A stretch of 64,000 bases of DNA from Armatimonadota bacterium (GTDB lineage: Bacteria; Armatimonadota; Fimbriimonadia; Fimbriimonadales; Fimbriimonadaceae), in NCBI GenBank assembly GCA_025360125.1, contig JANYCU010000021.1, forward strand, positions 62,001 through 126,000, given 5' to 3'. A program made the position numbers and the translations under genes. The notes beneath the pieces were generated by a model that was not told where the DNA came from, made no database searches, and was given only the letters and a program-made list of their open reading frames with translations. Shown here in pieces: positions 1 through 64,000 of this stretch. Each line of letters opens with the position of its first letter. The stretch's first letter is position 1.

Positions 1-986
1 TTGAATCAAGCTGTGATGAAACATCTGCAGCTGTTATCCTCGAAAATAAGGTCCTGAGCAACATTATTAGCTCCCAAGTTGCCATGCACGAGCAATGGGG
101 AGGAATCGTTCCTGAGGCCGCCGCTCGTGCTCACATCGAAGCTATTCTTCCCGTTATTCAAACCGCTTTGTCCAAGGCTCACGTTGTTTTGAGTGCGATT
201 CAGGCCCTAGCGGTTACGAGCCGTCCTGGCCTTGTTGGAGCTCTATCGGTCGGGGTAACGACCGCCAAGACTTTGGCCCAAACGTTAGGAGTCCCTTTGC
301 TGGGCGTTGACCATTTAGAGGGTCACCTTTTGGCGTTCCTGGCGGAAAATCTAGACGCCCCGTTGCCGATGCTTTCCTTGCTCGTGTCGGGTGGCCACAG
401 CGAATTAGTCCTTATTCGTGGACTCGGCGACTACCAACTGGTTGGACAAACGCGGGACGATGCGGCAGGAGAAACGTTCGACAAAGGGGCTCGCCTCCTT
501 GGTCTCGGTTACCCAGGCGGTCGCAAAGTTTCTGAACTTGCGGAGACGGGAAATCCAAAGCGCTACGCCCTTCCTCGGGGTCTCGCCAAAGAGCGATACG
601 ACCTCAGTTTTAGTGGCCTCAAAACCGCCATGCTCCGCTTGGTCGAATCAGAAAGTACAAATCTCAATGTTCCTGATGCCTGTGCTTCGTTGCAAGCAGC
701 GATCTGCGATAGTCTCCTAAGTAAGCTCAAAAACGCGGTAGAAGACCTTTCCCCACGTTCCATCGGCCTTTGCGGCGGTGTCGCGGCCAATGCGGAACTC
801 CGCAACCAAGTAATCGCCCTCGGCCAGCGATATGGTCTTCCCGTTCTTATCCCATCCAGTGAATTCTGCACAGATAATGCGGCCATGATCGGCCTAGCTG
901 CGTCCTATCGACTTAACCGAGGCGAACGAAGTGACTTAACCCTCGAAGTCCAGCCGAACTCCAATTTATTTTCTTTGAAGCCTTAG
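1..986 (+). CDS. tsaD: tRNA N6-threonylcarbamoyladenosine transferase TsaD (5' end cut by window edge)
   Basis: Catalytic subunit that moves the threonylcarbamoyl group from threonylcarbamoyl-AMP to A37 of ANN-decoding tRNAs, working in the cytoplasm with TsaB and TsaE. The open frame runs to the window edge (first full codon at base 3), and its opening residues ESSCDETSAAV are the ASKHA-fold N-terminus of TsaD, so only the first few codons are missing. Visible hallmarks are the metal-binding HLEGH motif, SGGHSELVLI, GGVAANAELR and the late CTDNAAM aspartate. The internal ATG at 84 is not the true start. The gene converges on, and overlaps by 4 nt, the recombinase gene on the other strand. 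Identification is secure. Confidence 0.96.
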   Translation, partial: ESSCDETSAAVILENKVLSNIISSQVAMHEQWGGIVPEAAARAHIEAILPVIQTALSKAHVVLSAIQALAVTSRPGLVGALSVGVTTAKTLAQTLGVPLLGVDHLEGHLLAFLAENLDAPLPMLSLLVSGGHSELVLIRGLGDYQLVGQTRDDAAGETFDKGARLLGLGYPGGRKVSELAETGNPKRYALPRGLAKERYDLSFSGLKTAMLRLVESESTNLNVPDACASLQAAICDSLLSKLKNAVEDLSPRSIGLCGGVAANAELRNQVIALGQRYGLPVLIPSSEFCTDNAAMIGLAASYRLNRGERSDLTLEVQPNSNLFSLKP

Positions 987-1876
987 CCACGGGGGTGCGC
1001 CTTCTGATATCGATTTCTCACTTCATCGTCCTGAAGTTCGGTATAGACCTGAGTCGTCGCAATGGACTCATGTCCCAGCAACTCCTGCACCGCTCTTAAA
1101 TCAGCCCCGCCCTTCAACAGGTGAACCGCGTATGTGTGCCGTAATGTATGTGGACCAATATGGCCCCTTACTCCAGCCGCGACCGCCATGTCCGAAACCA
1201 GCGAATAAATCGCTTGGCGCGACAGCGGTTTGCCCCGAATTGACAAGAAAACCGATCCGGTCGGTCCTTTGATGAACGTGTCGCGAACCTGATCTAGGTA
1301 GTTAGACAAGACCAATGCAGTCTGATGCGGCAGTGGCACAATCCTCGTTTTGTTGCGTTTTCCAGTGACGCGAATCGCACTCGAAGCAAGATCAATCTGA
1401 GTCACATCAAGTGATGAGAGTTCCGAAACACGGAGACCCGCACCATACAGTAATTCGAGGATCGCCATGTTGCGGTGATGGATATTGGTGTCTTCGTGAA
1501 GGGCAAGCATTCCCTCAATTGACCGGGAATCCATCGCTTTGGGTAACCGTTTCCCCGCTTTAAATCCCCCAGTCGAGGGCAGATCAACCACAAATTGAAC
1601 GCCATTCTTTCGCAAGAACTTCAGGAAGCTCCGAAACGAACTCGCTTTCCGCTGGGCCGACCGACGTGAAGGAACGCCAGCAAGAAACACATCGAATTTC
1701 TGCAATTCATCATGCGACAAATCCTCCCACCTGGCCAGTGAAGAAGAAACAACCAAAATCACCTCGTCAAGGTCGCGCGAATAGGCCTCTAGGGTGTGCA
1801 TCGACGCCCCCTTTTCGATCTTGAGATAGTCTAAGAACCACTCTACGGATTCGCGGAGGTCTTCTTTCGTTGCCAT
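983..1876 (-). CDS. Tyrosine recombinase, XerC/XerD family
   Basis: Site-specific recombinase of 297 aa, the usual length for chromosome-dimer-resolving Xer proteins. A SAM-like core-binding domain (about residues 5-95) precedes the catalytic domain. The full catalytic set is visible: R149 in GLRVSEL, K173, H243 and R246 in PHTLRH, H269 in LLGHE and the nucleophile Y278. It is the last gene of a minus-strand run and overlaps the preceding glycosyltransferase by 34 nt, so it is probably co-transcribed and translationally coupled. No phage genes are near, and the even length and intact catalytic set favour a housekeeping XerC/D role over an element integrase. Which of the two Xer paralogues it is cannot be told from sequence alone. 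Confidence 0.9.
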   Translation of the reverse strand: MATKEDLRESVEWFLDYLKIEKGASMHTLEAYSRDLDEVILVVSSSLARWEDLSHDELQKFDVFLAGVPSRRSAQRKASSFRSFLKFLRKNGVQFVVDLPSTGGFKAGKRLPKAMDSRSIEGMLALHEDTNIHHRNMAILELLYGAGLRVSELSSLDVTQIDLASSAIRVTGKRNKTRIVPLPHQTALVLSNYLDQVRDTFIKGPTGSVFLSIRGKPLSRQAIYSLVSDMAVAAGVRGHIGPHTLRHTYAVHLLKGGADLRAVQELLGHESIATTQVYTELQDDEVRNRYQKAHPRG

Positions 1877-3504
1877 ATCAGCACGTTGGGCCGAACGTAT
1901 TCCATGTCCTCAACCATGTCGAGATGGTTCGGATCATTAACATGAACCGGGTCGATTGGATCGTAATTCGCTTCTAGGGCGGTCTTAAATTCTAAGAATC
2001 GTGAACCGTACGTTTTCTCGACTTCAGGAGCATCTTTAAGTTCAGACATTCTCTTGAACGGGGCATATTCGATCGACGTAAACGAAATGAAATCTGGCTT
2101 TAACTCTGTAACTAACCGCGAATCCCACTCGATTCTCTCCTTCGGATTGGGCGGGAAATAACGAAGAACTTTTGGTTTGGTCCAACTGGCCCAAAGTTCC
2201 ATAAGTACCCGTTGACCATAGCTTCGCGTGATACCCATGTCTGGCTGTATCGACGGACTCCAAAACCATGGATCGTTAACCAGACCGACACTAATGTCAC
2301 CTTGCTCGCGAAGCCACCGACCCGCCACATCGCGTGGGTCTGGCGTCATCATTTGCGCAGTAAGTCCTCCACCTCTGACTAGTCCACCAGTATCAATTCC
2401 CCCGACGACGAGAATGCCGAGAGCGATTCCCCATTTCTCTTTGCCCATTTCTTGAATTCGCTGAATCGCGTATCCAACTCCGAGAGCCAAAACTGGAATC
2501 AACGGCAAGATGTAGCGCATGAACTTGATCTGCCCGCCCGAAACCGCCACATAGTAAATCAAGAAGAACACGCTCAAAATCATCGCCCACGTGTTCTTTT
2601 TAATCACTGCCAACCACAAGCCGACAATACCAAGAACAACGGTCAAAATGCTCGAGCCCGAACTTAGGTTTCCAATATGGAAGATCCAGGCGGGGGACGT
2701 ACCCATGAACACAACGCCATGCCCGGTCTTCGAATGGTTGAGCTCGAACGTAAAGTCCCGAACAAAAGCCTGATTATCGAGCAGACACCCCGGAGTCGTA
2801 ATCACAAAAGTCGCCACTGCAACAAGTAGTCCAAGTCCAAACATGGCAGGTTTCTTGGCGTAGAGCACGGCGGGAAGTAAGGCAAAGACCGCGACGATGC
2901 CAACGTACTTTGTCCCTGCGCTCATCCCTGCGAATACCCCGGCTAATACAGTCCATTTAATTAAAGGAGCTTCCGCCTCAGTCAGGCGAACACAGGAGTA
3001 GACGCATGCAATTGCCAACAAAGTAGCGAGCATATCGACGGTCTGGAAGCGTGAATGAACGAGTAGTGCGGGAGCTACTGCCACGACACCTGCCGAAACA
3101 TACGCACCAACTATCGACAAAACCCTTCGACCAATTCCAAACGTCAACGCAACAAGCCCAGCCCCAAAAAAGCAGTTCAGTAGCCGACCCGCCAGATGAA
3201 TCTGAGATAACGCCCCTGATGAAATGTTGCCCGCGGCATCGAGTCCGCCCGACAAGCCAATGACACCGTCAGAAACAACCCGCAATAGCGTCAGATACAA
3301 AGTTCCGTAATGATAGTCGCCTGGCGTAAAATGAAGCTGAGAAGGAATAATTTGCCGGGCATAAAGCAAGTTCACTTGCTCGTCGGGATGAAGGCTGTAA
3401 TTGCGAAGGTCGTTTGGCAACCCCCAGGAAACACCGATCAAACGGATCAGTAAGGCACCGACAAAAATAAGCACCAGCGGATTCGAAAAGAGCTTACTTT
3501 TCAC
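1843..3504 (-). CDS. GT-C fold membrane glycosyltransferase, PMT/ArnT-like
   Basis: Polytopic membrane protein of 553 aa that probably moves sugar from a polyprenyl-phosphate donor to an extracytoplasmic acceptor. About ten hydrophobic helices follow a short N-terminus. The first extracytoplasmic loop carries the acidic HPDEQVN motif expected for the catalytic Asp of GT-C enzymes, and a soluble C-terminal part begins near residue 390. The start overlaps the stop of the preceding degenerate HD gene by 4 nt, and the C-terminus overlaps the Xer gene by 34 nt, so it sits in the middle of a four-gene operon. The substrate is unknown; the adjacent signalling genes suggest surface glycosylation, but that is inference. 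Confidence 0.82.
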   Translation of the reverse strand: MKSKLFSNPLVLIFVGALLIRLIGVSWGLPNDLRNYSLHPDEQVNLLYARQIIPSQLHFTPGDYHYGTLYLTLLRVVSDGVIGLSGGLDAAGNISSGALSQIHLAGRLLNCFFGAGLVALTFGIGRRVLSIVGAYVSAGVVAVAPALLVHSRFQTVDMLATLLAIACVYSCVRLTEAEAPLIKWTVLAGVFAGMSAGTKYVGIVAVFALLPAVLYAKKPAMFGLGLLVAVATFVITTPGCLLDNQAFVRDFTFELNHSKTGHGVVFMGTSPAWIFHIGNLSSGSSILTVVLGIVGLWLAVIKKNTWAMILSVFFLIYYVAVSGGQIKFMRYILPLIPVLALGVGYAIQRIQEMGKEKWGIALGILVVGGIDTGGLVRGGGLTAQMMTPDPRDVAGRWLREQGDISVGLVNDPWFWSPSIQPDMGITRSYGQRVLMELWASWTKPKVLRYFPPNPKERIEWDSRLVTELKPDFISFTSIEYAPFKRMSELKDAPEVEKTYGSRFLEFKTALEANYDPIDPVHVNDPNHLDMVEDMEYVRPNVLIWQRKKTSANP

Positions 3505-4097
3505 TGAGCAGTTACCAGCTCCTTGAGTACTCCAACGATCTCTGGATCGTATTGGTTGCCTGATTGGCGTTCAATGGCGGTCATCGCACGGTTATCACCG
3601 TACACTCGGCGAAAACGTACGTAATCGGCAGTAACGCCGATAATTCTGGCCTCGAGCGGAGTCTTTGGCTCATCGGCAAACTTAGTATGGTGGTGCTGGA
3701 CGATCGTTGAATATCGCCGCAAGATCGGTGATTGACGGACAATCGAGGCACCAATCTCCGTATGACGGTCAAACAAGGATTGCTCTTCAGGCGTCCACTC
3801 TGATGTTTTTTGCAGAATAGCACTCGGTACACTACAAAGACCAATATCACATATCAAGGCGGCAATTTTAGTCGTTTCTGCATCGTGCCGGGAAAGGCCG
3901 CAATCGCGGCTGACCTGTTCACTTAAATCGCAAATCTCTCGGTACATACCGTCCATGAACGGGCTGCGACTCTCTACCGCCGATGCAATCGCCCGGCCAA
4001 TCTGCGTCATCCTCGACCTGCGAATCGAAGGTAGGTGAAAAACGAACAACGCAAAACAAGTGACGCAAAACAGTATGACGAGGGCGACAGAAATCAT
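3501..4097 (-). CDS. Degenerate HD-GYP-like signalling protein with N-terminal membrane helix
   Basis: 198 aa protein with one N-terminal membrane helix (about residues 3-22) followed by an HD-superfamily domain. It aligns with its upstream neighbour, but the signature His of the HD pair is replaced: residues 83-84 read CD in AALICDIG, and the following Lys is Leu. The GYP loop is missing, although H112 and the HHH at 135-137 remain. It is therefore unlikely to hydrolyse c-di-GMP and may be a sensor or partner of the intact HD-GYP protein. It overlaps both neighbours by 4 nt, indicating translational coupling. Family assignment is good; the inactive status is inferred from residues only. Confidence 0.72.
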   Translation of the reverse strand: MISVALVILFCVTCFALFVFHLPSIRRSRMTQIGRAIASAVESRSPFMDGMYREICDLSEQVSRDCGLSRHDAETTKIAALICDIGLCSVPSAILQKTSEWTPEEQSLFDRHTEIGASIVRQSPILRRYSTIVQHHHTKFADEPKTPLEARIIGVTADYVRFRRVYGDNRAMTAIERQSGNQYDPEIVGVLKELVTAQ

Positions 4098-5338
4098 AAG
4101 AGTTTCCCCTTCCGCTCTTCAATAACTCGGATGAAGTGCTTAACGATTCTGGCGTCAAACTGGGTGCCCGAACATCGTTTCAATTCCGCAATGGCGTCTT
4201 CGCTGCTGATCGGGTCACGATAGAGCCGTTTATGTCCGTCTCCGCTATGTCCGGTCATGGCATCATAAGCATCAATAACGGAAATAACATGGCTCTCAAC
4301 GGGAATCTTCCGCCGTTCAAGCTTGTCAGGGTATCCACGGCCGTCTACTCGCTCGTGATGGTGGCGGATCCATTCACTCACTATCTTCAACTCTGAGAGA
4401 TTCGCAACAATTTTCTGTCCAGTCACCGGATGTTTCTTGATCTCGTCAAACTCTTGGTCAGTCAACTTTCCTGGCTTTTCCAAAATTTGTTCACTGACAG
4501 CAATTTTTCCAATGTCATGCAACAACGCTGCCTGCACTAAATAATCGAGTTTCCATTCAGCGATCCGCAGCCGCCGACCCGTTTCACGAGCCAAATAGGC
4601 AACCCGACGCGAATGATTGCCCGTATAAACATGAGAGTAATTCAGCAAACCGCCCAGAGCGACGACTCCTTTCCCATATTCTTGATGAGCCTTTTGATAA
4701 GTGAAAAGTATTCCAATCCAAACCGCATTGACGATCGACATCGAGACGACAAAAACTTGAGTCACTTCGGTCCGTTCAAAATAGAACAGTGCCATCGCCA
4801 GCGATACATAGGCTTGGGTTGAGACGAAAGCCCAGGTGCCCGAAATTGCCCCGATATCGAGTGGCTTCCCCGTTTTATTGGCTATCAGCGAGGAACACAA
4901 GGTCCGAAGACTTACATAAGCGAAACCAGCAAATAGCCATAATTCGGGTGCAATCCGCTTGAGTAACAAGCAAAATACTGAATACGTAATCACTTCTGAC
5001 GCTAGTAGTACCGTAAACCGTTGAGCATTGACTCGCGATGCCAAAACGGACTGAATCGAGTAAGTAACCAGGAATAGCGTGCCCAATATCGGTTCCTTTA
5101 TCGCACATACCAAAAGAAAAGGAATTTGCACCACAAATGAGCGGTTCAAGATTCGACCTTGGACAAATGAGGAAATACAGAACAGTCCCGAAAACCCAAC
5201 CCAAAGCGTACTTTTGGTAATCAAGCTTGTGACGGTCATCAAGATGATGCCTAGCGTGATCGACAAAGCGACTTCGAGCGTTCGTTCCGAAACGCCTTCA
5301 TGGTGAGCCATTGGCTTTGAAAGCGGACGTAATTCCAC
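4094..5338 (-). CDS. Membrane HD-GYP domain phosphodiesterase
   Basis: 414 aa protein with an N-terminal block of about six membrane helices (residues 20-215) and a C-terminal HD-GYP domain, the family that degrades cyclic di-GMP. The catalytic set is intact: H274-D275 in LLHDIGK, H303, the HHH at 326-328 and GRGYP at 333-337. The membrane block does not match a sensory domain I can name. The start is GTG at 5338; an ATG ten codons later is an alternative. It is the first gene of the operon with the degenerate HD protein, the GT-C glycosyltransferase and the Xer recombinase. The membrane part presumably senses a signal and sets local c-di-GMP. Confidence 0.87.
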   Translation of the reverse strand: MELRPLSKPMAHHEGVSERTLEVALSITLGIILMTVTSLITKSTLWVGFSGLFCISSFVQGRILNRSFVVQIPFLLVCAIKEPILGTLFLVTYSIQSVLASRVNAQRFTVLLASEVITYSVFCLLLKRIAPELWLFAGFAYVSLRTLCSSLIANKTGKPLDIGAISGTWAFVSTQAYVSLAMALFYFERTEVTQVFVVSMSIVNAVWIGILFTYQKAHQEYGKGVVALGGLLNYSHVYTGNHSRRVAYLARETGRRLRIAEWKLDYLVQAALLHDIGKIAVSEQILEKPGKLTDQEFDEIKKHPVTGQKIVANLSELKIVSEWIRHHHERVDGRGYPDKLERRKIPVESHVISVIDAYDAMTGHSGDGHKRLYRDPISSEDAIAELKRCSGTQFDARIVKHFIRVIEERKGKLL

Positions 5339-5377
5339 TTAACTTAGGACGCAAAATCGACCCAATTAGATTCTTAC

Positions 5378-6454
5378 TTAATGACCGCCGCCGCCTTTCT
5401 TTGGCGCTGTTGGCTTTGGAGTCGTAGAATCGATCGGGTTGCCAAGGCTTCGCCCTTCCAACTTGACACTCGTCCGGCCCTTAAATCGATCTTCAAGCAA
5501 TGGTTGCTCCGCACCCTTTACCGCAATCCCGAAACTGCCGCTTGACTCGGCGGAGGCCTTGACCATATGCAGGGTCGTCATATCAAGGTCAAAGTCGATT
5601 TTGGCATCAAATTTGAGTGGAACTGATTTGAACATCGAGCTGGAAGCCGACCCACCAACAAGTTGTCGCGCGTACTCAATTAAGTCTGTATCCAACTTAG
5701 CAATCGCCTGAATGCGCTGGATATCCTTACCATCCTTGTTCTTCATGACCCCCATGTATGTGTAGGTGTAGTCAATCCGTTGAACCGCTTGCTTATCGCC
5801 TTGCCCTTTCAATTTTTGCGGCGAATATCCGACGGTTTTCTTCCAGGTGCTGCCAACACTGACCTCGTCGAACGGAAACTTCGGGGCGATATCTAGACCA
5901 GAATCAAGCGGTCCAACAAAAAATGCCAGTCGCTGGATTTCTCCAACAAAGCTTAGTAAAAGCCCATAAGCCACACCGTCAGCTTGAGTTCCTTGCCGAA
6001 GAACTTTGTTCTTTAGCGATTGGCTGAAAAGGCCATCTCTGTCTTTACTTTTCGGCTTTTCTTTAGCCTTCTTAGGATTCAAATCTTTCTCGGACACCAC
6101 TTCGTTAACGGGGCTCACGTCGAGGAGATATTTATAGTCCAGTTTTTCGACCTCAGATTTCGAAGCCGACTCGGCAGTGTCACCCATAACGAATGTCATC
6201 GTAGGACGTTGGTATAAGATCTCGGCGATGCCGTCGGCCTTAACCTTTTGAACTAGCATCGTGTACCGATAGTTAATTTCTTCGTCTTGCGGAATAAACG
6301 TTTGAACGATTCCCTGTCGCTGTTCATCAACAAATTGGGCCCGAGCGTAATAGCTTAACTTTTCACCAGCGGTGAACTTGCGTGAGAGTTCGAGTGGCTT
6401 TACTTGCCCAGGTCCACTGGGCAACAAAAGAGCAAGGGCCAAAATTGAGGTCAT
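5378..6454 (-). CDS. Exported protein of unknown function
   Basis: 358 aa protein with a very short hydrophobic N-terminus (about 12 residues ending near LLLPSG) that looks like an unusually brief signal peptide. The body is predicted as beta-rich with many Lys/Asp residues, a Lys-rich linker near residues 125-140 and a C-terminal tail ending KKGGGGH. No family is recognised. It starts 9 nt after the acyl-CoA dehydrogenase stop, with no promoter room, so the two are probably one transcript. The pairing with a lipid-oxidation enzyme may be incidental. Confidence 0.65.
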   Translation of the reverse strand: MTSILALALLLPSGPGQVKPLELSRKFTAGEKLSYYARAQFVDEQRQGIVQTFIPQDEEINYRYTMLVQKVKADGIAEILYQRPTMTFVMGDTAESASKSEVEKLDYKYLLDVSPVNEVVSEKDLNPKKAKEKPKSKDRDGLFSQSLKNKVLRQGTQADGVAYGLLLSFVGEIQRLAFFVGPLDSGLDIAPKFPFDEVSVGSTWKKTVGYSPQKLKGQGDKQAVQRIDYTYTYMGVMKNKDGKDIQRIQAIAKLDTDLIEYARQLVGGSASSSMFKSVPLKFDAKIDFDLDMTTLHMVKASAESSGSFGIAVKGAEQPLLEDRFKGRTSVKLEGRSLGNPIDSTTPKPTAPKKGGGGH

Positions 6455-6463
6455 ATTCTATTA

Positions 6464-7579
6464 TTACTTCAGAATTTGCTTTGCTATGACCAATCTTTGA
6501 ATTTCTGAGCATCCTTCGCCAATCTCCGTCAATTTTGCATCACGCCAAAGCTTTTCTACCAAGAACTCGTGGGTCATCCCCCGACCACCATGAATCTGAA
6601 TCGCACGATTCGTGACGCGATTCGCTGTTTCACTGGCATAAAGCTTTGCGTAAGAACTAGCGGTGATGATTGGCTTACCTTGATCAAACAACTCGGCTCC
6701 TTTTTGGAGCAACAAGCTCGAAGCTTCGATTTCCATCCCACTGTCGGCAATCATATTTTGAACTGATTGCATGTCGGCTAGGCGACGATTGAACTGTTCG
6801 CGTTGCTTTGAGTATTCGACCGTCAGCTCAAAGGCCTTCTCGGCAATGCCAAGGGCCATAGCGGCAATTGCAAGACGTCCACGGTAAAGCAAGCCTATCG
6901 CATCTTCAAAAGTACAAGGCGTATGCCAACCAACTACGTCGATTAGCGAAAATTGCACGGTATTGGAAGCCGAAACTCCAACCGTATGGATGCGCTTTTC
7001 GAGCTTGAACCCCGGCTGATTTGTTTCAACAAAGAAAGCAGACAAGGCGGTTTCGCTGGTTCGAGCGATCAAAATAATGAGGTCAGCCTTTCCACCGTTG
7101 GTGATGAACATCTTTCGACCATTGATCAAGTGGAAACCTTCCTTGTCGCTTGGAACGGCGTGAGTCTTTACTCGACGAGCGTCCGATCCAGCATCAGGTT
7201 CGGTTAAGCCCCATGCTAACTTGATATCGCCTTTTAATATTCCTGGCAAGTACTTATCGCACTGCTCCTGAGTCGCGAAATGATCAAAGTGCGCGGTACA
7301 AAGAGCGTTTATAGCGGCCACATTCATTGAAAGGGCTGGATCGCCTTTCGCAATTTGTTTGCAAACTTCCACAAATGCTGCACACGAGAGGCCAGTACCA
7401 CCTTTTTCTTTGGGCAAGGTCATTCCGAGGAGCCCGAGCGCGCCAAGCTTGGTCCAAATCTCATCGGGAAACGCAGTGTTCTTTTCCCACTCGCGAGTGA
7501 ACGGCAATACTTCAGTGGCAACGAAACTTTTAACAGTCTCAACAAACGTAGCTTCTTCTTGATTTAAATCGAACGGCAT
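6464..7579 (-). CDS. Acyl-CoA dehydrogenase
   Basis: FAD flavoprotein of 371 aa catalysing the first step of acyl-CoA beta-oxidation, with electrons passed to ETF. The full three-domain layout is present: N-terminal helices; the middle beta domain with WGLTEPDAGSDA and the FITNG segment; and the C-terminal helical domain with QFNRRLADMQ and IQIHGGRGM. The expected catalytic Glu lies at E355 in the IGEGCSEIQR segment. A GAGGA-type Shine-Dalgarno site is about 11 nt before the ATG. With the fused hydratase/dehydrogenase at 9199 it supplies two of the activities of fatty-acid oxidation. Chain-length preference cannot be read from sequence. Confidence 0.92.
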   Translation of the reverse strand: MPFDLNQEEATFVETVKSFVATEVLPFTREWEKNTAFPDEIWTKLGALGLLGMTLPKEKGGTGLSCAAFVEVCKQIAKGDPALSMNVAAINALCTAHFDHFATQEQCDKYLPGILKGDIKLAWGLTEPDAGSDARRVKTHAVPSDKEGFHLINGRKMFITNGGKADLIILIARTSETALSAFFVETNQPGFKLEKRIHTVGVSASNTVQFSLIDVVGWHTPCTFEDAIGLLYRGRLAIAAMALGIAEKAFELTVEYSKQREQFNRRLADMQSVQNMIADSGMEIEASSLLLQKGAELFDQGKPIITASSYAKLYASETANRVTNRAIQIHGGRGMTHEFLVEKLWRDAKLTEIGEGCSEIQRLVIAKQILK

Positions 7580-7803
7580 GTAATTTCTAATCCTCGGTGA
7601 CTAATAGCTTCTACGCAACGGTGAGCAGAAACAGAACCTAGATTTTGACAGATTTATTCATCACGAGGATGCTGCCTTGAAGGTTTTAGGGTTCCCAAAC
7701 CCAGTTATCCTTGCCGGTTGAGGAAAGCTTGGTGCAAAATTGATGGCGAAGCGTCAATGGAACGATTGGAATTAAACTCTTGCTGGCAGTGGTTGCGAAC
7801 TAG

Positions 7804-7852
7804 AAAAAACAAAAAAAGAGGGGCAGTCTCTCGACTTCCCTCTTTTCCGATT
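7804..7852 (-). terminator. Rho-independent terminator of the infC-rpmI-rplT operon
   Basis: Read on the minus strand, AAAAGAGGG and CCCCTCTTTTT form a stem closed by a 14-nt loop and followed by a long T-rich run (TTTTTTTGTTTTTT). It lies about 20 nt after the rplT stop codon. The rest of 7580-7803 shows no gene. Confidence 0.85.
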
Positions 7853-7871
7853 TCAGTTCACTGAACAGTGA

Positions 7872-8225
7872 TTAGAGCCCTTTTTTGGCCAACTCGACGA
7901 TAGCTTTAAATGAATCCATATCTGCAATGGCCATTTCGCTCATCATCTTTCGGTTCAATTGAACTCCTTGTGAGTTCAAACCGTGGATCAATTGTGAATA
8001 CTTGATGCCACTGTGTGAACACGCAGCGGTAATTCGCACGATCCACAATCTTCGGAAGTCTCTCTTCTTAGCTCGTCGGTCACGGAAGGCATACTGCCCC
8101 GATTTCATGACCTGCTCGTGAGCTCGTTTAAATACGTTTTTCTTACGCCCGAAATAACCCTTGGCTTTGCCAATGATCTTCTTGTGGCGCTTGTGGCGCA
8201 TAAGGCCACGTTTAATTCTTGCCAT
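7872..8225 (-). CDS. rplT: Large ribosomal subunit protein bL20
   Basis: 117 aa bL20, an early-assembly 23S rRNA-binding protein. The N-terminus MARIKRGLMRHKRHKKIIG and the basic helix with GYFGRKKNVFKRA are typical, as are RDRRAKKRDFRRLWI and the C-terminal globular domain. AAGGA lies about 9 nt before the ATG. It is the last gene of infC-rpmI-rplT and is followed by a strong terminator. The 98-nt gap after rpmI holds a small hairpin (TTCCGC/GCGGAA). In other bacteria L20 represses its own operon by binding mRNA near here; whether that happens here is unknown. Confidence 0.98.
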   Translation of the reverse strand: MARIKRGLMRHKRHKKIIGKAKGYFGRKKNVFKRAHEQVMKSGQYAFRDRRAKKRDFRRLWIVRITAACSHSGIKYSQLIHGLNSQGVQLNRKMMSEMAIADMDSFKAIVELAKKGL

Positions 8226-8323
8226 TTCTTGTTTTCCTTGTTCTTAAATTTCCACCGGGTTCCAGCCTTTCGAGCGGTAGCGGTAAAGGGTCGGGGTGAT
8301 TCCGCAGAGCGGAACCACAAATA

Positions 8324-8518
8324 TTACAATACGAGAAGTCGTCGAATTCGCTTCTTTTCACCTTGGAACAGCACTGGTTCAGCTTCCAGAGCACGTCGTG
8401 TGCTCTTTCGCTTGTGCAAGAACTGGTGATTATTGTGCGATTTTCGACGTGTAATTTTACCGCTGCCGGTAACTTTAAACCTCTTCGCTGCTGTCTTGTA
8501 CGTCCTGATTTTTGGCAT
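8324..8518 (-). CDS. rpmI: Large ribosomal subunit protein bL35
   Basis: 64 aa bL35, the normal family length, with the typical basic N-terminus [20 protein letters not shown] and the KRKSTRR segment. Its first 44 nt lie inside the 3' end of infC in a different frame, an unusually long overlap for this conserved pair. There is only a weak AAAGAAAG purine tract before the ATG, so translation is probably coupled to infC. The product is a structural protein of the 50S subunit. Confidence 0.97.
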
Positions 8519-9071
8519 CTTTCTTTATCGCTCCCGGCTTTGGATTCAGAATCATAATCATCTGTCTTCCATCCAAAGAAGGCGGTCTCTCGACCACCGC
8601 GCAATCTTCAAGTCCCAGTGCAAACTTTTCGAGTCGAGCCTTCCCCAGTTCAGGGTGAGCCAACTCTCGTTGCCGGAACATGCACGTCACTTTGACTTTG
8701 TCTCCGTGTTCAAGAAACTTTCTGGCGTTGTTCCCCAGAAAGCCCATGTCGTGCTCTGCAATACGCGGACTTATCTTTATACCCTTTGTTTCCTGTCCTT
8801 TGGGCTTTTTATCCTTGCCAGATTTGCCTTCAAGGTATTTATGTTTGCCGTAGTCGGCAATTTTTGCGACAGGGGGCTGCGCGTGACCAGCAACCAGAAT
8901 CAGGTCGAAACCTTCTTCTCGTGCTCGGGCCAGGGCATCTCGCGATGTTAGGACTCCTAACTGCGAGCCATCAGACCCGATGACGCGCAACTCAGGATGT
9001 CGCAACAGTCGACCGTTGATCTCTGGACTCGGTTCCTGGCGAACCGGTCTCCGTCCTCTAAAGCCAGCTAT
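8475..9071 (-). CDS. infC: Translation initiation factor IF-3, probable AUA start codon
   Basis: IF-3 binds the 30S subunit and proofreads initiator tRNA and start-codon choice. Core motifs are clear: [39 protein letters not shown] and [17 protein letters not shown] at 9003-9005 would give 176 aa but would cut off the conserved N-terminal EING segment. The frame stays open upstream through [17 protein letters not shown] with no ATG, GTG or TTG, to an ATA at 9069-9071 that has GAGG nine nt before it. Escherichia coli infC uses AUU for autoregulation. I therefore place the start at ATA (198 aa). An ATC at EIN is a weaker alternative. Confidence 0.85.
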
Positions 9072-9086
9072 GGGCCGTTACCTCAA
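9069..9086 (-). promoter_or_regulatory. infC ribosome binding site and rare AUA start codon
   Basis: On the minus strand GAGG is followed by nine nt and then ATA, the correct Shine-Dalgarno spacing for that codon. No standard start codon exists between the upstream in-frame TAA and the conserved IF-3 N-terminal region. A non-AUG start would let IF-3 discriminate against its own mRNA. Confidence 0.6.
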
Positions 9087-9186
9087 TCATATTCATATCC
9101 ATTGTAGCGGAAAGCACACCATATTATTCGGTATTTATACCTAGCATTTGAAGCATCATTTTGCATAGGTATTCTTTCAGGAGTCT

Positions 9187-9192
9187 TATAAG
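9187..9192 (+). promoter_or_regulatory. Putative -10 hexamer of the fadN-like gene
   Basis: TATAAG lies 6 nt before the ATG at 9199, placing the expected transcription start at or next to the start codon. It fits the leaderless pattern seen at many genes in this window. No good -35 hexamer is visible. Confidence 0.4.
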
Positions 9193-9198
9193 GTTGTA

Positions 9199-11385
9199 AT
9201 GGGTCTATCTGAACGGTTGAAATCTGGCAATAAAGTCTGCGTGATTGGCGCAGGAACCATGGGGAGCGGAATAGCCGCTCACTTGGCAAATATAGGTTTT
9301 CAAGTCACGCTTCTGGATGTCTCAGACGACTCCGTTCGAACCTGTTTTGATCGAGCGAGGGCCGCTCGACCTCCCCATTTCTATATCAAGCAAACCGCAG
9401 AGACAATCCGCCTTGGGTCAATCGAAAAGAATTTAGATTGGGTTTCTGAAGCAGACTGGGTCTGTGAAGCAATTGTAGAAAAGCTGGACATAAAACAATC
9501 GCTCTTCGAAAAACTTGACGCAATTATTCCTGCCGATTCCCTCATTTCAACGAACACGAGTGGTCTCGAGCTTGGTCTTTTGCTCGAAGGACGGTCCGAT
9601 TCATTCAAGTCTCGATTTGTTGGCACTCACTTCTTCAATCCGCCTCGGTACTTAAAGTTGCTTGAACTGATTGACACGCGATTCACTGATCCAACCCTTT
9701 TACCAATCATCACCGAGTTTTTGGAGAGGCGAGTCGCCAAACGAGTTGTTCGCGCAAAAGATACGCCTGGTTTCATCGCCAACCGATTCGGAATGTGGAG
9801 CATGTACCAAGCAATCCATGTTGCGGAAAAACTTCAGATGACCATCGAATCCGTCGATGAAATAACTGGACCTTTCCTCGGACGACCCAAATCAGGCTCA
9901 TTTCGACTTAATGATATCGTTGGGCTGGACATCATGGAAGATATCGCCGGAAACCAGGTTCGTCGATGTCCTAAGGATCTGTTCATTGGCACCCTAGCGA
10001 CTCCGCGATCGATTCAATACCTCGTCAGCATAGGCCATATCGGCAACAAGACGGGCAAGGGATATTACGAGCGAGTTGGCAAGGAGTTTATGGTGCTCGA
10101 TTTGCAGACCGACGCCTATCGGCCTCAATTCCCAATTGAATTCCCCACGATAACCGACAATGCTAAGAAGCCTATTGGCGAACGAATTCGTATTGCCCTG
10201 CAAGCCAAAGACGAGGTCGGAGAATTTCTCCGACTCTATTTATTACCCACTCTCCGATACGCCGATTATCTGAAAAACGAAATTTGCTATACCGTGTCCG
10301 ATTTCGATAATGTCATGAAGTGGGGCTTTGGTTGGGAGCTTGGCCCCTTCGAATTTATCGACGCAATCGGTTCTGAGTTAGTATTGGGAACCAAAAAGCA
10401 GTTCTATGTTGAGAATGAACAACTGGCTGTTGACGAATCAGGGCCAATCTACATCCCAAGTCAACCAGAATTCCGTTCATTAGCCGACTATCGAATTGTC
10501 GATGAGCAAGGCTCGCTGAGATTCCGAGACCTCGGCGACGGTGTAACTGGAATTGAATTGACGACGAAAATGGGAGTTGTTACCCCTCAAGCGGTCGAAG
10601 ATCTCCACGATTTTCTCGATAAAGGTCGGTCTGGTCCATTCGTTCTCGCCAATCCAGGACGGGCTTTTTCAGTCGGATTTGATCTCAAATTCTTCCTAGA
10701 CGCAATTGATCAGTCCAATTGGGCAGGAATTGAATATTCCCTTCTTCGACTCCAAACATTAGGGAAACGACTCGGAGAATCGCCTGTCGTCGCGGCCATC
10801 CATGGTTACGCGCTTGGTGGCGGACTTGAACTCGCGATGAACTGTCAAAAAATTGTTGCTGTTGCGGAGTCTAACATCGGTTTGCCCGAAGCAAAAGTCG
10901 GTCTTTTGCCTGGTGGCCGTGGCGTAACCATCATGCGGATGCGAACGCAACAATCACCACAAATGGCTAAAGAAGCGGTTGTTAATCTAACCGAAGGCTT
11001 TGTGGCCTCCAATGCAGTCGAAGCGAAGATCCACGGCTATCTCGCCGAAAATGATGAAATTTGCTTCAATCCGGACTTGCTGATAACCCAAGCAAAAGAA
11101 GCTGCCCTTCGCGCAATGCCTCGACAAGAAATCGAATTTAAACGCGTCGCCCCCCACATGAATGGCCTCATCGAAGAAGCAACGACGGCAAAACTCAAGG
11201 ATGGCACCTTGACTGCATACGATGAATTTCTCAGCAGCCAATTGCGGTTCATATTCACCAAGAGCACATCGATTGAGGACACCGAACGGCTTGAGCGTGA
11301 ACGGTTCATTCAACTTTGCCAAAGACCCGAAACTCGTGCCCGAATCGCCCACATGCTCGAATACGGTAAACCGATTAAAAATTGA
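9199..11385 (+). CDS. Fused 3-hydroxyacyl-CoA dehydrogenase / enoyl-CoA hydratase, FadN type
   Basis: 728 aa bifunctional beta-oxidation enzyme. The NAD-binding dehydrogenase part comes first (GAGTMGSGIA near residue 18), then its C-terminal helical domains, and the crotonase-fold hydratase lies at the C-terminus from about residue 445. That order matches Bacillus FadN and is the reverse of FadB/FadJ. Both hydratase glutamates are present, in GGGLELA and GLPEAKVGLLPGG. No thiolase gene is adjacent. A TATAAG hexamer at 9187-9192 ends 6 nt before the ATG with no clear Shine-Dalgarno site, suggesting a leaderless or near-leaderless transcript. It is divergent from infC. Confidence 0.92.
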   Translation: MGLSERLKSGNKVCVIGAGTMGSGIAAHLANIGFQVTLLDVSDDSVRTCFDRARAARPPHFYIKQTAETIRLGSIEKNLDWVSEADWVCEAIVEKLDIKQSLFEKLDAIIPADSLISTNTSGLELGLLLEGRSDSFKSRFVGTHFFNPPRYLKLLELIDTRFTDPTLLPIITEFLERRVAKRVVRAKDTPGFIANRFGMWSMYQAIHVAEKLQMTIESVDEITGPFLGRPKSGSFRLNDIVGLDIMEDIAGNQVRRCPKDLFIGTLATPRSIQYLVSIGHIGNKTGKGYYERVGKEFMVLDLQTDAYRPQFPIEFPTITDNAKKPIGERIRIALQAKDEVGEFLRLYLLPTLRYADYLKNEICYTVSDFDNVMKWGFGWELGPFEFIDAIGSELVLGTKKQFYVENEQLAVDESGPIYIPSQPEFRSLADYRIVDEQGSLRFRDLGDGVTGIELTTKMGVVTPQAVEDLHDFLDKGRSGPFVLANPGRAFSVGFDLKFFLDAIDQSNWAGIEYSLLRLQTLGKRLGESPVVAAIHGYALGGGLELAMNCQKIVAVAESNIGLPEAKVGLLPGGRGVTIMRMRTQQSPQMAKEAVVNLTEGFVASNAVEAKIHGYLAENDEICFNPDLLITQAKEAALRAMPRQEIEFKRVAPHMNGLIEEATTAKLKDGTLTAYDEFLSSQLRFIFTKSTSIEDTERLERERFIQLCQRPETRARIAHMLEYGKPIKN

Positions 11386-11390
11386 TTAGA

Positions 11391-11439
11391 GCCCTTCCCC
11401 TTGCTCTTTGGGAGGGGGAAGGGTTGGGATGGGGGTTTT
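11391..11439. repeat. Dispersed GC-rich hairpin repeat, copy 1
   Basis: CCCTTCCCC (11392-11400) and GGGGAAGGG (11415-11423) form a 9-bp stem, followed by TTGGGATGGGGGTT. The same element occurs in reverse orientation at 60464-60513. It sits between convergent genes (the fadN-like gene and dapA), where it could act as a bidirectional terminator. Confidence 0.75.
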
Positions 11440-11450
11440 ATACGAGAGCC

Positions 11451-12350
11451 CTAGAACGCCTTTATCAGCTCGAGTGCCTTCTCGCAAACCGTTCGCTCAG
11501 AATCATCTAACTCGACCAAAGGAAGTCTCGTTGACAGGCAGTCAAATCCTAATTTGTTCAACATATACTTCACCGGAACTGGGTTAGGGGCAATGAAACA
11601 TGCCTTCACGATCGGCATCAACTTGTGGTGCATCGCCCTTGCCTTCGCCGGGTCAGTAGCAAACGAATCAACCATCGTCTTGATGTGCTTGCCAATCACG
11701 TGACCCGCAACGCTAATCACGCCATGACCGCCAACACTCATGATTGGAATCGTGAGACCGTCGTCGCCACTATAGATTCGAAATCCAGCCGGAGCCATCG
11801 CACAAACATCCGATATCTGCGCAATGTTACCGCTCGCTTCTTTCACCGCAACAATATTGTGAATCTTGGCCAGTTCCAATAAGGTTGGAGTGTCCAAATT
11901 GATTGAGCTTCGCGGAATGATGTTATAAACCAACACTGGTAGCTCGGTCGCCTCGGCACACGCCTTAAAGTGGGCAAACAACCCGCGCTGCCCCGGCTTG
12001 TTGTAGTAAGGATTCACGATCATGATTCCATGAACGCCCCTCGACGTTGCCTCGCGAGTCATGTGAACCGACTCAGCCGTATTGTACGTACCGCAACCGG
12101 CGACGATCGCACAACGATCCCCGACTTCGTCCAAAACCTCTTCGATCAATTGGAGCTTCTCGGCTTCCGTCGTGGTCGGACTCTCGCCCGTCGTACCGTT
12201 GAGAACCAGGCCGTCATGTTTTTGCTCGTCAACCATGTACGCGGCAATTCTTCGCGCTTCTTTGAAGTTCACAGCCCCATCAGAATTGAAAGGCGTGATC
12301 ATCGCGGTGAGCATGGTTCCCCAGTCTCGGGGGGCAAAATAACTTCCCAT
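11451..12350 (-). CDS. dapA: 4-hydroxy-tetrahydrodipicolinate synthase
   Basis: Condenses pyruvate with aspartate semialdehyde in the lysine/diaminopimelate pathway. This 299 aa class I aldolase TIM barrel has the NGTTGESPT loop, Y142, the substrate-binding R147 and the Schiff-base K170 in VAVKEASGN. The start at 12350 gives an extra N-terminal dozen residues; an ATG 12 codons later (MLTAMITPF) is a plausible alternative. It lies 54 nt downstream of cmk on the same strand, so it may be read through from tyrA-aroA-cmk, linking aromatic and aspartate-family biosynthesis. Confidence 0.94.
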   Translation of the reverse strand: MGSYFAPRDWGTMLTAMITPFNSDGAVNFKEARRIAAYMVDEQKHDGLVLNGTTGESPTTTEAEKLQLIEEVLDEVGDRCAIVAGCGTYNTAESVHMTREATSRGVHGIMIVNPYYNKPGQRGLFAHFKACAEATELPVLVYNIIPRSSINLDTPTLLELAKIHNIVAVKEASGNIAQISDVCAMAPAGFRIYSGDDGLTIPIMSVGGHGVISVAGHVIGKHIKTMVDSFATDPAKARAMHHKLMPIVKACFIAPNPVPVKYMLNKLGFDCLSTRLPLVELDDSERTVCEKALELIKAF

Positions 12351-12404
12351 TGTTGGTTCTCTTTTACGCTTAACTGGTGCTAAGCGACCCTTAAAGGTTA
12401 CCCG

Positions 12405-13082
12405 TTACGCGCCAGTAACCCGCTGAAGATGCCGAACGATGATGTCGCAAACTTCTTGGGGGGTGTGCTCCGCGGATTCAACAATTACCGCATCGTCGGC
12501 AACCGACAGTGGGCTGTCGTCTCGATTGATGTCTCGATGGTCTCGATTCTGAATTTGAGTCCGAACATCTTGAAAACTCCCCGCAACTCCCTTGGCCGAA
12601 AACTCACCTAGTCGTCGTCGGGACCGTTCTTCAAGACTTGCGGTCAAATAGACCTTTAGAGTGGCGTTTGGTGCGACAACCGTCGTCACATCACGACCTT
12701 CTAAAATCACGCCGCCGTTGGCAACCAATTTCTGTTGCCGCTCAACCATCTTCTGACGAACCGGCGTGTATTGGCTTAACGCGCTCGCTGCCTCCCCAAT
12801 TTCTGGAGTTCGAATGTCCGACGTAACTTCCTCTCCATTGATGAACACAGGTTGAGGTTCGCCAATTCCAAATTCAATATCGATCGAATCTAAAAGCACT
12901 GCTGCTTCGACGCCCTGATCCGTCCGCAGACCTGCTTGAAGGGCCTTGTAAGCAAGGCATCGATACATCGCGCCAGTATCCAAATACCGAAGCCCCAGTT
13001 GTTGCGACAGCATTTTGCTCACCGTGCTCTTCCCTGCCCCGGCGGGCCCGTCGATCGCAATAACAACTCGTGTGGCTTCCAT
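12405..13082 (-). CDS. cmk: Cytidylate kinase
   Basis: Phosphorylates CMP and dCMP with ATP. The 225 aa protein has the P-loop GPAGAGKST at residues 12-20, the DTGAMYR segment, the EGRDVTTVV motif that binds CMP, and the LEERSRRR lid region. Its ATG overlaps the aroA stop codon in a TAATG arrangement, showing translational coupling. The tyrA-aroA-cmk order is a widespread conserved cluster in bacteria. Confidence 0.97.
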   Translation of the reverse strand: MEATRVVIAIDGPAGAGKSTVSKMLSQQLGLRYLDTGAMYRCLAYKALQAGLRTDQGVEAAVLLDSIDIEFGIGEPQPVFINGEEVTSDIRTPEIGEAASALSQYTPVRQKMVERQQKLVANGGVILEGRDVTTVVAPNATLKVYLTASLEERSRRRLGEFSAKGVAGSFQDVRTQIQNRDHRDINRDDSPLSVADDAVIVESAEHTPQEVCDIIVRHLQRVTGA

Positions 13083-14356
13083 TAACTAATTCCTAATCGG
13101 TTCAATTCTGACTCAAAGGTGGGGAAGCTCGTCTGAATTGCTTCCGCCCCCACAATTTCGGTGACGTCGCGAGCAATCGAACCAGCAACCGCAAACGACA
13201 TCGCAATCCGATGGTCCAGATGCGAATCGACCTTAATTCCCGTCAACGGCGTAGGACCCGAGATCGCCATACCATCTTCAAAGACCTCAATCTTCGCTCC
13301 CATTCGGGTTAAGCCCTCAGCCATAACCGCAATTCGGTCGCTCTCTTTAACTCTAAGCTCCCGCGCGCCTCGAATCACCGAAGTTCCTTCGCATTGCGTC
13401 GCCAAAACGGCAAGAATAGGAATCTCGTCAATGAGCCTTGGAACCAATTCCTCTTCAATCTTAAACGGGCGAAGCACCGGAGCCGTTCCAACCGTCACAT
13501 CCGCCACTTGCTCGTTCATCGTTACCCGAGGATTCCGAAGTTCATACGGCACGCCGACCTGGTCAAAGACCTCTAGAATTCCAGATCGAGTTGGGTTGAC
13601 CGCAACTTCTAAAGCCGTCACCAGCGAACCATTCATCAAAGCCGCCGCCACCAAAAAGAATGCCGCACTGCTGATATCGGACGGAACGTCGAACTCAAAT
13701 CCGCTCGGTTGTTGGTTTCCGGCGAGAGAAACTGCTAAGCCCGTCCTATCGATTTTGACGCCTGTTGCAGATAGCATTCGCTCGGTATGATCCCGACTCA
13801 GCGACGGCTCGGTAACAACCGTCGTCCCATCCGCCCTCAGGGCCGCCAACAAAACTGCGCTCTTGATTTGAGCACTCGCTACAGGTGTGTTGTAACTAAT
13901 CGCCTTCAGTTGTCCGCCTCGGATCGTAACAGGCGGAGTCTCGCCGTCAAACTTCACTCCCATCAGCCGCAGTGGTTCGGCAATGCGCCGCATCGGACGT
14001 TTGCTCAGGCTTGCATCTCCAAACATTGTCACGAGTAAAGGTCGTGAAGCGACCAATCCAGACAATAGTCGAATCGTCGTGCCGCTATTTCCGCAATCTA
14101 GAGGCGCGTCAGGTTGAACCCACTCCTTGCAAGGCACCAACCGAAACTCGCCTGTGCCAACCATCTCATGCCTCAGTCCAAGACGAATCAAGGCATTTCG
14201 GGTCGACTCGCAATCCTCTCCCCGCAACGGATTCCGCACCAACGATGGAGAAGAAGCGATCGCCGCGAACATATAAGACCGATGGGTCATTGACTTGTCG
14301 CTCGGAGCCCGAAAATCACCTTGCAAGGCTGCAAGCTTTGTAAACGACAGGTTCAT
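13082..14356 (-). CDS. aroA: 3-phosphoshikimate 1-carboxyvinyltransferase (EPSP synthase)
   Basis: Transfers enolpyruvyl from PEP to shikimate-3-phosphate, the sixth step of the shikimate pathway. I place the start at ATG 14356 (424 aa): AAGGAG lies 8 nt upstream and the ATG overlaps the tyrA stop as ATGA. A start 13 codons earlier would run deep into tyrA and has no such site. Motifs visible include DKSMTHR at the N-terminus, CGNSGTTIRLL, SRDHTERML and RVKESDRIA, all characteristic of the two-domain inside-out barrel. It is the middle gene of tyrA-aroA-cmk. Confidence 0.96.
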   Translation of the reverse strand: MNLSFTKLAALQGDFRAPSDKSMTHRSYMFAAIASSPSLVRNPLRGEDCESTRNALIRLGLRHEMVGTGEFRLVPCKEWVQPDAPLDCGNSGTTIRLLSGLVASRPLLVTMFGDASLSKRPMRRIAEPLRLMGVKFDGETPPVTIRGGQLKAISYNTPVASAQIKSAVLLAALRADGTTVVTEPSLSRDHTERMLSATGVKIDRTGLAVSLAGNQQPSGFEFDVPSDISSAAFFLVAAALMNGSLVTALEVAVNPTRSGILEVFDQVGVPYELRNPRVTMNEQVADVTVGTAPVLRPFKIEEELVPRLIDEIPILAVLATQCEGTSVIRGARELRVKESDRIAVMAEGLTRMGAKIEVFEDGMAISGPTPLTGIKVDSHLDHRIAMSFAVAGSIARDVTEIVGAEAIQTSFPTFESELNRLGIS

Positions 14357-15162
14357 TTTTGCTTCTCCTTCGCAACCGCGATGTCCTTCAGCCACTTCTC
14401 TAACCCCTTGCGGTCGTTCGCTTCCAGAAGGCCTTGAACCGAAGCCATATTGGCCGTAAATGCCTCAAGAATATTGGCCAGCTCCGCCCGATTCGAAATC
14501 ATGATATCGGCCCACAACTTTGGGTCAACTCCCGCTACTCGGGTCAAATCTTTCCATGAACCCGCACTGATATCTCCACTCGGGATTGACTTTCGAGACT
14601 CGACCAACAAGGCCGCCAAAACATGCGGTAAATGACTAAGGACTCCAATTTGTCGATCATGAGTCTCGGGTGCCAAGCGAACCGGAATGGCGTCCATTTT
14701 TTTGACAAAAGTCTCAACCAAGTCTAATGCCCCGGACGAAGTCTCCTTATTCGGAGTCAAAATCCACTTGGCCCCGCGAAACAGCCAATTCGTCGCAAAC
14801 GATGGTCCACTTTTTTCGTGGCCCGCCATCGGATGTCCTGGAACAAAATCGGGTTTGGAACTAGCCCAGGCAGCAATCTCCGACTTCGTCGATCCACAAT
14901 CAGTAAATACCGACAACTCCCCCTTCAGACCGTAAGCCTCCTGCGAAAGAGGAACTACAAGGCTTGGTGACACACAGACAAAAACCAAATCGAGTTTCGC
15001 AACTTCAACCAGAGAAACTCCACGGTCAATCGCATTTCGACGTAGCGCGACCTCGATGTGTTCAGCCGATGAATCGCACCCAAAAACTTCGTAACCTTGC
15101 GACTTCAGAGACATCCCAATTGATCCGCCAATGAGTCCAGTGCCAACGATGCCTATTTGCAA
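14353..15162 (-). CDS. tyrA: Prephenate/arogenate dehydrogenase
   Basis: NAD(P)-dependent oxidative decarboxylation of prephenate or arogenate in tyrosine synthesis. The 269 aa protein begins with a Rossmann GTGLIGG motif (residues 7-13) and has DCGSTKSEI, the conserved GHPMAGHEKSGP with its catalytic His, and SHLPHVLAALL. There is no C-terminal ACT domain, so feedback control by tyrosine through ACT is absent. The start codon is TTG, with GAGG nine nt upstream. It is the first gene of the tyrA-aroA-cmk(-dapA) run. Confidence 0.94.
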   Translation of the reverse strand: MQIGIVGTGLIGGSIGMSLKSQGYEVFGCDSSAEHIEVALRRNAIDRGVSLVEVAKLDLVFVCVSPSLVVPLSQEAYGLKGELSVFTDCGSTKSEIAAWASSKPDFVPGHPMAGHEKSGPSFATNWLFRGAKWILTPNKETSSGALDLVETFVKKMDAIPVRLAPETHDRQIGVLSHLPHVLAALLVESRKSIPSGDISAGSWKDLTRVAGVDPKLWADIMISNRAELANILEAFTANMASVQGLLEANDRKGLEKWLKDIAVAKEKQK

Positions 15163-15211
15163 ATTGGTTTACCTCGGGAGTCGCTCATTGGGATTCTTCA
15201 GGATAGCATGA

Positions 15212-15375
15212 AATTAGGGCCAGAGACCTGGTCAAAACCTAATGCGAGTTTCGTCCAAAAGTAGTACGGAAGTCAATTGTAGGCCACGGCAGAACCTAAT
15301 TCCGACAGAACGGAGTCAAACTGGGTTCCCTTCCACCAAACCGACATAATTAGGACCAGAGCCCCAGTCTAAACC
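15212..15375. repeat. Pair of imperfect 28-nt direct repeats in an otherwise empty gap
   Basis: Segments 15212-15239 and 15348-15375 match at 23 of 28 positions (shared core AATTAGG-CCAGAG-CC--GTC-AAACC). They lie in the 255-nt gap between tyrA and the small membrane protein gene. No coding sequence is seen. They may be tandem regulator sites or a degenerate repeat. Confidence 0.45.
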
Positions 15376-15417
15376 GATTGGCTCTTTCGTCCGTATACAT
15401 TGAAAGAGGCAAATTAA

Positions 15418-15618
15418 ATGTCAGAAGGAACTAAGAATTTTCTAAAACTGTTCGGTGTCATCGTCGCACTGATCATTGCGTACAAAATCGCAATGATGGT
15501 ATTCCACTTTGCGATCAGTGTCGCCGTACCAATTCTGATCATCGGTGGTATCGCCTACGGCGTCTATCGATACAGCGGCGGAAAGTCACTGATGGGCGGA
15601 AGAAAAACCCTGCCGTAA
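15418..15618 (+). CDS. Small membrane protein of unknown function
   Basis: 66 aa protein with two closely spaced hydrophobic segments (about residues 10-28 and 33-50), probably a helical hairpin, and a basic C-terminus. AAAGAGG lies 8 nt before the ATG, and TATACA further upstream is a possible -10. It is a single-gene unit upstream of a large structured repeat. No family is recognised. Confidence 0.72.
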   Translation: MSEGTKNFLKLFGVIVALIIAYKIAMMVFHFAISVAVPILIIGGIAYGVYRYSGGKSLMGGRKTLP

Positions 15619-15637
15619 CGTCACTCCTTGATGCTGT

Positions 15638-15802
15638 CTCCGCAGCCCGATCACGTTAGACAACTGGCACACACAGAAAAAGCGAATTGTCGAAGTTTAT
15701 GCTGTGGAGGCCTTAAATTCCGTACAAACCCTCCACAGCATTTGGGTACATAGTCCGAGTGTCGTCCAATCGATCGAAGTCCAACATCCTCGGGCTGCGG
15801 AG
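15638..15802. repeat. Large nested inverted repeat, copy A of a three-copy structured element
   Basis: An inner 12-bp stem (15699-15710 with 15730-15741) is nested inside an outer perfect 13-bp stem (15638-15650 with 15790-15802). The arms contain CCTCCACAGCA and GGGCTGCGGAGG, which recur with the same order and about 62-nt spacing near 48402-48480 and 48935-49011. It occupies most of the 298-nt gap before galE. It is probably a miniature element or a structured RNA. Confidence 0.75.
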
Positions 15803-15916
15803 GGAGCAGTCCTCGCAACCTGAAAGTTAAACCCAGCATTTCTCTCCCCTATTATCGTTCGGCCTATTTACCGATTCTTTAACTCAGTTCTGCGGTAACT
15901 TTACTGTGGCTGAGTT

Positions 15917-16900
15917 ATGGATTCAAAGAAAGTGTTGGTGGTAGGTGGCGCGGGCTATATCGGCAGCCACACGTGCAAAGAATTGAGCCTTAACGGGTTT
16001 AATCCTGTCGTCCTCGATAACCTCTCCGAGGGGCACGATTGGGCGGTCAAGTTCGGTCCACTCGAAAGAGGCGATGCCGGAGACTACGATTTTGTCACCA
16101 AAGTCATTCGCAAACACCAAATCGGCGGAGTCCTTCATTTTGCCGCGAATGCTTACGTCGGAGAGTCCGTCGTCAATCCACGTAAGTACATCCGCAACAA
16201 CGTCACCGCGATGGACCAGCTCCTTGGCGCATGCATCGACACCGGAGTCACAAAATTCATTTTCTCCAGCAGCTGCGCCACCTACGGAGTTCCGCAGTAC
16301 GTTCCCCTTAACGAACAGCATCCCCAAAATCCCATTTCGCCCTACGGCGACACCAAGCTGATGGGCGAAAAGATTTTGCATTGGTATTCCGGGGCCTACA
16401 ACCTCAAATATGCCGCGCTGCGGTATTTTAACGCTTCGGGCGCGGACTCCGACGGCGAAATCGGCGAAGTTCACAACCCAGAGTCTCATCTTATCCCGCT
16501 CATCCTCCAAGCAATTCTCGGTAAGCGTCCACACATAGGCGTCTTTGGTACCGACTACGACACGCCCGACGGAACCGCCGTCCGCGACTATGTCCACGTG
16601 AAAGACCTCGCCAGCGGGCACGTCAAAGCCCTGCAGTATCTCATCGAAGGTGGCGAGTCAACCAAAGTCAACTTCGGCTCGGGCAAAGGCTACAGCGTCA
16701 AAGAAGTGATCGACATGGCCGCCAAGGTAACTCAACGGAAAGTCCCCGTCGAATATCAAGACCGACGCCCCGGCGATCCTCCATCGCTTTATGCCGACCC
16801 CAGCTACGCGAAAGAACTCCTCGGCTGGACACCAGACCACAGCGACCTCGAAACCATTGTCCGTACCGCGTGGGAATGGGAACTGAAGCAAGGAGCTTAA
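15917..16900 (+). CDS. galE: UDP-glucose 4-epimerase
   Basis: Extended short-chain dehydrogenase/reductase that interconverts UDP-glucose and UDP-galactose, providing sugar donors for glycans. The 327 aa protein has the NAD-binding GGAGYIGS motif (residues 10-17), S118 and the catalytic pair Y143/K147 in SPYGDTK, plus ALRYFNASGA. Its ATG follows an inverted repeat AACTCAG...CTGAGTT with no clear Shine-Dalgarno site. The stop codon directly abuts the ATG of the following glycosyltransferase, so the two form an operon for glycan assembly. Confidence 0.94.
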   Translation: MDSKKVLVVGGAGYIGSHTCKELSLNGFNPVVLDNLSEGHDWAVKFGPLERGDAGDYDFVTKVIRKHQIGGVLHFAANAYVGESVVNPRKYIRNNVTAMDQLLGACIDTGVTKFIFSSSCATYGVPQYVPLNEQHPQNPISPYGDTKLMGEKILHWYSGAYNLKYAALRYFNASGADSDGEIGEVHNPESHLIPLILQAILGKRPHIGVFGTDYDTPDGTAVRDYVHVKDLASGHVKALQYLIEGGESTKVNFGSGKGYSVKEVIDMAAKVTQRKVPVEYQDRRPGDPPSLYADPSYAKELLGWTPDHSDLETIVRTAWEWELKQGA

Positions 16901-18115
16901 ATGCGGATCATCATCGTCAATGACAACGCGGTGGTTAGCGGCGGAGCAACCAAGTGCGCCCTCCTCAGTGCTGAGCACCTCGCAAACGATGGGCACGAGG
17001 TCCACTATCTGTCTGGATTCACCGAAATTGATCCCTACTTCGCCAGCCGAAGAAATATCCACTTCCACACCGTTGGCGAAACCCAAGAACGGATGGATAT
17101 TCCCCGCCTCATTCAGATGGCGTACTCGCGCCCGGCGTACGAGAAGCTTCAACAAATCCTCGAACTCGGCGACGCCAAGAACACAATCGTCCATACCCAT
17201 CTCTGGAAAACTGGCACTTCACCGAGCGTGGTCAACGCCGCGCTCGACTGCGGTGCCAAGCTCATTTGCAGCTTCCACGATTACCATGTCGCCTGCCCCC
17301 AGGGCCAATTCTTTAATAAGCAGACCAATCAGATCTGCACACTTCGCCCCGGTTCTCTTCCCTGTCTGGTGAGCCACTGCACCGACACCCGAACCATCCT
17401 GCCCAAATGGGCCGAGGTTTATCGCTGGGCCGTGCAACGCGGAAAAGCCGGCATGCCCGGCAAAGTTCACCACTTCGGAGTCTTTAGCCAAAAGAGCGTC
17501 GACGTCTTCGGTCAGTATCTGCCCAAAAACGCAAAGCTCCACATGATGAGGTATCCGATTCAAGCTGTTGCCGAGCCTCGGGTCGACGTTACCAAGAACC
17601 GCGCCATCGTCTTCTCTGGCCGACTCTCGCTCGAAAAAGACCCCAAGATCTTTGTTGAAGCTGCCAAAAAGATTGGGGCTGAGATTCGAATACTTGGTGA
17701 CGGCCCTTTGATGCAGGCCATGAAGGACATCGGCTACGAAAAGGCAACCTTCGCTGGATGGCTCAATGGCGAACAAGTCCTCGAGGAAATGAAACATGCC
17801 CGCGCAATGGCGATCACCTCGATCTGGTACGAGGTCAATCCGCTGGCCCCAATTGAAGCCCTCGGTCGCGGAATCCCGGTTATCGCGTCCGATTGCACCG
17901 CCACCAAATACGAAATCGTCGAAGGCGAAACGGGCTTCGCCTACCAGGCCCACAACGTCGACGACCTCGCCGACAAAATGCACCTATTGCTTGACGACGC
18001 CACCGCCGACCGCATGAGCCGAGCGGCTTATGATCGTTTCTGGTCTGATCCACCCACGCCTGAAGCCCACACCAAACGCCTCATCGAAATCTACGAAGAA
18101 ATGCTGGCGGAGTAA
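16901..18115 (+). CDS. GT-B glycosyltransferase (GT4-like)
   Basis: 404 aa retaining glycosyltransferase of the GT-B fold using a nucleotide sugar. The N-terminal acceptor domain begins with the GGATKCALL glycine loop. The C-terminal donor domain has IVFSGRLSLEKDPKIFVEA, ILGDGPL and the EX7E-like segment near PIEALGRGIPVIASD. AAGGAG lies five nt before its ATG, inside the 3' end of galE. The acceptor is unknown; it probably uses a UDP-sugar made through GalE and takes part in exopolysaccharide or lipid-linked glycan synthesis. Confidence 0.88.
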   Translation: MRIIIVNDNAVVSGGATKCALLSAEHLANDGHEVHYLSGFTEIDPYFASRRNIHFHTVGETQERMDIPRLIQMAYSRPAYEKLQQILELGDAKNTIVHTHLWKTGTSPSVVNAALDCGAKLICSFHDYHVACPQGQFFNKQTNQICTLRPGSLPCLVSHCTDTRTILPKWAEVYRWAVQRGKAGMPGKVHHFGVFSQKSVDVFGQYLPKNAKLHMMRYPIQAVAEPRVDVTKNRAIVFSGRLSLEKDPKIFVEAAKKIGAEIRILGDGPLMQAMKDIGYEKATFAGWLNGEQVLEEMKHARAMAITSIWYEVNPLAPIEALGRGIPVIASDCTATKYEIVEGETGFAYQAHNVDDLADKMHLLLDDATADRMSRAAYDRFWSDPPTPEAHTKRLIEIYEEMLAE

Positions 18116-18123
18116 TAGTCTCA

Positions 18124-18262
18124 TTTCCCCCTCCTGTCGCTTTGGACGGGGGAGGGCTTTTGTCGAAGTATATGCGTCCCGCTTGTGTCTTTGATCGCAG
18201 AGCGATCTTTCGGAGTGCGATGACCTGTCATCGCTTTGAGCCTGCGAAGCCTGCTTCGCTGA
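18124..18262. repeat. Cluster of short hairpins between the glycosyltransferase and a broken gene
   Basis: The segment has CCCTCC...GGAGGG at 18125-18155 followed by a T-rich stretch (possible terminator). After it come three compact palindromes of the type ATCGC-AGA-GCGAT, GCGATGAC-CTG-TCATCGC and GCGAAGC-CT-GCTTCGC. They resemble the hairpins at 50531-50572 and look like an intergenic repeat family. No gene is visible in 18116-18323. Confidence 0.5.
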
Positions 18263-18323
18263 AAAGTATAGAAAATATGCACCGCAACGAATCCTTCCTC
18301 AACCGAGAATATTAACTACATAT

Positions 18324-18851
18324 ATGCCAAAGGAGAAATCAAAATGGTGGTTAATCCGAGGACTTTCGTTGACCGCAGGACTCCTCTTTGCCTGCGGTGG
18401 AACCGCACTTTGGCTACGCGCCGATCGCTCCTTCAACTTGATCGGAAAGTACAACGGCCAACTTATTCCATATGGAATGAAGTCCACACGACAAACCGCC
18501 AAGCTAGTAGCGTGAGCAAAGAAGGACAAAAGCTACCTCTGCTTTGAATTCACTGGCGACCCCAAAATAATCAAAGCCGACATTGAGGCTGAACTGAGGG
18601 AGAAGAACTGGACTGTAGACGACAGCGTGGAAGGCTTCTACACCGGAACCGATTTCACGCCAAATATACATAACGGATTTCCCATTCAGGAAATCTCAAA
18701 CATACAAGACTTCGCCTCGTTCGACTATGACTCTAGAGACCTCGACGTCCCTAAAGGAATCACCTGCATCTTCATCGTGATGCGCAAATCAAACTACGCC
18801 GAATTAACCTACCACTGGACTCACCACAACCAAAAGTCACCTGAGAATTAG
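18324..18851 (+). pseudogene. Membrane-anchored hypothetical gene interrupted by an in-frame TGA
   Basis: The frame from ATG 18324 codes for an N-terminal membrane anchor (about residues 9-30) and a short exported part, then meets TGA at 18513-18515. The same frame continues open for another 111 codons (KSYLCFEFTGDPK... to TAG/TAA at 18851), with protein-like composition and no shift. One point change would restore a 175-residue protein. A TTAACT hexamer 6 nt before the ATG fits the local promoter pattern. It could be a recent nonsense mutant, a readthrough gene or a sequencing error. No family is recognised. Confidence 0.6.
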
Positions 18852-18906
18852 GGGCCGAACCGGGAATGAGAATCTAAATTAATGGTTGAGACGAAGGCCA
18901 GAAGAG

Positions 18907-19416
18907 TCATCGTTCTCCACCAGCTACTTGCACCAACATTCTATCGCCACTAGCAAAGACATTTGCCGCTGAATCCGTCTCGTACACAAATCCGCCTTCG
19001 AGTACCGGCCCCATGAACCGTTTTAGAAACTCCACAACCTGATTTCGAGCTGACGGCTCCAAGGCGAGAATGACCTTTCCGTACCGAATACTCTCGATCC
19101 GCAGCATGTTCATTCCCGGAATAACGTTGATTCCGACGCCAAGTGCCGCCACGATGCTCTGCAATTCCTTGTTCGACAAAACTTCGGGAATCTCCGCCCT
19201 CCGAATGTCCAACTCGATCGGCTTGATTTCTAAAATGGCCTGAGACATGCGATTTCGAGCCTGAACTGCCATATCCGAACTCGCCTGCTCGACAAGAATC
19301 AACTCTGATTCTAAGCCCTTCTCAACGCAATCAACCAAATAACTCATGCCCTGTCTCATTCTATTCGCATTGCCAAATATATCCAAGCCTGGAAGCTTGG
19401 ATGAGAGAAAAATCAA
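18907..19416 (-). CDS. Degenerate GyrB/ParE Toprim-domain-like protein, catalytic residues lost
   Basis: From about residue 27 the 169 aa product follows the GyrB Toprim module in order: LVDC before the metal motif, E43 at the EGDSA position but reading EQASS, then QAILEIKPIELDIRRAEI, LSNKELQSIVAALGVGI, IRYGKVILAL and FVYETDS. The DxDxD metal site of GyrB is absent; residues 118-125 read LALEPSAR. Thus the fold signature persists while the acidic cleavage centre is gone. No ATPase or other gyrase domains accompany it. The nominal start is TTG at 19416; ATG codons at 19359 and 19347 are alternatives and would drop the unaligned N-terminus. It is either a decaying fragment or a repurposed non-catalytic protein. 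Confidence 0.65.
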   Translation of the reverse strand: MIFLSSKLPGLDIFGNANRMRQGMSYLVDCVEKGLESELILVEQASSDMAVQARNRMSQAILEIKPIELDIRRAEIPEVLSNKELQSIVAALGVGINVIPGMNMLRIESIRYGKVILALEPSARNQVVEFLKRFMGPVLEGGFVYETDSAANVFASGDRMLVQVAGGER

Positions 19417-19460
19417 ATGCCGCCAGAATGCCCTCGCTCCATAGGGGCTAAAATACGATC

Positions 19461-19553
19461 ATGATCTCTTCTCTTCTCTGCCTTGCCGCAATCCAAAACC
19501 CGCTGACTCAAGATAGCCATTGCATCTCGATCATCCATGGAACTACGATTTGA
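19461..19553 (+). pseudogene. Truncated duplicate of the penicillin-acylase-family 5' end
   Basis: ATG 19461 opens a 30-codon frame reading MISSLLCLAAIQNPLTQD then a short tail to TGA at 19551. It parallels the start of the intact acylase at 20441 (MISSLLCLLTLQAPLARD) residue by residue to the conserved IHG-T position. The sequence just upstream is also duplicated (GCTAAA-TAC--C before ATGAT), including the -10 hexamer. Its stop overlaps the TTG start of the following lipoprotein gene. It is a relic of a partial gene duplication that still carries promoter and leader. Confidence 0.7.
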
Positions 19554-20293
19554 ATAAACAGTTCAACATTATTATCCCTTGCATACTGGTCCTCGCTTCC
19601 TGCGGCAAGTCATCGCCTCCAAGAGATTTCACGAAAATCGAAATGGTGTCAGTTCCGGCGGGAGAGTTCAAGATGGGAGGCAACGATAATAGGCTTCACA
19701 CCGTCAACCTTGAAGCTTTCTGGATTGGAAAAACCGATATCACGGTGGCCGAATTTAAAGCTTATTGTTCGGCAACACGAGTCGATTTCGCTAAGTTTAA
19801 GGCGCCAGATTGGGGCTGGCGTGATGATCACCCGATGGTGAATGTTTCGTAGCAAGAAGCTCGCGACTATTGCAAATGGGCTGGGGGAGACTTGCCCACC
19901 GAGGCGCAGTGGGAGAAAGCCGCAAGAGGCACTGATGGCCGCGAATTCCCTTGGGGTGACGAGTATGACGCAAATAAGCTATGTTGCTCAAAGAGTCGTT
20001 TTGGCGATGCAAATTCAACTGCTGCGGTTGGGTCATTTCCCGACGGTGCAAGCCCTTACGGTTGTTTGGATATGGCAGGTAACGTCTGGCAATGGTGCCT
20101 TGATATCAAAGTCCCCGACGCTCATCAACCAAAAGGTATTAGGCCGAATTCTGGCGAAAGGCGCGTGACAAAGGGTTCCTCATGGTCAAGCTGGAACGAT
20201 GAGAGCTTCCGTTCTGCAGCGCGGGGCAGCAGTATTCCCACGCTTCGGAGTGACAGAACGGGGTTTCGTCTGGTGCGCTCTTCGTCGCGTTAG
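19550..20293 (+). pseudogene. Formylglycine-generating-enzyme-like (SUMF1) lipoprotein gene with an in-frame TAG
   Basis: A lipoprotein signal (n-region NKQ, hydrophobic stretch, lipobox LASC) is followed by an FGE-sulfatase domain: MVSVPAGEFKMGG, FWIGKTDITVAEF, then [53 protein letters not shown] and a C-terminal GFRLVRS. The TAG at 19850-19852 sits exactly where the family has the conserved Trp of VSWxxA, so a single TGG-to-TAG change explains it. Both halves are otherwise intact and in frame. TTG 19550 is chosen because GGAA lies 7 nt upstream and it gives a proper signal peptide. FGE-like lipoproteins often lack sulfatase-activating Cys residues, so function was uncertain even before the stop. 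Confidence 0.78.
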
Positions 20294-20428
20294 GTCTTTG
20301 GCGTCTAGCCACTGGGTTGGCTAGTAGGTAGATTTCCGGCCTAGTTGCAATGGTTCTCAAAATTCTCACAGCCCACAATTTTTCCTCCCCTGTGCTCTGA
20401 GCTTTGTGCTCTGACCTCTGATTCACGC

Positions 20429-20434
20429 TAAACT
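20429..20434 (+). promoter_or_regulatory. -10 hexamer of the acylase gene (leaderless type)
   Basis: TAAACT ends 6 nt before the ATG at 20441, with no Shine-Dalgarno site. The duplicated relic has TAAAAT at 19449-19454, also 6 nt before its ATG, so the arrangement was copied with the gene start. Confidence 0.5.
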
Positions 20435-20440
20435 ACCAAC

Positions 20441-22591
20441 ATGATATCTTCCCTTCTATGCCTATTAACCCTACAGGCTCCACTCGCACGCGACGCCTAC
20501 GGAGTCCCTGTCATTCACGGGAAAACAATGGATGAGGCGATGATGTGGGCCGGTTACTCGGTCGCGCAGGACCGAATGTGGCAAATGGAGATGAGCCGTC
20601 GCGGAGCCCGCAGTCGTCTGGCCGAGGCGTTTGGCCCCTCCTTTGTTGCAGCTGACAAACAACAATTTCAACAGTTCTACACCCCCGCCGAGCTTCAACA
20701 ACAGTTCGACCACCTACCAAGCAAGATGAAAAGTTGGTTCGTGGCCTACACCAAGGGCGTAAACAAGTACCTCGACGAGGGCAACCTTCCCCCGGAATAC
20801 GCCAAAAATGACATGAAGGCCGAACCTTGGACGGTGCTGGATTCGGCCGCAATCACCATCAACTTAGTTCAACTCTTTGGCCGGGGCGGAGCGGGTGAAC
20901 TGCGAAACCTCGCGATGTACAAGTACTTGGAACTTCAACCCAAAGTCGCGAAGCGTTCGCTCGACGTATTTGGCGATTTTGCTTGGCAAAACGATCCCAA
21001 AGCGATTCCGACCTGCTACCCCGAGGATGACACCGTCAAGCCAGTCGTCTTTCCGAACCCAACTCCAGCGCAATCCCTGAAGCACCTCACAATGCTCCCC
21101 GACCTTGGAGTGTTCGAGCTTCTGCCCGGAATTCGAGTCGTGAGCCTCGACGAAAGCAAGCGGAAATCTGAACTCCTCGCGACTCCATTTAAAACCGGCA
21201 GCTACTGCGTCGTGGTCAACAAAGGTCGGTCGGCAACGGGCAATGCTATGTTGCTGAGCGGGCCGCAAATGGGCTTCACGGTTCCATCGATCTGTCACGA
21301 AATGTCGATCCATGCTCCCGAGATGGATCTGGCTGGAATGGACGTTCCGGGTGTCCCCGGAGTGGTGGTGGGCGCCACCGACGACGCGGCGTGGGGACTC
21401 ACCACCGGAGTTGCCGACACCGAAGACATCTACGTGATGAAGACTATCGAGCAAGGCTATGTCGTCGATGGAATCAACAAGAAAACAAAGCTCACAACCC
21501 AAGACATTCGGGTCAAAGGGGGCGAAACGGTCAAGGTTGTCCGAGAAGACACCGAGTTTGGTCCGATTGTATTCGAAGTCAAGCCAAAGCTAACTGCGTT
21601 TGCCCGAAAGCGAGCGTATCAGGGTCGAGAGCTTCAGTCCTACGAAGCGGTCGCCGGGCTATGGACGACCAAGACCAAACAAGACTTTGAAAAAGCTACT
21701 CGCCGAGCAACGATGAACTTCAACTGTTTCGTTGCGCTTAAGTCGGGCGATATCGGGTGGCGATATTTGGGAGAGGTTCCGCTAAGGGCCACGGAATTCG
21801 ATCCTCGCTTCCCTCTTCCTGCAACAAAGGCGACTGCCTGGAAAGGTATTGTGCCATTTGACCAAATGCCCAATGTTTGGAATCCAAAGCGAGGCTGGAT
21901 CTGCAATTGGAACAACAAGCCCGTTTCTTGGTGGCCCAATCTCGATACCCCGGCGTGGGGAGAGTCGTTCCGCAACAATGTGTTGGTGAGTCACCTATTG
22001 CCCGCAGGAAAGAAAACCATCGGAGATCTGGAGCAGGCGGTCGTGACCCTGGCGACGATGAGCGACACCTACAGCACTTTTGCCCCCTTCTTGCAGGGGC
22101 AGGAAACCTTGTCGACTTTCCATGGCGCACTAATGGCAAATTCTCTCGATGCTTCGATCTATAGCCGTTTCATCGTAGAGTTGCGAAAGTTAATCTTCAC
22201 GCCAACCACCGGAAACTTTGCTGGAGCCGATAATTTCTCGCTCGTTGCTCAGCCCGATGTGATGGCCAAGGCACTACGAGGCGAAACGAAATTCGACTAC
22301 CTCGCTGGCAGGTCGGCGAGTGACATCGTCGCTACTGCGCTTGAAAATGCCAAGAATGCGACGGGTCTCAAACCGTTTGAAGTGTCAACGATTCCGGTTC
22401 CGGCAGGTAGCGGGCTTGCTCCGATCCCCTACCGAAACCGTGGAACCTATATTCAAATCGTCGAGCTTGGCAAGACAACCATGGGACGCAACATTGTTAC
22501 ACCGGGAGTCGCGACGGCAGGGCCTCACTCGTATGATCAAGCCGACCTTGCGCGAAACTTTACTTACAAAGGAATGAACATCCAGCCGTGA
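20441..22591 (+). CDS. Penicillin acylase family (Ntn) amidohydrolase
   Basis: 716 aa member of the N-terminal nucleophile amidase family that includes penicillin and acyl-homoserine-lactone acylases. A short signal peptide is followed by the alpha-chain motif DAYGVPVIHG and the AGYSVAQDRMWQMEM segment. The beta chain would start at S254 in FKTGS, the autocatalytic nucleophile, followed by the GRSATGNAMLLSGPQM loop. The motif after the Ser (SYCVVV) departs from the usual SNNW, so substrate preference may differ. It is expected to be processed into two chains in the periplasm. It is followed convergently by a small secreted protein gene with no gap. Confidence 0.88.
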   Translation: MISSLLCLLTLQAPLARDAYGVPVIHGKTMDEAMMWAGYSVAQDRMWQMEMSRRGARSRLAEAFGPSFVAADKQQFQQFYTPAELQQQFDHLPSKMKSWFVAYTKGVNKYLDEGNLPPEYAKNDMKAEPWTVLDSAAITINLVQLFGRGGAGELRNLAMYKYLELQPKVAKRSLDVFGDFAWQNDPKAIPTCYPEDDTVKPVVFPNPTPAQSLKHLTMLPDLGVFELLPGIRVVSLDESKRKSELLATPFKTGSYCVVVNKGRSATGNAMLLSGPQMGFTVPSICHEMSIHAPEMDLAGMDVPGVPGVVVGATDDAAWGLTTGVADTEDIYVMKTIEQGYVVDGINKKTKLTTQDIRVKGGETVKVVREDTEFGPIVFEVKPKLTAFARKRAYQGRELQSYEAVAGLWTTKTKQDFEKATRRATMNFNCFVALKSGDIGWRYLGEVPLRATEFDPRFPLPATKATAWKGIVPFDQMPNVWNPKRGWICNWNNKPVSWWPNLDTPAWGESFRNNVLVSHLLPAGKKTIGDLEQAVVTLATMSDTYSTFAPFLQGQETLSTFHGALMANSLDASIYSRFIVELRKLIFTPTTGNFAGADNFSLVAQPDVMAKALRGETKFDYLAGRSASDIVATALENAKNATGLKPFEVSTIPVPAGSGLAPIPYRNRGTYIQIVELGKTTMGRNIVTPGVATAGPHSYDQADLARNFTYKGMNIQP

Positions 22592-23008
22592 TCAATTAAT
22601 GGAGATTTCTTTCCAATAAGGAATGGTGGCCGCGATCATCGCCCAGCTTCTTCCGGTGGAAGTGTCGAGTCGAACCAAGGATGCCCCATCGCCCTGGCCT
22701 TCAACAACATCATATCGACCAGCGTCTCCGACAGCGGCAGTACCTGGTTCGGTCACTGGGAGCCACGAGTACTTCATGTTTTTTCCGGTTCCGGACAAAC
22801 TCGCGATCACGAGACGTTGGGTGAGGCCAGTTTTCGAGCTAAAACGATACGTGGTCGATGCTGTGTGGAGAAGGCGATAGCCATGCGAATCGGCAACTCT
22901 CAAGATTTGTCCACCGTTCGTCAATTGCGCACGAGCGCTTTGAAGTCCGAAGAGGGCCGAGGCGGCGAGAACGGTCAACAGGGCGAAACTTCCAGTTTGA
23001 ATCTTCAC
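22592..23008 (-). CDS. Small secreted protein of unknown function
   Basis: 138 aa with a clear Sec signal peptide (basic MKIQTG, hydrophobic core, AxA cleavage near residue 26) and a beta-rich mature part. The start is GTG. It is convergent with the acylase gene, ending on the base after the acylase stop. No family is recognised; two Trp-containing segments (KYSWLPV, GRSWAMIA) suggest a small lectin-like or beta-sandwich fold, which is speculation. Confidence 0.68.
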   Translation of the reverse strand: MKIQTGSFALLTVLAASALFGLQSARAQLTNGGQILRVADSHGYRLLHTASTTYRFSSKTGLTQRLVIASLSGTGKNMKYSWLPVTEPGTAAVGDAGRYDVVEGQGDGASLVRLDTSTGRSWAMIAATIPYWKEISIN

Positions 23009-23113
23009 AAATCAATCGTAAGCTATTCCTCGCTCCGAGTCAATGCCGCAACGCGATTGGTTTCTGATTTTAGTGGTTGGTTTTCCAGGTTTATGCGGGA
23101 CAATAGAAATACT

Positions 23114-23542
23114 ATGAAAGGAATCCAGGGTCTTTTGGTCATGTTGACGTTTGTCGGTGTTGGCTGCGGCGGAGATGGCGGGGCTGCGACGTCTTTTAGG
23201 GCGGGTACCTATGAAGGCACGGTAACCGAGCCTGGTCGAGCCTATGCTGGTGTCCAAATTATTGTTCAACCGAATGGAACCGTGACTGGCACCTGTACGA
23301 TCAACAGTGCTACGAGTGCTGCCATTATGGGCCGAGCAACCTTGACCGGAACCGCTAATATGCAGACTGGCAAATTTGACGTGTCTGGTTTCTATGTGTC
23401 CAACATGCCGGGGCCTCCGGGTGGTGGTGGCGGCGCAATTCACGTCACGGGAACCATTCCTAGCGAAGGGACAACAGCCAACCAGATGACGGTCGACGAT
23501 AACGGATACATCTTCTCGGGTTCGATTGGCCCTGCGCTCTAA
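23114..23542 (+). CDS. Small lipoprotein of unknown function
   Basis: 142 aa from ATG 23114. A hydrophobic signal ends in the lipobox VGVGC, followed by a Gly-rich spacer and a repetitive beta-type body (GTYEGTV, NGTVTGTCTI, ATLTGTANM, GTIPSEGT) typical of surface lipoproteins. A longer open frame exists upstream, but the signal peptide decides this start. Its stop overlaps the stop of the opposite-strand DUF4272-like remnant. Function is unknown. Confidence 0.72.
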   Translation: MKGIQGLLVMLTFVGVGCGGDGGAATSFRAGTYEGTVTEPGRAYAGVQIIVQPNGTVTGTCTINSATSAAIMGRATLTGTANMQTGKFDVSGFYVSNMPGPPGGGGGAIHVTGTIPSEGTTANQMTVDDNGYIFSGSIGPAL

Positions 23543-23679
23543 GTATCAGTCGTGACGTCATCCCAATCTTGTGGTTCTTCCAATTCATATACCATCCAGT
23601 TGATGGCATAGTGCCACTCCTGCACGACTTCGCCATCAACACCAACGGGGCAGACTTTCGATTTATTCTTGCGTCGCAA
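23539..23679 (-). pseudogene. DUF4272-like mini-gene or internally deleted remnant
   Basis: A 46-codon frame from TTG 23679 begins RRKNKSKVCPVG and ends VVQEWHYAINWMVYELEE then DWDDVTTDT. The end matches the C-terminal signature of DUF4272 proteins (ERHxALNW and WDDVxTDT), and the start resembles their N-terminal RRKxxS, while the roughly 150 residues normally between them are missing. It lies 14 nt after the downstream end of the DUF1801-like gene on the same strand. It is too short to have been an obvious gene. It is most likely a deletion derivative, though a functional micro-protein cannot be excluded. Confidence 0.45.
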
Positions 23680-23693
23680 GAGCTTTCACCAGT

Positions 23694-24128
23694 TCACGCC
23701 GCGCCATGTTGAGATTCAAACCCGTGTCGAATGGCCGCTTGAAGGACATCAAGGTTGATATCCCTGATTGTTTTGAACCGGATGCAGTAGCCAGTCACGC
23801 TCGCCTTGCCTAAAGTTTCTCCGAAAGTCTTGGCCAGGAATGTCTTATCCGTCAGTCCAAGGATGTAGACCGAGATTCCAGTTTTGTTGGCACTCAAGCC
23901 AATTCGATAGAACTCTCTCGCCGTTCCGTCGGCATATTTAATAGTGTAAAAGCCATATCCAATGTTAGGGTTCGCTACGACCTTGCCTTCGCTGTTTTTG
24001 CCATCGGTGAACCATAATCTGCACCCCGGCGATACTTGCAGTGTGAGCTCATGCAAGGTGTTCATCTCACTTCGTTTTGGTTCCGGTTGGCTCACAATAT
24101 ATTCCTGGATCTGCTGCTCAACTTTCAT
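23694..24128 (-). CDS. DUF1801 / YdhG-like protein
   Basis: 144 aa protein of the DUF1801 alpha/beta family, structurally related to frataxin-like iron chaperones. Visible features are the N-terminal YIVSQPEPKRSEMNTLHELT, the central IGYGFYTIKYADG and the C-terminal TGYCIRFKTIRDINLDVL, which is the conserved CIRFKxxxDID signature. The biochemical role of this family is unsettled. It is a single gene, followed on the same strand by the DUF4272-like remnant. Confidence 0.75.
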   Translation of the reverse strand: MKVEQQIQEYIVSQPEPKRSEMNTLHELTLQVSPGCRLWFTDGKNSEGKVVANPNIGYGFYTIKYADGTAREFYRIGLSANKTGISVYILGLTDKTFLAKTFGETLGKASVTGYCIRFKTIRDINLDVLQAAIRHGFESQHGAA

Positions 24129-24275
24129 TTTGGTACCGCCTATTTATCCCATATTTTACAACGTGGTCCAGTGAAAATGAAAAGATCTACGGATCATTGA
24201 CAATGGCGGTTCATCGTGGAAGAACCGAATTAAGACTGGTTAAAGTGCAGACCGAAGGCTGAAGGCTTCTGTTGA

Positions 24276-24343
24276 TTTTGGTACTCCTGACGGGATACCG
24301 CCAAAGGCGGCGCTACGCTAACGAACCCGCGATCTTCGCCGTG
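24276..24343 (-). repeat. Partial tRNA-Glu copy 1 with palindromic insertion in the T-loop
   Basis: On the + strand 24276-24296 repeats the CCA/acceptor/T-stem part of the tRNA-Glu at 24542, then 25 nt are inserted (24297-24321, with ACCGCCAAAGGCGGCGCTACG as its opening), and 24322-24343 resumes the tRNA (CGAACCCGCGATCTTCGCCGTG, 22 nt). The copy then diverges, so acceptor 5' strand and D-arm are lost. It is not a functional tRNA. Confidence 0.8.
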
Positions 24344-24406
24344 CCAAGAAAATCGAACTGTGCGATGTCGTCCGAATCGGCGCTCATGACGGCTTTCGCT
24401 AAAGTG

Positions 24407-24456
24407 TTGGTACTCCTGACGGGATACCGCCAAAGGCGGCGCTACGCTAACGAACC
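24407..24456 (-). repeat. Partial tRNA-Glu copy 2 with the same palindromic insertion
   Basis: 24407-24425 repeats the tRNA-Glu 3' end, the same 25-nt insertion follows at 24426-24450, and only CGAACC of the tRNA remains after it. The copies are 130 nt apart and the intact tRNA follows about 136 nt later, giving a stepped series. The identical insertion in both copies shows that the second arose by duplication of the first. Confidence 0.8.
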
Positions 24457-24501
24457 GCAGATGCTTCGCATCCCACGATTTCTCACCCTGACATATGCCA
24501 A

Positions 24502-24537
24502 AAACGGAAAGCAACCAAAGCGTGCTCTCCGTTTTTA
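24502..24537 (-). terminator. Terminator hairpin downstream of tRNA-Glu
   Basis: AAAACGGA and TCCGTTTTT form a stem around an 18-nt loop, directly downstream of the tRNA 3' end when read on the minus strand. A T run follows in both directions, so it may be bidirectional. Confidence 0.65.
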
Positions 24538-24541
24538 ATTT

Positions 24542-24618
24542 TGGTACTCCTGACGGGATTCGAACCCGCGATCTTCGCCGTGAGAGGGCGATGTCCTAAA
24601 CCGCTAGACGACAGGAGC
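24542..24618 (-). tRNA. tRNA-Glu (anticodon CTC)
   Basis: 77 nt including an encoded CCA. Minus-strand reading gives acceptor GCTCCTG pairing with CAGGAGT (terminal G-T), D-arm GTCTAGCGGTTTAGGAC, anticodon stem CGCC/GGCG with loop CTCTCAC (anticodon CTC), and T-arm CGGG-TTCGAAT-CCCG. The D-arm and anticodon are those of tRNA-Glu decoding GAG. Partial 3' copies lie immediately downstream. Confidence 0.95.
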
Positions 24619-24718
24619 AGACAGGGCTATAAGATACCTGATCAACATCTGAGTTCATGCTCTGGTTGGCAGTAAGCGAGTCAACGGCGCTCGATGCAAA
24701 TGTTGGGTTGCTCGGGGT

Positions 24719-24726
24719 GGTACAAT
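24719..24726 (+). promoter_or_regulatory. Extended -10 promoter of the 41-aa basic protein gene
   Basis: TGG followed by TACAAT forms an extended -10. The hexamer ends 7 nt before ATG 24734, so transcription should begin at the ATG itself. No Shine-Dalgarno site exists. Confidence 0.55.
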
Positions 24727-24733
24727 AGTCAGC

Positions 24734-24859
24734 ATGTCTAAGAAAGTTCGTCCAAAATTGTTTAAGAGAGTCAAAATGAAGGCGTCGACTCGAAAAGTAA
24801 GGGCTAAGAGCAAAGCCATGAAGTCGGGACGAATGAAGCTTAAGACAACCCTGAAGTAA
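24734..24859 (+). CDS. Small highly basic protein, 41 aa, probably leaderless
   Basis: ATG 24734 to TAA 24857-24859 codes for 41 residues, about 18 of them Lys or Arg and only neutral residues otherwise (MSKKVRPKLFKRVKMKAS at the start). An extended -10 sits 7 nt upstream and a perfect terminator follows the stop directly, so this is a complete one-gene transcription unit. Composition suggests a nucleic-acid-binding or ribosome-associated protein, such as a small lineage-specific ribosomal protein. No known family is recognised. Confidence 0.7.
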   Translation: MSKKVRPKLFKRVKMKASTRKVRAKSKAMKSGRMKLKTTLK

Positions 24860-24860
24860 A

Positions 24861-24885
24861 AAAGACCCTACGGGGTCTTTTTTTT
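24861..24885 (+). terminator. Rho-independent terminator after the 41-aa gene
   Basis: AAAGACCC, a TACG tetraloop and GGGTCTTT form a perfect 8-bp stem followed by a run of T. It begins 2 nt after the stop codon. Confidence 0.93.
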
Positions 24886-24898
24886 GCCCTGCAGAAAA

Positions 24899-25204
24899 TC
24901 AAAAAGATCCGAGCCTTCTTGAAACAATTTCAAATTTCACAAGGACTGTGTCGCCGAGTGCAATATTCTCTGCTCGTTGCACCTTCACCTTTACGGGAAC
25001 CAAGTAAATTCCATCCTTCGGAAACAGTGACGTTGTGTACTCGGTACTTCCAATCCAGACCACCGCAGGAATGCATCCCCATCCGTAAGTGACATGGTTG
25101 GAGATCGCTTTGATTTCCGCCGACACATCCACTGGGGCCGGAACGAAGATAAAGGGAGCGGGACCTCTCCATTCGATGGTTTCCGCTGTGAATTCAAGAA
25201 TCAT
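24899..25204 (-). CDS. DUF1905 domain protein
   Basis: 101 aa protein matching the small DUF1905 beta-barrel domain: FTAETIEWRGPAPFIFVPAP at the N-terminus, the central VTYGWGCIPAVVWIGSTE, TTSLFPKDGIYLVPVK and the closing LGDTVLVKFEI. It is full length for the domain, which in many bacteria stands alone or is fused to a YdeI-type domain. Function is unknown. It follows the CrtA-like gene on the same strand with a 6-nt gap, so the two are probably co-transcribed. Confidence 0.82.
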   Translation of the reverse strand: MILEFTAETIEWRGPAPFIFVPAPVDVSAEIKAISNHVTYGWGCIPAVVWIGSTEYTTSLFPKDGIYLVPVKVKVQRAENIALGDTVLVKFEIVSRRLGSF

Positions 25205-25210
25205 TTTGTG

Positions 25211-25936
25211 TTACCAAATCAATGGGTCCGTGCCGTGCCATGTCCCTTCGGATTCCACCACGGCGAACCGAGTAAACGAAGTTCTGGCGCCAAATTCGTC
25301 TGCGCGTTGTCGCTTTACTTGATTTCGATGTAGACCAGACCCGTAGGCAAAGTCTCGCATCGAAGCAAAGTCTTTCCAGAATGTCACGGTAAGACCATCA
25401 ATTTCTAACCCTCCAGGAAAACTAAATGTTTGTTGAGAGTGAAGGCCAGGTGTGCCCGACATTGATATCCGAACCGCAGAAACTCCTGCGCCGAAATCTC
25501 GAATTGCGTTCATGTCGTACTCTGGATTTGGAGTCCAGCCTGCGGTAGTGGCTACCACAATTGGTGTGCCAGCTAGAGGTTCAGGTTGCATCGTTTCAAA
25601 AAGTGCTCCTGGTTCATCGGGTGCTAAGAAATTTGACTCTCCAAAATGTCGAAATGGAGCCAAAACTCCGCACCAAACTTCGCTTGCCTCGGCAATCCAG
25701 GGCATGGAATCAGATCGGTTGGCGACACAGGCCCTCGCCGATTCAACCGAATCATGTAAACCAAAAATGGCAAATTTGAACGCAGTTTCTGAGTCAAAGG
25801 CGGTCGCCGCTGCTCGAACATCAGCCCCAACACTTTGGAACATCGAAACTACGCCGTCTAATTCATTTATCGGACCGCCAAGTCGGACCTCGTCAAAACG
25901 AGCAAGGATCAGGGAAGCATACGACGCCTTTGACAT
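25211..25936 (-). CDS. CrtA (spheroidene monooxygenase)-like protein
   Basis: 241 aa protein whose C-terminal half carries the spheroidene-monooxygenase-family pattern: GLTVTFWKDFASMRDFAYG, H-x-x-QVKRQRADEF, FTRFAVVESEGTWHGTDPL. That family has a dimeric alpha-beta barrel and includes heme-containing carotenoid oxidases. No carotenoid biosynthesis genes are nearby, so the substrate is open and it may be a non-carotenoid member. TAAACT lies 7 nt before the ATG with no Shine-Dalgarno site, giving a leaderless arrangement. DUF1905 follows 6 nt later. Confidence 0.68.
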   Translation of the reverse strand: MSKASYASLILARFDEVRLGGPINELDGVVSMFQSVGADVRAAATAFDSETAFKFAIFGLHDSVESARACVANRSDSMPWIAEASEVWCGVLAPFRHFGESNFLAPDEPGALFETMQPEPLAGTPIVVATTAGWTPNPEYDMNAIRDFGAGVSAVRISMSGTPGLHSQQTFSFPGGLEIDGLTVTFWKDFASMRDFAYGSGLHRNQVKRQRADEFGARTSFTRFAVVESEGTWHGTDPLIW

Positions 25937-25959
25937 GACGAACAGTTTAGCCGAGAATT

Positions 25960-28308
25960 CTAAGGGGCCCTATTCATTCCTTCGACCTTCACAGACCACC
26001 GTCCATTCTTTGGAAAGCCAGGCGCATTCCCTTGCGGCGCTCCGTCCCAACCCGCACTCATCAACCCAATCGCGTACAACAAGCCACCGTTCGACGGAAA
26101 ATATGGGAACGGTCCTCCGGTCGCCAATCCTCGTGCGTAAAATTGAAAACCTTCTGATGAAGTCATAAGAAAATCAATTGCCTTTTCTGGCTCTCCAAGC
26201 CTCGCCGCACACATCGCCAGCATCGGATAATCCCAACCCCAAGTTCTTTTAAAGTCCCAAGTAGATGAAATCTTCTCCAAAGTTCGGTGCATCGTGGCCT
26301 TATCCACTCCATCACCGGGCAGCAATCCAAATGTGGCGGTAAGGGCTGGATGCTCGAATGCGAATTTGGTCCACATGTCGGGAACTCCCTCATACAGCAC
26401 ATAAAGTCCATTCTCGACGGGCAATGGAGCGAGTCCTTTCTCGACTTTCTCCCATTGAGCTTTCTTGCTGAGTCCAAGTCGTTGACGCCAAAGGTTGGCT
26501 GTTCGCAACCCGTACCGCCAATAGCCCAGTTCAAACGTCGGATTCTTGGATATTTTCGGGTCAGTATTTTCTGAGGCCAAGAAAATTGGGGGTCCCAAAA
26601 CATATCGGTTTGTGGCCTTGTCGAAGAATGCATAAGATGCCAAGAAATCCGCCGTTGCTTCGACAATTGGTCGCCATTTTTCTAGGGTCGCTTTCGTCGG
26701 GTGCGCTCGGTAATCGAGTTCAGCAAAGAAGATTGGATGAGGCTGCTGCCACATTAAGAGTGCGTGAATTTCGTGGGGCCACTCCATGAACGTGGGCCCA
26801 ATGCACTTTGGCCAGTGAGCGCCAATATAACCTTCGCTCTTTGCCCTGTCCTTAGCGCGATCAAGAATCTGAGGGTACAGAGTCATGCTTGGGTTCATCT
26901 CATCAAATCGGTTCCAAAGTGCCCAATGGGCCGCATGCCACCACGTCATTTCGAGATGAAACTTACCGAACCATCCATTGTTAACCAGGCCACTTTCTTG
27001 AGGCGGTAAAGACCCTGCCTCATTCACCTTCATCAAATACTGCGACAAGACAACGCGACGCTCTAACTCCCGCCATCGCGGGTCCTTGCTTCGTGAAAGG
27101 TCAACTGCGGCTCCGCTCTTCCAATAAGCTGGCCAAGCTGACTTACTAGCTGAGAAAACAGTTGATGCAAGAGGAATAGGTTTCGTTATGGGTTCAGGAC
27201 TGAAGGCACACACGAACGAAAGTTGTTTGGACTTACTTCCGTGCAAGCTGAGGAGTCGCTTATCTGGAAACGGATCGACAATTGCTTGACCTCCTTCTCG
27301 AACTTCCAACGATTTCTCGATTCCGTTGAGTTTGTAAACCAATTGCAATGATTTGACTGTATCTCTTAATGGATCGGGCCCTAAGTGGTTATCGACATGG
27401 AGTGAAAGTCGGCCATTTTGAATAGAGTTTCTTGCCTTTTCAGCTACGTTGATCCAATGATCTTTTGCTCCGTAACGAGCTGACACGACTTCGATGTTGG
27501 CAACTAACCCCGTCTCGGACCGATGAAATTTGGCGTCTCCATCCCAAACCACGCTCATCGAATAAACGTCTTCATCGAGCTTTCTAGTAAAGTCGACTCG
27601 GCTCTTATCGAACGATGGGATTTCGTCTAGGTGTCCAGGCTGACTCCAATCTCCAACGAAGTTGTCAAATTGATTGCCATTGTTACCAGGAACTGAAAAT
27701 GTAACCGAGACATGTCCAGTTTTGACCAATGGGGAGTCAATACTACACGCGATCGTATCATCGTGGGGATGGCACGCCGTTTTAACAACAACTGCCGAAC
27801 CATCCAATTCAAATCGGCTAGTAACTGTTCCCGTCCAAAGGTCAAGGGTTTGCTTCGTATTCTTCAAGTCCCGAAGTTCAGCAGGGGAACCATCGGACCT
27901 TTTTAAATTCAGAGCAATTCTGCCAAGGTTGATGCGGTGAGGATTTGCCGCTAGCCACGCCGAAATCTCGGGGTTATTAGGATCAGGCATTGGGTATTTG
28001 ACTGGCCTGCCATGCGTATCCCAAGTTTGTCCTTGAAAGTCTGAGATATTGACACCACGAGGAAGCGGACTGCTATGCCAGCCCCACTGGGACATGGTAT
28101 TAAAGGGAGCAAATGTTTGGAGTCCCGTAATATCCATGCCAAATGCAAACTCACCGTTGCCAACCTGAAGTGGACGTTCACCATCAAACTTTGTCAGTTC
28201 GACATTGTGTCGACTGACCAAAGCAAAACGATCGATTGGCGCGTCATGTTTTGAAGGACCAATTGGTTGCAGGACTGTGGCGAGGAGGAGGAGGTTCAAG
28301 CAGGTCAT
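25960..28308 (-). CDS. Exported six-hairpin glycosidase-like protein
   Basis: 782 aa from ATG 28308 (a GTG four codons upstream is possible). A Sec signal peptide (LNLLLLATVLQP) is followed by an N-terminal beta-sandwich region and, from about residue 380, a Trp/Tyr-rich alpha-helical region (EMTWWHAAHWALWNRF, YIGAHWPK, FELGYWRYGLRTANLWRQR, WGWDYPMLAMCAARLG) typical of (alpha/alpha)6-barrel glycoside hydrolases of the GH65/GH95 kind. The combination suggests periplasmic or extracellular polysaccharide degradation. I cannot assign the exact GH family or catalytic residues. It is transcribed alone, facing away from the DinB cluster. Confidence 0.72.
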   Translation of the reverse strand: MTCLNLLLLATVLQPIGPSKHDAPIDRFALVSRHNVELTKFDGERPLQVGNGEFAFGMDITGLQTFAPFNTMSQWGWHSSPLPRGVNISDFQGQTWDTHGRPVKYPMPDPNNPEISAWLAANPHRINLGRIALNLKRSDGSPAELRDLKNTKQTLDLWTGTVTSRFELDGSAVVVKTACHPHDDTIACSIDSPLVKTGHVSVTFSVPGNNGNQFDNFVGDWSQPGHLDEIPSFDKSRVDFTRKLDEDVYSMSVVWDGDAKFHRSETGLVANIEVVSARYGAKDHWINVAEKARNSIQNGRLSLHVDNHLGPDPLRDTVKSLQLVYKLNGIEKSLEVREGGQAIVDPFPDKRLLSLHGSKSKQLSFVCAFSPEPITKPIPLASTVFSASKSAWPAYWKSGAAVDLSRSKDPRWRELERRVVLSQYLMKVNEAGSLPPQESGLVNNGWFGKFHLEMTWWHAAHWALWNRFDEMNPSMTLYPQILDRAKDRAKSEGYIGAHWPKCIGPTFMEWPHEIHALLMWQQPHPIFFAELDYRAHPTKATLEKWRPIVEATADFLASYAFFDKATNRYVLGPPIFLASENTDPKISKNPTFELGYWRYGLRTANLWRQRLGLSKKAQWEKVEKGLAPLPVENGLYVLYEGVPDMWTKFAFEHPALTATFGLLPGDGVDKATMHRTLEKISSTWDFKRTWGWDYPMLAMCAARLGEPEKAIDFLMTSSEGFQFYARGLATGGPFPYFPSNGGLLYAIGLMSAGWDGAPQGNAPGFPKNGRWSVKVEGMNRAP

Positions 28309-28416
28309 ATCAGAATGCACCCTAACGATACCAACATCAAATTCGATTAAGGAGATTTATATGAACTTCATGATAGGGGCCCTGACGTCAATGAGTAGAC
28401 AACACTATACTAAGAC

Positions 28417-28908
28417 ATGGCAAAGCTTGAAATGCTGCTTAAGTGCAGTGACGACGCTCATTGGGAATTTACGTTGGCCTTCGAAGGTCTCTCTGACGTA
28501 GACCTTTGGCGGCGCGCGCATCCAAAATTGCTCAGCGTCGGTGAACTTGCGGGCCACGTTGCTTATTGGGAAACAGTCTCGATTGCTAGTTATCTGCCTG
28601 AGGGCTCTCCCGACCGCATCGTTAGTCCGCTCGTCGATAAGAGACTTGATTACTACACGAACGAGGTCAATAACCCAGTGTCGTTGGAGCTTGGGGTCGA
28701 TGATGTGCTTAATGAATTAAAGAAAATTCATGCGGCATTCCGAAATGCGGTTGAGGCTATCGACCCGGATTTTAATGATCCGATTCCAGATCGTCCTGGC
28801 TTTACTTGGGGCGCATACTTGCGATACCAAGCTTTTCACATCGCATATCACACTGGACAAGCTTTTTCCGTTCGACACTTGATGGGCCATGTCACAAACG
28901 ATAACTAG
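28417..28908 (+). CDS. DinB-fold protein 1
   Basis: 163 aa four-helix-bundle protein of the DinB/YfiT superfamily, metal-dependent enzymes that include bacillithiol and mycothiol transferases. Candidate metal ligands are the His in GELAGHVAYWE and the paired His in FHIAYHTGQ near the C-terminus. TATACT ends 5 nt before the ATG and there is no Shine-Dalgarno site. It is the first of three DinB-fold genes within 1.5 kb. The thiol cofactor or substrate is not evident. Confidence 0.8.
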   Translation: MAKLEMLLKCSDDAHWEFTLAFEGLSDVDLWRRAHPKLLSVGELAGHVAYWETVSIASYLPEGSPDRIVSPLVDKRLDYYTNEVNNPVSLELGVDDVLNELKKIHAAFRNAVEAIDPDFNDPIPDRPGFTWGAYLRYQAFHIAYHTGQAFSVRHLMGHVTNDN

Positions 28909-28914
28909 AGTGGA

Positions 28915-29397
28915 CTAGCCTTGGCCAGTCCACTTTTGGTCAATTCCTGCTTCCAAAAGTCGATCACGCAATTGTCCGGCATGTTCTTGCACGTGTCGGA
29001 GATTCATGATTACATGGTCTAGCTTTGGCATTTTGTACCAGGGAATGCCCGTTTCCTGAGAATTGAGGTCGATCTTATCCATCTGAGAATCAATTCGACC
29101 ATCGACAATCTTGAAGTACTCCAGGATTTCGTCTTTTGAATATGGAGTAGGTTCGAGCAGTTCCCTTTCCTGATCGCTCTCGACTTCAACTCGATGCTTT
29201 TCCCATGCTTGAAAGTCGTCCATATGAACCTCCAAATAGAGGTGAGTGAAGAACAACGTATGGTAGGCCAACCGATAAAATTGACGTGGAGGGTTGCCAC
29301 CGATCCAAATTGAATCTGGACAAGTCTCAATGGCCTCACGCAGCATGGCGAGAGCGGCATGATATTGACTTTTGAGGGCTGAACGAATGTTTTCCAT
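28915..29397 (-). CDS. DinB-fold protein 2
   Basis: 160 aa DinB-superfamily protein with the His pattern AYHTLFFTHLYL in helix 2 and NLRHVQEHAGQLRDRLL in the last helix, giving the usual three-His metal site. A GTG two codons earlier directly abuts the TAGAAT -10 hexamer, so I choose ATG 29397, where 6 nt separate hexamer and start as elsewhere. It is convergent with DinB-fold protein 1 and divergent from protein 3. It is too divergent from its neighbours to be a very recent duplicate. Confidence 0.82.
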   Translation of the reverse strand: MENIRSALKSQYHAALAMLREAIETCPDSIWIGGNPPRQFYRLAYHTLFFTHLYLEVHMDDFQAWEKHRVEVESDQERELLEPTPYSKDEILEYFKIVDGRIDSQMDKIDLNSQETGIPWYKMPKLDHVIMNLRHVQEHAGQLRDRLLEAGIDQKWTGQG

Positions 29398-29403
29398 GTC
29401 CAC

Positions 29404-29428
29404 ATTCTACTCAATACTTTGGTAGAAT
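29404..29428. promoter_or_regulatory. Back-to-back -10 hexamers of divergent DinB-fold genes
   Basis: TAGAAT occurs once on each strand (29404-29409 on minus, 29423-29428 on plus), only 13 nt apart, 6-7 nt before the respective start codons. The two transcripts would begin about 38 nt apart, so the polymerases should compete for one site. Confidence 0.5.
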
Positions 29429-29435
29429 TTCGTCT

Positions 29436-29936
29436 ATGGATATTACTGCTGCAATTCTCGACTCGTGGGACCGTCAGTGTCGGATCGTCAATTCCGTTGC
29501 GAGTCAAATCAATGAGACCAATGCCAATGCCCTTCCGTCCGAGGATGGCTGGCCGATTTCCCGGCATCTTGCTCACATGCACAGCACCAGAAAATATTTT
29601 CTGGGTCAGTTTGACCAGGAACTTGCGAACTCATTAGGGAATGCATTTCCCAATGGATGGGATGACCTGGTAACCGATCTTGACGCAATCCGCGCGATGC
29701 TAGTCGAAAGCGGCGCGGCCGTCCGGACCGTTGTCCAAAAGGCCCTCGATGAAGGCAAGGAGAAGGTCGGGTTCTATGACAATGCGATTCTTTATCTTCA
29801 GCACATGGTTTGGCACGAAGGCTGGCATGTCGGACTTATTTTTCTCGCCCTACGACTTGCGGGTCAAGAGCCAACCGAGGAGTGGGAAGAAGAAAAAGTC
29901 TGGGGCGAGTGGCGAACCGAAGTTTGGGAAGGATAA
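29436..29936 (+). CDS. DinB-fold protein 3
   Basis: 166 aa DinB-superfamily protein. The metal-ligand candidates are in RHLAHMHSTRKYFL and the C-terminal HMVWHEGWHVGLI, followed by an acidic Trp-rich tail (EEWEEEKVWGEW). TAGAAT ends 7 nt before ATG 29436. Together with the genes at 28417 and 28915 it forms a DinB-fold cluster; such expansions are common in soil Armatimonadota, Acidobacteria and Planctomycetes. Probable role is thiol-dependent detoxification, by analogy only. Confidence 0.83.
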   Translation: MDITAAILDSWDRQCRIVNSVASQINETNANALPSEDGWPISRHLAHMHSTRKYFLGQFDQELANSLGNAFPNGWDDLVTDLDAIRAMLVESGAAVRTVVQKALDEGKEKVGFYDNAILYLQHMVWHEGWHVGLIFLALRLAGQEPTEEWEEEKVWGEWRTEVWEG

Positions 29937-29970
29937 TTAGGTTCACATTGTTCGTATAATAGCGAAACAA

Positions 29971-30195
29971 ATGGACCTCTTTCGCGATCTCAAAAATCCT
30001 TTATGGATTCACCTAAAGGGTTGGCTCTTTTTGCTGCTGGCGGCAATCGCGTGTCTCGGAATCTTCATCCAAAATCCAACATGGCAAACTGGCTTGCTGC
30101 TGGTCATCGGCCTTTGGTCGGCCTGCCGTTGGTACTACTACATGTTCTATGTCATTGAGAAATATGTGGACCCTGAATTTAGATTTGCTGGCTAG
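29971..30195 (+). CDS. Small two-helix membrane protein
   Basis: 74 aa protein with two hydrophobic helices (about residues 16-31 and 37-52) and an aromatic-rich C-terminal segment (CRWYYYMFYVIEKYVDPEF). A consensus TATAAT at 29955-29960 lies 10 nt before the ATG with no Shine-Dalgarno site. It follows DinB-fold protein 3 on the same strand but has its own promoter. No family is recognised. Confidence 0.68.
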   Translation: MDLFRDLKNPLWIHLKGWLFLLLAAIACLGIFIQNPTWQTGLLLVIGLWSACRWYYYMFYVIEKYVDPEFRFAG

Positions 30196-30255
30196 ACCTC
30201 TGTCTTGAAATTTCTGATGAAGCGAAAGCCTAAATCGACGACAACCAAGTAAGGG

Positions 30256-31131
30256 TTATGTCGTCGAGTCTTTGGATTGATTTTTCTTGGTGAGGTTTGA
30301 AGACCAAATAACCGTAGCAACTCCTCCAAGACAAAGCAGCGTGGATAAACAGAGACGGGCACTTCCAACTTCACCAAGGAAAATGACACCACCGAAAGCC
30401 GCGATGGCTGGAACGGAAAGTTGGACGACGGCCGCAGTTGTTGACGGAAGCTTGGGCAAAACCATGTACCAAGCGATGTAGCAAGGGCCGGACGTCACCG
30501 CACCGGATAACAGCGCCAGTGTGAAACCGTAGGTTGAGAGGTGTACCCACCAAATCGATACCAAAAAAATCATTGCGCAAAATGGGGTCGCACGGACAAA
30601 GTTCCCGGCGGTATTCATTGCAGGATTGCCTGATGTGCGTCCCCTAATCGAGTAGGTTCCCCACGAAATGCCGGCGACAACCATCAAACCAACACCCAAA
30701 GCAGACGGAGCATGAACTCCCGGACTGACGAGCCAAATGAGGCCAACCAAGGCAAGGCAAACTCCGGCCCAGGCCAGAGCAGTCAGTCGTTCTCCTCGAT
30801 CAATCCCGTCGCGGATCATCGTGAATTGAACCGTTGAAAACAAGATGAGCGCACCAGTGCCTGCTGGAAGCGAGATATAGGCCAAGGAAAACGCGACGGC
30901 ATAGGAAAGCAAACACAGTCCTGAGACCAAGTTCCCGCCCAATTTGGATTGCTCCTTCCACTTTGGAAGCACGATGATCAGACTGAGTATAAATGCGCCA
31001 GCTAAGAGTCGAATGGTCGTGAAACTAATTGGGTCAATCGATTTCGAGCCAAGGGCAAGTCGACATAATACCGAATTCGCAGCGAAGCCACACAAGGTGA
31101 CAACGGTGAGCAATATCGTTCGAAGCGACAC
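30256..31131 (-). CDS. EamA/DMT-family transporter
   Basis: 291 aa with ten predicted membrane helices forming two EamA repeats of five each, the drug/metabolite transporter architecture. The first repeat shows CRLALGSKSIDPISFTTIRL, the second repeat GISWGTYSIRG. The start is GTG at 31131. It is a monocistronic gene divergent from the PaiB-like gene. Members export amino acids, nucleobases or metabolites; the substrate cannot be predicted. Confidence 0.88.
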   Translation of the reverse strand: MSLRTILLTVVTLCGFAANSVLCRLALGSKSIDPISFTTIRLLAGAFILSLIIVLPKWKEQSKLGGNLVSGLCLLSYAVAFSLAYISLPAGTGALILFSTVQFTMIRDGIDRGERLTALAWAGVCLALVGLIWLVSPGVHAPSALGVGLMVVAGISWGTYSIRGRTSGNPAMNTAGNFVRATPFCAMIFLVSIWWVHLSTYGFTLALLSGAVTSGPCYIAWYMVLPKLPSTTAAVVQLSVPAIAAFGGVIFLGEVGSARLCLSTLLCLGGVATVIWSSNLTKKNQSKDSTT

Positions 31132-31206
31132 GACTAAATGGACGAGGTTAGTACCGGGTTTGCTTCAACCCAATTCGATGCCCTCAAGTAAACTCGCATT
31201 TGGTTC

Positions 31207-31848
31207 ATGTACAAGCTTCCGTATTTCACCGAGGATGATCGAAACAAAATTATGGCGTTCCTACGGGCTCGACCCTTTGCTCTGATCACAGGCAATGGAG
31301 TGGACGGAAAGCCAGTGGCGACTCAAGTTCCTGTCCTGATTGACGAAGAAGATGATCACCTCATCTTGACCGGACACGTCATGCGATCCACCGATCACTG
31401 GCACGGCTTTACCAAGAATCCCGACGTTTTGGCCGTCTTTTCGGGGCCAAATTGTCCGGTCAGTGCCAGTTGGTATACGAATCCAGAAAGTGGCGGCACA
31501 TGGAATTATATGGCGGTTCATGCGAGAGGCACGCTTCGGATGCTCGATCAAGCCTCGCTGGTTAATGTCCTCACGCGGCTAACGGCCCAAGTTGAAAATG
31601 ATCCGAACTCTGGGGCAAACTATGAGGATCTATCCGATAGTTACACGTCAAAGATGCTCCCCGCAATTCAAGCATTCGAAATCAGAGTTACCCACCTGGA
31701 TCCCATTTTTAAGCTGAGCCAGAATCGAGACGAAGCGGGTTACGACAGCGTAATTCGCAAACTTTCCGATCGCGGTGGTTCTTCGGCTGAGATAGCAGAG
31801 ATCATGGCCAAGCGAAGATGTAAGGTATTCCCTTCGGCTAATTCGTAA
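31207..31848 (+). CDS. PaiB-family FMN-binding protein
   Basis: 213 aa protein of the PaiB / FMN-binding negative regulator family with a split-barrel flavin fold. It starts MYKLPYFTEDDRNKIMAFLR and shows the family pattern GKPVATQVPVLIDE, LTGHVMRSTDHW, FSGPNCPVSASWY, TWNYMAVHARG and AIQAFEIRVTHLDPIFKLSQNR. In Bacillus PaiB affects sporulation and degradative enzyme genes, but most members are uncharacterised. Its last 11 nt overlap the opposite-strand GH172 gene. Confidence 0.9.
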   Translation: MYKLPYFTEDDRNKIMAFLRARPFALITGNGVDGKPVATQVPVLIDEEDDHLILTGHVMRSTDHWHGFTKNPDVLAVFSGPNCPVSASWYTNPESGGTWNYMAVHARGTLRMLDQASLVNVLTRLTAQVENDPNSGANYEDLSDSYTSKMLPAIQAFEIRVTHLDPIFKLSQNRDEAGYDSVIRKLSDRGGSSAEIAEIMAKRRCKVFPSANS

Positions 31849-32902
31849 TGTCCGGTAGCGGCATCCGCAAGTCAACTGGCAACAGCTTTGGCAATTCCAA
31901 ACTGGGCAGGACTTGGTACCAGTAGGCAGTTGACGAAAAGTCATGGCTTAACGCATTAGCTTCGCCGTGTTCTATCGAGACACGAATGGACTTCTCAAAA
32001 CGAATGGGGTCTTCAATGTGATACCTATACATTGAGTTCTTTCCTTGCCATCGCCACTCTTCGTTTCCAGAGTATAGATGGAGGCCATGATAAGGAGCGC
32101 AATACTCCTGAGTTGGGCCAAAGGCCGTGTTAAAGTAATCTTCTGTGCCCGTGCCATGAAGGCGAGGTGGCCAAGGTTCACCGTCGATCACAAACATATC
32201 ATCCCCCTCTCCGTACCAATCGTTGCCAACCCTTTCTCGACAATCGATATTAAGATGGCATCCGGCGAAAATCCCACTTCCTTGAGCTTCCAGAATCAGG
32301 TAGTTGTCTTGGTCCGATAAGTTTGGGTGGTCGTCCCAAATCTGAAGGTAATTGTGGGGTTGAGGTTTTTCTTTGAGCCAGCCATTGGTCGGATTCTCGC
32401 GATTCCAGAATGAACAAAATCGAGCAACTTCGACTCCGTGAGGCTGGGCGTACTCCTCGAAGTCGATATAAAAGTACAGGTGAATCTTCCCTTCTCCCTG
32501 ATACTCGATGGTAATTCTTGCCTCGTCGAACGGCATGGCCCACCAAGCATTCATCGCTCTCCCGTCCTCGGGGCTCATTTGCAGTGGGGCGCTGATGAAG
32601 TTCTTAAATATGCCGTGACCAATGCCAAAAAAATCCCCAAGCGGCGCCTCGACCGAAGGATGCTCCTGTCCGTCCCAGTACATTCGGATGACCGCCTTGC
32701 GGCAGTACTCGTCGTCTTCACCGACCGTCATCCAGATATGCTTGATGCAACCTGGAGTAGCTGATTGCATCAAAGTTGTTTCGATTCCAGCCGGAACAAC
32801 CCACCAGTCACGGTTACCGCCCGTCACTTCGTAAGAACTGGCCCTACGCGACTTATAGGTTCGCAGAGTAGGTAACGAAGACAGGGTTGACTTGCCGATC
32901 AC
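31838..32902 (-). CDS. DUF2961 / glycoside hydrolase family 172 protein
   Basis: 354 aa protein of the DUF2961 family, now GH172, which contains difructose-dianhydride and alpha-fructofuranosidase enzymes with double jelly-roll folds. Seen here are IKHIWMTVGEDDEYCRK, the PFHD-like PLGDFFGIGHG, AWWAMPFDEARITIEYQGE, DWYGEGDDMFVIDGE and HGTGTEDYFNTAFGP, including the acidic residues conserved in the family. No signal peptide is present, so it may be cytoplasmic. The start is GTG, with TAGAAT 7 nt upstream and no Shine-Dalgarno site. It overlaps the PaiB-like gene convergently. Confidence 0.87.
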   Translation of the reverse strand: MIGKSTLSSLPTLRTYKSRRASSYEVTGGNRDWWVVPAGIETTLMQSATPGCIKHIWMTVGEDDEYCRKAVIRMYWDGQEHPSVEAPLGDFFGIGHGIFKNFISAPLQMSPEDGRAMNAWWAMPFDEARITIEYQGEGKIHLYFYIDFEEYAQPHGVEVARFCSFWNRENPTNGWLKEKPQPHNYLQIWDDHPNLSDQDNYLILEAQGSGIFAGCHLNIDCRERVGNDWYGEGDDMFVIDGEPWPPRLHGTGTEDYFNTAFGPTQEYCAPYHGLHLYSGNEEWRWQGKNSMYRYHIEDPIRFEKSIRVSIEHGEANALSHDFSSTAYWYQVLPSLELPKLLPVDLRMPLPDITN

Positions 32903-32934
32903 GGAGGGGATTCTACCGGGATTTCTTCACGTGC

Positions 32935-34098
32935 TCAGTTTGAAAATGCGTCCAGGTATTTCAATCCGCTGCCAGTATTAAAGAGAACAACTTCTTCGTC
33001 GGGTTGCACCCAACCTTGATCGATGAGCTTTCGTAAACCAGCCAAAACGGCCCCGCCTTCGGGGCACACAAATAGTCCTTCGGCTCGTCCCATCAGCCGG
33101 GCGTTCTCCAGTAGTTCTTCGTCGCTGACGGTTACGCCAGTTCCCTCACTGTCTCTGAGTGCAGTTAAGATCATGGCGTCACCGACTCCTCCCGGGACCC
33201 GGAGCCCCGCCGCGACTGTTGATGCATTGACCCAAGGTTCAGCTTTGGCGTCCCCCCGGTGAAAGGCTCGAACCATGGGTGCGCAACCCTCTGCTTGGAC
33301 AGAAACCATTCGGGGGCGCTTGGAACCAATCCAGCCAAGGGCCTCCATTTCGTCGAATGCCTTCCACATTCCTATTAAGCCAGTGCCGCCGCCAGTGGGA
33401 TACAAAATAACGTCCGGCAAAGTCCATCCTCGCTGTTCGGCTAATTCGTAACCCAGGGTCTTCTTTCCTTCAAGTCGATAAGGTTCCTTGAGGGTCGAAA
33501 GTTCAAACCATCCATTTTCGGCTTTAAGAGCGCCGACCAGTTTTCCGCAGTCGGAGATCAGGCCATCGACTAGTTGAACATGAGCGCCGTTCACCTCACA
33601 CTCGATGATGAACGCTTTGGGGACGTCTTTTGGCATGAAGACAAAAGCTTCAATTCCTGCCCGTGCGGCATACGCCGAGGTTGCCCCACCTGCGTTCCCC
33701 GCTGACGGGATGGCTACTTTGGTGACTCCTAGCTCGGCCGCTCTGGAAATAGCCATCGCGAGTCCCCTGGCTTTAAAGGAACCAGTGGGATTGACGGATT
33801 CGTCTTTGACAGATAGGTTGGACAAGCCGAGTTGGGCTCCGAGCCTTGGCAGTTTAAGAAGTGGAGTCATGCCTTCACCCATCGTGACGATGCCTTCCTC
33901 ACTTTGCACGGGAAGCATTGCATGATATCGCCATAAGGAATCTCCCTTGAGTTCCTCCTTATTGAGCGTTCGAGCTGCCTCGTCAAGTCGATAACGAGCG
34001 ACCAGTGGCGAGCCACATTCACAGAGGTTGGCTAGTTGATGGGGGTCATATTGTTTTGAACAGGCCGAACACTCAAGACGATCATAGTAGGAAAACAT
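32935..34098 (-). CDS. thrC: Threonine synthase
   Basis: PLP enzyme converting O-phosphohomoserine to threonine. The 387 aa protein begins with a Zn-ribbon-like segment (CSACSKQYD...CECG), then MGEGMTPLLKLP and the PLP-lysine motif SVNPTGSFKARG, IPSAGNAGGATSAYAA, and YPTGGGTGLIG for phosphate binding. The related cystathionine-type fold II enzymes lack this leader. TAGGAT ends 5 nt before the ATG. It is not linked to other threonine genes here. Confidence 0.9.
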   Translation of the reverse strand: MFSYYDRLECSACSKQYDPHQLANLCECGSPLVARYRLDEAARTLNKEELKGDSLWRYHAMLPVQSEEGIVTMGEGMTPLLKLPRLGAQLGLSNLSVKDESVNPTGSFKARGLAMAISRAAELGVTKVAIPSAGNAGGATSAYAARAGIEAFVFMPKDVPKAFIIECEVNGAHVQLVDGLISDCGKLVGALKAENGWFELSTLKEPYRLEGKKTLGYELAEQRGWTLPDVILYPTGGGTGLIGMWKAFDEMEALGWIGSKRPRMVSVQAEGCAPMVRAFHRGDAKAEPWVNASTVAAGLRVPGGVGDAMILTALRDSEGTGVTVSDEELLENARLMGRAEGLFVCPEGGAVLAGLRKLIDQGWVQPDEEVVLFNTGSGLKYLDAFSN

Positions 34099-34132
34099 AC
34101 CGTATCCTACCTTTACGACTTCTTCCTTGGCT

Positions 34133-34492
34133 TCAACAAATGTGCTTCGAGATTCTCTTGGCCCGCGCCCGAACCATTCTCCTGATCAAGTCTTCGGAGA
34201 TTGGCTTGGCAGGTACGAACTGAACTGTTCCTTTCGATATCTTGAATCCCTTTAACTCCGCTGCGAAATCAGCCACCGTGTGGCCAGGAAATATTGAGCA
34301 ATGCTTCTTGAACGCGGCGAATCCGATTACCATGCCATGCAATTTGACCATGGGCATGCCGTAGCTGATGTCTTCCTCGGCTTCTGGAATTACTTCTTGG
34401 ATAATCGCACGAATGCGTTCCAATGCTTCCTTAGCCGCGACAGATTCGACTTCGAGCAGATATTGATCGACTGATGCGGGTGCAGGTCGCAT
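34133..34492 (-). CDS. DUF1801 / YdhG-like protein 2
   Basis: 119 aa protein of the DUF1801 family: ASVDQYLLEVESVAAKEALERI, ISYGMPMVKLHG, IGFAAFKKHCSIFPGH and KGTVQFVPAKPISEDLIRRMVRARAK, the standard C-terminal signature of the frataxin-like YdhG group. Possible iron-chaperone role, by family. It is a separate unit divergent from pnuC and is only distantly similar to the other DUF1801 protein at 23694. Confidence 0.85.
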   Translation of the reverse strand: MRPAPASVDQYLLEVESVAAKEALERIRAIIQEVIPEAEEDISYGMPMVKLHGMVIGFAAFKKHCSIFPGHTVADFAAELKGFKISKGTVQFVPAKPISEDLIRRMVRARAKRISKHIC

Positions 34493-34538
34493 GCCTCAAT
34501 TAAACCCATTGGCAACCGAATTCTGTTGGTAAAATCGA

Positions 34539-35207
34539 TTGACTTTGCCAAAGAAACTGAACCTACCTGTGTTAGCGGTTGTAATCAGCGTTTCAATCCT
34601 GATCGGGCTGTTGCTCAAAAACGTTTATAAAGGTGAGTGGGTCGAATTCGCTGCTTTTGTGACCGGAGTCGTTGGCGTCTATTTAGTTGCAGTTGAACAC
34701 ATCATCAATTGGCCTGTGGGTTTGGTCAATGTTTCGATTTACGCTTGGGTCTTTTACAAGGGGGGGCTACCAGCGGACATGACACTTCAGTTCTTCTACT
34801 TTGCAGTGGGGATTCAAGGGTGGTATTTCTGGGCTCACGGTGGCGATCAAAAAGCCAGTCTCAAAATTTCTAGAATTCCGCCGATGTGGTGGGCCTATAT
34901 TGCCGGAATCATCGGAGTCGGAACTGCCATCTACGTTCCGATCATTAGGCATTACCAAGGAGCATCGCCGTTTGTTGATTCAATATTAACGGTTACAAGC
35001 ATCGTGGCCCAACTGCTGATCAATGCTAAGAAGATTGAGAACTGGATTCTTTGGATCATCGTAGACGTTGCCTACATACCACTTTATGTTTCCAGGCATC
35101 TGTATTCCACCGCCTATCTCTACGCGATTTTCTTACTGCTTGCTGTTTTCGGTTTGGTAGGGTGGATCAAGGCGTACCGCGCAGAAACGTCTATTGCTGG
35201 GGCTTGA
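34539..35207 (+). CDS. pnuC: PnuC-family vitamin transporter
   Basis: 222 aa membrane protein with about seven helices and PnuC signatures: EHIINWPVGLVNVSIYAWVFY, LQFFYFAVGIQGWYFW and KIENWILWIIVDVAYIPLYV. Members facilitate uptake of nicotinamide riboside, riboflavin or thiamine, trapped by phosphorylation. The start is TTG at 34539, or TTG at 34545 two codons on; TAAAAT at 34530-34535 is the likely -10. The 3' end overlaps the cupin gene convergently by 17 nt. Which vitamin it carries is not evident. Confidence 0.87.
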   Translation: MTLPKKLNLPVLAVVISVSILIGLLLKNVYKGEWVEFAAFVTGVVGVYLVAVEHIINWPVGLVNVSIYAWVFYKGGLPADMTLQFFYFAVGIQGWYFWAHGGDQKASLKISRIPPMWWAYIAGIIGVGTAIYVPIIRHYQGASPFVDSILTVTSIVAQLLINAKKIENWILWIIVDVAYIPLYVSRHLYSTAYLYAIFLLLAVFGLVGWIKAYRAETSIAGA

Positions 35208-35571
35208 CCTCAACCGTAATCACGTGAATCACGCTCTCACCGACATTCTCGAGCGTATGAGGACCCAGGCTCGACGTCCAAACTGCTTCTCCAGGACTCG
35301 GGGCTGCTTCTAGGTTTCGAGAATCCATCAGGACGTTCCCTTTGTCGTCTCGACGAACCATGTCACTGGTAGAAAGGAAGAACGTTGTTGAGGACCACTG
35401 ATGGGTGTGGACATTTGTGATTTCGCCGGGGTGGATGATGGTTTCCAGCACCCGAACCTTTTCATTCTCCATGACGAGGCGATGATGTTTTTCTGAAGCG
35501 ATAACTGCATCGAGGTCTGAGGGATAGACTTCGACAAAAATACCGAACAGTTTTGAAAGGGCTTCTTTCAT
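35191..35571 (-). CDS. Cupin-fold protein
   Basis: 126 aa from ATG 35571; a longer frame upstream runs through the S9 peptidase and is not coding. The central VLETIIHPGEITNVHTHQW contains the cupin HxH metal ligands, followed by a strand TTFFLST, and the second part has WTSSLGPHTLENVGES with a further His. It is a mini-cupin of unknown substrate. It begins 31 nt after the peptidase stop on the same strand, so co-transcription is likely. Confidence 0.75.
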   Translation of the reverse strand: MKEALSKLFGIFVEVYPSDLDAVIASEKHHRLVMENEKVRVLETIIHPGEITNVHTHQWSSTTFFLSTSDMVRRDDKGNVLMDSRNLEAAPSPGEAVWTSSLGPHTLENVGESVIHVITVEVKPQQ

Positions 35572-35602
35572 TTCGTTCACTTTATCTGGATATCGATATT
35601 TC

Positions 35603-37732
35603 TCAAGGCCCAGGCACCTGTCGTTTGTTGCCGATGGTTCGTTCAAAGAGTCCAAAGATTCGCCGGTACTCGTCGGTCCAACTTTCGGGCTGAACGAAGG
35701 CGTGGTCCTCAACCGGGTACGGAGCAACTTCCCAATTTTTCTTCCCGAGCTCGATGAGTTTTTGGACAACTCGAATCGAATCCTGGAACTGAACATTCAC
35801 GTCGACCATGCCGTGGCAAATTAAGAGGTGTCCCTTTAAACCATCCACGAAGTTGATGGGCGAACTCAATTTGTACGCTTCGGGGTCTTCCTTCGGAGTG
35901 TTGAGAATAGGAGATGTATAGTCGTGATGATAGTTGGCCCAGTCCCCAACTGGTCGCAACGCGGCTCCCGCCTTGAACACGTCTGGCGCAGTAAACATCG
36001 CCATGAAGGTAATAAATCCCCCGTAGCTTCCGCCGTAAACTCCAAGACGGTCCGGCGCAGCTCCGACCGTTTTAACCAGATAGTTGGCCCCATCGACGAC
36101 ATCGTCAAGGTCCTTTCCGCCCATGTGCCGGTAAATCGCAGTTCGCCAAGCCTTGCCGTATCCCGCCGATGCTCGGTAGTCAACATCTAAAACGGCGTAT
36201 CCATTCTCCATCAGTACGTGATGGAACATGTACTCGCGGAAGTAGTGGCTCCAACCATCGTAGACGTTTTGCAAATAACCAGCACCATGGACAAACACGA
36301 CCGCTGGGCCGCCCTTTCGCCAATTCTTTGGTTGGAATAGCTTGGCGGGAATCTGTTTGCCGTCGCGTGAAGGGACGTTGATAATCGGAGGGTCAATCCA
36401 TGGTGCAGATAGCCATTCGGCGGATGGGGTTGTCGTGACTTGAACTCCCTTGACGTACAGTTCGGCTGGACGATTTGCTCTTGATCGTACAACTGCGACC
36501 CGGAAGCCATCAGGAGAGAATGCGTAAGTCGCATCTTCATCGGCGCTGAGGTCGGCTAGTTTGGTCTTCGTTCCGCCTTTTAGACTGACAGAATCGACAT
36601 GGCGCTCATATGGACTTCCTTCACTGGAAACGAATGTAAATCGTTCGTGATCTTTATCGAGTTGAACGTTTGAAACTTCGAACGGTCCCGAAACGATCGG
36701 AATTGACTTGGTGGTTTCCGGGTCAATCTCCATCAGATTTGCAAATCCTGAATTCTCAGACTCGAAATAAATTGCAGAACTGTCAGGTAACCAGCCTATC
36801 GTTCCGAGTCCAGGACCACCAACCCAGGCATCGTCATGCTCATCCCAGAGCATCGTGATTTTTTCAGTCTCGGTGTTAAACCCATAAAGCCAGGCGTCCT
36901 TGTGGTCTTCGGAATAACTCCACATCGCTCCATGCTTTCCGTCTGGAGCCCAATCAATTTGGCCGACAGACCCTGGACGGGGAGTCTCGATATCGACAGC
37001 TTTTCCAGTTTTGATGCTGTAGATTTTGGCCATGCTGTGGCTTTGGGGATTTCCGACTCGGGGATAGGTGCCGCTTAATTCAACATAGCCACTTGAAGTA
37101 ATGAATCGAGCAACTTGGGCATTTCGCGATGAGCCACCACCCTTAAACATTAGAGCCGCGAGGTGAGTCCCCGATGGCGAAGCCGAAAGTACGCCAACCG
37201 AATAGCTAGTTGGTCCGGTGAGGGTTATGGGAACGGCTGAAGTCGGATCAGCTTTTGCTTGAGTTAGTCGTTCGGTTTTCTTTGTTGCAAGCGAGTATCG
37301 AAATAGGTCTTGATCTCGTTGAAAGATGACGGACTGAGCATCGGTTGTGAGTGTTGGACGTCCAAATGCATCGCTGGACTTCGTAATGTTTTCACTGGAC
37401 TTTGCAAAGGTGTCTCTAATGAAGATATCGCCACCAGATTCGTAAGCTATTTGATATCCGACTTTGGAGCCCGAATCCCATGGTTCTGTTTTCTTGGGAG
37501 TAACGCGACCTTCCTTTAAGCCAGTTCCGTCTTCATTAACCACGTAGGATTTGTAAGCTGGAAATTTCGATCCATCTGCCTTTGCCCATTGAAAACCCAA
37601 TTGGGTTCCATCTTCGGACCAAACCAACCCTCGTGGAGCGTGACCAACGAGCGCGACTCCGCGCATGACCGATTCGACGGTCATTGGGAATTTAACAGGT
37701 TCGGCAACTAAGGTTGCGAGCAAAAAGAGCAT
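35603..37732 (-). CDS. S9 family prolyl oligopeptidase (DPP/acylaminoacyl peptidase-like)
   Basis: 709 aa secreted serine peptidase. A short signal peptide (MLFLLATLVA) precedes a beta-propeller of TolB-like WD repeats (residues about 30-420; GRPTLTTDAQSVIFQRD, QIDWAPDGKHGAMWS, IGWLPDSSAIYF) and a C-terminal alpha/beta hydrolase. The catalytic Ser is S569 in GGSYGGF; the catalytic His is H677 in VEDHAF, with the expected Asp in the HGMVDVN region. It probably processes peptides in the periplasm. It forms a transcription unit with the downstream cupin gene. Confidence 0.93.
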   Translation of the reverse strand: MLFLLATLVAEPVKFPMTVESVMRGVALVGHAPRGLVWSEDGTQLGFQWAKADGSKFPAYKSYVVNEDGTGLKEGRVTPKKTEPWDSGSKVGYQIAYESGGDIFIRDTFAKSSENITKSSDAFGRPTLTTDAQSVIFQRDQDLFRYSLATKKTERLTQAKADPTSAVPITLTGPTSYSVGVLSASPSGTHLAALMFKGGGSSRNAQVARFITSSGYVELSGTYPRVGNPQSHSMAKIYSIKTGKAVDIETPRPGSVGQIDWAPDGKHGAMWSYSEDHKDAWLYGFNTETEKITMLWDEHDDAWVGGPGLGTIGWLPDSSAIYFESENSGFANLMEIDPETTKSIPIVSGPFEVSNVQLDKDHERFTFVSSEGSPYERHVDSVSLKGGTKTKLADLSADEDATYAFSPDGFRVAVVRSRANRPAELYVKGVQVTTTPSAEWLSAPWIDPPIINVPSRDGKQIPAKLFQPKNWRKGGPAVVFVHGAGYLQNVYDGWSHYFREYMFHHVLMENGYAVLDVDYRASAGYGKAWRTAIYRHMGGKDLDDVVDGANYLVKTVGAAPDRLGVYGGSYGGFITFMAMFTAPDVFKAGAALRPVGDWANYHHDYTSPILNTPKEDPEAYKLSSPINFVDGLKGHLLICHGMVDVNVQFQDSIRVVQKLIELGKKNWEVAPYPVEDHAFVQPESWTDEYRRIFGLFERTIGNKRQVPGP

Positions 37733-37765
37733 TCCAAAACTTTATCCTATTCGAGGTGATGAAGT

Positions 37766-39220
37766 TTAGGAATTCCGAAAAGTTAAGGTCGCTGAGCCGA
37801 ATGAAACTGAGTCGTTGTTATTGAGCAATGTTGGCCCAGTGAGTGGTGAGTCGTTGACCTTGGTTCCGTTGGCGCTTCCCATGTCGACCAAGGTAGCGCC
37901 GAACTGGTCAATGGTGATCTGAGCGTGCTGCCGAGAAACAGTCGATACCGACGAAAGGCATACGATGTTTCCAAGTTCCCTTCCAACCGAGTTGACACCG
38001 AATTGGAGCGGGTAATGCATGCCGGATGGATCGATGAGAACTGAAGATGGCATGACCTGCCCCGTTGTTGCCTGCGGAATGGTTGGCGCAGGGCTGTAGC
38101 CAGGCAGAGCGACCTGAGGTACTGGAGGCTGGGCCATGGGGACTTGAGGCATCGCTGCCTGATCGATAGGCATTTGAGGTGCTTGGGGAATGAATTGAGG
38201 TTGAACTGGTTGTTGGACTTGCGGATAGAACTGCGGTTGGAAATTCGATTGAACTCTTCCTTGAGAGTAGAAAACGAGTTGGGCTTCGCCAAGCTGAATC
38301 GTATCGCCGTTATTGAGATTTGCCTGAAGAACGGGTTGACCGTTGAGGAAGCCGGGTGCGTGCTGACAATCCAGCAAGAATTGATTACCTTGTCTGAAGA
38401 TGCAAGCATGAACGGGCTCAACACCGTTAAAACCACGAATAGGAATTTCAACCTCTGCAGTTCCAATCCGGTTGGCGGCATGATCGAGGCTCCAGTCTTG
38501 GTGCTCTTTTCGACCGTAGATGAGCCGAAGTGAGCCCGCGCGCCGAGATCGATCTGACATGTACATTGCTAGACCGAGCACAATACCGATTGCAATCGCA
38601 TCCATCAAGAAGATGGGGATTGCAGCAACCATTTTTGAACCAGGGGTGCCTTGAGTTGACCCTTCAATGCCTGCTTTGGCGGTTGCAAAAATTGTGGTAC
38701 CACACCGAGTAATGAAGGTTAAAACTGCGGCTAAGATTGTGGCGTAGGTTGCCCTGCCGATACGCTGCTGAGTTGGGCCGATTGCGAAGGTGATCGTGAA
38801 CGACAAAGCGGCTGGCACGAACAAGAACCATGCGAAAAACCCGGCGAGTTGTCCAATACTGGCTCCGGCCTCCGATCCGCCGCCCTTCGAAGCCATGATT
38901 CCGATGTAGTCAGCACCAGAGTCGGCGATGCTATTCATGATCAGTCCGAATACGGCGCCTAGGATGGTGGCCTTGAGAAGTTGCTTGGGCGTCCGCCGTC
39001 CAACTTCAAGAATGAAACAGAATGAACCGCAGAGCAAAAGTCCAAATACCGAGTGCTGAACATAGCTCCATGCTGTTCCGTACGTAAAGTTTGCAAGCGG
39101 ATCGCCTGGTTTCAGCTCAGGTCGGTTAAGCGTCTTCGTCCAGGGTGATGCAATGAGGAACGATAGAAATGCAGATAGGGCTCCGGCTACGGGCAGAAGG
39201 AGAAATTTTAGCCGAAACAT
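37766..39220 (-). CDS. Multipass membrane protein with tandem FHA domains
   Basis: 484 aa. About six membrane helices occupy residues 1-220, followed by a first FHA-like domain (about 235-305: VEIPIRGFNGVEPVHACIF, LNGQPVLQANLNNGDTIQLG), a Gln/Pro-rich linker rich in QPQFIPQ (about 310-390) and a second, more canonical FHA domain (about 400-484: SVGRELGNIVCLSSVSTVSRQHAQ, DMGSANGTKVN). The first FHA domain has lost the canonical Arg/Ser/Asn ligands and may not bind phosphothreonine. TAAAAT lies 9 nt before the ATG. It lies downstream of the TIGR04222 gene on the same strand, separated by 70 nt. Confidence 0.8.
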   Translation of the reverse strand: MFRLKFLLLPVAGALSAFLSFLIASPWTKTLNRPELKPGDPLANFTYGTAWSYVQHSVFGLLLCGSFCFILEVGRRTPKQLLKATILGAVFGLIMNSIADSGADYIGIMASKGGGSEAGASIGQLAGFFAWFLFVPAALSFTITFAIGPTQQRIGRATYATILAAVLTFITRCGTTIFATAKAGIEGSTQGTPGSKMVAAIPIFLMDAIAIGIVLGLAMYMSDRSRRAGSLRLIYGRKEHQDWSLDHAANRIGTAEVEIPIRGFNGVEPVHACIFRQGNQFLLDCQHAPGFLNGQPVLQANLNNGDTIQLGEAQLVFYSQGRVQSNFQPQFYPQVQQPVQPQFIPQAPQMPIDQAAMPQVPMAQPPVPQVALPGYSPAPTIPQATTGQVMPSSVLIDPSGMHYPLQFGVNSVGRELGNIVCLSSVSTVSRQHAQITIDQFGATLVDMGSANGTKVNDSPLTGPTLLNNNDSVSFGSATLTFRNS

Positions 39221-39290
39221 CTTGGTTAGATTTTAGGCGAATCTCTGCTTCTTCAACAGTCATTTCCCCGCATTTTTGCTGGGAAATGAC

Positions 39291-40754
39291 TTATCCGCCG
39301 CAGCCTCCACAACCTCCGCCTCCTCCTCCGCAGCCACCACCACCGCCGTCTCCTCCTCCGCAGCCACCACCATCGTTTGAAGTCGAAGATCCGCTGTAGC
39401 TGGATCCTCCTCCACCGCACGATGATGCTCCTGGTTGGGGTGCCAGGCGTCTTGCCTGGGCAGCATAGGCACTGCCACTTAGTGCCGCGACTCCAAAGAG
39501 GGCCATACCTAAGGCGATATCGTGAGAATTAGCTTGCCTGACGTGACGACCAACGGTTCGTAAGTGCGGTCTCGAAAGTCGAATCCAGGCCAGCATCTTA
39601 TCACCTCGGCGGCTTCGGAAGGGCGGCTTTAAGAGAAAAAGGCAAATGACGAGCGAAAGCACACACAGGATTTCAAGAAACAAAACTGGCCGTTCGCGAC
39701 TGATGCCTACTTGAATCTTCATAAGGCCATATGCTGGAGCAACCATCGCAACCGCAAAACTGGAGACCGATGAAATCGTTCGTTGTTTCGTTGATAAGAC
39801 GAATCCCTGACTTTCTAATCGGTCATGGATTCCATGGATCACAGACTGGCATCGACTACGTAGGGTCAGAATATGGATACCGCCTGCAATGCCTGTAAAC
39901 GAGAGAATTTCTCGCTCAAATTCATTGGTTGGGGCATATTCGAATTGAACAGTTCTCAGATTGAGCTTTCTCACATCCATTTCAATCACTTGTTGAGTCA
40001 AGAGAGATGTGATTGCCGCGTTAACCGCAAGCACTGATTTCCCGTTTAAGTAGGCAACGGAGTATGGGTCAAGGTCACTCGAAGTCGAACATCCTAGTTC
40101 GGTCGGAAGTTTTAGCAGACTCCGAATCCCTAGTGCTACTCCAAATAAAAGAACAAAAAGCACCATGTAGAACTGGAGAAAATCAGGTCCGCGCATGTCG
40201 AGCGGATTTCCACCAAATGCTTCGGTGCATCCGGCTAAGATCAAAATACCAGCGACCAATGCGAACCCATGTCCAAAGTTCCTTACCAATAGTTTCGGAA
40301 TGTGATAATGGTTGTCCGGTTTTGTCAAGAATGACTGCCCTGGTTTCTTCAATTGCCAAATATCGAACGGTGGCTCCTCATTAAAGGCAGATACGTAGCT
40401 AGCCCGCGTCTTGGCGACCCAATCATCAAACTTGGCCCGCTCATCAGCTCCACCCTTGGAAGGATGGTGGTGAAAAGGCATTTGCAGGATGTCAGGGCAG
40501 AATATCCTCCAATAATTTTCGGAATAAGTGAGATGCAGGTGCCAAACTTCATCGACAACTTCGGATGGCGAGACTGGATGCCCGGAGACAACTGCCAAAT
40601 AGCAAAATCGCTTGTACTCTTCAATGGCTCGATTTGTAAACTGCGGTGTCCATCCCTGTTCCTTTGCTAGTTTCGCGGAAAAAGGAAAACTTGATTTTGG
40701 ATCGTCAAGAATGAAATTTGCTAACCGTTTCAGGAGGGCATTATTCTGTTCCAT
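39291..40754 (-). CDS. TIGR04222 membrane protein with Gly/Cys-rich C-terminal tail
   Basis: 487 aa from ATG 40754 (TTG two codons upstream is rejected because TGTAAT ends 5 nt before the ATG). The N-terminus (VDEVWHLHLTYSENYWR, FHHHPSKGG) matches the glycine-rich-domain-like module of TIGR04222 proteins. Two or three membrane helices follow, then a soluble middle and a C-terminal helix leading to a tail made almost only of Gly, Cys, Ser and Asp, ending CGGCGG. The tail is encoded by a low-complexity region and should be exposed outside or within the envelope. Function of the family is unknown. Confidence 0.82.
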   Translation of the reverse strand: MEQNNALLKRLANFILDDPKSSFPFSAKLAKEQGWTPQFTNRAIEEYKRFCYLAVVSGHPVSPSEVVDEVWHLHLTYSENYWRIFCPDILQMPFHHHPSKGGADERAKFDDWVAKTRASYVSAFNEEPPFDIWQLKKPGQSFLTKPDNHYHIPKLLVRNFGHGFALVAGILILAGCTEAFGGNPLDMRGPDFLQFYMVLFVLLFGVALGIRSLLKLPTELGCSTSSDLDPYSVAYLNGKSVLAVNAAITSLLTQQVIEMDVRKLNLRTVQFEYAPTNEFEREILSFTGIAGGIHILTLRSRCQSVIHGIHDRLESQGFVLSTKQRTISSVSSFAVAMVAPAYGLMKIQVGISRERPVLFLEILCVLSLVICLFLLKPPFRSRRGDKMLAWIRLSRPHLRTVGRHVRQANSHDIALGMALFGVAALSGSAYAAQARRLAPQPGASSCGGGGSSYSGSSTSNDGGGCGGGDGGGGGCGGGGGGCGGCGG

Positions 40755-40837
40755 GTTCAATTACAGTTACTTTAACATGTTGAGCGGCGTTGTGCACTTT
40801 AACGTTGTCTTAACAAAAGTAAGAGGCAATGTTTGAT

Positions 40838-41332
40838 CTAGCTGGTTTTGGCATCCAACTTAGCTTCAAGATTCTCGATCATCCGCATCATTCCCATCAT
40901 TATGGTGTCTTGGTGTTTGAGGTGCTCCATGAGTAAGCGGATTTCCTCTTCTGCGGTCTGATTACATTGGTAGTCGCTTTGAGCCATGATTCGATCCTTT
41001 TCGGATTGACGGTTCTGACTCATCATCACGATTGGGCCAGTGTAGGCGGCCTGGAAACTGAGGGCGAGGTTGAGCAAAATGAATGGATATGGGTCGAATG
41101 CCTTGATCGCTGCCTGATGCACGGCAAGATAGACGTTCATAGAAATCCAAATTACGAGAAGAATTGATTGAATGATGATGAAGGGCCAGCTTCCAATGAT
41201 TTCCGCCACTTTGTCGGCTATTCGTTGGGATGGTCGAAGTTCCTTCGCTTCGACTTCATTTGGATTGGAGACGGGAGGGTGGTTGTGCTGGTAGTGCTGC
41301 AGCGGGCCTTCCGGGTATTCAAATTTCTTCAT
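40838..41332 (-). CDS. DUF1003 membrane protein
   Basis: 164 aa. Two membrane helices (about residues 49-70 and 83-100) contain the family pattern SWPFIIIQSILLVIWI and FDPYPFILLNLALSFQAAYTGPIVMMSQNRQ. The C-terminal half is a Met-rich, His-containing coiled region (EEIRLLMEHLKHQD). DUF1003 proteins have no known function. It lies downstream of mntH on the same strand with a 33-nt gap, so it may be co-expressed with the manganese transporter and controlled by MntR. Confidence 0.88.
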   Translation of the reverse strand: MKKFEYPEGPLQHYQHNHPPVSNPNEVEAKELRPSQRIADKVAEIIGSWPFIIIQSILLVIWISMNVYLAVHQAAIKAFDPYPFILLNLALSFQAAYTGPIVMMSQNRQSEKDRIMAQSDYQCNQTAEEEIRLLMEHLKHQDTIMMGMMRMIENLEAKLDAKTS

Positions 41333-41365
41333 TGATTCAGTTTGCCTGAGTTCAATCGAATGAAA

Positions 41366-42688
41366 CTATTTCTTGTCGAATAGCCCCTGGAAAATGAGGA
41401 ACGCGTTAAGTGCGGCGATGATGAAGCAAATGGAGTAACCAACGAACTTCACTAGGTTTGAATTGGTGAAAATGCCCATCTGACGGCGATCGCTGGTGAT
41501 GGCCATCAAGGGGAATATCGCGAACGGCAATTGCATGGAGAGGACCACTTGAGAAATGACCAGAAGTTGGACGGTGTCTTTGCCACCGCTGAAGTGAATG
41601 ATGGCAATGGCGGGAACAATGGCCAGAAGTCGAGTTATGGTTCGACGAATCCACGGTTTCAGTTTCCATCGCATGAAACCTTCCATTACGATTTGACCCG
41701 CCAGGGTTCCGGTGATGGTTGACGATTGTCCGGAAGCGAGGAGGGCGACCGCGAATACGGTTGCGGATGCGCCACCGAGGGCGGATTGGAGGAGTTTGTG
41801 ACCGTCTTGGAGTTGTTCGACGGCGATACCGCTTTTGCCAAAGACTGATGCAGCGAGAATGAGAATTGCCGCATTCACGAGGAAGGCCAGGCTAAGGGCG
41901 ACGATTGTTTCGACGGTGTTGTATTTGATTGCGTCTTTAACATCAGATTTTTCCTTGCCTTTTTTTCGGGTTTGGACGATGCTGGAATGAAGGTAAAGGT
42001 TGTGGGGCATGACCGTTGCCCCTAGGATTCCGATTGCGATGAGCCAAGCACCGACACTTGGCATCGTTGGGATAAGGGTGCCTTTGAGGGCGGCAGGCCA
42101 GTCAGGTTTGGCGCTGGCGATTTCGTAGGCGAAGCAGAAAAAGATGGTCGCGACTAGGGTGATGACGATGGCTTCGATTTTGCGAAAGCCGAACTTCATA
42201 AAGCCGAGGAGAAGCAGGACATCTAGTCCGGTAATGAGGACTCCGATCTCTAGAGGGATTTTGAAGAGGAGGTTAAGAGCGACCGCAGAGCCGACGACTT
42301 CGGCGAGGTCGCAGGAGATAATGGCTAATTCGCAGAGAATCCAAAGTACGGTCGCGATCGGCTTGGAATAGTAATCTCGGCAGGCCATGGCAAGGTCCTT
42401 TCCGGTAACGAGACCGAGGCGGGCGCACAAGACCTGGAGGAATTGGGCCATGAGATTGGAGACTACGATAACCCAGAGCAGAGCGTATCCAAATCGGGAG
42501 CCGCCAGCGAGATCGGTGCCCCAGTTTCCGGGATCCATGTATCCGACGCTCACTAAGAAACCAGGTCCAACAAATGCGAGCCACCGTCGCCATCCCGGTC
42601 CAGGAATATTAATTGACTGGTTGACGTCCGAAAGTGACAGCTGATCGGTTTCCGACTGGATTTGGCTATCGCTTGCAGAATTCATCAT
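41366..42688 (-). CDS. mntH: NRAMP-family manganese/divalent metal transporter
   Basis: 440 aa proton-coupled metal importer with eleven predicted helices. The metal-binding motif DPGNWGTDLAGGS is in helix 1 and MPHNLYLHSS in helix 6, both diagnostic of NRAMP. The N-terminus is short and cytoplasmic. It is divergent from mntR across a control region holding two palindromic operators, one of which covers its predicted -10 (TACAAT), so manganese-loaded MntR should repress it. DUF1003 follows. Confidence 0.94.
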   Translation of the reverse strand: MMNSASDSQIQSETDQLSLSDVNQSINIPGPGWRRWLAFVGPGFLVSVGYMDPGNWGTDLAGGSRFGYALLWVIVVSNLMAQFLQVLCARLGLVTGKDLAMACRDYYSKPIATVLWILCELAIISCDLAEVVGSAVALNLLFKIPLEIGVLITGLDVLLLLGFMKFGFRKIEAIVITLVATIFFCFAYEIASAKPDWPAALKGTLIPTMPSVGAWLIAIGILGATVMPHNLYLHSSIVQTRKKGKEKSDVKDAIKYNTVETIVALSLAFLVNAAILILAASVFGKSGIAVEQLQDGHKLLQSALGGASATVFAVALLASGQSSTITGTLAGQIVMEGFMRWKLKPWIRRTITRLLAIVPAIAIIHFSGGKDTVQLLVISQVVLSMQLPFAIFPLMAITSDRRQMGIFTNSNLVKFVGYSICFIIAALNAFLIFQGLFDKK

Positions 42689-42709
42689 AAAACATCGAAG
42701 AAAACATCC

Positions 42710-42731
42710 AATTGTAGCCTTGGCTACAATT
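42710..42731. promoter_or_regulatory. MntR operator box 1 (perfect palindrome)
   Basis: A perfect 22-nt palindrome centred on TTGTAGCC-TT-GGCTACAA between divergent mntH and mntR. It overlaps the likely mntH -10 (TACAAT read on the minus strand), so binding would block mntH transcription. Confidence 0.78.
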
Positions 42732-42742
42732 GGTAATTATGC

Positions 42743-42758
42743 TGTAGGTTTGGCTACA
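42743..42758. promoter_or_regulatory. MntR operator box 2 (imperfect palindrome)
   Basis: TGTAGG-TTT-GGCTACA is a degraded form of box 1. It overlaps a likely -35 (TTGGCT, 42750-42755) of mntR, whose -10 TACACT follows 18 nt later at 42774-42779. This predicts autoregulation of mntR. Confidence 0.65.
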
Positions 42759-42795
42759 AAGTCAAGCTTATGCTACACTTTTCTTGAGCCAGATT

Positions 42796-43200
42796 ATGAC
42801 TTTCGAACTTTCTAGAAGTTTTGTCCAAACTCGTGAGGCGCATCGCACCGAGCTAACAGAAGACTATGTCGAAGTGATTTTGGAGTTAGCGGAGGAGAAT
42901 GGGGAGGCTCGGCTTGTCGATATTGCCAAGCGGCTAGGTGTTGCTCACCCGACGGTTTCGAAGGCGCTGAAGAAGCTTGAGCAGGAAGGATATGTGGCTC
43001 TGCGACCTTATCGAGGACTTCGTTTGACAGAAGTTGGCGAAGAATTAGCTTCCCGTTGTCGGTTGAGGCATAAGACGGTTGTCGAGTTTTTGTTGGCACT
43101 CGGAGTTGATTCGGGTACGGCCGAAATTGAAGCAGAAGGGATCGAGCACCACGTTGGAGAGTCGACTTTGGCATTGATGTCTAAGTTCGCGAAGAAATAG
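42796..43200 (+). CDS. mntR: Manganese-responsive DtxR/MntR-family repressor
   Basis: 134 aa from ATG 42796 (a TTG four codons earlier lies only 4 nt from the -10). The N-terminal winged helix is clear (RLVDIAKRLGVAHPTVSKAL), and the metal-sensing residues of MntR are present: Asp/Glu in EDYVEVI, His in RLRHKTV and the EAEGIEHH cluster. There is no C-terminal SH3-like domain, as in Bacillus MntR. It sits divergent to mntH and its own promoter overlaps operator box 2. Confidence 0.88.
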   Translation: MTFELSRSFVQTREAHRTELTEDYVEVILELAEENGEARLVDIAKRLGVAHPTVSKALKKLEQEGYVALRPYRGLRLTEVGEELASRCRLRHKTVVEFLLALGVDSGTAEIEAEGIEHHVGESTLALMSKFAKK

Positions 43201-43242
43201 CAACCTCAGGGTTTTGTATTCCGTGACTATGGATAGAGTTTG

Positions 43243-43497
43243 ATGATTCCCTTCGTATCGATTGGTGCTTGTGTCTTGGTATTCCTGCTTGCGGTTTTGG
43301 CAAAAAACGGATCCAAATTGCCAGGCCGCCGATTCAGAACTCTCCGGCCAACTGATTTGAAGATGACGCCGCTGCGTGGAGTGGCGGTTGTGCTTTTTGT
43401 CGTTTTTTTAATGGTATTCCTCGTGGTTGGTTGGAGGTTGTACTATTCGACAGTTTCATCAAATCTGATCTCGGACGAACCTCGGGCGAGCCAGTAG
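43243..43497 (+). CDS. Small two-helix membrane protein
   Basis: 84 aa from ATG 43243. Two hydrophobic helices (about residues 3-18 and 47-68) flank a basic loop (NGSKLPGRRFRTLRP); the C-terminus is polar. It lies 42 nt after mntR and 53 nt before the TlpA-like gene on the same strand. No family is recognised and no functional link to metal control is visible. Confidence 0.66.
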   Translation: MIPFVSIGACVLVFLLAVLAKNGSKLPGRRFRTLRPTDLKMTPLRGVAVVLFVVFLMVFLVVGWRLYYSTVSSNLISDEPRASQ

Positions 43498-43550
43498 TTG
43501 TAAAATGGTTGTAAGCGACCTTTGGCCGCACACGACAAAGGAAAATTACG

Positions 43551-44789
43551 ATGATTTCAACTATTGCTCTCTATGCCGCCACGATGTTGACGGACGATTT
43601 GACGATTCAGCCAAAAGGTGCCGTCGAAGCGAAACTCGGCTACTTCCCGGTTCCGATTACTGTCGGCGATGCCAAACCTGCTGGCATTAAGAAGGAGCCG
43701 ATGTATAAGGCAAAACCGCAATACGGCACGATCAAGGTTGGAAACGGGCCTAAAAGCACTTTCATTATCGTGCTTGATGAGCCTAAGGGTTCGGATTTCA
43801 AGATTTATATCGACAAGAACCAGAATGGTGACCTGACTGACGACGGCGATGGCGCTTGGAACATAAAGCGAGATGGTCAACGGCCGATGTATGGCGTTAT
43901 GGACGTGACGTTGCGCGCCTCTTATGGCGATGCTAGTCACGAAACATCGTTTTCGGAATACACCATCGGAATGTATCGATTTGTGCGCGACGGTGCCAAC
44001 CCCATATTTAGTTATCGAGAGTCGTCTCGATCTGGAATGGTGAGCATTGACGGAAGGATGCACAAGGTCAATCTTGTCGAAAATGACGCCGATGGTCTAT
44101 TTAACAAGCGCGCCACAGGAACGACTGATGCGGGCAAGTCAAAGCCAATTTGGATGATGGTCGACATGGCCGACAACGGCAAGCCTCAGATGGTTGACGC
44201 CCGCGCTCCCTTTAGCCTCGATGGCAAGGGATACGAAGCCATGATTTCGCAAGACGGTTCCAAGATTTGGATTGAGTCGACATTTAAGCCAGTACCTGAG
44301 CTCACGGCAAAGGCGGCTCCGCCAAAGGCTCTGTTGAAGACGGGAACGATGGCACCCGACTTTACGGCGATTAAGTTCGGCGGTGGCGATCAAAAACTGT
44401 CCGACTATCGCGGCAAGGTTGTTGTTATTGACTTCTGGGCGACTTGGTGTGGGCCATGCCAAATGTCGATGCCTCACATTGAGTCAGTTTACAAAGCAGT
44501 GAAAGACCAAGGCGTTGCAGTTCTGGGCGTTTGCGTTTGGGATGATAAGGATGCTTACGAAAAGTGGGTTCCGGCCAATAAAGAAAAGTATTCGTTCCCA
44601 TTCTCGTTCGACCCAGCGGGTCGAGACAGTGCCAAGAGCATTGCGGGTTCCCTGTTCAATGTTTCGGGAATTCCGACGACTTACATCATCGATAAGGATG
44701 GAAAGGTTGCCGATGCGATTGTTGGATACGAAGACAAAGACAAGCGCGTTGAAGAAGCGTTGAAGAAGCTCGGCGTCAAGGTTGACTAG
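43551..44789 (+). CDS. TlpA/ResA-like thioredoxin-domain protein
   Basis: 412 aa. AAGGA lies 8 nt before the ATG. A short hydrophobic N-terminus may export it. Residues about 20-255 form a beta-rich domain without a known family name, containing a Ca-type loop (DKNQNGDLTDDGDGAW). From about residue 262 there is a full TlpA-like thioredoxin domain: GTMAPDFTAIKFGG, VVIDFWATWCGPCQ with the redox pair C300/C303, and GIPTTYIIDKDGK with the cis-Pro. It probably reduces disulfides or serves cytochrome or envelope protein maturation. A terminator follows. Confidence 0.9.
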   Translation: MISTIALYAATMLTDDLTIQPKGAVEAKLGYFPVPITVGDAKPAGIKKEPMYKAKPQYGTIKVGNGPKSTFIIVLDEPKGSDFKIYIDKNQNGDLTDDGDGAWNIKRDGQRPMYGVMDVTLRASYGDASHETSFSEYTIGMYRFVRDGANPIFSYRESSRSGMVSIDGRMHKVNLVENDADGLFNKRATGTTDAGKSKPIWMMVDMADNGKPQMVDARAPFSLDGKGYEAMISQDGSKIWIESTFKPVPELTAKAAPPKALLKTGTMAPDFTAIKFGGGDQKLSDYRGKVVVIDFWATWCGPCQMSMPHIESVYKAVKDQGVAVLGVCVWDDKDAYEKWVPANKEKYSFPFSFDPAGRDSAKSIAGSLFNVSGIPTTYIIDKDGKVADAIVGYEDKDKRVEEALKKLGVKVD

Positions 44790-44811
44790 GGTTTTGATCG
44801 TTTGAAATGAA

Positions 44812-44842
44812 AAAGGCTCCGAGAGATCGGGGCCTTTCTTTC
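44812..44842 (+). terminator. Rho-independent terminator after the TlpA-like gene
   Basis: AAAGGCTCCGA pairs with TCGGGGCCTTT (one G-T pair) across a GAGA loop, followed by a T-rich run, 22 nt after the stop codon. Confidence 0.88.
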
Positions 44843-44858
44843 GTTGTTGTTAGGGGTG

Positions 44859-44942
44859 CGACCCGCTTCGGGGTCGAGGCATTTTGGGGAGCTTCCGTGG
44901 GTGCACGCACCCACGGCTACATGAGTGTAACCGCTTCGCGGT
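44859..44942. repeat. Cluster of three hairpins in a 423-nt gap
   Basis: CGACCC-GCTTCG-GGGTCG (44859-44876), a near-perfect 10-bp hairpin CCGTGGGTGC-AC-GCACCCACGG (44895-44916) and ACCGC-TTC-GCGGT (44930-44942) follow one another. The rest of 44943-45212 is A/T-rich and shows no gene. The cluster resembles the intergenic repeat hairpins at 18.2 kb and 50.5 kb and is probably a dispersed repeat. Confidence 0.6.
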
Positions 44943-45212
44943 ATTCAATCTCGGAGAAGACGTTTTCAGTCTGAATCTTAGGTAACTTCTGGCGGCACAT
45001 AGGTCGTTACCAGGCTGTCCAGGAATCTTTAGTTTGAGTCTGCATAAATCATGGCTTTATAGCCTCGCCAAACAATTTTCTTTACTTTTGGCCTTCAGAG
45101 ATTGCGTATTGTTTGAAAATTGGTTTAGACGAGGCAGCAAGGTCTAGATGGGAATATATGAATTTTCTCATACAAGTGAACTAACTGACAGTAAATCGTT
45201 TATTCTAAAATC

Positions 45213-46499
45213 GTGGGAAAGTTTCCTTGGCTTGGTGTTGGGTTTGGCGTGATGGCTTTGGGCCTGGTTGTCTTAGGTTGCGGAGGATCGGGGAGCAGTA
45301 GCGAGTTTTTGACTCCAGCTTCTGACCCCACCTGTACGGCTTCTGCAATATCGGCTTTGTCATCGAAGTCGGACAATATGTCCGAATTACAGAAGGCAGG
45401 AGCGATTGTTCCGGTAACGACTGTTGCTTTGGCGGATGACGCTGGAGTTCGAGCCCACACAAATCACTTGATTGCCGTGGGCGGCGCGACTTCGCGACTA
45501 GCTGGACCGACGGGATTGACGCCTGATATGGTGCGGACCGCCTATTCAGTGCCTTCCAACTTGGGCAGCGGTGCAATTGCGATTGTGGATGCCTACCATT
45601 ATCCGACCTCAGTTCCCGACTTCAATACTTTTTCTGCTCAGTTTGGGCTTCCGACCGAGCCGTCAGGGAGTGCAACCGCGAGCACGAATGCTGTCTTCCA
45701 GGTCGTTTTTGCTGCTGGAATACAACCTCCAACCGATAGTGGTTGGTCGCAAGAGATGGCGATTGACACCCAGTGGGCTCACGCGATGGCACCAAATGCC
45801 AAGATCTATCTCGTCGAAGCTAAGAGCTCGTCGGTTACGGATTTGATGGCAGCGGTATTGGTCGCAAAAGCACTGCCCGGCGTGAAGCAGGTGTCGATGA
45901 GTTTTGGCTCGACTGAGTCTGCTTGTAGTTTCGTGAAATATGACCCCAATTTGGTCCAAACTGGCGTTGTGTTCTTTGCTGCTGCGGGTGACACGAGTGA
46001 CGAGAAGGATTTTCCGGCTCTCTCGAAAAATGCCGTTTCTGTTGGCGGGACGACGCTGAATTTGGATGCGCTTGGAAACCGGATTAGTGAAAATGCTTGG
46101 GCTCAGACGGGCGGCGGAATTAGTGCTTTTGAGCCTCGACAGATTTTCCAAAATGTGGCGATTGGAAAGACTTCCACTTTTCGGAGTGGGTCTGATATTT
46201 CTGCGGTCGGCGATCCGGCTACTGGGGTGTCGGTTTATGACAGCACGGCAAGTGGAGGCTTAAGTGGATGGATCAATTTTGGCGGAACGAGCGTTGCTTG
46301 CCCAATTGTGGCGGGTATTGCGAATGCGGCGGGAAGCCATGCAACCAGTAGCGTGTCGTTCAATACATTGATTTATTCAATGGTTGGAATGTCAGGAATT
46401 TACGACGTTACGCACGGGACTTCGGGGGTGAACTCGGCCGATCATGGTTGGGATATTGTGTCGGGCGTAGGATCTCCTAACGGGATCGCCGGGTTTTAG
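45213..46499 (+). CDS. Sedolisin-like (S53) peptidase lipoprotein
   Basis: 428 aa. GTG 45213 is chosen because it gives a Lys-containing n-region before the hydrophobic core and lipobox VVLGC; ATG 45252 would leave almost no signal. The mature protein resembles a compact S53 serine-carboxyl peptidase: E181 and D185 in SQEMAIDTQW, the oxyanion Asp region FFAAAGDTSDEKD and nucleophile S360 in FGGTSVACPIVAGI. The usual large N-terminal pro-domain is absent or reduced. It should act at the cell surface. A fragment of a second copy of its C-terminus follows the gene. Confidence 0.82.
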   Translation: MGKFPWLGVGFGVMALGLVVLGCGGSGSSSEFLTPASDPTCTASAISALSSKSDNMSELQKAGAIVPVTTVALADDAGVRAHTNHLIAVGGATSRLAGPTGLTPDMVRTAYSVPSNLGSGAIAIVDAYHYPTSVPDFNTFSAQFGLPTEPSGSATASTNAVFQVVFAAGIQPPTDSGWSQEMAIDTQWAHAMAPNAKIYLVEAKSSSVTDLMAAVLVAKALPGVKQVSMSFGSTESACSFVKYDPNLVQTGVVFFAAAGDTSDEKDFPALSKNAVSVGGTTLNLDALGNRISENAWAQTGGGISAFEPRQIFQNVAIGKTSTFRSGSDISAVGDPATGVSVYDSTASGGLSGWINFGGTSVACPIVAGIANAAGSHATSSVSFNTLIYSMVGMSGIYDVTHGTSGVNSADHGWDIVSGVGSPNGIAGF

Positions 46500-46597
46500 G
46501 ATAGGCTTGCCAGATTGAATCTAATCTCCCGGTTTGCTCCCTTTTTCGATTGATTTCAATCGAGGTCGCTCATCGACCTCTTTTCACAAAGGAGTAA

Positions 46598-46651
46598 TTG
46601 GCTGATGGACGAGCGGGGGTTGGTTCGCCGAATGGAATCGCGACCTTTAGC
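46598..46651 (+). pseudogene. Relic of a duplicated S53 peptidase C-terminus
   Basis: The frame reads AGVGSPNGIATFSI, matching the end of the intact peptidase (SGVGSPNGIAGF) 120 nt upstream. No other part of the gene is recognisable nearby. It records loss of a tandem copy of the peptidase. Confidence 0.5.
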
Positions 46652-46699
46652 ATCTACACTCTTTCTCATATTCAGCCCTTGGGAACTTCGTTCCTCTGT

Positions 46700-46742
46700 C
46701 ACGCTGGTCAAAAAACACCGGAGTTTAGGAGTGACCAGCGTG
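46700..46742. repeat. Perfect 11-bp inverted repeat hairpin
   Basis: CACGCTGGTCA (46700-46710) pairs with TGACCAGCGTG (46732-46742) around a 21-nt loop. It lies in a 319-nt gap between the peptidase and the DUF1990 gene. The flank GAACTTCGTTCCTC (46684-46697) recurs at 63911-63924, so it may belong to a dispersed repeat. The gap holds no other gene. Confidence 0.6.
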
Positions 46743-46818
46743 CCACATTCCCATTCTTGGGAGGGATCATTTTGGTAGGCATTTAATCTGTGCTCGATTA
46801 CGTAAGTCTACTAAGGTG

Positions 46819-47361
46819 TCAGAGCTTCTTAAATTCTTCGAGGGCTCTCTTTCGTGCGCGGAGTTGGAGCATTCTCGCGAAAGGAAGCCCAGCCCAGAAC
46901 ATGAACGAGTGGGGGTTTGCGATGCTTTCGACTTTGATGGTTAGCTTGTCATTTGCCCGGGTTAGCGTAGCGGACCAGATTCCGCGGCCATGGTGCTTTT
47001 TGGTTGTGACGTAGCCAATTTGACATTCGTTTTCGGCTCGCTCGGCGATGAATATTTCAACCATTGACCAGAAGCCAAGCGGCCCAAACGGGGCGCGTTG
47101 CTGAATGCGGTCACCGGGCTTGATCGTGCGGTGCTCGTCTTGATGAAGTCCAAAGAATTGCACTGCGTCTGGCGGATAATAGTTTCCGGCCATCATCTTG
47201 TCGGCAATTGCGGTGAATCTTTTGCCAGTTGGGTCCAGGCCAAGGTCCTCGGTCAAAGAATCACGAAAGCAAACGATGGATGGTTTTCCTCCTTCGGTTG
47301 GCGACCATGAGAGTGGGGCGGATTGCCCATCTTCAAATCTCTTTTTGACGGTTGCGTCCAT
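46819..47361 (-). CDS. DUF1990 protein
   Basis: 180 aa from ATG 47361. The DUF1990 pattern is seen in AGNYYPPDAVQFFGLH, IKPGDRIQQRAPFGPLGFWSM and ENECQIGYVTTKKHHGRG. A longer frame upstream runs through the promoter region and is not coding. The gene is divergent from the TIGR01777 gene, a neighbour arrangement seen in other bacteria. Function is unknown; the fold is SRPBCC-like by family description. Confidence 0.85.
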   Translation of the reverse strand: MDATVKKRFEDGQSAPLSWSPTEGGKPSIVCFRDSLTEDLGLDPTGKRFTAIADKMMAGNYYPPDAVQFFGLHQDEHRTIKPGDRIQQRAPFGPLGFWSMVEIFIAERAENECQIGYVTTKKHHGRGIWSATLTRANDKLTIKVESIANPHSFMFWAGLPFARMLQLRARKRALEEFKKL

Positions 47362-47406
47362 CTCAGTTCTTTCTACGTATAAGAAATTAGGAGATTTCAA
47401 TTTCTT

Positions 47407-48351
47407 ATGAAAGTTGTCATTGCAGGTGGGTCTGGTCATGTTGGTGCGGTCCTCATTCGACACTTTCGGGCTATCGGCTGGGAAGTGGTTGTGCTTTCTC
47501 GCCATTTATTTGTTGCTGATGGTGTTCGGTCAGTAATTTGGGACGGCAAGACATCCGGTGATTGGGCCCCGGAAATCGATGGCGCGGATGTGATCATCAA
47601 TTTGGCGGGGCGTTCGGTGAACTGCCGCTACTCGGTTGCGAACCTAAATGACATGATGAGTTCGCGGGTTGATTCGGTGCGGGTGCTTGGCGAAGTCATT
47701 GGTCAAGCGGACCATCCTCCTATGCTTTGGTTGCAGGCGAGTACGGCGACGATTTACGCCCATCGGTACGATGCGCCGAATGACGAATTTACAGGCATTA
47801 TTGGAGGGCACGAGCCTGGCGCTCCGTATACGTGGAATGTTAGCATCGACATTGCCAAGGCATGGGAGGCTGAACTTGATGTGGCTCAAACTCCCAACAC
47901 GCGCAAGGTTGCGATGCGAAGTGCAATGACGATGTCGCCTGATTCGGGGAGTGTGTTCTTTGTGTTTGCCTCCTTGGCTCGTAAATTTCTCGGAGGGAGA
48001 CTTGGGGATGGGGAGCAGTATGTTTCGTGGATTCATGAGCAAGACTTCACGCGGGCGATTCAGTTCATCATCGACCACGAGGAGATTGCGGGAGCAGTGA
48101 ATATCTGTTCTCCGAATCCGTTGCCGCAAGCTGATTTCTCTCGTATTCTTCGAGAGTCGCTCAAAGTTCCGTTTGGGTTGCCCGCTCCGGCTTTTTTAGT
48201 TGAGTTTGGGACACGGATGATGAAGACGGAAAGCGAGTTGGTGTTGAAGAGTCGAAGAGTGGTGCCGAGTGTTTTGCTTCAGAACGGTTTTGAGTTTGAT
48301 TTTCCGAAGTGGGAGAAGGCGGCGGCGAGTTTAGCGGCTCAGTTGAAATAA
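47407..48351 (+). CDS. TIGR01777-family NAD-dependent epimerase (SDR39U1)
   Basis: 314 aa atypical short-chain dehydrogenase. Residues 5-12 contain the Rossmann GGSGHVG; the core shows IINLAGRSVNCRYS, SSRVDSVRVLG, and the C-terminal DUF1731-like part begins around KSRRVVPSVLLQNGFEFDFP. The classical Tyr-Lys pair is replaced: the position reads YTWNVSIDIAKAWE. The family's reaction is not established; plant and bacterial homologues affect cell division and lipid metabolism indirectly. It is divergent from DUF1990. Confidence 0.9.
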   Translation: MKVVIAGGSGHVGAVLIRHFRAIGWEVVVLSRHLFVADGVRSVIWDGKTSGDWAPEIDGADVIINLAGRSVNCRYSVANLNDMMSSRVDSVRVLGEVIGQADHPPMLWLQASTATIYAHRYDAPNDEFTGIIGGHEPGAPYTWNVSIDIAKAWEAELDVAQTPNTRKVAMRSAMTMSPDSGSVFFVFASLARKFLGGRLGDGEQYVSWIHEQDFTRAIQFIIDHEEIAGAVNICSPNPLPQADFSRILRESLKVPFGLPAPAFLVEFGTRMMKTESELVLKSRRVVPSVLLQNGFEFDFPKWEKAAASLAAQLK

Positions 48352-48360
48352 AAGAGCTTT

Positions 48361-48480
48361 CCTAAGCCTCCACTGTCTTGGACGAGGCACGGGGTCCACA
48401 GCCTCCACAGCATAGGCTTAGGCAATTATAGTGGGCCACCAAATTTAGTTATTTGGCACTGGGAGGGCTGCGGAGGCAGC
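48361..48480. repeat. Structured element copy B
   Basis: CCTAAGCC (48361-48368) pairs with GGCTTAGG (48415-48422) around a segment containing CCTCCACAGCAT (48402-48413). GGGCTGCGGAGGCAGC follows at 48465-48480, 63 nt after the start of the first motif. The same order and spacing occur in copies A (15.7 kb) and C (48.9 kb). It fills most of the 209-nt gap before the SnoaL-like gene. Confidence 0.7.
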
Positions 48481-48560
48481 TAGCAGGATAAGGCAGGAGT
48501 TAAGTTGGTTGTACATCTACCAAGAAACAGCAGGTGTGACTTAAGCGTATCTTAATTTCA

Positions 48561-48908
48561 ATGGAAGGCTTGGACCAACAATTCGTTGAGATGTACGCCT
48601 GCTTTAACCAGCGGGATGCTGACGGTGTGCTGCAATTCATGACGGAGGACGTTCATTGGCCAAAATCTTTCGAGGGTGGTCATGTTGTTGGTAAGGAGGC
48701 GGTGAAGGAATACTGGACGCGTCAGTGGGGAGAGATTGACCCAACAGTCACGCCAATTTCGATTGCCACCTTGCCCGATGGCCGAGTTCAGGTCACGGTT
48801 GATCAGGTCGTGAAGGACAAGGCTGGAATGGTTCTCATGCATATGACTGTGCTTCATGTTTATGCCCTGGCAGGCGGTCTTGTTTCCCATATGGACGTTG
48901 TTGCCTGA
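48561..48908 (+). CDS. SnoaL/NTF2-like protein
   Basis: 115 aa alpha+beta barrel protein of the NTF2-like superfamily: YACFNQRDADGVLQFMTEDVHWP at the N-terminus, EAVKEYWTRQW and a C-terminal beta sheet ending VYALAGGLVSHMDVVA. Members bind small hydrophobic ligands or act as isomerases and cyclases. TATCTT ends 7 nt before the ATG and no Shine-Dalgarno site is present. It lies between two copies of the structured repeat. Confidence 0.85.
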   Translation: MEGLDQQFVEMYACFNQRDADGVLQFMTEDVHWPKSFEGGHVVGKEAVKEYWTRQWGEIDPTVTPISIATLPDGRVQVTVDQVVKDKAGMVLMHMTVLHVYALAGGLVSHMDVVA

Positions 48909-48932
48909 CTCAGGTGACTCCAGGATTTCTTT

Positions 48933-49011
48933 AGCCTCCACAGCAGGAATTTGCCTACTTTGGAGGCTCTCATCATGTGCTTAGCATGGTGCCAAGGGCT
49001 GCAGAGGCAGC
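48933..49011. repeat. Structured element copy C
   Basis: AGCCTCCA (48933-48940) pairs with TGGAGGCT (48961-48968), and CCTCCACAGCA (48935-48945) is followed 61 nt later by GGGCTGCAGAGGCAGC (48996-49011). Same layout as copies A and B. It lies just downstream of the SnoaL-like gene. Confidence 0.7.
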
Positions 49012-49051
49012 GTTCCTGATCTCCGATCTCTGATTCCCGAGCCCTGATTGC

Positions 49052-49930
49052 TTAAGTCTGTCCGACCCAATCCGGTTTTGCGATGCTGTGCCAACGGTCT
49101 CGAACTTCTTGGAGCGTTAATGCATCGAGAACACCCTTTGTTGCGATGAATGAGTTTTCGATCCATCGTTCGGGTTTCGAGGCTCCAACGATAGCGACGT
49201 GGATGTCTTGCGAGAGCGTAAATCGGAGGGCGAGATCAAAGAGTTCGGGGAAGACGTATTTGAGTTCTTGCAGCCTTGTCCAATATTCCCCGCCGTAACC
49301 AGCCGCTTCGGAGGTTTCGTGTCGCCACGCGACGTTAGCAACTGGTCGCTTGGCGATGACACCCATTCCCCGCTGTTTGGCAAGAGGAAGAGTTAAGTCG
49401 ATGCACTCTTGGTCGGCGATGTTGCAGCTGGTTTGTAGAGCATCGAAAACGTTTAGTTCGATTGCGCGTTTGGCAGTTTGACCGTCGCCACTGTAGCCGA
49501 TGTAACGTACTTTTCCCGCTTGCTTGGCTTCTTGAAGGACCTGGATCACTTCGCCTCGGTCGAGGGTTTCGGTATCGCATGTGTGAAGCTGCATGAGGTC
49601 GATGTGATTGGTTTGAAGTCGTTGGAGGCTGCGATCGATTTGTTTGCGCAACATGTTCGGGTCCCAATCTTCGCCGTCGAGTCCGCTGGTATGGCCACAT
49701 TTGGTGAACAGGTAGAAATCGTTGCGCCGATGTCTGACGGCAGCGCCGACTTTCTCTTCGCTATCTTTGTAACATTCTGCGGTGTCGATGACGTTCATTC
49801 CGTTATCGAGGGCTTCGTTGATCATTGGGGTGACAATTGATTGGTCAACTCCACCGTAGCCGATCTCGGCACCACCCAGTCCGAGAACCGAGACCTGCAT
49901 GTCGGTATTGCCAAATTGTCGTTTTTCCAT
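49052..49930 (-). CDS. Aldo/keto reductase
   Basis: 292 aa TIM-barrel oxidoreductase using NADPH. ATG 49930 (MEKRQFGNTDMQVS) is the family start; the frame upstream is not coding. The catalytic tetrad is visible as D in NVIDTAECYKD with its Tyr, K in FTKCGH and H in DLMQLHTCD. The substrate class is unknown. It starts 14 nt after the GNAT gene stop on the same strand, so both are probably transcribed together. Confidence 0.91.
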   Translation of the reverse strand: MEKRQFGNTDMQVSVLGLGGAEIGYGGVDQSIVTPMINEALDNGMNVIDTAECYKDSEEKVGAAVRHRRNDFYLFTKCGHTSGLDGEDWDPNMLRKQIDRSLQRLQTNHIDLMQLHTCDTETLDRGEVIQVLQEAKQAGKVRYIGYSGDGQTAKRAIELNVFDALQTSCNIADQECIDLTLPLAKQRGMGVIAKRPVANVAWRHETSEAAGYGGEYWTRLQELKYVFPELFDLALRFTLSQDIHVAIVGASKPERWIENSFIATKGVLDALTLQEVRDRWHSIAKPDWVGQT

Positions 49931-49944
49931 TGTTCTTAAATTAC

Positions 49945-50496
49945 TTACGCCTTTTGTTTGGAAATTGGTCGCTTGAGTTCGAAGAGTTCGAGGGGCATTC
50001 CGTAATAGTCGTTTGATATTCCAAGGTGAGTCATTCCGAGTCGTTTTGCGACATTTTGGGATGCTTGGTTTTCGGGATAGATGACGGCAAGGACTCTTTC
50101 GAGGTCGGGGTTTTTGCGAAAGCCGTACTCGATGACTCCTTGTGCGGCTTCGGTTGCGTAGCCGTGGCCCCACGCATCGGGAGTTAGGTGCCAGCCGATT
50201 TCGAGTTCACCTGAGGGTTCCATGTCGTTGTTGGGCAGGGCTTTGCACATGATGGTGCCGATGGGTTTTTCGTCCTGTTTACGGATGATGGCCCAAGCTC
50301 CTTGGCCCTCGGGTCGGGCGGCTTGGTTGGTTATCCAGCGGTCCATCATCTCGGTGGCTTCTTCGATGGTTTCCATGGGTTTGGGGTCGCGGCCAAGGTA
50401 CCGCATGACTTCCATTCGGCGATAGATGTCGAAAGCGGCTTCAAGGTCGTCCATGGTCCAATGGCGGGCGAACAGACGGTTAGTTTCGAAGATCAT
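49945..50496 (-). CDS. GNAT-family acetyltransferase (RimJ/RimL-like)
   Basis: 183 aa from ATG 50496 (MIFETNRLFARHWTMDDL is the usual RimJ-type N-terminus). The fold signature is complete: AFDIYRRMEVMRYLG, GTIMCKALPN, LEIGWHLTPDAWGHGYATEA with the acetyl-CoA-binding GHGYATEA loop, and VIYPENQASQNVAKRLGM. It probably acetylates protein N-termini or small amines. It precedes the aldo/keto reductase gene. Confidence 0.9.
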   Translation of the reverse strand: MIFETNRLFARHWTMDDLEAAFDIYRRMEVMRYLGRDPKPMETIEEATEMMDRWITNQAARPEGQGAWAIIRKQDEKPIGTIMCKALPNNDMEPSGELEIGWHLTPDAWGHGYATEAAQGVIEYGFRKNPDLERVLAVIYPENQASQNVAKRLGMTHLGISNDYYGMPLELFELKRPISKQKA

Positions 50497-50530
50497 GGTT
50501 TCTGTACGCTTTCTGTTATCTAGATTAGCA

Positions 50531-50572
50531 GCGAGACAAGTCTCGCAGAACAAAGCGCTGATAAATCAGCGC
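50531..50572. repeat. Two tandem compact palindromes
   Basis: GCGAGAC-AA-GTCTCGC (50531-50546) and GCGCTGAT-AA-ATCAGCGC (50555-50572) lie between the GNAT gene and the kinase gene. They match the style of the hairpins near 18.2 kb. A dispersed repeat or transcription end is likely. Confidence 0.6.
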
Positions 50573-50586
50573 ACTCCACACAAGAT

Positions 50587-51888
50587 CTATCTCAGCGAGC
50601 TTATGAAGCCTTCGGCTTCGGGGCCGAATTCGACGAGGCGTCGATAAAGCGTGAGCTGCACCATTGCCCGAGTTCGGTTGAGATCGGCGGGGTCGTCTTC
50701 GCTGAGTTTGAAGTAGGTGTCTCCTTTTAGGTAGTCAGTCAGGAATCGGAGGCCGAGTTCGAGAGCGATTGCCTGAACGGCGGGAACCATCATCGAGACT
50801 TCTTGGTCAGTGATTTCGGTCGCCGACAGGAGGAATCCCGCGGCGACAGCTTTATAGACCTGTTCGTCGACAGAGACTTTGGTGAGGTCGGTTTCCTTTT
50901 CGCCCGCCACGTTGACGAGGGAGCGGATCATATCGCCCCAGTCGGCTAGCCACGTGAAGGGCATGATGGTGTCGAGGTCAACGAGGGCTTTTACGAGGCC
51001 AGTGTTGGTATCGAAGAGGAAGTTCTCGATCTTGGTGTCGCCGTGGATGAGAGTGTTGCGAATTCGACCTTGGGCTACGGCAGTCCAGAGGGCCATGGCA
51101 AATGGCTCTTGCTCTTGGACAATTGAGATGTAAGGCGCGAGGTCTGGGTCAGACACCCTTGATTGATATTCTTCTTCAGGAAGAGCGACAAGGAAATGGG
51201 GACCCATCGAGGTTCGCAAGATTGGGTCGTCGGGTAGGAGGGCGGCGGCATCACCGAGCGAGCGATTGCCGTTCATGACACTGTGAAATTGTCGGTAATA
51301 GAGTCCGGTATCGCGGTAGCCGGGGAGGGAGCCTTCGACTGATTGGGGCTTGATGCTGGAGGTGAGGTCGGAATAGATGGCGAGGCCGCGACCGACTTCG
51401 GATGCCATTCTCAGTTGCTCATTTCGGCTCTCGATTTCGCTGAGGCTTTTGAATGAGCAGGACTCGGGAATGCGGACCATGAGCCGCCAGACCGACCATC
51501 CATGATCGTCGGTGAGGTCGAGGAATGCTTTTCCGGCTTTGGTTGGTACGAGCTCAATGGGGACCCAGCCGTCGACTGGGTTAGTGATCAGAGAATTGCG
51601 CTGGGCTTTGATGCTGCAGGCCATTCCGTTCATAACGCGGTAGGGCATGGCGAAAACGTCGGTGTTGACTTTTTGAAGCAGGTATTCGTCCGCTCCGGCG
51701 AGGACTTCGTAGGTGTGGAGGTTGATGTTTCCGCGGCCCGGGAACGGGGCGACATGGATGTCTCCGGCAATTTGGAACTGCTCGACGACCCAAATGATGT
51801 CGCCGATGGAGTAATCCTCGTATGCGCCCGTAAAATGAGATGGTCTGCCCTTAATGACTGCCTTGTCCGAAAGTAGCTGGTCTTTCAC
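50587..51888 (-). CDS. Phosphotransferase-fold kinase, NahK (N-acetylhexosamine 1-kinase)-like
   Basis: 433 aa aminoglycoside-phosphotransferase-fold kinase. The N-terminal lobe has GRGNINLHTYEVLA and YLLQKVNTDVF, and the catalytic HGDTKIENFLF provides H282, D284 and N289, followed by the metal-binding VDLDTIMPFT and ADWGDMIRS. These segments match the N-acetylhexosamine 1-kinase group better than antibiotic kinases. A role in recovering amino sugars from cell walls or glycans is likely. The start is GTG at 51888. It is a single gene divergent from mfd. Confidence 0.8.
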   Translation of the reverse strand: MKDQLLSDKAVIKGRPSHFTGAYEDYSIGDIIWVVEQFQIAGDIHVAPFPGRGNINLHTYEVLAGADEYLLQKVNTDVFAMPYRVMNGMACSIKAQRNSLITNPVDGWVPIELVPTKAGKAFLDLTDDHGWSVWRLMVRIPESCSFKSLSEIESRNEQLRMASEVGRGLAIYSDLTSSIKPQSVEGSLPGYRDTGLYYRQFHSVMNGNRSLGDAAALLPDDPILRTSMGPHFLVALPEEEYQSRVSDPDLAPYISIVQEQEPFAMALWTAVAQGRIRNTLIHGDTKIENFLFDTNTGLVKALVDLDTIMPFTWLADWGDMIRSLVNVAGEKETDLTKVSVDEQVYKAVAAGFLLSATEITDQEVSMMVPAVQAIALELGLRFLTDYLKGDTYFKLSEDDPADLNRTRAMVQLTLYRRLVEFGPEAEGFISSLR

Positions 51889-52035
51889 GATTTTCGTGTT
51901 CGCGTTTGTTAAGCGTCGAACAAAAAAATCATACCATGATTAGCTACCAGCTACTAGCTTCAAGCTTCGAGCTACCTGTCCTTGGTCGGCAGTTTCGTCT
52001 TGGTTGCTTTTACGCAATGAGGCTGGTTGGGCTGG

Positions 52036-52041
52036 TAGACT
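52036..52041 (+). promoter_or_regulatory. -10 hexamer of mfd (leaderless type)
   Basis: TAGACT ends 7 nt before ATG 52049 and no Shine-Dalgarno site is present. Its position argues for ATG 52049 rather than the upstream in-frame TTG/ATG at 52004 as the real mfd start. Confidence 0.5.
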
Positions 52042-52048
52042 TCCTGCA

Positions 52049-55000
52049 ATGCGCGTTGCCGACTGGGCTCGCCAAGTCACAGAAATCGTCCCTGAACCGT
52101 TTGAAAATCTTTCGGGAAGTGTCTGCTGGAGCAGTCTTCCGAATGAGGCTCGTGCGGTTTTTGTTGCGTCTGCCTATCTTCGGCACAAGCAAAAGATGTT
52201 GGTGGTGACCGCCAGTTACGATCGGGCGTTGGCGTGGCAAGCGAAGTTAGAACTGTGCGGCGTGCCACATGCAGAGATTTTTCAGTTACCGAGTGGGTCA
52301 TCGGCTTTATTCGAAGACGCGACTCCCGAACATACTGCCTTGTCGGATCGATTAGGCGCTTTAAGAGCTTTGGCCGAGTCGGAAGCGAAGATTGTCATTG
52401 CTTCGCCGCAATCAGCTCTTGAGCGAACGTTGCCTAAGGATCTTCTGCTTGAATCCTTTGTTACCCTGAAACCGAACCAGACCATCGATCCGAAAGTTGT
52501 TACTGACACCTTGAAGCGACTTGGTTACGACGAACAAGAGCCCGTCCGTCAGCCTGGCGGATACAGTCAGCGTGGTGGGATTGTCGACGTGTGGCCCAGT
52601 GGCTATGAGCAACCGATTCGAGTGGAGTGGTTTGACACCGAGATTGAGTCGCTTCGGACATTTGATTCGAATACTCAGCGGTCGAGTGGGGTTATTCCGG
52701 CGTTGTCGTTGTCGCCTAGTCGCGAAGTTTTGTTTACGGGCCACGAGGAAGAATTACAGTCAATTCTCTTACACACTTTGGAACGGGAAGAATCGCAACT
52801 TGATGATGAGACGGCAGCGCGATTGCGAGATTTGATTGAGGGAGATGCGCGGGAGCTTGCCCAACGAAGCTTTTTTGATCGGCTGGAGCTATATCGTCCG
52901 ATGCTTTTTCCTGACTCACAGTGCGCGGTCGATTTTCTGGACGAAAAGAGTCTCTTGGTCTTGGATGAGCCGTTAGAGCTTGAGGCGATTGGAAACCGGG
53001 CGGAAGAGGAACTCAGTCAAGGACTAGAAGCGCGGGTTAAGCGGGGCGAGATTTTGCACAGCACGGCGAACGATTTCTTTCAGCCAGTTGAGCACTTTGA
53101 TTCTCCGGCCAGTAAGTTAGTTTTGACGTCGATGAACGACTTGCCCAGGTGGCTAAGCGTTCAAACGACGACGGACGTAGGGGGAGCTTCGCTGGAGCCA
53201 TATCGGGGACGGGGAGATGCTTTAACGGAGACATTGAAGACTTGGCGAGAGCAGAACTTTACGGTTATTTTTTGCACGGATCAGCCGAACCGGGCGAAGA
53301 CGATTTTGGCTCAAATCGAAATTCATCCGTCCGATGATGGAACAGGTCCGGTGCAACTTTGCAGCGGAAACCTGGGCGGTGGATTTGTTTTGCCCCACGA
53401 GAAGGTAGCACTTGTCTCGGATGCTGAGCTTTTTGGCGTTGCACGGTTGAAGCTTCCTCAACGACGGTTCCAAGAGGGGGCTCCGATTGCCACGGTGCTG
53501 GACCTCAAGCCCGGGGATTACGTTGTTCATATCAATTTTGGCATTGGAATCTTTCAGGGCCTCATTCGAAAGGAGATTGAGAATGTTGAGAAGGAGTTTC
53601 TTTACATTGAATATCAGGCTCCGGACCGCCTTTACGTTCCGGCCGATCAGCTCGATCGGATTCAGAAGTATCTGAATCCGGGCGATGTACCGCCCAAGCT
53701 GAATCGGTTGACGGGAGGTGAGTGGCAACGCACACTGGGAAAAGCGAAGGAGGAGGCGCGGGCGTTCGCCCGGGACCTCGTGAAGTTATACGCAACCCGC
53801 AAGAAGGTCGACCGGCTCCCTTACGGCCCGGATACTCCGTTTCAGGCGGAGATGGAGCAGACGTTCCCTTGGGTGGAGACGCCCAGCCAGATGAAGGCGA
53901 TTCGGGAAGCGAAAGCTGACCTTGAACTTCCCTATCCGATGGATCGATTGGTCTGCGGCGACGTGGGCTTTGGCAAGACAGAAGTTGCGATTCGGGTGGC
54001 ATTTAAGGCGATTCAGTCGGGGCGGCAAGTCGCCGTGCTTTGTCCGACGACGATTTTGAGCGAGCAGCATTACCGCAATTTTGAAGAGAGGCTGTCATCG
54101 TTTGGGACAAAGTTGGCTCTGATCAATCGTTACACGCATACTGCGGCGCGGCGCGATATTTTGCAGGGATTGAAAGACGGTTCGATCGAGATTGTTTTGG
54201 GTACTCACGCCCTACTTGGTACAGGAATTGAGTTTAAGAATCTAGGCGTCGTCGTTATCGACGAGGAGCAGAAGTTTGGCGTGAAGCAGAAAGAGATGTT
54301 GAAGCAACTTCGGTCGGAAGTTGACGTTTTGACGCTTTCAGCAACACCGATTCCTAGGACTTTGAGCATGGCATTGATGGATATTCGCCAGATGTCTTTG
54401 ATCAATGATCCGCCGCCGGGACGGCTTCCGGTTCGAACGTTTGTGCGACCTTATGCGGGTGAGGTTGTCCGCGAGGCAATTTTGCGTGAACTGGCTCGGG
54501 GTGGGCAAGTGTTTTATGTTTACAACCGAGTTGAGAGCATTAACCACGTTTATGAGAAGCTGAGGAAATTGGTTCCAACCGCTCGGATTGGAATTGGCCA
54601 CGGGCAGATGAACGAACGCGAGTTGGAGCCGATCATGGTTGGCTTTATTAAAGGGGAGATTGACGTCTTGCTGAGTACGACGATTGTTGAAAGCGGACTT
54701 GATATTTCGAACGCCAATACCATGATCATTGAGAATGCGGACCGACTTGGTTTAGCTCAACTTTACCAGCTGAGAGGTCGGGTTGGGCGATCGGATCGCC
54801 AAGCATATGCTTTGTTCCTTCACGGCAAAAATCTGGATCAGACGTTGCCTGATCCGAAGGAGAAGGAAGGCGGAGATTTTGGTGCGCCAAAGAAGAAGAA
54901 GACGATGTCGGAGAACGCTTTGCAGCGCCTGCGGGCTTTGCAGGAGTTTTCGTCGCTTGGGTCAGGATATTCCCTTGCGTTTAGAGACTTGCAGATCCGC

Positions 55001-55627
55001 GGAGCGGGAGAACTGTTGGGAGCCAAGCAGAGCGGCACGATGGTTCAGGTTGGGTATGAGCTTTACACTCAATTGATCAATGAAGCGGTGTTTGCGCTGA
55101 AGAATTCGGTTGACGGGGAGGCTAATGCGGGCGAGACGGGCAAAGATCCGCTTGAGTCCCTGACTCCTCTTCCGGTTTTTGAAGTGCCAGTCATTGCGCT
55201 GCTCCCGGACACCTATATTCAAGATCATGCTCAGCGGCTTTACTTCTATCAGCAGATGATGTCGGCACGGGACGATGTGCGTTTGGGCGAAGTGCAGATG
55301 GAGATTGAAGATCGGTATGGAAGGTCACCGCACACGGTGAGTAATGCCTTTGCGATTATGGCGTTGAGGATAAGGGCCCATGCATTGGGGATTGAAAAAC
55401 TGGATGCCCGCCAGGGTCGGATTGCTTGTTCATTTAAGTCTTCGCGTGAGGTTCCGCCAAGGTTGTTTACGATGATCCCTAAGTTTAATAAGGCCGCTTA
55501 TTTGACTCGTGAAGCGTTTATTTGGCCGTTCAGTAGCCCACCTTTGGATGCGATCGAATCGATGTTTCAGGCGATGCGGGAGTGTTTCGACGAAATCGAA
55601 CGCCACCGACAGTTACTTAATCAGTGA
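52049..55627 (+). CDS. mfd: Transcription-repair coupling factor Mfd
   Basis: 1192 aa DNA translocase that removes RNA polymerase stalled at lesions and recruits UvrA. ATG 52049 is chosen from its -10 position. Domains in order: a UvrB-like N-terminal region, the RNAP-interacting CarD/CdnL-type domain (GDYVVHINFGIGIFQG, about residue 490), the RecG-like helicase with Walker A GDVGFGKTE (about residue 635) and DEEQ (about residue 740), then TSATPIPRTL, IVESGLDI and the QLRGRVGRSDRQAYA motif, and the C-terminal TRCF domain. All motor motifs are intact. Confidence 0.96.
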   Translation: MRVADWARQVTEIVPEPFENLSGSVCWSSLPNEARAVFVASAYLRHKQKMLVVTASYDRALAWQAKLELCGVPHAEIFQLPSGSSALFEDATPEHTALSDRLGALRALAESEAKIVIASPQSALERTLPKDLLLESFVTLKPNQTIDPKVVTDTLKRLGYDEQEPVRQPGGYSQRGGIVDVWPSGYEQPIRVEWFDTEIESLRTFDSNTQRSSGVIPALSLSPSREVLFTGHEEELQSILLHTLEREESQLDDETAARLRDLIEGDARELAQRSFFDRLELYRPMLFPDSQCAVDFLDEKSLLVLDEPLELEAIGNRAEEELSQGLEARVKRGEILHSTANDFFQPVEHFDSPASKLVLTSMNDLPRWLSVQTTTDVGGASLEPYRGRGDALTETLKTWREQNFTVIFCTDQPNRAKTILAQIEIHPSDDGTGPVQLCSGNLGGGFVLPHEKVALVSDAELFGVARLKLPQRRFQEGAPIATVLDLKPGDYVVHINFGIGIFQGLIRKEIENVEKEFLYIEYQAPDRLYVPADQLDRIQKYLNPGDVPPKLNRLTGGEWQRTLGKAKEEARAFARDLVKLYATRKKVDRLPYGPDTPFQAEMEQTFPWVETPSQMKAIREAKADLELPYPMDRLVCGDVGFGKTEVAIRVAFKAIQSGRQVAVLCPTTILSEQHYRNFEERLSSFGTKLALINRYTHTAARRDILQGLKDGSIEIVLGTHALLGTGIEFKNLGVVVIDEEQKFGVKQKEMLKQLRSEVDVLTLSATPIPRTLSMALMDIRQMSLINDPPPGRLPVRTFVRPYAGEVVREAILRELARGGQVFYVYNRVESINHVYEKLRKLVPTARIGIGHGQMNERELEPIMVGFIKGEIDVLLSTTIVESGLDISNANTMIIENADRLGLAQLYQLRGRVGRSDRQAYALFLHGKNLDQTLPDPKEKEGGDFGAPKKKKTMSENALQRLRALQEFSSLGSGYSLAFRDLQIRGAGELLGAKQSGTMVQVGYELYTQLINEAVFALKNSVDGEANAGETGKDPLESLTPLPVFEVPVIALLPDTYIQDHAQRLYFYQQMMSARDDVRLGEVQMEIEDRYGRSPHTVSNAFAIMALRIRAHALGIEKLDARQGRIACSFKSSREVPPRLFTMIPKFNKAAYLTREAFIWPFSSPPLDAIESMFQAMRECFDEIERHRQLLNQ

Positions 55628-55688
55628 AACTGGTCGAAAATTCCTAAAGATCGGCTTTAGGTATTCCAATGATTTAGAGGGGATACCA

Positions 55689-55931
55689 ATGACACTCAAT
55701 ACCGTTTCAACATGGAAGGACGTTTTCTTTAAGCGAGGTTGGCTTGACAATGATGGTCACGTGCAACAACCCGTCAATGCTCGCCAGGCAACTATTCAGC
55801 TTGGAACCATGGAATATAAGCTCTCTGATATCTCCGGCCACGACGAAGAAACCATAGAATTTACAAAAGGAAGTTTAATCGACACCTATTTGTGGAGCCA
55901 AATCACCCGCGTCACCGTCTTTAAGTCCTAG
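55689..55931 (+). CDS. Small protein of unknown function
   Basis: 80 aa from ATG 55689, with GAGGGG six nt upstream, overlapping no other gene. A longer frame upstream lies inside mfd and is not real. The sequence contains two Trp, mixed charge and a beta-type pattern, without membrane segments or a recognised family. It lies 61 nt after the mfd stop on the same strand. Confidence 0.6.
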   Translation: MTLNTVSTWKDVFFKRGWLDNDGHVQQPVNARQATIQLGTMEYKLSDISGHDEETIEFTKGSLIDTYLWSQITRVTVFKS

Positions 55932-55970
55932 AGATTGAGTTGTTAGACTCAATCGGGGAATTGGACAACA

Positions 55971-56729
55971 GTGGAACGATACGATGTAGTACTGCCTTCG
56001 GGCGGCAGAATTGATGATCACTTTGCGCGTGTCGCATTAACGCCCTTCAAGGCTCTCATAAAAGTCAAAGACTATATGTTGGGTTTCCGGGTTCTGGAAG
56101 CCGTCAACGACTCTGGTCGACTGGGCCGAATTGTCTTGGTTGGCCCCAAGGAAGTTCAGGATGCCTTTGGCATTCGAGTTTCCAATAAACTTAACGACAC
56201 AGGTGACCTGACCAAAAATATCGCGATGGCGATTCGCGACCTTAAAGCGATGGGCGATTGTACGTCCCGCGTTGCGATCATCACCACCGACCTTCCTTAC
56301 ATCGAGGCGAAGCATATCCAGTCTTTTCTCGATGCCTGTCCAGATTCGGCCGATATTTGTGTCCCCCTGGTTTCAAAAGATGAATATTTGGACCGCTTCC
56401 CGAGTGCTGCTGGAACATTCTTCAAGCTGAAAGACGGTGATTGGACCCTTGGTTGCATCTATCTGATCAAACCGGATGTATTTTTGAGAATCCTCCCGGA
56501 AGTTGATAAGGCAGTTGCGAATCGAAAGAGCAAAATGGCGATGGCTAAGCTTTTTGGCGGCAAGTTCGTCTGGAAGTATCTGACAAAGTCGCTGACATCG
56601 GCTGAGGCGGTTCAGCGGGCGGAGACATTGTTGAGTTGTCGTATCTCGCTGATTAAGAATGGTCCGGCCGAATTTGCTTATGATGTTGACGATATCAACG
56701 ATTACGAATACGCGCTACGAGACAAATAG
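55971..56729 (+). CDS. MobA-like nucleotidyltransferase-fold protein
   Basis: 252 aa protein whose N-terminus VVLPSGGRIDDHFAR and the following KALIKVKDYMLGFRVLEAV plus VAIITTDLPYI match the GT-A nucleotidyltransferase fold used by MobA and related NTP-transferases. The classical GGxSxRxG Lys/Arg signature is only partly kept (SGGRIDD), so catalysis is uncertain. The start is GTG at 55971. It lies 39 nt after the small gene and 54 nt before the MFS transporter on the same strand, so it may share their transcript. Confidence 0.7.
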   Translation: MERYDVVLPSGGRIDDHFARVALTPFKALIKVKDYMLGFRVLEAVNDSGRLGRIVLVGPKEVQDAFGIRVSNKLNDTGDLTKNIAMAIRDLKAMGDCTSRVAIITTDLPYIEAKHIQSFLDACPDSADICVPLVSKDEYLDRFPSAAGTFFKLKDGDWTLGCIYLIKPDVFLRILPEVDKAVANRKSKMAMAKLFGGKFVWKYLTKSLTSAEAVQRAETLLSCRISLIKNGPAEFAYDVDDINDYEYALRDK

Positions 56730-56783
56730 GTGGATTTTTCGATGGCAGGTTCTGGGCTAAACTAGCTACGGTCAAATTCAGTT

Positions 56784-58121
56784 ATGGCATCAACCCCTGC
56801 GCAAAGCACAGACAGCTCGTTTGAATCGCCTTATGGTGATAAGAAGCTTTCGATCGTTCAGCATCTGATCATTTCTGCGTTCTGGTTCGCCACGAATTTC
56901 CAATGGGGACCGATGATCCTGATCCTGTTGCCGGGTGACATTGGTCGCCTGGCCGGACCAGACAAGGCCAGTGTCCTTGGCAAAGTTGGTTACCTGGCGA
57001 TTATTGCTATCGTTGTGCCACTCATCGCTGGAGCCCTATCGGACCGATGCAAACGAAAGGAAGGGCGTCGAAAGCCCTATATTGCCGTCGGAGTTTTTCT
57101 AAACATCATTGGGCTTATGCTTATGGCCTACTCGGTGGTCAGTCTGAAGTCTTGGGTTGCCTATTTGGCGAGCTATGGAGTTGTCCAATTCGGAAACAAT
57201 ATTGCTTCCGGAGCCTACATGGGCATCATTCCTGATGTTGTTCGCAAGGACGAGCATGGCAAAGCTTCTGGCTTTATGGCGCTCATGAGCCAGCTCGGCA
57301 CTCTCATTGGCATCATCGTCGTCGGCATTGTCCTAAAGTCGGACCAGACCTTCCTGCGTTACGGCATCATTAGCGTATTGATTGCTGTTACTGGAGCAAT
57401 ATCCTATTACGGCATCAAAGAGAACCAACTCAAGGTTGATCTCGAACCTTTCAAGGTTGTCCAGTACATAAAGTCACTTTGGATCGATCCACGAAAGTAT
57501 CCGAATTTTGCATGGGTCTGGATCACTCGATTCCTAGTGATGCTGGGATTCTATTCGATTGTGCCTTACATCAATTTCTACCTGATGGATGTTGTTCATA
57601 TTCCGAGCGCAAAAGTTGAAGCGAAGGCATCCATTTTGTTTGCCATCATCCTGATTGTATCGAGCCTTACGGGAATCTATGGCGGACTCTTATCAGATAA
57701 GATTGGCCGGAAAGGCGTTGTATATTTGGCAAACGCAGTCATGGCAGTCATTGCTCCAGTATTCATCTTTTGTCACAATTTTTATGCTGCACTCATCGTT
57801 GGAGCAATATTTGGACTCGGATATGGGGCCTACCTCAGCGTGGATTATGCGTTAGGGACGGATGTCTTACCTCACAAAGAAGAAGCAGGTAAAGACATGG
57901 CGATCTGGCACGTAGCTATGACTTTGCCACAGTCGATCGGCCAACCGTTCGCCTCGCTTCTGCTGACCATCTCTGGCTATACCCTTGAAAAGAGCCTTGT
58001 CATTGGTGAAAAAGACATCGTTCACTATAGTACAACCGGATACGGCTATATTTTTGTATTCTGCACGATCTGCCTTGCCCTCGGCGCCTACTTGCTTCGG
58101 AATGTTAAGGGCATTGAATAG
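56784..58121 (+). CDS. MFS transporter, sugar/SLC45-like
   Basis: 445 aa with twelve predicted helices. The loop between helices 2 and 3 has SDRCKRKEGRRKPYIAVG, the GxxxD-like cation-symporter signature of glycoside-type MFS carriers, repeated in weaker form at LLSDKIGRKGVVY after helix 8. The C-terminal end is short and cytoplasmic. It shares a 1-nt stop/start overlap (TAGTG) with the next gene. Substrate is probably a sugar or glycoside, not proven. Confidence 0.85.
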   Translation: MASTPAQSTDSSFESPYGDKKLSIVQHLIISAFWFATNFQWGPMILILLPGDIGRLAGPDKASVLGKVGYLAIIAIVVPLIAGALSDRCKRKEGRRKPYIAVGVFLNIIGLMLMAYSVVSLKSWVAYLASYGVVQFGNNIASGAYMGIIPDVVRKDEHGKASGFMALMSQLGTLIGIIVVGIVLKSDQTFLRYGIISVLIAVTGAISYYGIKENQLKVDLEPFKVVQYIKSLWIDPRKYPNFAWVWITRFLVMLGFYSIVPYINFYLMDVVHIPSAKVEAKASILFAIILIVSSLTGIYGGLLSDKIGRKGVVYLANAVMAVIAPVFIFCHNFYAALIVGAIFGLGYGAYLSVDYALGTDVLPHKEEAGKDMAIWHVAMTLPQSIGQPFASLLLTISGYTLEKSLVIGEKDIVHYSTTGYGYIFVFCTICLALGAYLLRNVKGIE

Positions 58122-59608
58122 TGAAGGCATTTCTCACCTATCTGGGTGTTGCTCTGGCTTTTGTAACGGCGTTCTGCATCTTTTGCCAGCACGTTTACGA
58201 CAGCGATAACTTTTACCATATGGGCCACGCGGCTCTGTATTATCAGAACGGTCCGTTTTACCGAGCCTTTCCGTGGACGACCTATAGCGTTATTTCCCAG
58301 CACAATTCGGACCTATGGTGGGGATTTCACCTGCTGTTGGCTCCGCTGACGGTGTTACAGAACAAAGTCGTTATCTTGGCAGTTGCCCCTGGTTACTTGA
58401 TGCTCTTGAACCTCTTGTTTTCGCGCCTTGCGGTGGTGAGAATGGGATGGAGTCAATGGTACGGTTTCGCTTTATTGCCGGCCTCGCTTGGCTTTTTAAT
58501 GCGAATGGATACGGTTCGGCCACAGGCCCTGTCATCTTCCCTTCTCATTCTGCTATTTGCTGCGATCTTCACTGAGGCTCCTTGGCTGGCAATCGGGACG
58601 TCGGCCCTGATTGGTTTCCTCCATCCGACCTTGTCTTACTTAATTGTCATGGTTGGTTTTTTCACGTTCATCCAGCGCAGGGTGACAAAGAAAGAGTGGA
58701 ATCCTTGGCTAGAAGTTTCGTGCTTGCTCGTGGCACTCTCGATATCTTGCATTCGGCCAGGGATGATGGATGGACTGCAATTGCTGAAGATTCAGCTTTA
58801 TGACTTGATGCTGGTTCGACGTGCGGGCGAGGTCAAGAACTTTGGCGTTGAGTTGGAAAGGCTCAATGTTGGCTACTTCCTACGGGCCTTTCTCGGGCCG
58901 ATCATCTTATTTGTCGTCAGTAGTCTTATTTGGTTAAGATTTCGGGATAGGACGCTTAAAGGCTCTGCCTTTCTTGGTGCGTTTGGGATTATGGCGGCGG
59001 CGTTTATGCTGTCAATTCTCATTACTCGTCGGGGATCGGACCAATTTGCGCCCTTTGCCATTCTCACGTCTTTAGTCGTCTTTCATCAGTGCAAAGGAAT
59101 TCCTAAATTTACGGCCCACGCAATCGGCATCAACATGGTGGTCGTGCTTGGCCTCTTTGTCCAAACTCACCTGAGTCGGTCCGATAAATACAACGCGACG
59201 GACTACCGGGCGGGGACAAAATGGCTGATTGCTCATACTCAGCCAGGTGAGATTATTGGTCAAGGCGTCTGGTCTGACTTTGGTCCGCTCTTTTATTGGG
59301 ATACGCATAATCGGTTTTTGGGCGGGATGGATCCGGTCTTTCAGTATCGATACAACCCGGCGACCTACTGGTTGATGACGTTAAACTGCGCGGGTCGGGA
59401 GCAAGGCAAAACGGGGGCGTTTAATCCGGCGAAGAGTTCGGCGAAGGAAGATGATCTTTCGACGGCCTGGCCGCGGGATTTGAAGACGAAATGGTTCTTC
59501 TGTTCGCAGGATTGGGACGGTCAGTATCAGGACGCGCTGAAGAAAGATAAGCACACGAAGATTGCTTATTCGGATAAGCATTGCGTGATTTACGAGTTCT
59601 TCCCGTGA
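58121..59608 (+). CDS. Polytopic membrane protein, possible GT-C-like enzyme
   Basis: 495 aa with about ten membrane helices and a large soluble C-terminal portion (from about residue 350) rich in Trp and Tyr. The first loop has the acidic pattern HVYDSDNFYHMG, which recalls GT-C enzymes, but the family is not recognised with certainty. The start is GTG overlapping the stop of the MFS gene by 1 nt, so the genes are translationally coupled. It may act on lipid-linked or surface sugars. Confidence 0.68.
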   Translation: MKAFLTYLGVALAFVTAFCIFCQHVYDSDNFYHMGHAALYYQNGPFYRAFPWTTYSVISQHNSDLWWGFHLLLAPLTVLQNKVVILAVAPGYLMLLNLLFSRLAVVRMGWSQWYGFALLPASLGFLMRMDTVRPQALSSSLLILLFAAIFTEAPWLAIGTSALIGFLHPTLSYLIVMVGFFTFIQRRVTKKEWNPWLEVSCLLVALSISCIRPGMMDGLQLLKIQLYDLMLVRRAGEVKNFGVELERLNVGYFLRAFLGPIILFVVSSLIWLRFRDRTLKGSAFLGAFGIMAAAFMLSILITRRGSDQFAPFAILTSLVVFHQCKGIPKFTAHAIGINMVVVLGLFVQTHLSRSDKYNATDYRAGTKWLIAHTQPGEIIGQGVWSDFGPLFYWDTHNRFLGGMDPVFQYRYNPATYWLMTLNCAGREQGKTGAFNPAKSSAKEDDLSTAWPRDLKTKWFFCSQDWDGQYQDALKKDKHTKIAYSDKHCVIYEFFP

Positions 59609-59763
59609 GGGAATCGAAGTTTGAAGGCAACTAGTTTTGGTAACAAATCAATGATTTGGCGACTCAACATCATCGATGAAAGAAAACCAAACAATCCGGT
59701 AAAGGCAGTACGTTTGACGAACAATGTTTCGTCTGTCGGATAGTCTCGCACATTGATAGCTTT

Positions 59764-59985
59764 TCACTGAATCTCTAAGTAAGGCGACCCGGTTCCTTCA
59801 GTGCAGCGAATGTCGTTGGACGAAGTTGGTATTTCTCGAAAACTTCCTGAATGGAGGATTTCACCGCACTTTTCGACGGTAATAGGTAATTCCAATTCGA
59901 GCCTCAAAACGACGTGTATTGGATGCCGACACCTACTAAATTCTTGGGCAGCTTTCGTTTTAATGTGTGACGTCTCATTGAACAA
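59764..59985 (-). CDS. Doubtful short open frame
   Basis: 73-codon frame from TTG 59985, directly after (6 nt) the exported protein gene at 59992. It contains no recognised motif, and an opposite-strand frame over the same bases is equally plausible. It may be a decayed gene. Bases 59609-59763 show no gene. Confidence 0.2.
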   Translation of the reverse strand: MFNETSHIKTKAAQEFSRCRHPIHVVLRLELELPITVEKCGEILHSGSFREIPTSSNDIRCTEGTGSPYLEIQ

Positions 59986-59991
59986 ACAGCT

Positions 59992-60393
59992 TTAATTGCG
60001 AAATCCTTTGTCAGAAACGAGGATGTCGTTCGGCAGCCAGGATAGGGTTTCTGACTTTGTGGTGCACGTGAAGCAGATGTCGTTGTTGAGCATGAAGTAC
60101 TGAACGCTTAAGAATTCTGAGTTCTTGTCGAATTCATATCTCAGATAAGTGGCAATTGGATCATCACTCTGCAGAATCTGAGCTTTCGACAGCGAGACGA
60201 CCATATGGGAATCCATATCTTGACGGAACGAATCGTTTTCAAGATATAGGCTTTGCCCATCTGATTGTAAACCTGCCAGTCGGAGCAGTGAAGGTCTGTG
60301 TTCTGGAGCTGAATTGGTATGAACGAAAATGCAGAGCGCGCTAACAAACGCGGAAAGCCAAGCCAGATAAGTTCGCTTTGCTCTAGTGGTCAT
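59992..60393 (-). CDS. Exported or membrane-anchored protein of unknown function
   Basis: 133 aa with an N-terminal basic segment and hydrophobic stretch (residues about 8-25), then a polar beta-type body with two Cys in NDICFTCTT. No family is recognised. It is monocistronic or followed by the doubtful frame at 59764. Promoter signals are weak. Confidence 0.58.
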   Translation of the reverse strand: MTTRAKRTYLAWLSAFVSALCIFVHTNSAPEHRPSLLRLAGLQSDGQSLYLENDSFRQDMDSHMVVSLSKAQILQSDDPIATYLRYEFDKNSEFLSVQYFMLNNDICFTCTTKSETLSWLPNDILVSDKGFRN

Positions 60394-60463
60394 TTATGGG
60401 ACAACGAACAGAAAGTTAGATTTGTTCACACCTTCTCTACTAGAGGATAACCGGGCTTCTGGC

Positions 60464-60513
60464 AACCCCCATCCCAACCCTTCCCCCTCTGCAAAGCCCG
60501 ACAAGGGGAAGGG
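60464..60513. repeat. Dispersed GC-rich hairpin repeat, copy 2 (reverse orientation)
   Basis: AACCCCCATCCCAACCC is followed by CCCTTCCCC (60478-60486) and GGGGAAGGG (60505-60513). It is the reverse complement of the element at 11391-11439, differing mainly in the loop. It lies between the exported gene and the 3' end of glyA and may serve as a terminator for glyA. Confidence 0.75.
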
Positions 60514-60532
60514 CCTTGAGGGAATACTCAAC

Positions 60533-61792
60533 TCAAAAGATGTGGATCGGGAATCGATTGGTTAGGTCGATGACTTGGTGTCGGATTGAGTGGAGCTTTT
60601 CGGAGTTATCGTGGTTCCGGAGGGCATCGGAGATGAAGTCGGCGATTTGTTTCATTTCCGGCTCTTTCATTCCGCGGGTTGTGACAGCAGGGGTTCCGAG
60701 CCGGATTCCGCTTGTGACGAACATCTTCTCGGGGTCGAACGGGATCGAATTCTTATTCGTCGTGATGGCGGCTTCGTCGAGGGCGATTTGCGCGGTTTTG
60801 CCAGTTACACCGTAGGGTCTAAGATCGACGAGCATGAGGTGGGAATCGGTGCCACCGCTGACGATTCGGAAGCCATTCTGGGTAAGTGCCGCCGCGAGTG
60901 CTGAAGCGTTCAAACGGATTTGATGTTGATAGGTTTTGAATTCCGGTCGGAGGGCTTCACCAAATGCGACGGCTTTGGCTGCGATGACGTGCATGAGGGG
61001 GCCACCTTGAATTCCAGGAAAGACGGATTTGTCGATTTCTTTTGCAAATTGCTCTCGGCAAAGGATGATGCCGCCGCGCGGGCCACGGAGGGTTTTATGG
61101 GTTGTCGAAGTTACGAAATCTGCATATGGAATTGGACTTGGATACTCTCCGGCCGCAATTAAACCTGAGTAGTGGGCCATGTCGCACATGTGGAGAGCAC
61201 CTACTTCATCGGCAATTGCCCTAATTTTGGCAAAGTCAAACGCACGTGAATAGGCCGATGCGCCGCTGACGATCATCTTTGGCTTGTGTTCGAGCGCAGT
61301 TTGGCGGAATGCGTCGTAGTCAATGAGTTCGTCGGTGGGAGAGACGCTATAGGGGACAATGTTGTAGTTTTGCCCGCTGTAGGTCACAGGTGAACCGTGA
61401 GTGAGGTGGCCACCGTGGGACAGGTTCATGCCCATGAGGGTGTCTCCTGGCTTGAGCATAGCCATATAGACCGCCATATTCGCCGAAGCTCCAGAGTGGG
61501 GTTGGACATTGGCGTGTTCGGCGCCATAGAGTTCTTTGACTCGGTCAATTGCGAGCTGTTCGACTTGGTCGACGATTTCGCATCCGCCGTAGTATCGCTT
61601 GCCGGGGAGCCCTTCGGCATATTTGTCGGTAAGGACGCTGGCCATGGCTTGTCGGACAGCAAGCGAGGCAATATTTTCGGATGCGATGAGTTCAAGATTG
61701 TGTTCTTGCCGAACTTCTTCTTGCTTGATTAATCCGAAAACGGTTGGATCGCCCTGTTCGAGGGTAACTCGATGCGCTCGAGCGGTCGACAT
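60533..61792 (-). CDS. glyA: Serine hydroxymethyltransferase
   Basis: 419 aa PLP enzyme converting serine and tetrahydrofolate to glycine and methylene-THF. I choose ATG 61792 ([13 protein letters not shown]), since AAGGA lies 9 nt upstream, over the ATG three codons earlier. Motifs: [39 protein letters not shown]-type sequence, [15 protein letters not shown] and the PLP-lysine [13 protein letters not shown]. It is the last gene of rpmE2-deacetylase-glyA, with 12 nt to the preceding stop. Confidence 0.96.
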
Positions 61793-61804
61793 GTCTGCCA
61801 TTCC

Positions 61805-62686
61805 TTAATTATGACTGGTTGCAGGCTGAGATGCCTTTGGAACTTCGGGATTCGGGTCCAATTGAACGTGCTGAGGAAGTTCGCTCATCATATCTTTGGC
61901 TGATTTGAATTCATAGCCTTTAGCTCGAACCATATCAATCAGCTTTGGCAATGCGGCGGCGGTGATTGGGTTATCGTGAAGCAGAATAATCGCACCGGGC
62001 CGAAGTTGCTTCTCGACGAAATAGATGATTTTTTCCGGGGTGATTGCAGCTTCTTTTTGCTGGTCAGCGGTGAGTTCTTCCTTGGTGACGGTACCAATAA
62101 AGTCCTTCGCACCGATGACGTAGCTCATGAGGATGTCGCCCTTTTGTTTTACGACGGAAAGGACTATGTCGTTATAGCGATTGTGAGGCGGGCGGAAAAG
62201 AACCATTCGCTTACCCGTGGCATTTTCAACTGCGCGATCACATCGATTTATTTGGTCAAAGACCTTTTCTCGGCTGATCGTATCCAGAGCGATGTGGTCG
62301 TAGGTGTGATTTCCGAGCGCATGACCTTCGTCCATGATCATCTTCACTAGGTCGGGGTTCCCTTCTACTTGCTTACCAACGACAAAGAATGTCGCAGGAA
62401 CGTGTTTGTCTTTGAGGGTTGCGAGCAGAGATCGGCAAGAGAGTGGGTGAGGTCCGTCATCAAACGAGATCGTGACTTCTTTCTTTTCTCGAACGCCTTT
62501 GTACCAAATTCTCTTTTCAGGATCGAAAAGGTCTCGTCCAGCCGCCCGATCTGCCCAGTAGGCAGGAGAAATAGATTTAGCTAGACCGCCAGCTTCTCCT
62601 CGAACTCGGAAAGCTTCATAAGCATAAAAAACCACTCCTGCCCCGGCTATTCCGAGGACAATGGAGAGGTTTTTTGAAGGGCGCAT
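61805..62686 (-). CDS. Polysaccharide (peptidoglycan/chitooligosaccharide) deacetylase, CE4
   Basis: 293 aa. An N-terminal hydrophobic anchor (about residues 8-25) precedes a NodB-homology domain: ISFDDGPHPLSC (catalytic Asp pair), GNHTYDH (metal His), RPPHNRYND and ILLHDNPITA (catalytic His). It would de-N-acetylate peptidoglycan or another surface polymer. The start codon follows the rpmE2 stop by 17 nt and the gene precedes glyA by 12 nt. Whether it uses peptidoglycan is inference. Confidence 0.9.
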   Translation of the reverse strand: MRPSKNLSIVLGIAGAGVVFYAYEAFRVRGEAGGLAKSISPAYWADRAAGRDLFDPEKRIWYKGVREKKEVTISFDDGPHPLSCRSLLATLKDKHVPATFFVVGKQVEGNPDLVKMIMDEGHALGNHTYDHIALDTISREKVFDQINRCDRAVENATGKRMVLFRPPHNRYNDIVLSVVKQKGDILMSYVIGAKDFIGTVTKEELTADQQKEAAITPEKIIYFVEKQLRPGAIILLHDNPITAAALPKLIDMVRAKGYEFKSAKDMMSELPQHVQLDPNPEVPKASQPATSHN

Positions 62687-62703
62687 AGTGTCTAAAGCTA
62701 TGC

Positions 62704-62949
62704 TTATTTGCCCGTTTGCTGACCGTATCGTCGCATGAATTTCTCAACGCGACCTGCGGTATCCACAAGCTTCTTTTGACCCGTGTAGAACGGATGGCTA
62801 AACGCGCTGATTTCCAAGTTGATCACAAAGTGATCCAGTCCGTCAATATTTCGGACGTTATTGGATTTCATTGTGGAAACACCTGTCCATTCGTGTTCTC
62901 CGTCCACGTACAAAATAGGATTCAAAGTTGGGTGCATTCCGTCTTTCAT
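62704..62949 (-). CDS. rpmE2: Large ribosomal subunit protein bL31, type B
   Basis: 81 aa bL31 lacking the CxxC Zn ligands, which defines the zinc-independent type B (sequence shows no Cys). Typical residues are MKDGMHPTLNPILYVD, the central STMKSNNVRNIDG and the C-terminal FSHPFYTGQKKLVDTAGRVEKF. GGAGAA lies just before the ATG. In many bacteria this form is induced under zinc starvation, but here no Zur box is apparent. It opens the rpmE2-deacetylase-glyA unit. Confidence 0.95.
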   Translation of the reverse strand: MKDGMHPTLNPILYVDGEHEWTGVSTMKSNNVRNIDGLDHFVINLEISAFSHPFYTGQKKLVDTAGRVEKFMRRYGQQTGK

Positions 62950-63047
62950 TATTTCTCCAGCGAGAGAGTATTATACCTAACAATTTCCCTTCAGATTCAA
63001 GGTTCAATACCCGACAAGATTAATGGGTTTCTCAGGAATTGCTGGTT

Positions 63048-63851
63048 ATGACATCTGTAAACGTTGCTCCTTTACCGCCAACGGCTGCAATGCTGCTTAT
63101 AAAGAGCACTTTGCAGGATACTCGGTCAACCCTTACGGTGCTTTCCTCAGATCTGTTGGTTTCTCGTACCGTTTCGATGGTTTGTGAGATGATCGGCTTT
63201 GAAGGACCGCTGATTCACATTGTTCAGCAGTGCGGTCCTCGGGCTTTATCTCAACTTGCGATTGCGTCCGACTTGTGGATTTCGGGTTCTCGGGTTAAAT
63301 GCAAGACGATTTCCAGTTCCCACATGTCGTTGGGGAGTATGGTGGTCGCTATTTTGACTCCTTCAGCATTAGAGCAAGATATCAATACCGTCGACTCGTC
63401 GCTCCAAGTGCGGGCTTCTGCCTTTGGACTCTTTTCTGCCCTTGCTTACAGTTTGGTGGCACGACAATTACCTCAGCAATTTGATGACGCGGCAGCGATC
63501 GCCCAGTATCGTCAAATTCCTTTAAATGATGCCTATCGGAATGTGGTGGGCTGTTCGATTCAAGAGGAAGCAGGGCGATTGGCAAAGGCGTGGCACTTGT
63601 CAAGGGAGCTCACAATTGCTTTGCAGGGACCGAAGGATTTTGACCTGACACGCGAAGAGCGGCTTATTGTCGGGGCGACTGAAGTTGCAACTATCGCGGC
63701 TCAAAGTGCAGGCGTCGGTATTGAACCTTGGCCCTATACGATTAAGACGGACAAGATTGAGCAGATTGCCCTCATTCAGGCTATGGGTATGCGAGCTCGA
63801 CGCGTATCCAGCCTGCTTGAAGGTGCGGTAACGAAATTAAGGGCAGCCTGA
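63048..63851 (+). CDS. HDOD-like domain protein, degenerate
   Basis: 267 aa from ATG 63048. The opening LPPTAAMLLIKSTLQD and the C-terminal CSIQEEAGRLAKAWHLSRELTIALQGP correspond to the start (LPPLPAVAxxIL) and end (HxExGxxLxxxWxLPxxL) of an HDOD domain. The catalytic HD is absent, as always in HDOD. The middle is weakly conserved and carries the segment RTVSMVCEMIGFEG. HDOD proteins are signalling adapters. It is divergent from rpmE2. Confidence 0.62.
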   Translation: MTSVNVAPLPPTAAMLLIKSTLQDTRSTLTVLSSDLLVSRTVSMVCEMIGFEGPLIHIVQQCGPRALSQLAIASDLWISGSRVKCKTISSSHMSLGSMVVAILTPSALEQDINTVDSSLQVRASAFGLFSALAYSLVARQLPQQFDDAAAIAQYRQIPLNDAYRNVVGCSIQEEAGRLAKAWHLSRELTIALQGPKDFDLTREERLIVGATEVATIAAQSAGVGIEPWPYTIKTDKIEQIALIQAMGMRARRVSSLLEGAVTKLRAA

Positions 63852-64000
63852 GGAGGTTGGGAGCCAACTAAAATTCTCCATCTAGGTCAATGACTGAAAC
63901 TACTCCTGTGAACTTCGTTCCTCGGTTGGCCTGAACGGATCCTTTCTAAGTTTTGATGGTTCATGCTCACCGATCCCTCTTTCAAAAAGGGATATCTCGT
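63852..64000. other. Non-coding tail of the window
   Basis: No gene is seen. A hairpin ATCCCT-CTTTCAAAA-AGGGAT lies near 63976-63993, and the 14-nt segment GAACTTCGTTCCTC near 63911 repeats one at 46684. The sequence is cut by the window end. Confidence 0.4.

Follow-up and report, generated by a model that had tools for sequence, protein, structure and literature searches.

A stand-alone GyrB Toprim homologue and its surroundings

The stretch of DNA analysed here (64,000 nucleotides; the window) carries on its reverse strand an open reading frame at 18907-19416 that encodes 169 amino acids from a TTG codon. As the relatives described below start at or near the position equivalent to Met24, translation probably begins at the in-frame ATG (19345-19347), which would leave 18907-19347 as the probable coding part and 146 amino acids as the product; the 23 residues upstream of Met24 have no counterpart in the relatives. 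At either length the protein begins at the Toprim, and the GHKL ATPase and transducer domains are absent. The segments LVDC, QAIL, LSNKELQSIVAALGVGI, RYGK and GGFVY follow one another in GyrB order, in line with the original prediction of a GyrB-like succession from an LADC-like to a GxVY segment, and the Toprim core (residues 27-148; 18973-19338, reverse strand) was delimited by its fold and by alignment to the LADC...GHVY stretch of GyrB. The NCBIfam gyrB entry matched residues 27-145 to GyrB 404-525 (4.8e-15; 55 bits, which does not reach the curated cut-off of 882 bits), the NCBIfam ParE entry matched more weakly, and the top match of a phmmer search of the PDB was DNA gyrase subunit B (4z2c; 7e-11). 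Pfam assigned none of the six members of the family described below to a Toprim or gyrase family, so the assignment to the Toprim family is based on the NCBIfam and PDB sequence searches. The open reading frame encodes a genuine homologue of the GyrB Toprim and lacks the DxDxD site.

The gene lies between two broken reading frames on the forward strand. The first, at 18324-18851 (approximately 175 codons), is interrupted by one in-frame TGA at 18513-18515, has no Pfam match and is a probable pseudogene or assembly error. The second, an FGE-sulfatase-type gene (formylglycine-generating-enzyme-like) at 19520-20293, contains an in-frame TAG at 19850-19852, and the two parts on either side of this codon match positions 4-97 and 112-255 of PF03781. 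The stops in both frames represent either true mutations or assembly errors. A search for repeats, integron-like ends, a strong promoter and a terminator at the gene returned nothing above chance. Comparison of the surroundings of all six copies revealed no gene in common, and none of the copies forms an operon with gyrA or gyrB; a penicillin acylase gene lies near both the window copy and one other (G036), but synteny was rejected as its relative orientation differs. Near the copy in G003, an SMC-like ATPase, small open reading frames and a GmrSD_N and HNH gene stand in a row (L034, 2922-6761) that looks like a defence cluster.

The genome from which the window derives (4.13 Mb in 58 contigs, 98.6% complete) contains one other match to the protein, a normal GyrB of 746 amino acids on another contig that keeps both EGDSA and DADVDG. 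Across 14 genomes, carriers and non-carriers alike, one GyrA/ParC-type match and one match to the GyrB transducer domain (PF00204) were found in each; carriers have no topoisomerase IV, so that gyrase would be their only possible type IIA partner.

Relatives and selection in the Fimbriimonadaceae

Searching 101 genomes with the window protein returned true GyrBs and short reading frames in five other genomes (G012, G003, G036, G035 and G002). These five relatives are stand-alone proteins of 140-175 amino acids with the same changes as the window copy, to which they are 23-34% identical, identity among members reaching 63%. Carriers account for 6/85 genomes of the Fimbriimonadaceae and 4/20 of the genus, and include two metagenome-assembled genomes, 'uncultured Armatimonadetes bacterium AM-2014_bin-2629' and 'Fimbriimonas sp. 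MAG_BO249'. A profile built from the six members found no additional member in the 20 genus or 85 family genomes, and in 291 genomes of the phylum, the family included, no new member appeared among the best matches listed, where a weak one is possible. A scan of genome contigs yielded no match with the window protein alone as query, and with three relatives as queries it yielded two known members, GyrB-type genes and, in addition, the locus L093. The annotated matches of a tblastn search of phages and plasmids were all GyrB, ParE or topoisomerase II genes. One match in a viral contig (L094) was rejected as a 17-residue chance match inside an unrelated reading frame. Two features of the wider GyrB set were also observed: the GyrBs of the genus (L002, 940-3180, and others) bear a variable charged insert in the Toprim between GxGI and FDLSKLRY, and three family genomes (G028:C9, G103:C5 and G115:C40) hold a second match besides the usual GyrB, in frames of 814, 646 and 659 amino acids, that is either a second gyrB-like gene or contamination.

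We compared each held-out member with a profile of the other five (66-177 bits) and with a profile of Fimbriimonadaceae GyrB Toprims (34-90 bits). In a tree with 51 GyrBs, the six members fall on one side of a branch with support of 94/87, which is not full, and their own branches are very long, making long-branch attraction possible. Forcing the window copy beside the GyrB of its own genome was 10.7 log units worse and was not rejected (AU test, p 0.155). All six members have Val at column 176, where 51/51 GyrBs have Leu, and all six lack the variable insert of the genus GyrBs. Taken together, these comparisons favour a single origin of the six members over six separate decays and disfavour a recent origin of the window copy from its own GyrB, the held-out profiles being stronger evidence than the tree.

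Selection was assessed on the G012-G003 pair, the sole unsaturated one; the divergence of the window copy is saturated. The two proteins are 63% identical, with dN 0.28, dS 0.81 and dN/dS 0.35 (bootstrap 0.23-0.54), a ratio below all 500 of 500 neutral simulations (median 0.81, minimum 0.43). Without selection, 5.15 stops would be expected at the same divergence, and none was observed (P 0.005). The GyrBs of the same pair gave dN/dS 0.063 versus 0.35 for the Toprim protein, which indicates that the constraint on the latter is real but loose, and the stand-alone protein evolves far faster than GyrB. The remaining pairs gave dN/dS of 0.19-0.23, with dS saturated. None of the signs of a pseudogene (neutral rate, stops, frameshifts, uniform loss) was seen in the G012-G003 pair or in the six-member alignment, and we consider it very probable that the gene encodes a selected protein and not a decaying fragment. 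The family of Toprim relics envisaged in the original prediction is supported by five stand-alone relatives outside the genome of the window and by purifying selection in the G012-G003 pair.

Catalytic motifs, predicted fold and the missing Greek key

Alignment of the window protein with GyrB revealed two replacements at the metal site, both on the reverse strand: EQASS in place of EGDSA (19276-19290), in which the Glu is kept and the Asp lost, and LEPSA(-----)R in place of DADVDGEHIR (19045-19062), in which a five-residue deletion accompanies loss of the DxDxD motif. The expectation that the whole Glu/DxDxD site had been altered holds for the aspartates and DxDxD and fails for the catalytic Glu, which the window copy still carries as the E of EQASS; the five relatives have F, F, C, Q and Q at this position. 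The aspartates are almost entirely lost in the relatives as well, and DxDxD is whole in no member. We scored GyrB-invariant columns in the motifs EGDSAGG, RGKILNVERAR and TDADVDGxHIRTL, the ranges of which were taken from known gyrase biology with the alignment in view. The 31 metal- and DNA-motif columns were 12% retained versus 54% for the 58 others (Mann-Whitney p 3e-7), a pattern not expected of uniform decay. Kept in 6/6 members are the initial L, D, C and K, the first-strand Val, the first R of RDR and QA, as well as the Leu before N, G.G, RY and a late Gly, although residues common to all six could be structural only.

AlphaFold models of the window protein and of the G003 relative (pLDDT 84.7 and 81.6) contain a Toprim core with a final helix and strand of the type IIA kind. 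Structure comparison gave Z of about 16 for the window model and 21 for G003 against gyrase and topoisomerase IV Toprims (range 14-21), the Toprim match that had been expected of a structure search. As gyrase is in the AlphaFold training set and the input alignment contained GyrB rows (for the core only), these models are supportive and not independent proof. In the G003 model, a C-terminal helix overlays the GyrA N-terminal segment of fused crystal constructs; this overlay was discarded because the local pLDDT is 43-70.

In GyrB, the Greek-key domain separates the fifth Toprim strand from the last Toprim helix, and according to a 2024 paper every type IIA topoisomerase has such an insertion in its Toprim (PMC11720246). 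The family Toprims lack this domain and yet keep a trace of the tail that lies behind it, the reading frame passing directly from GHVY to a tail-like segment, such as 'DEFVEHVLNPVTRRLRV' in G003, that resembles the GyrB tail 'eeLeettmapekRrlvqv'. In the window copy, profile and structure alignment placed the remnant ASGDRMLVQV (18925-18954, reverse strand) on the tail of GyrB (..PxxRRLVQV..), a segment usually located behind the Greek-key domain. Tail matches by single sequences were below significance, while the tail profile match scored 20.6 versus at most 15.7 in 300 shuffles (0 of 300 as good); an earlier shuffle test in which 1/200 scores was anomalous, at 129, was replaced by this cleaner repeat. 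The tail of the G003 model forms a helix and a strand with pLDDT above 90, and residues 1-146 of the window model align over their full length with S. aureus GyrB 416..611, with no residues for the Greek-key insert.

Possible roles and comparison with known systems

Taken together, our analysis points to a protein with a Toprim fold and a metal site predicted to be dead, which selection has apparently maintained in some members of a bacterial family whose only type IIA topoisomerase is gyrase. We read the window protein as a domesticated, non-catalytic GyrB Toprim that may act on gyrase through GyrA. A copy of gyrB would have been cut down to its Toprim module; removal of the Greek-key insertion would have allowed the core and tail to close up as a single compact unit; and the motifs that bind metal and DNA would have been lost. 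The dead Toprim may dock on the face of GyrA used by the Toprim of GyrB itself and, unable to cleave DNA, would compete with or space out GyrB, so that gyrase activity would be lowered or protected under some condition, the protein either inhibiting the enzyme or shielding against cleavage. Such a GyrA-docking regulator is the most likely of the roles considered, though short of an even chance. Its more specific form, in which a Greek-key-less, metal-dead Toprim takes the place of GyrB as a dominant-negative-like subunit that tunes or shields the sole type IIA enzyme, is put forward with greater reserve. In crystals, a lone ParE30 Toprim monomer sits on each side of a ParC55 dimer (PMC2893164). 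A free Toprim can therefore occupy the A-subunit site. ParE30, unlike the family Toprims, retains the Greek key. Counting against docking are the patchy distribution, the lack of shared neighbours, the fast evolution and the position of the window gene between broken reading frames.

Reuse of the Toprim fold as a small binding protein in a role unrelated to gyrase would fit the loss of the DNA- and metal-contact loops, which leaves just the core and a few other positions, and the lack of linkage to gyrase genes around the six copies, but we regard it as unlikely, since 6/6 members keep L, D, C, K, R, Q, R-Y and G of GyrB despite their great divergence, which suggests a retained interface. Slightly less likely still is a decoy or protector whose Toprim surface attracts toxins, phage inhibitors or small molecules directed at the GyrB Toprim, sparing the real gyrase. 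Natural Toprim binders do exist, as in the contact of YacG F40 with GyrB F513 (PMC5507300), and rapid evolution, patchy occurrence and changing neighbourhoods, along with the proximity of the G003 copy to a GmrSD-type HNH gene and an SMC-like ATPase, would suit a gene engaged in conflict. However, it is precisely the residues on the quinolone and zoliflodacin side (EGDSA, LRGK) that have disappeared. Among the genes next to the window copy, none was noted as a toxin, inhibitor or phage gene, and viral contigs yielded no close relative of the stand-alone Toprim. A functionless, decaying gyrB fragment left intact by chance, the window copy especially, is improbable: it would accommodate the broken frames on either side of that copy (the FGE gene by a nonsense codon), the patchy presence and the AU test that leaves the grouping with its own GyrB unrejected, but it conflicts with open frames in six genomes, a dN/dS below every neutral simulation, non-uniform loss and the better fit of held-out members to the family profile than to that of GyrB. 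The original prediction had left decay and repurposing side by side; a dead Toprim family under purifying selection is supported, whereas the inhibitor or decoy role suggested there is a conjecture. Decay is disfavoured because the losses cluster where GyrB catalyses cleavage and contacts DNA, the reading frames remain uninterrupted although the members have diverged widely, and removal of the Greek key closes the fold.

If a domesticated Toprim does dock on GyrA, these cells would control their sole type IIA topoisomerase through a catalytically dead version of a domain that the enzyme itself contains. In the open-access literature, to which our search was confined, nothing relevant on stand-alone GyrB-Toprims, inactive Toprim paralogues or Fimbriimonas gyrase appeared among the results listed, and the terms Toprim, decoy and GyrB homologue led to nothing relevant in a 2024 review (PMC10886550). 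The rare relatives in five further genomes suggest a small protein family, not described before, that may bind and modulate gyrase. The gyrase inhibitors and protectors covered by that review include YacG, GyrI, MurI, Qnr, MfpA, CcdB, the ParE toxin, FicT, TsbT and Igy (PMC10886550). The likeness of the present family to them would lie in the proposed role alone, that of a small protein acting on gyrase; as presented there, those regulators are unrelated to gyrase in origin and descent from a gyrase subunit does not figure among the headings, whereas the family described here is gyrase-derived. With the lone ParE30 on ParC55 the comparison lies in an isolated Toprim that docks an A-type subunit, there with DNA and drug present, although ParE30 is a catalytic, engineered fragment (PMC2893164). 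The family resembles the GyrB/ParE Toprim in segment order, predicted fold and the helix and strand of the tail, and differs from it in standing alone, without the ATPase and transducer domains, DxDxD, EGDSA or the Greek key. Like the laboratory Greek-key deletion GyrB27-A56(GKdel) of S. aureus (PMC11720246), it joins the Toprim core to the tail, while being natural, unfused and non-catalytic, and as a natural Greek-key deletion it would be useful for testing the role of the Greek-key domain.
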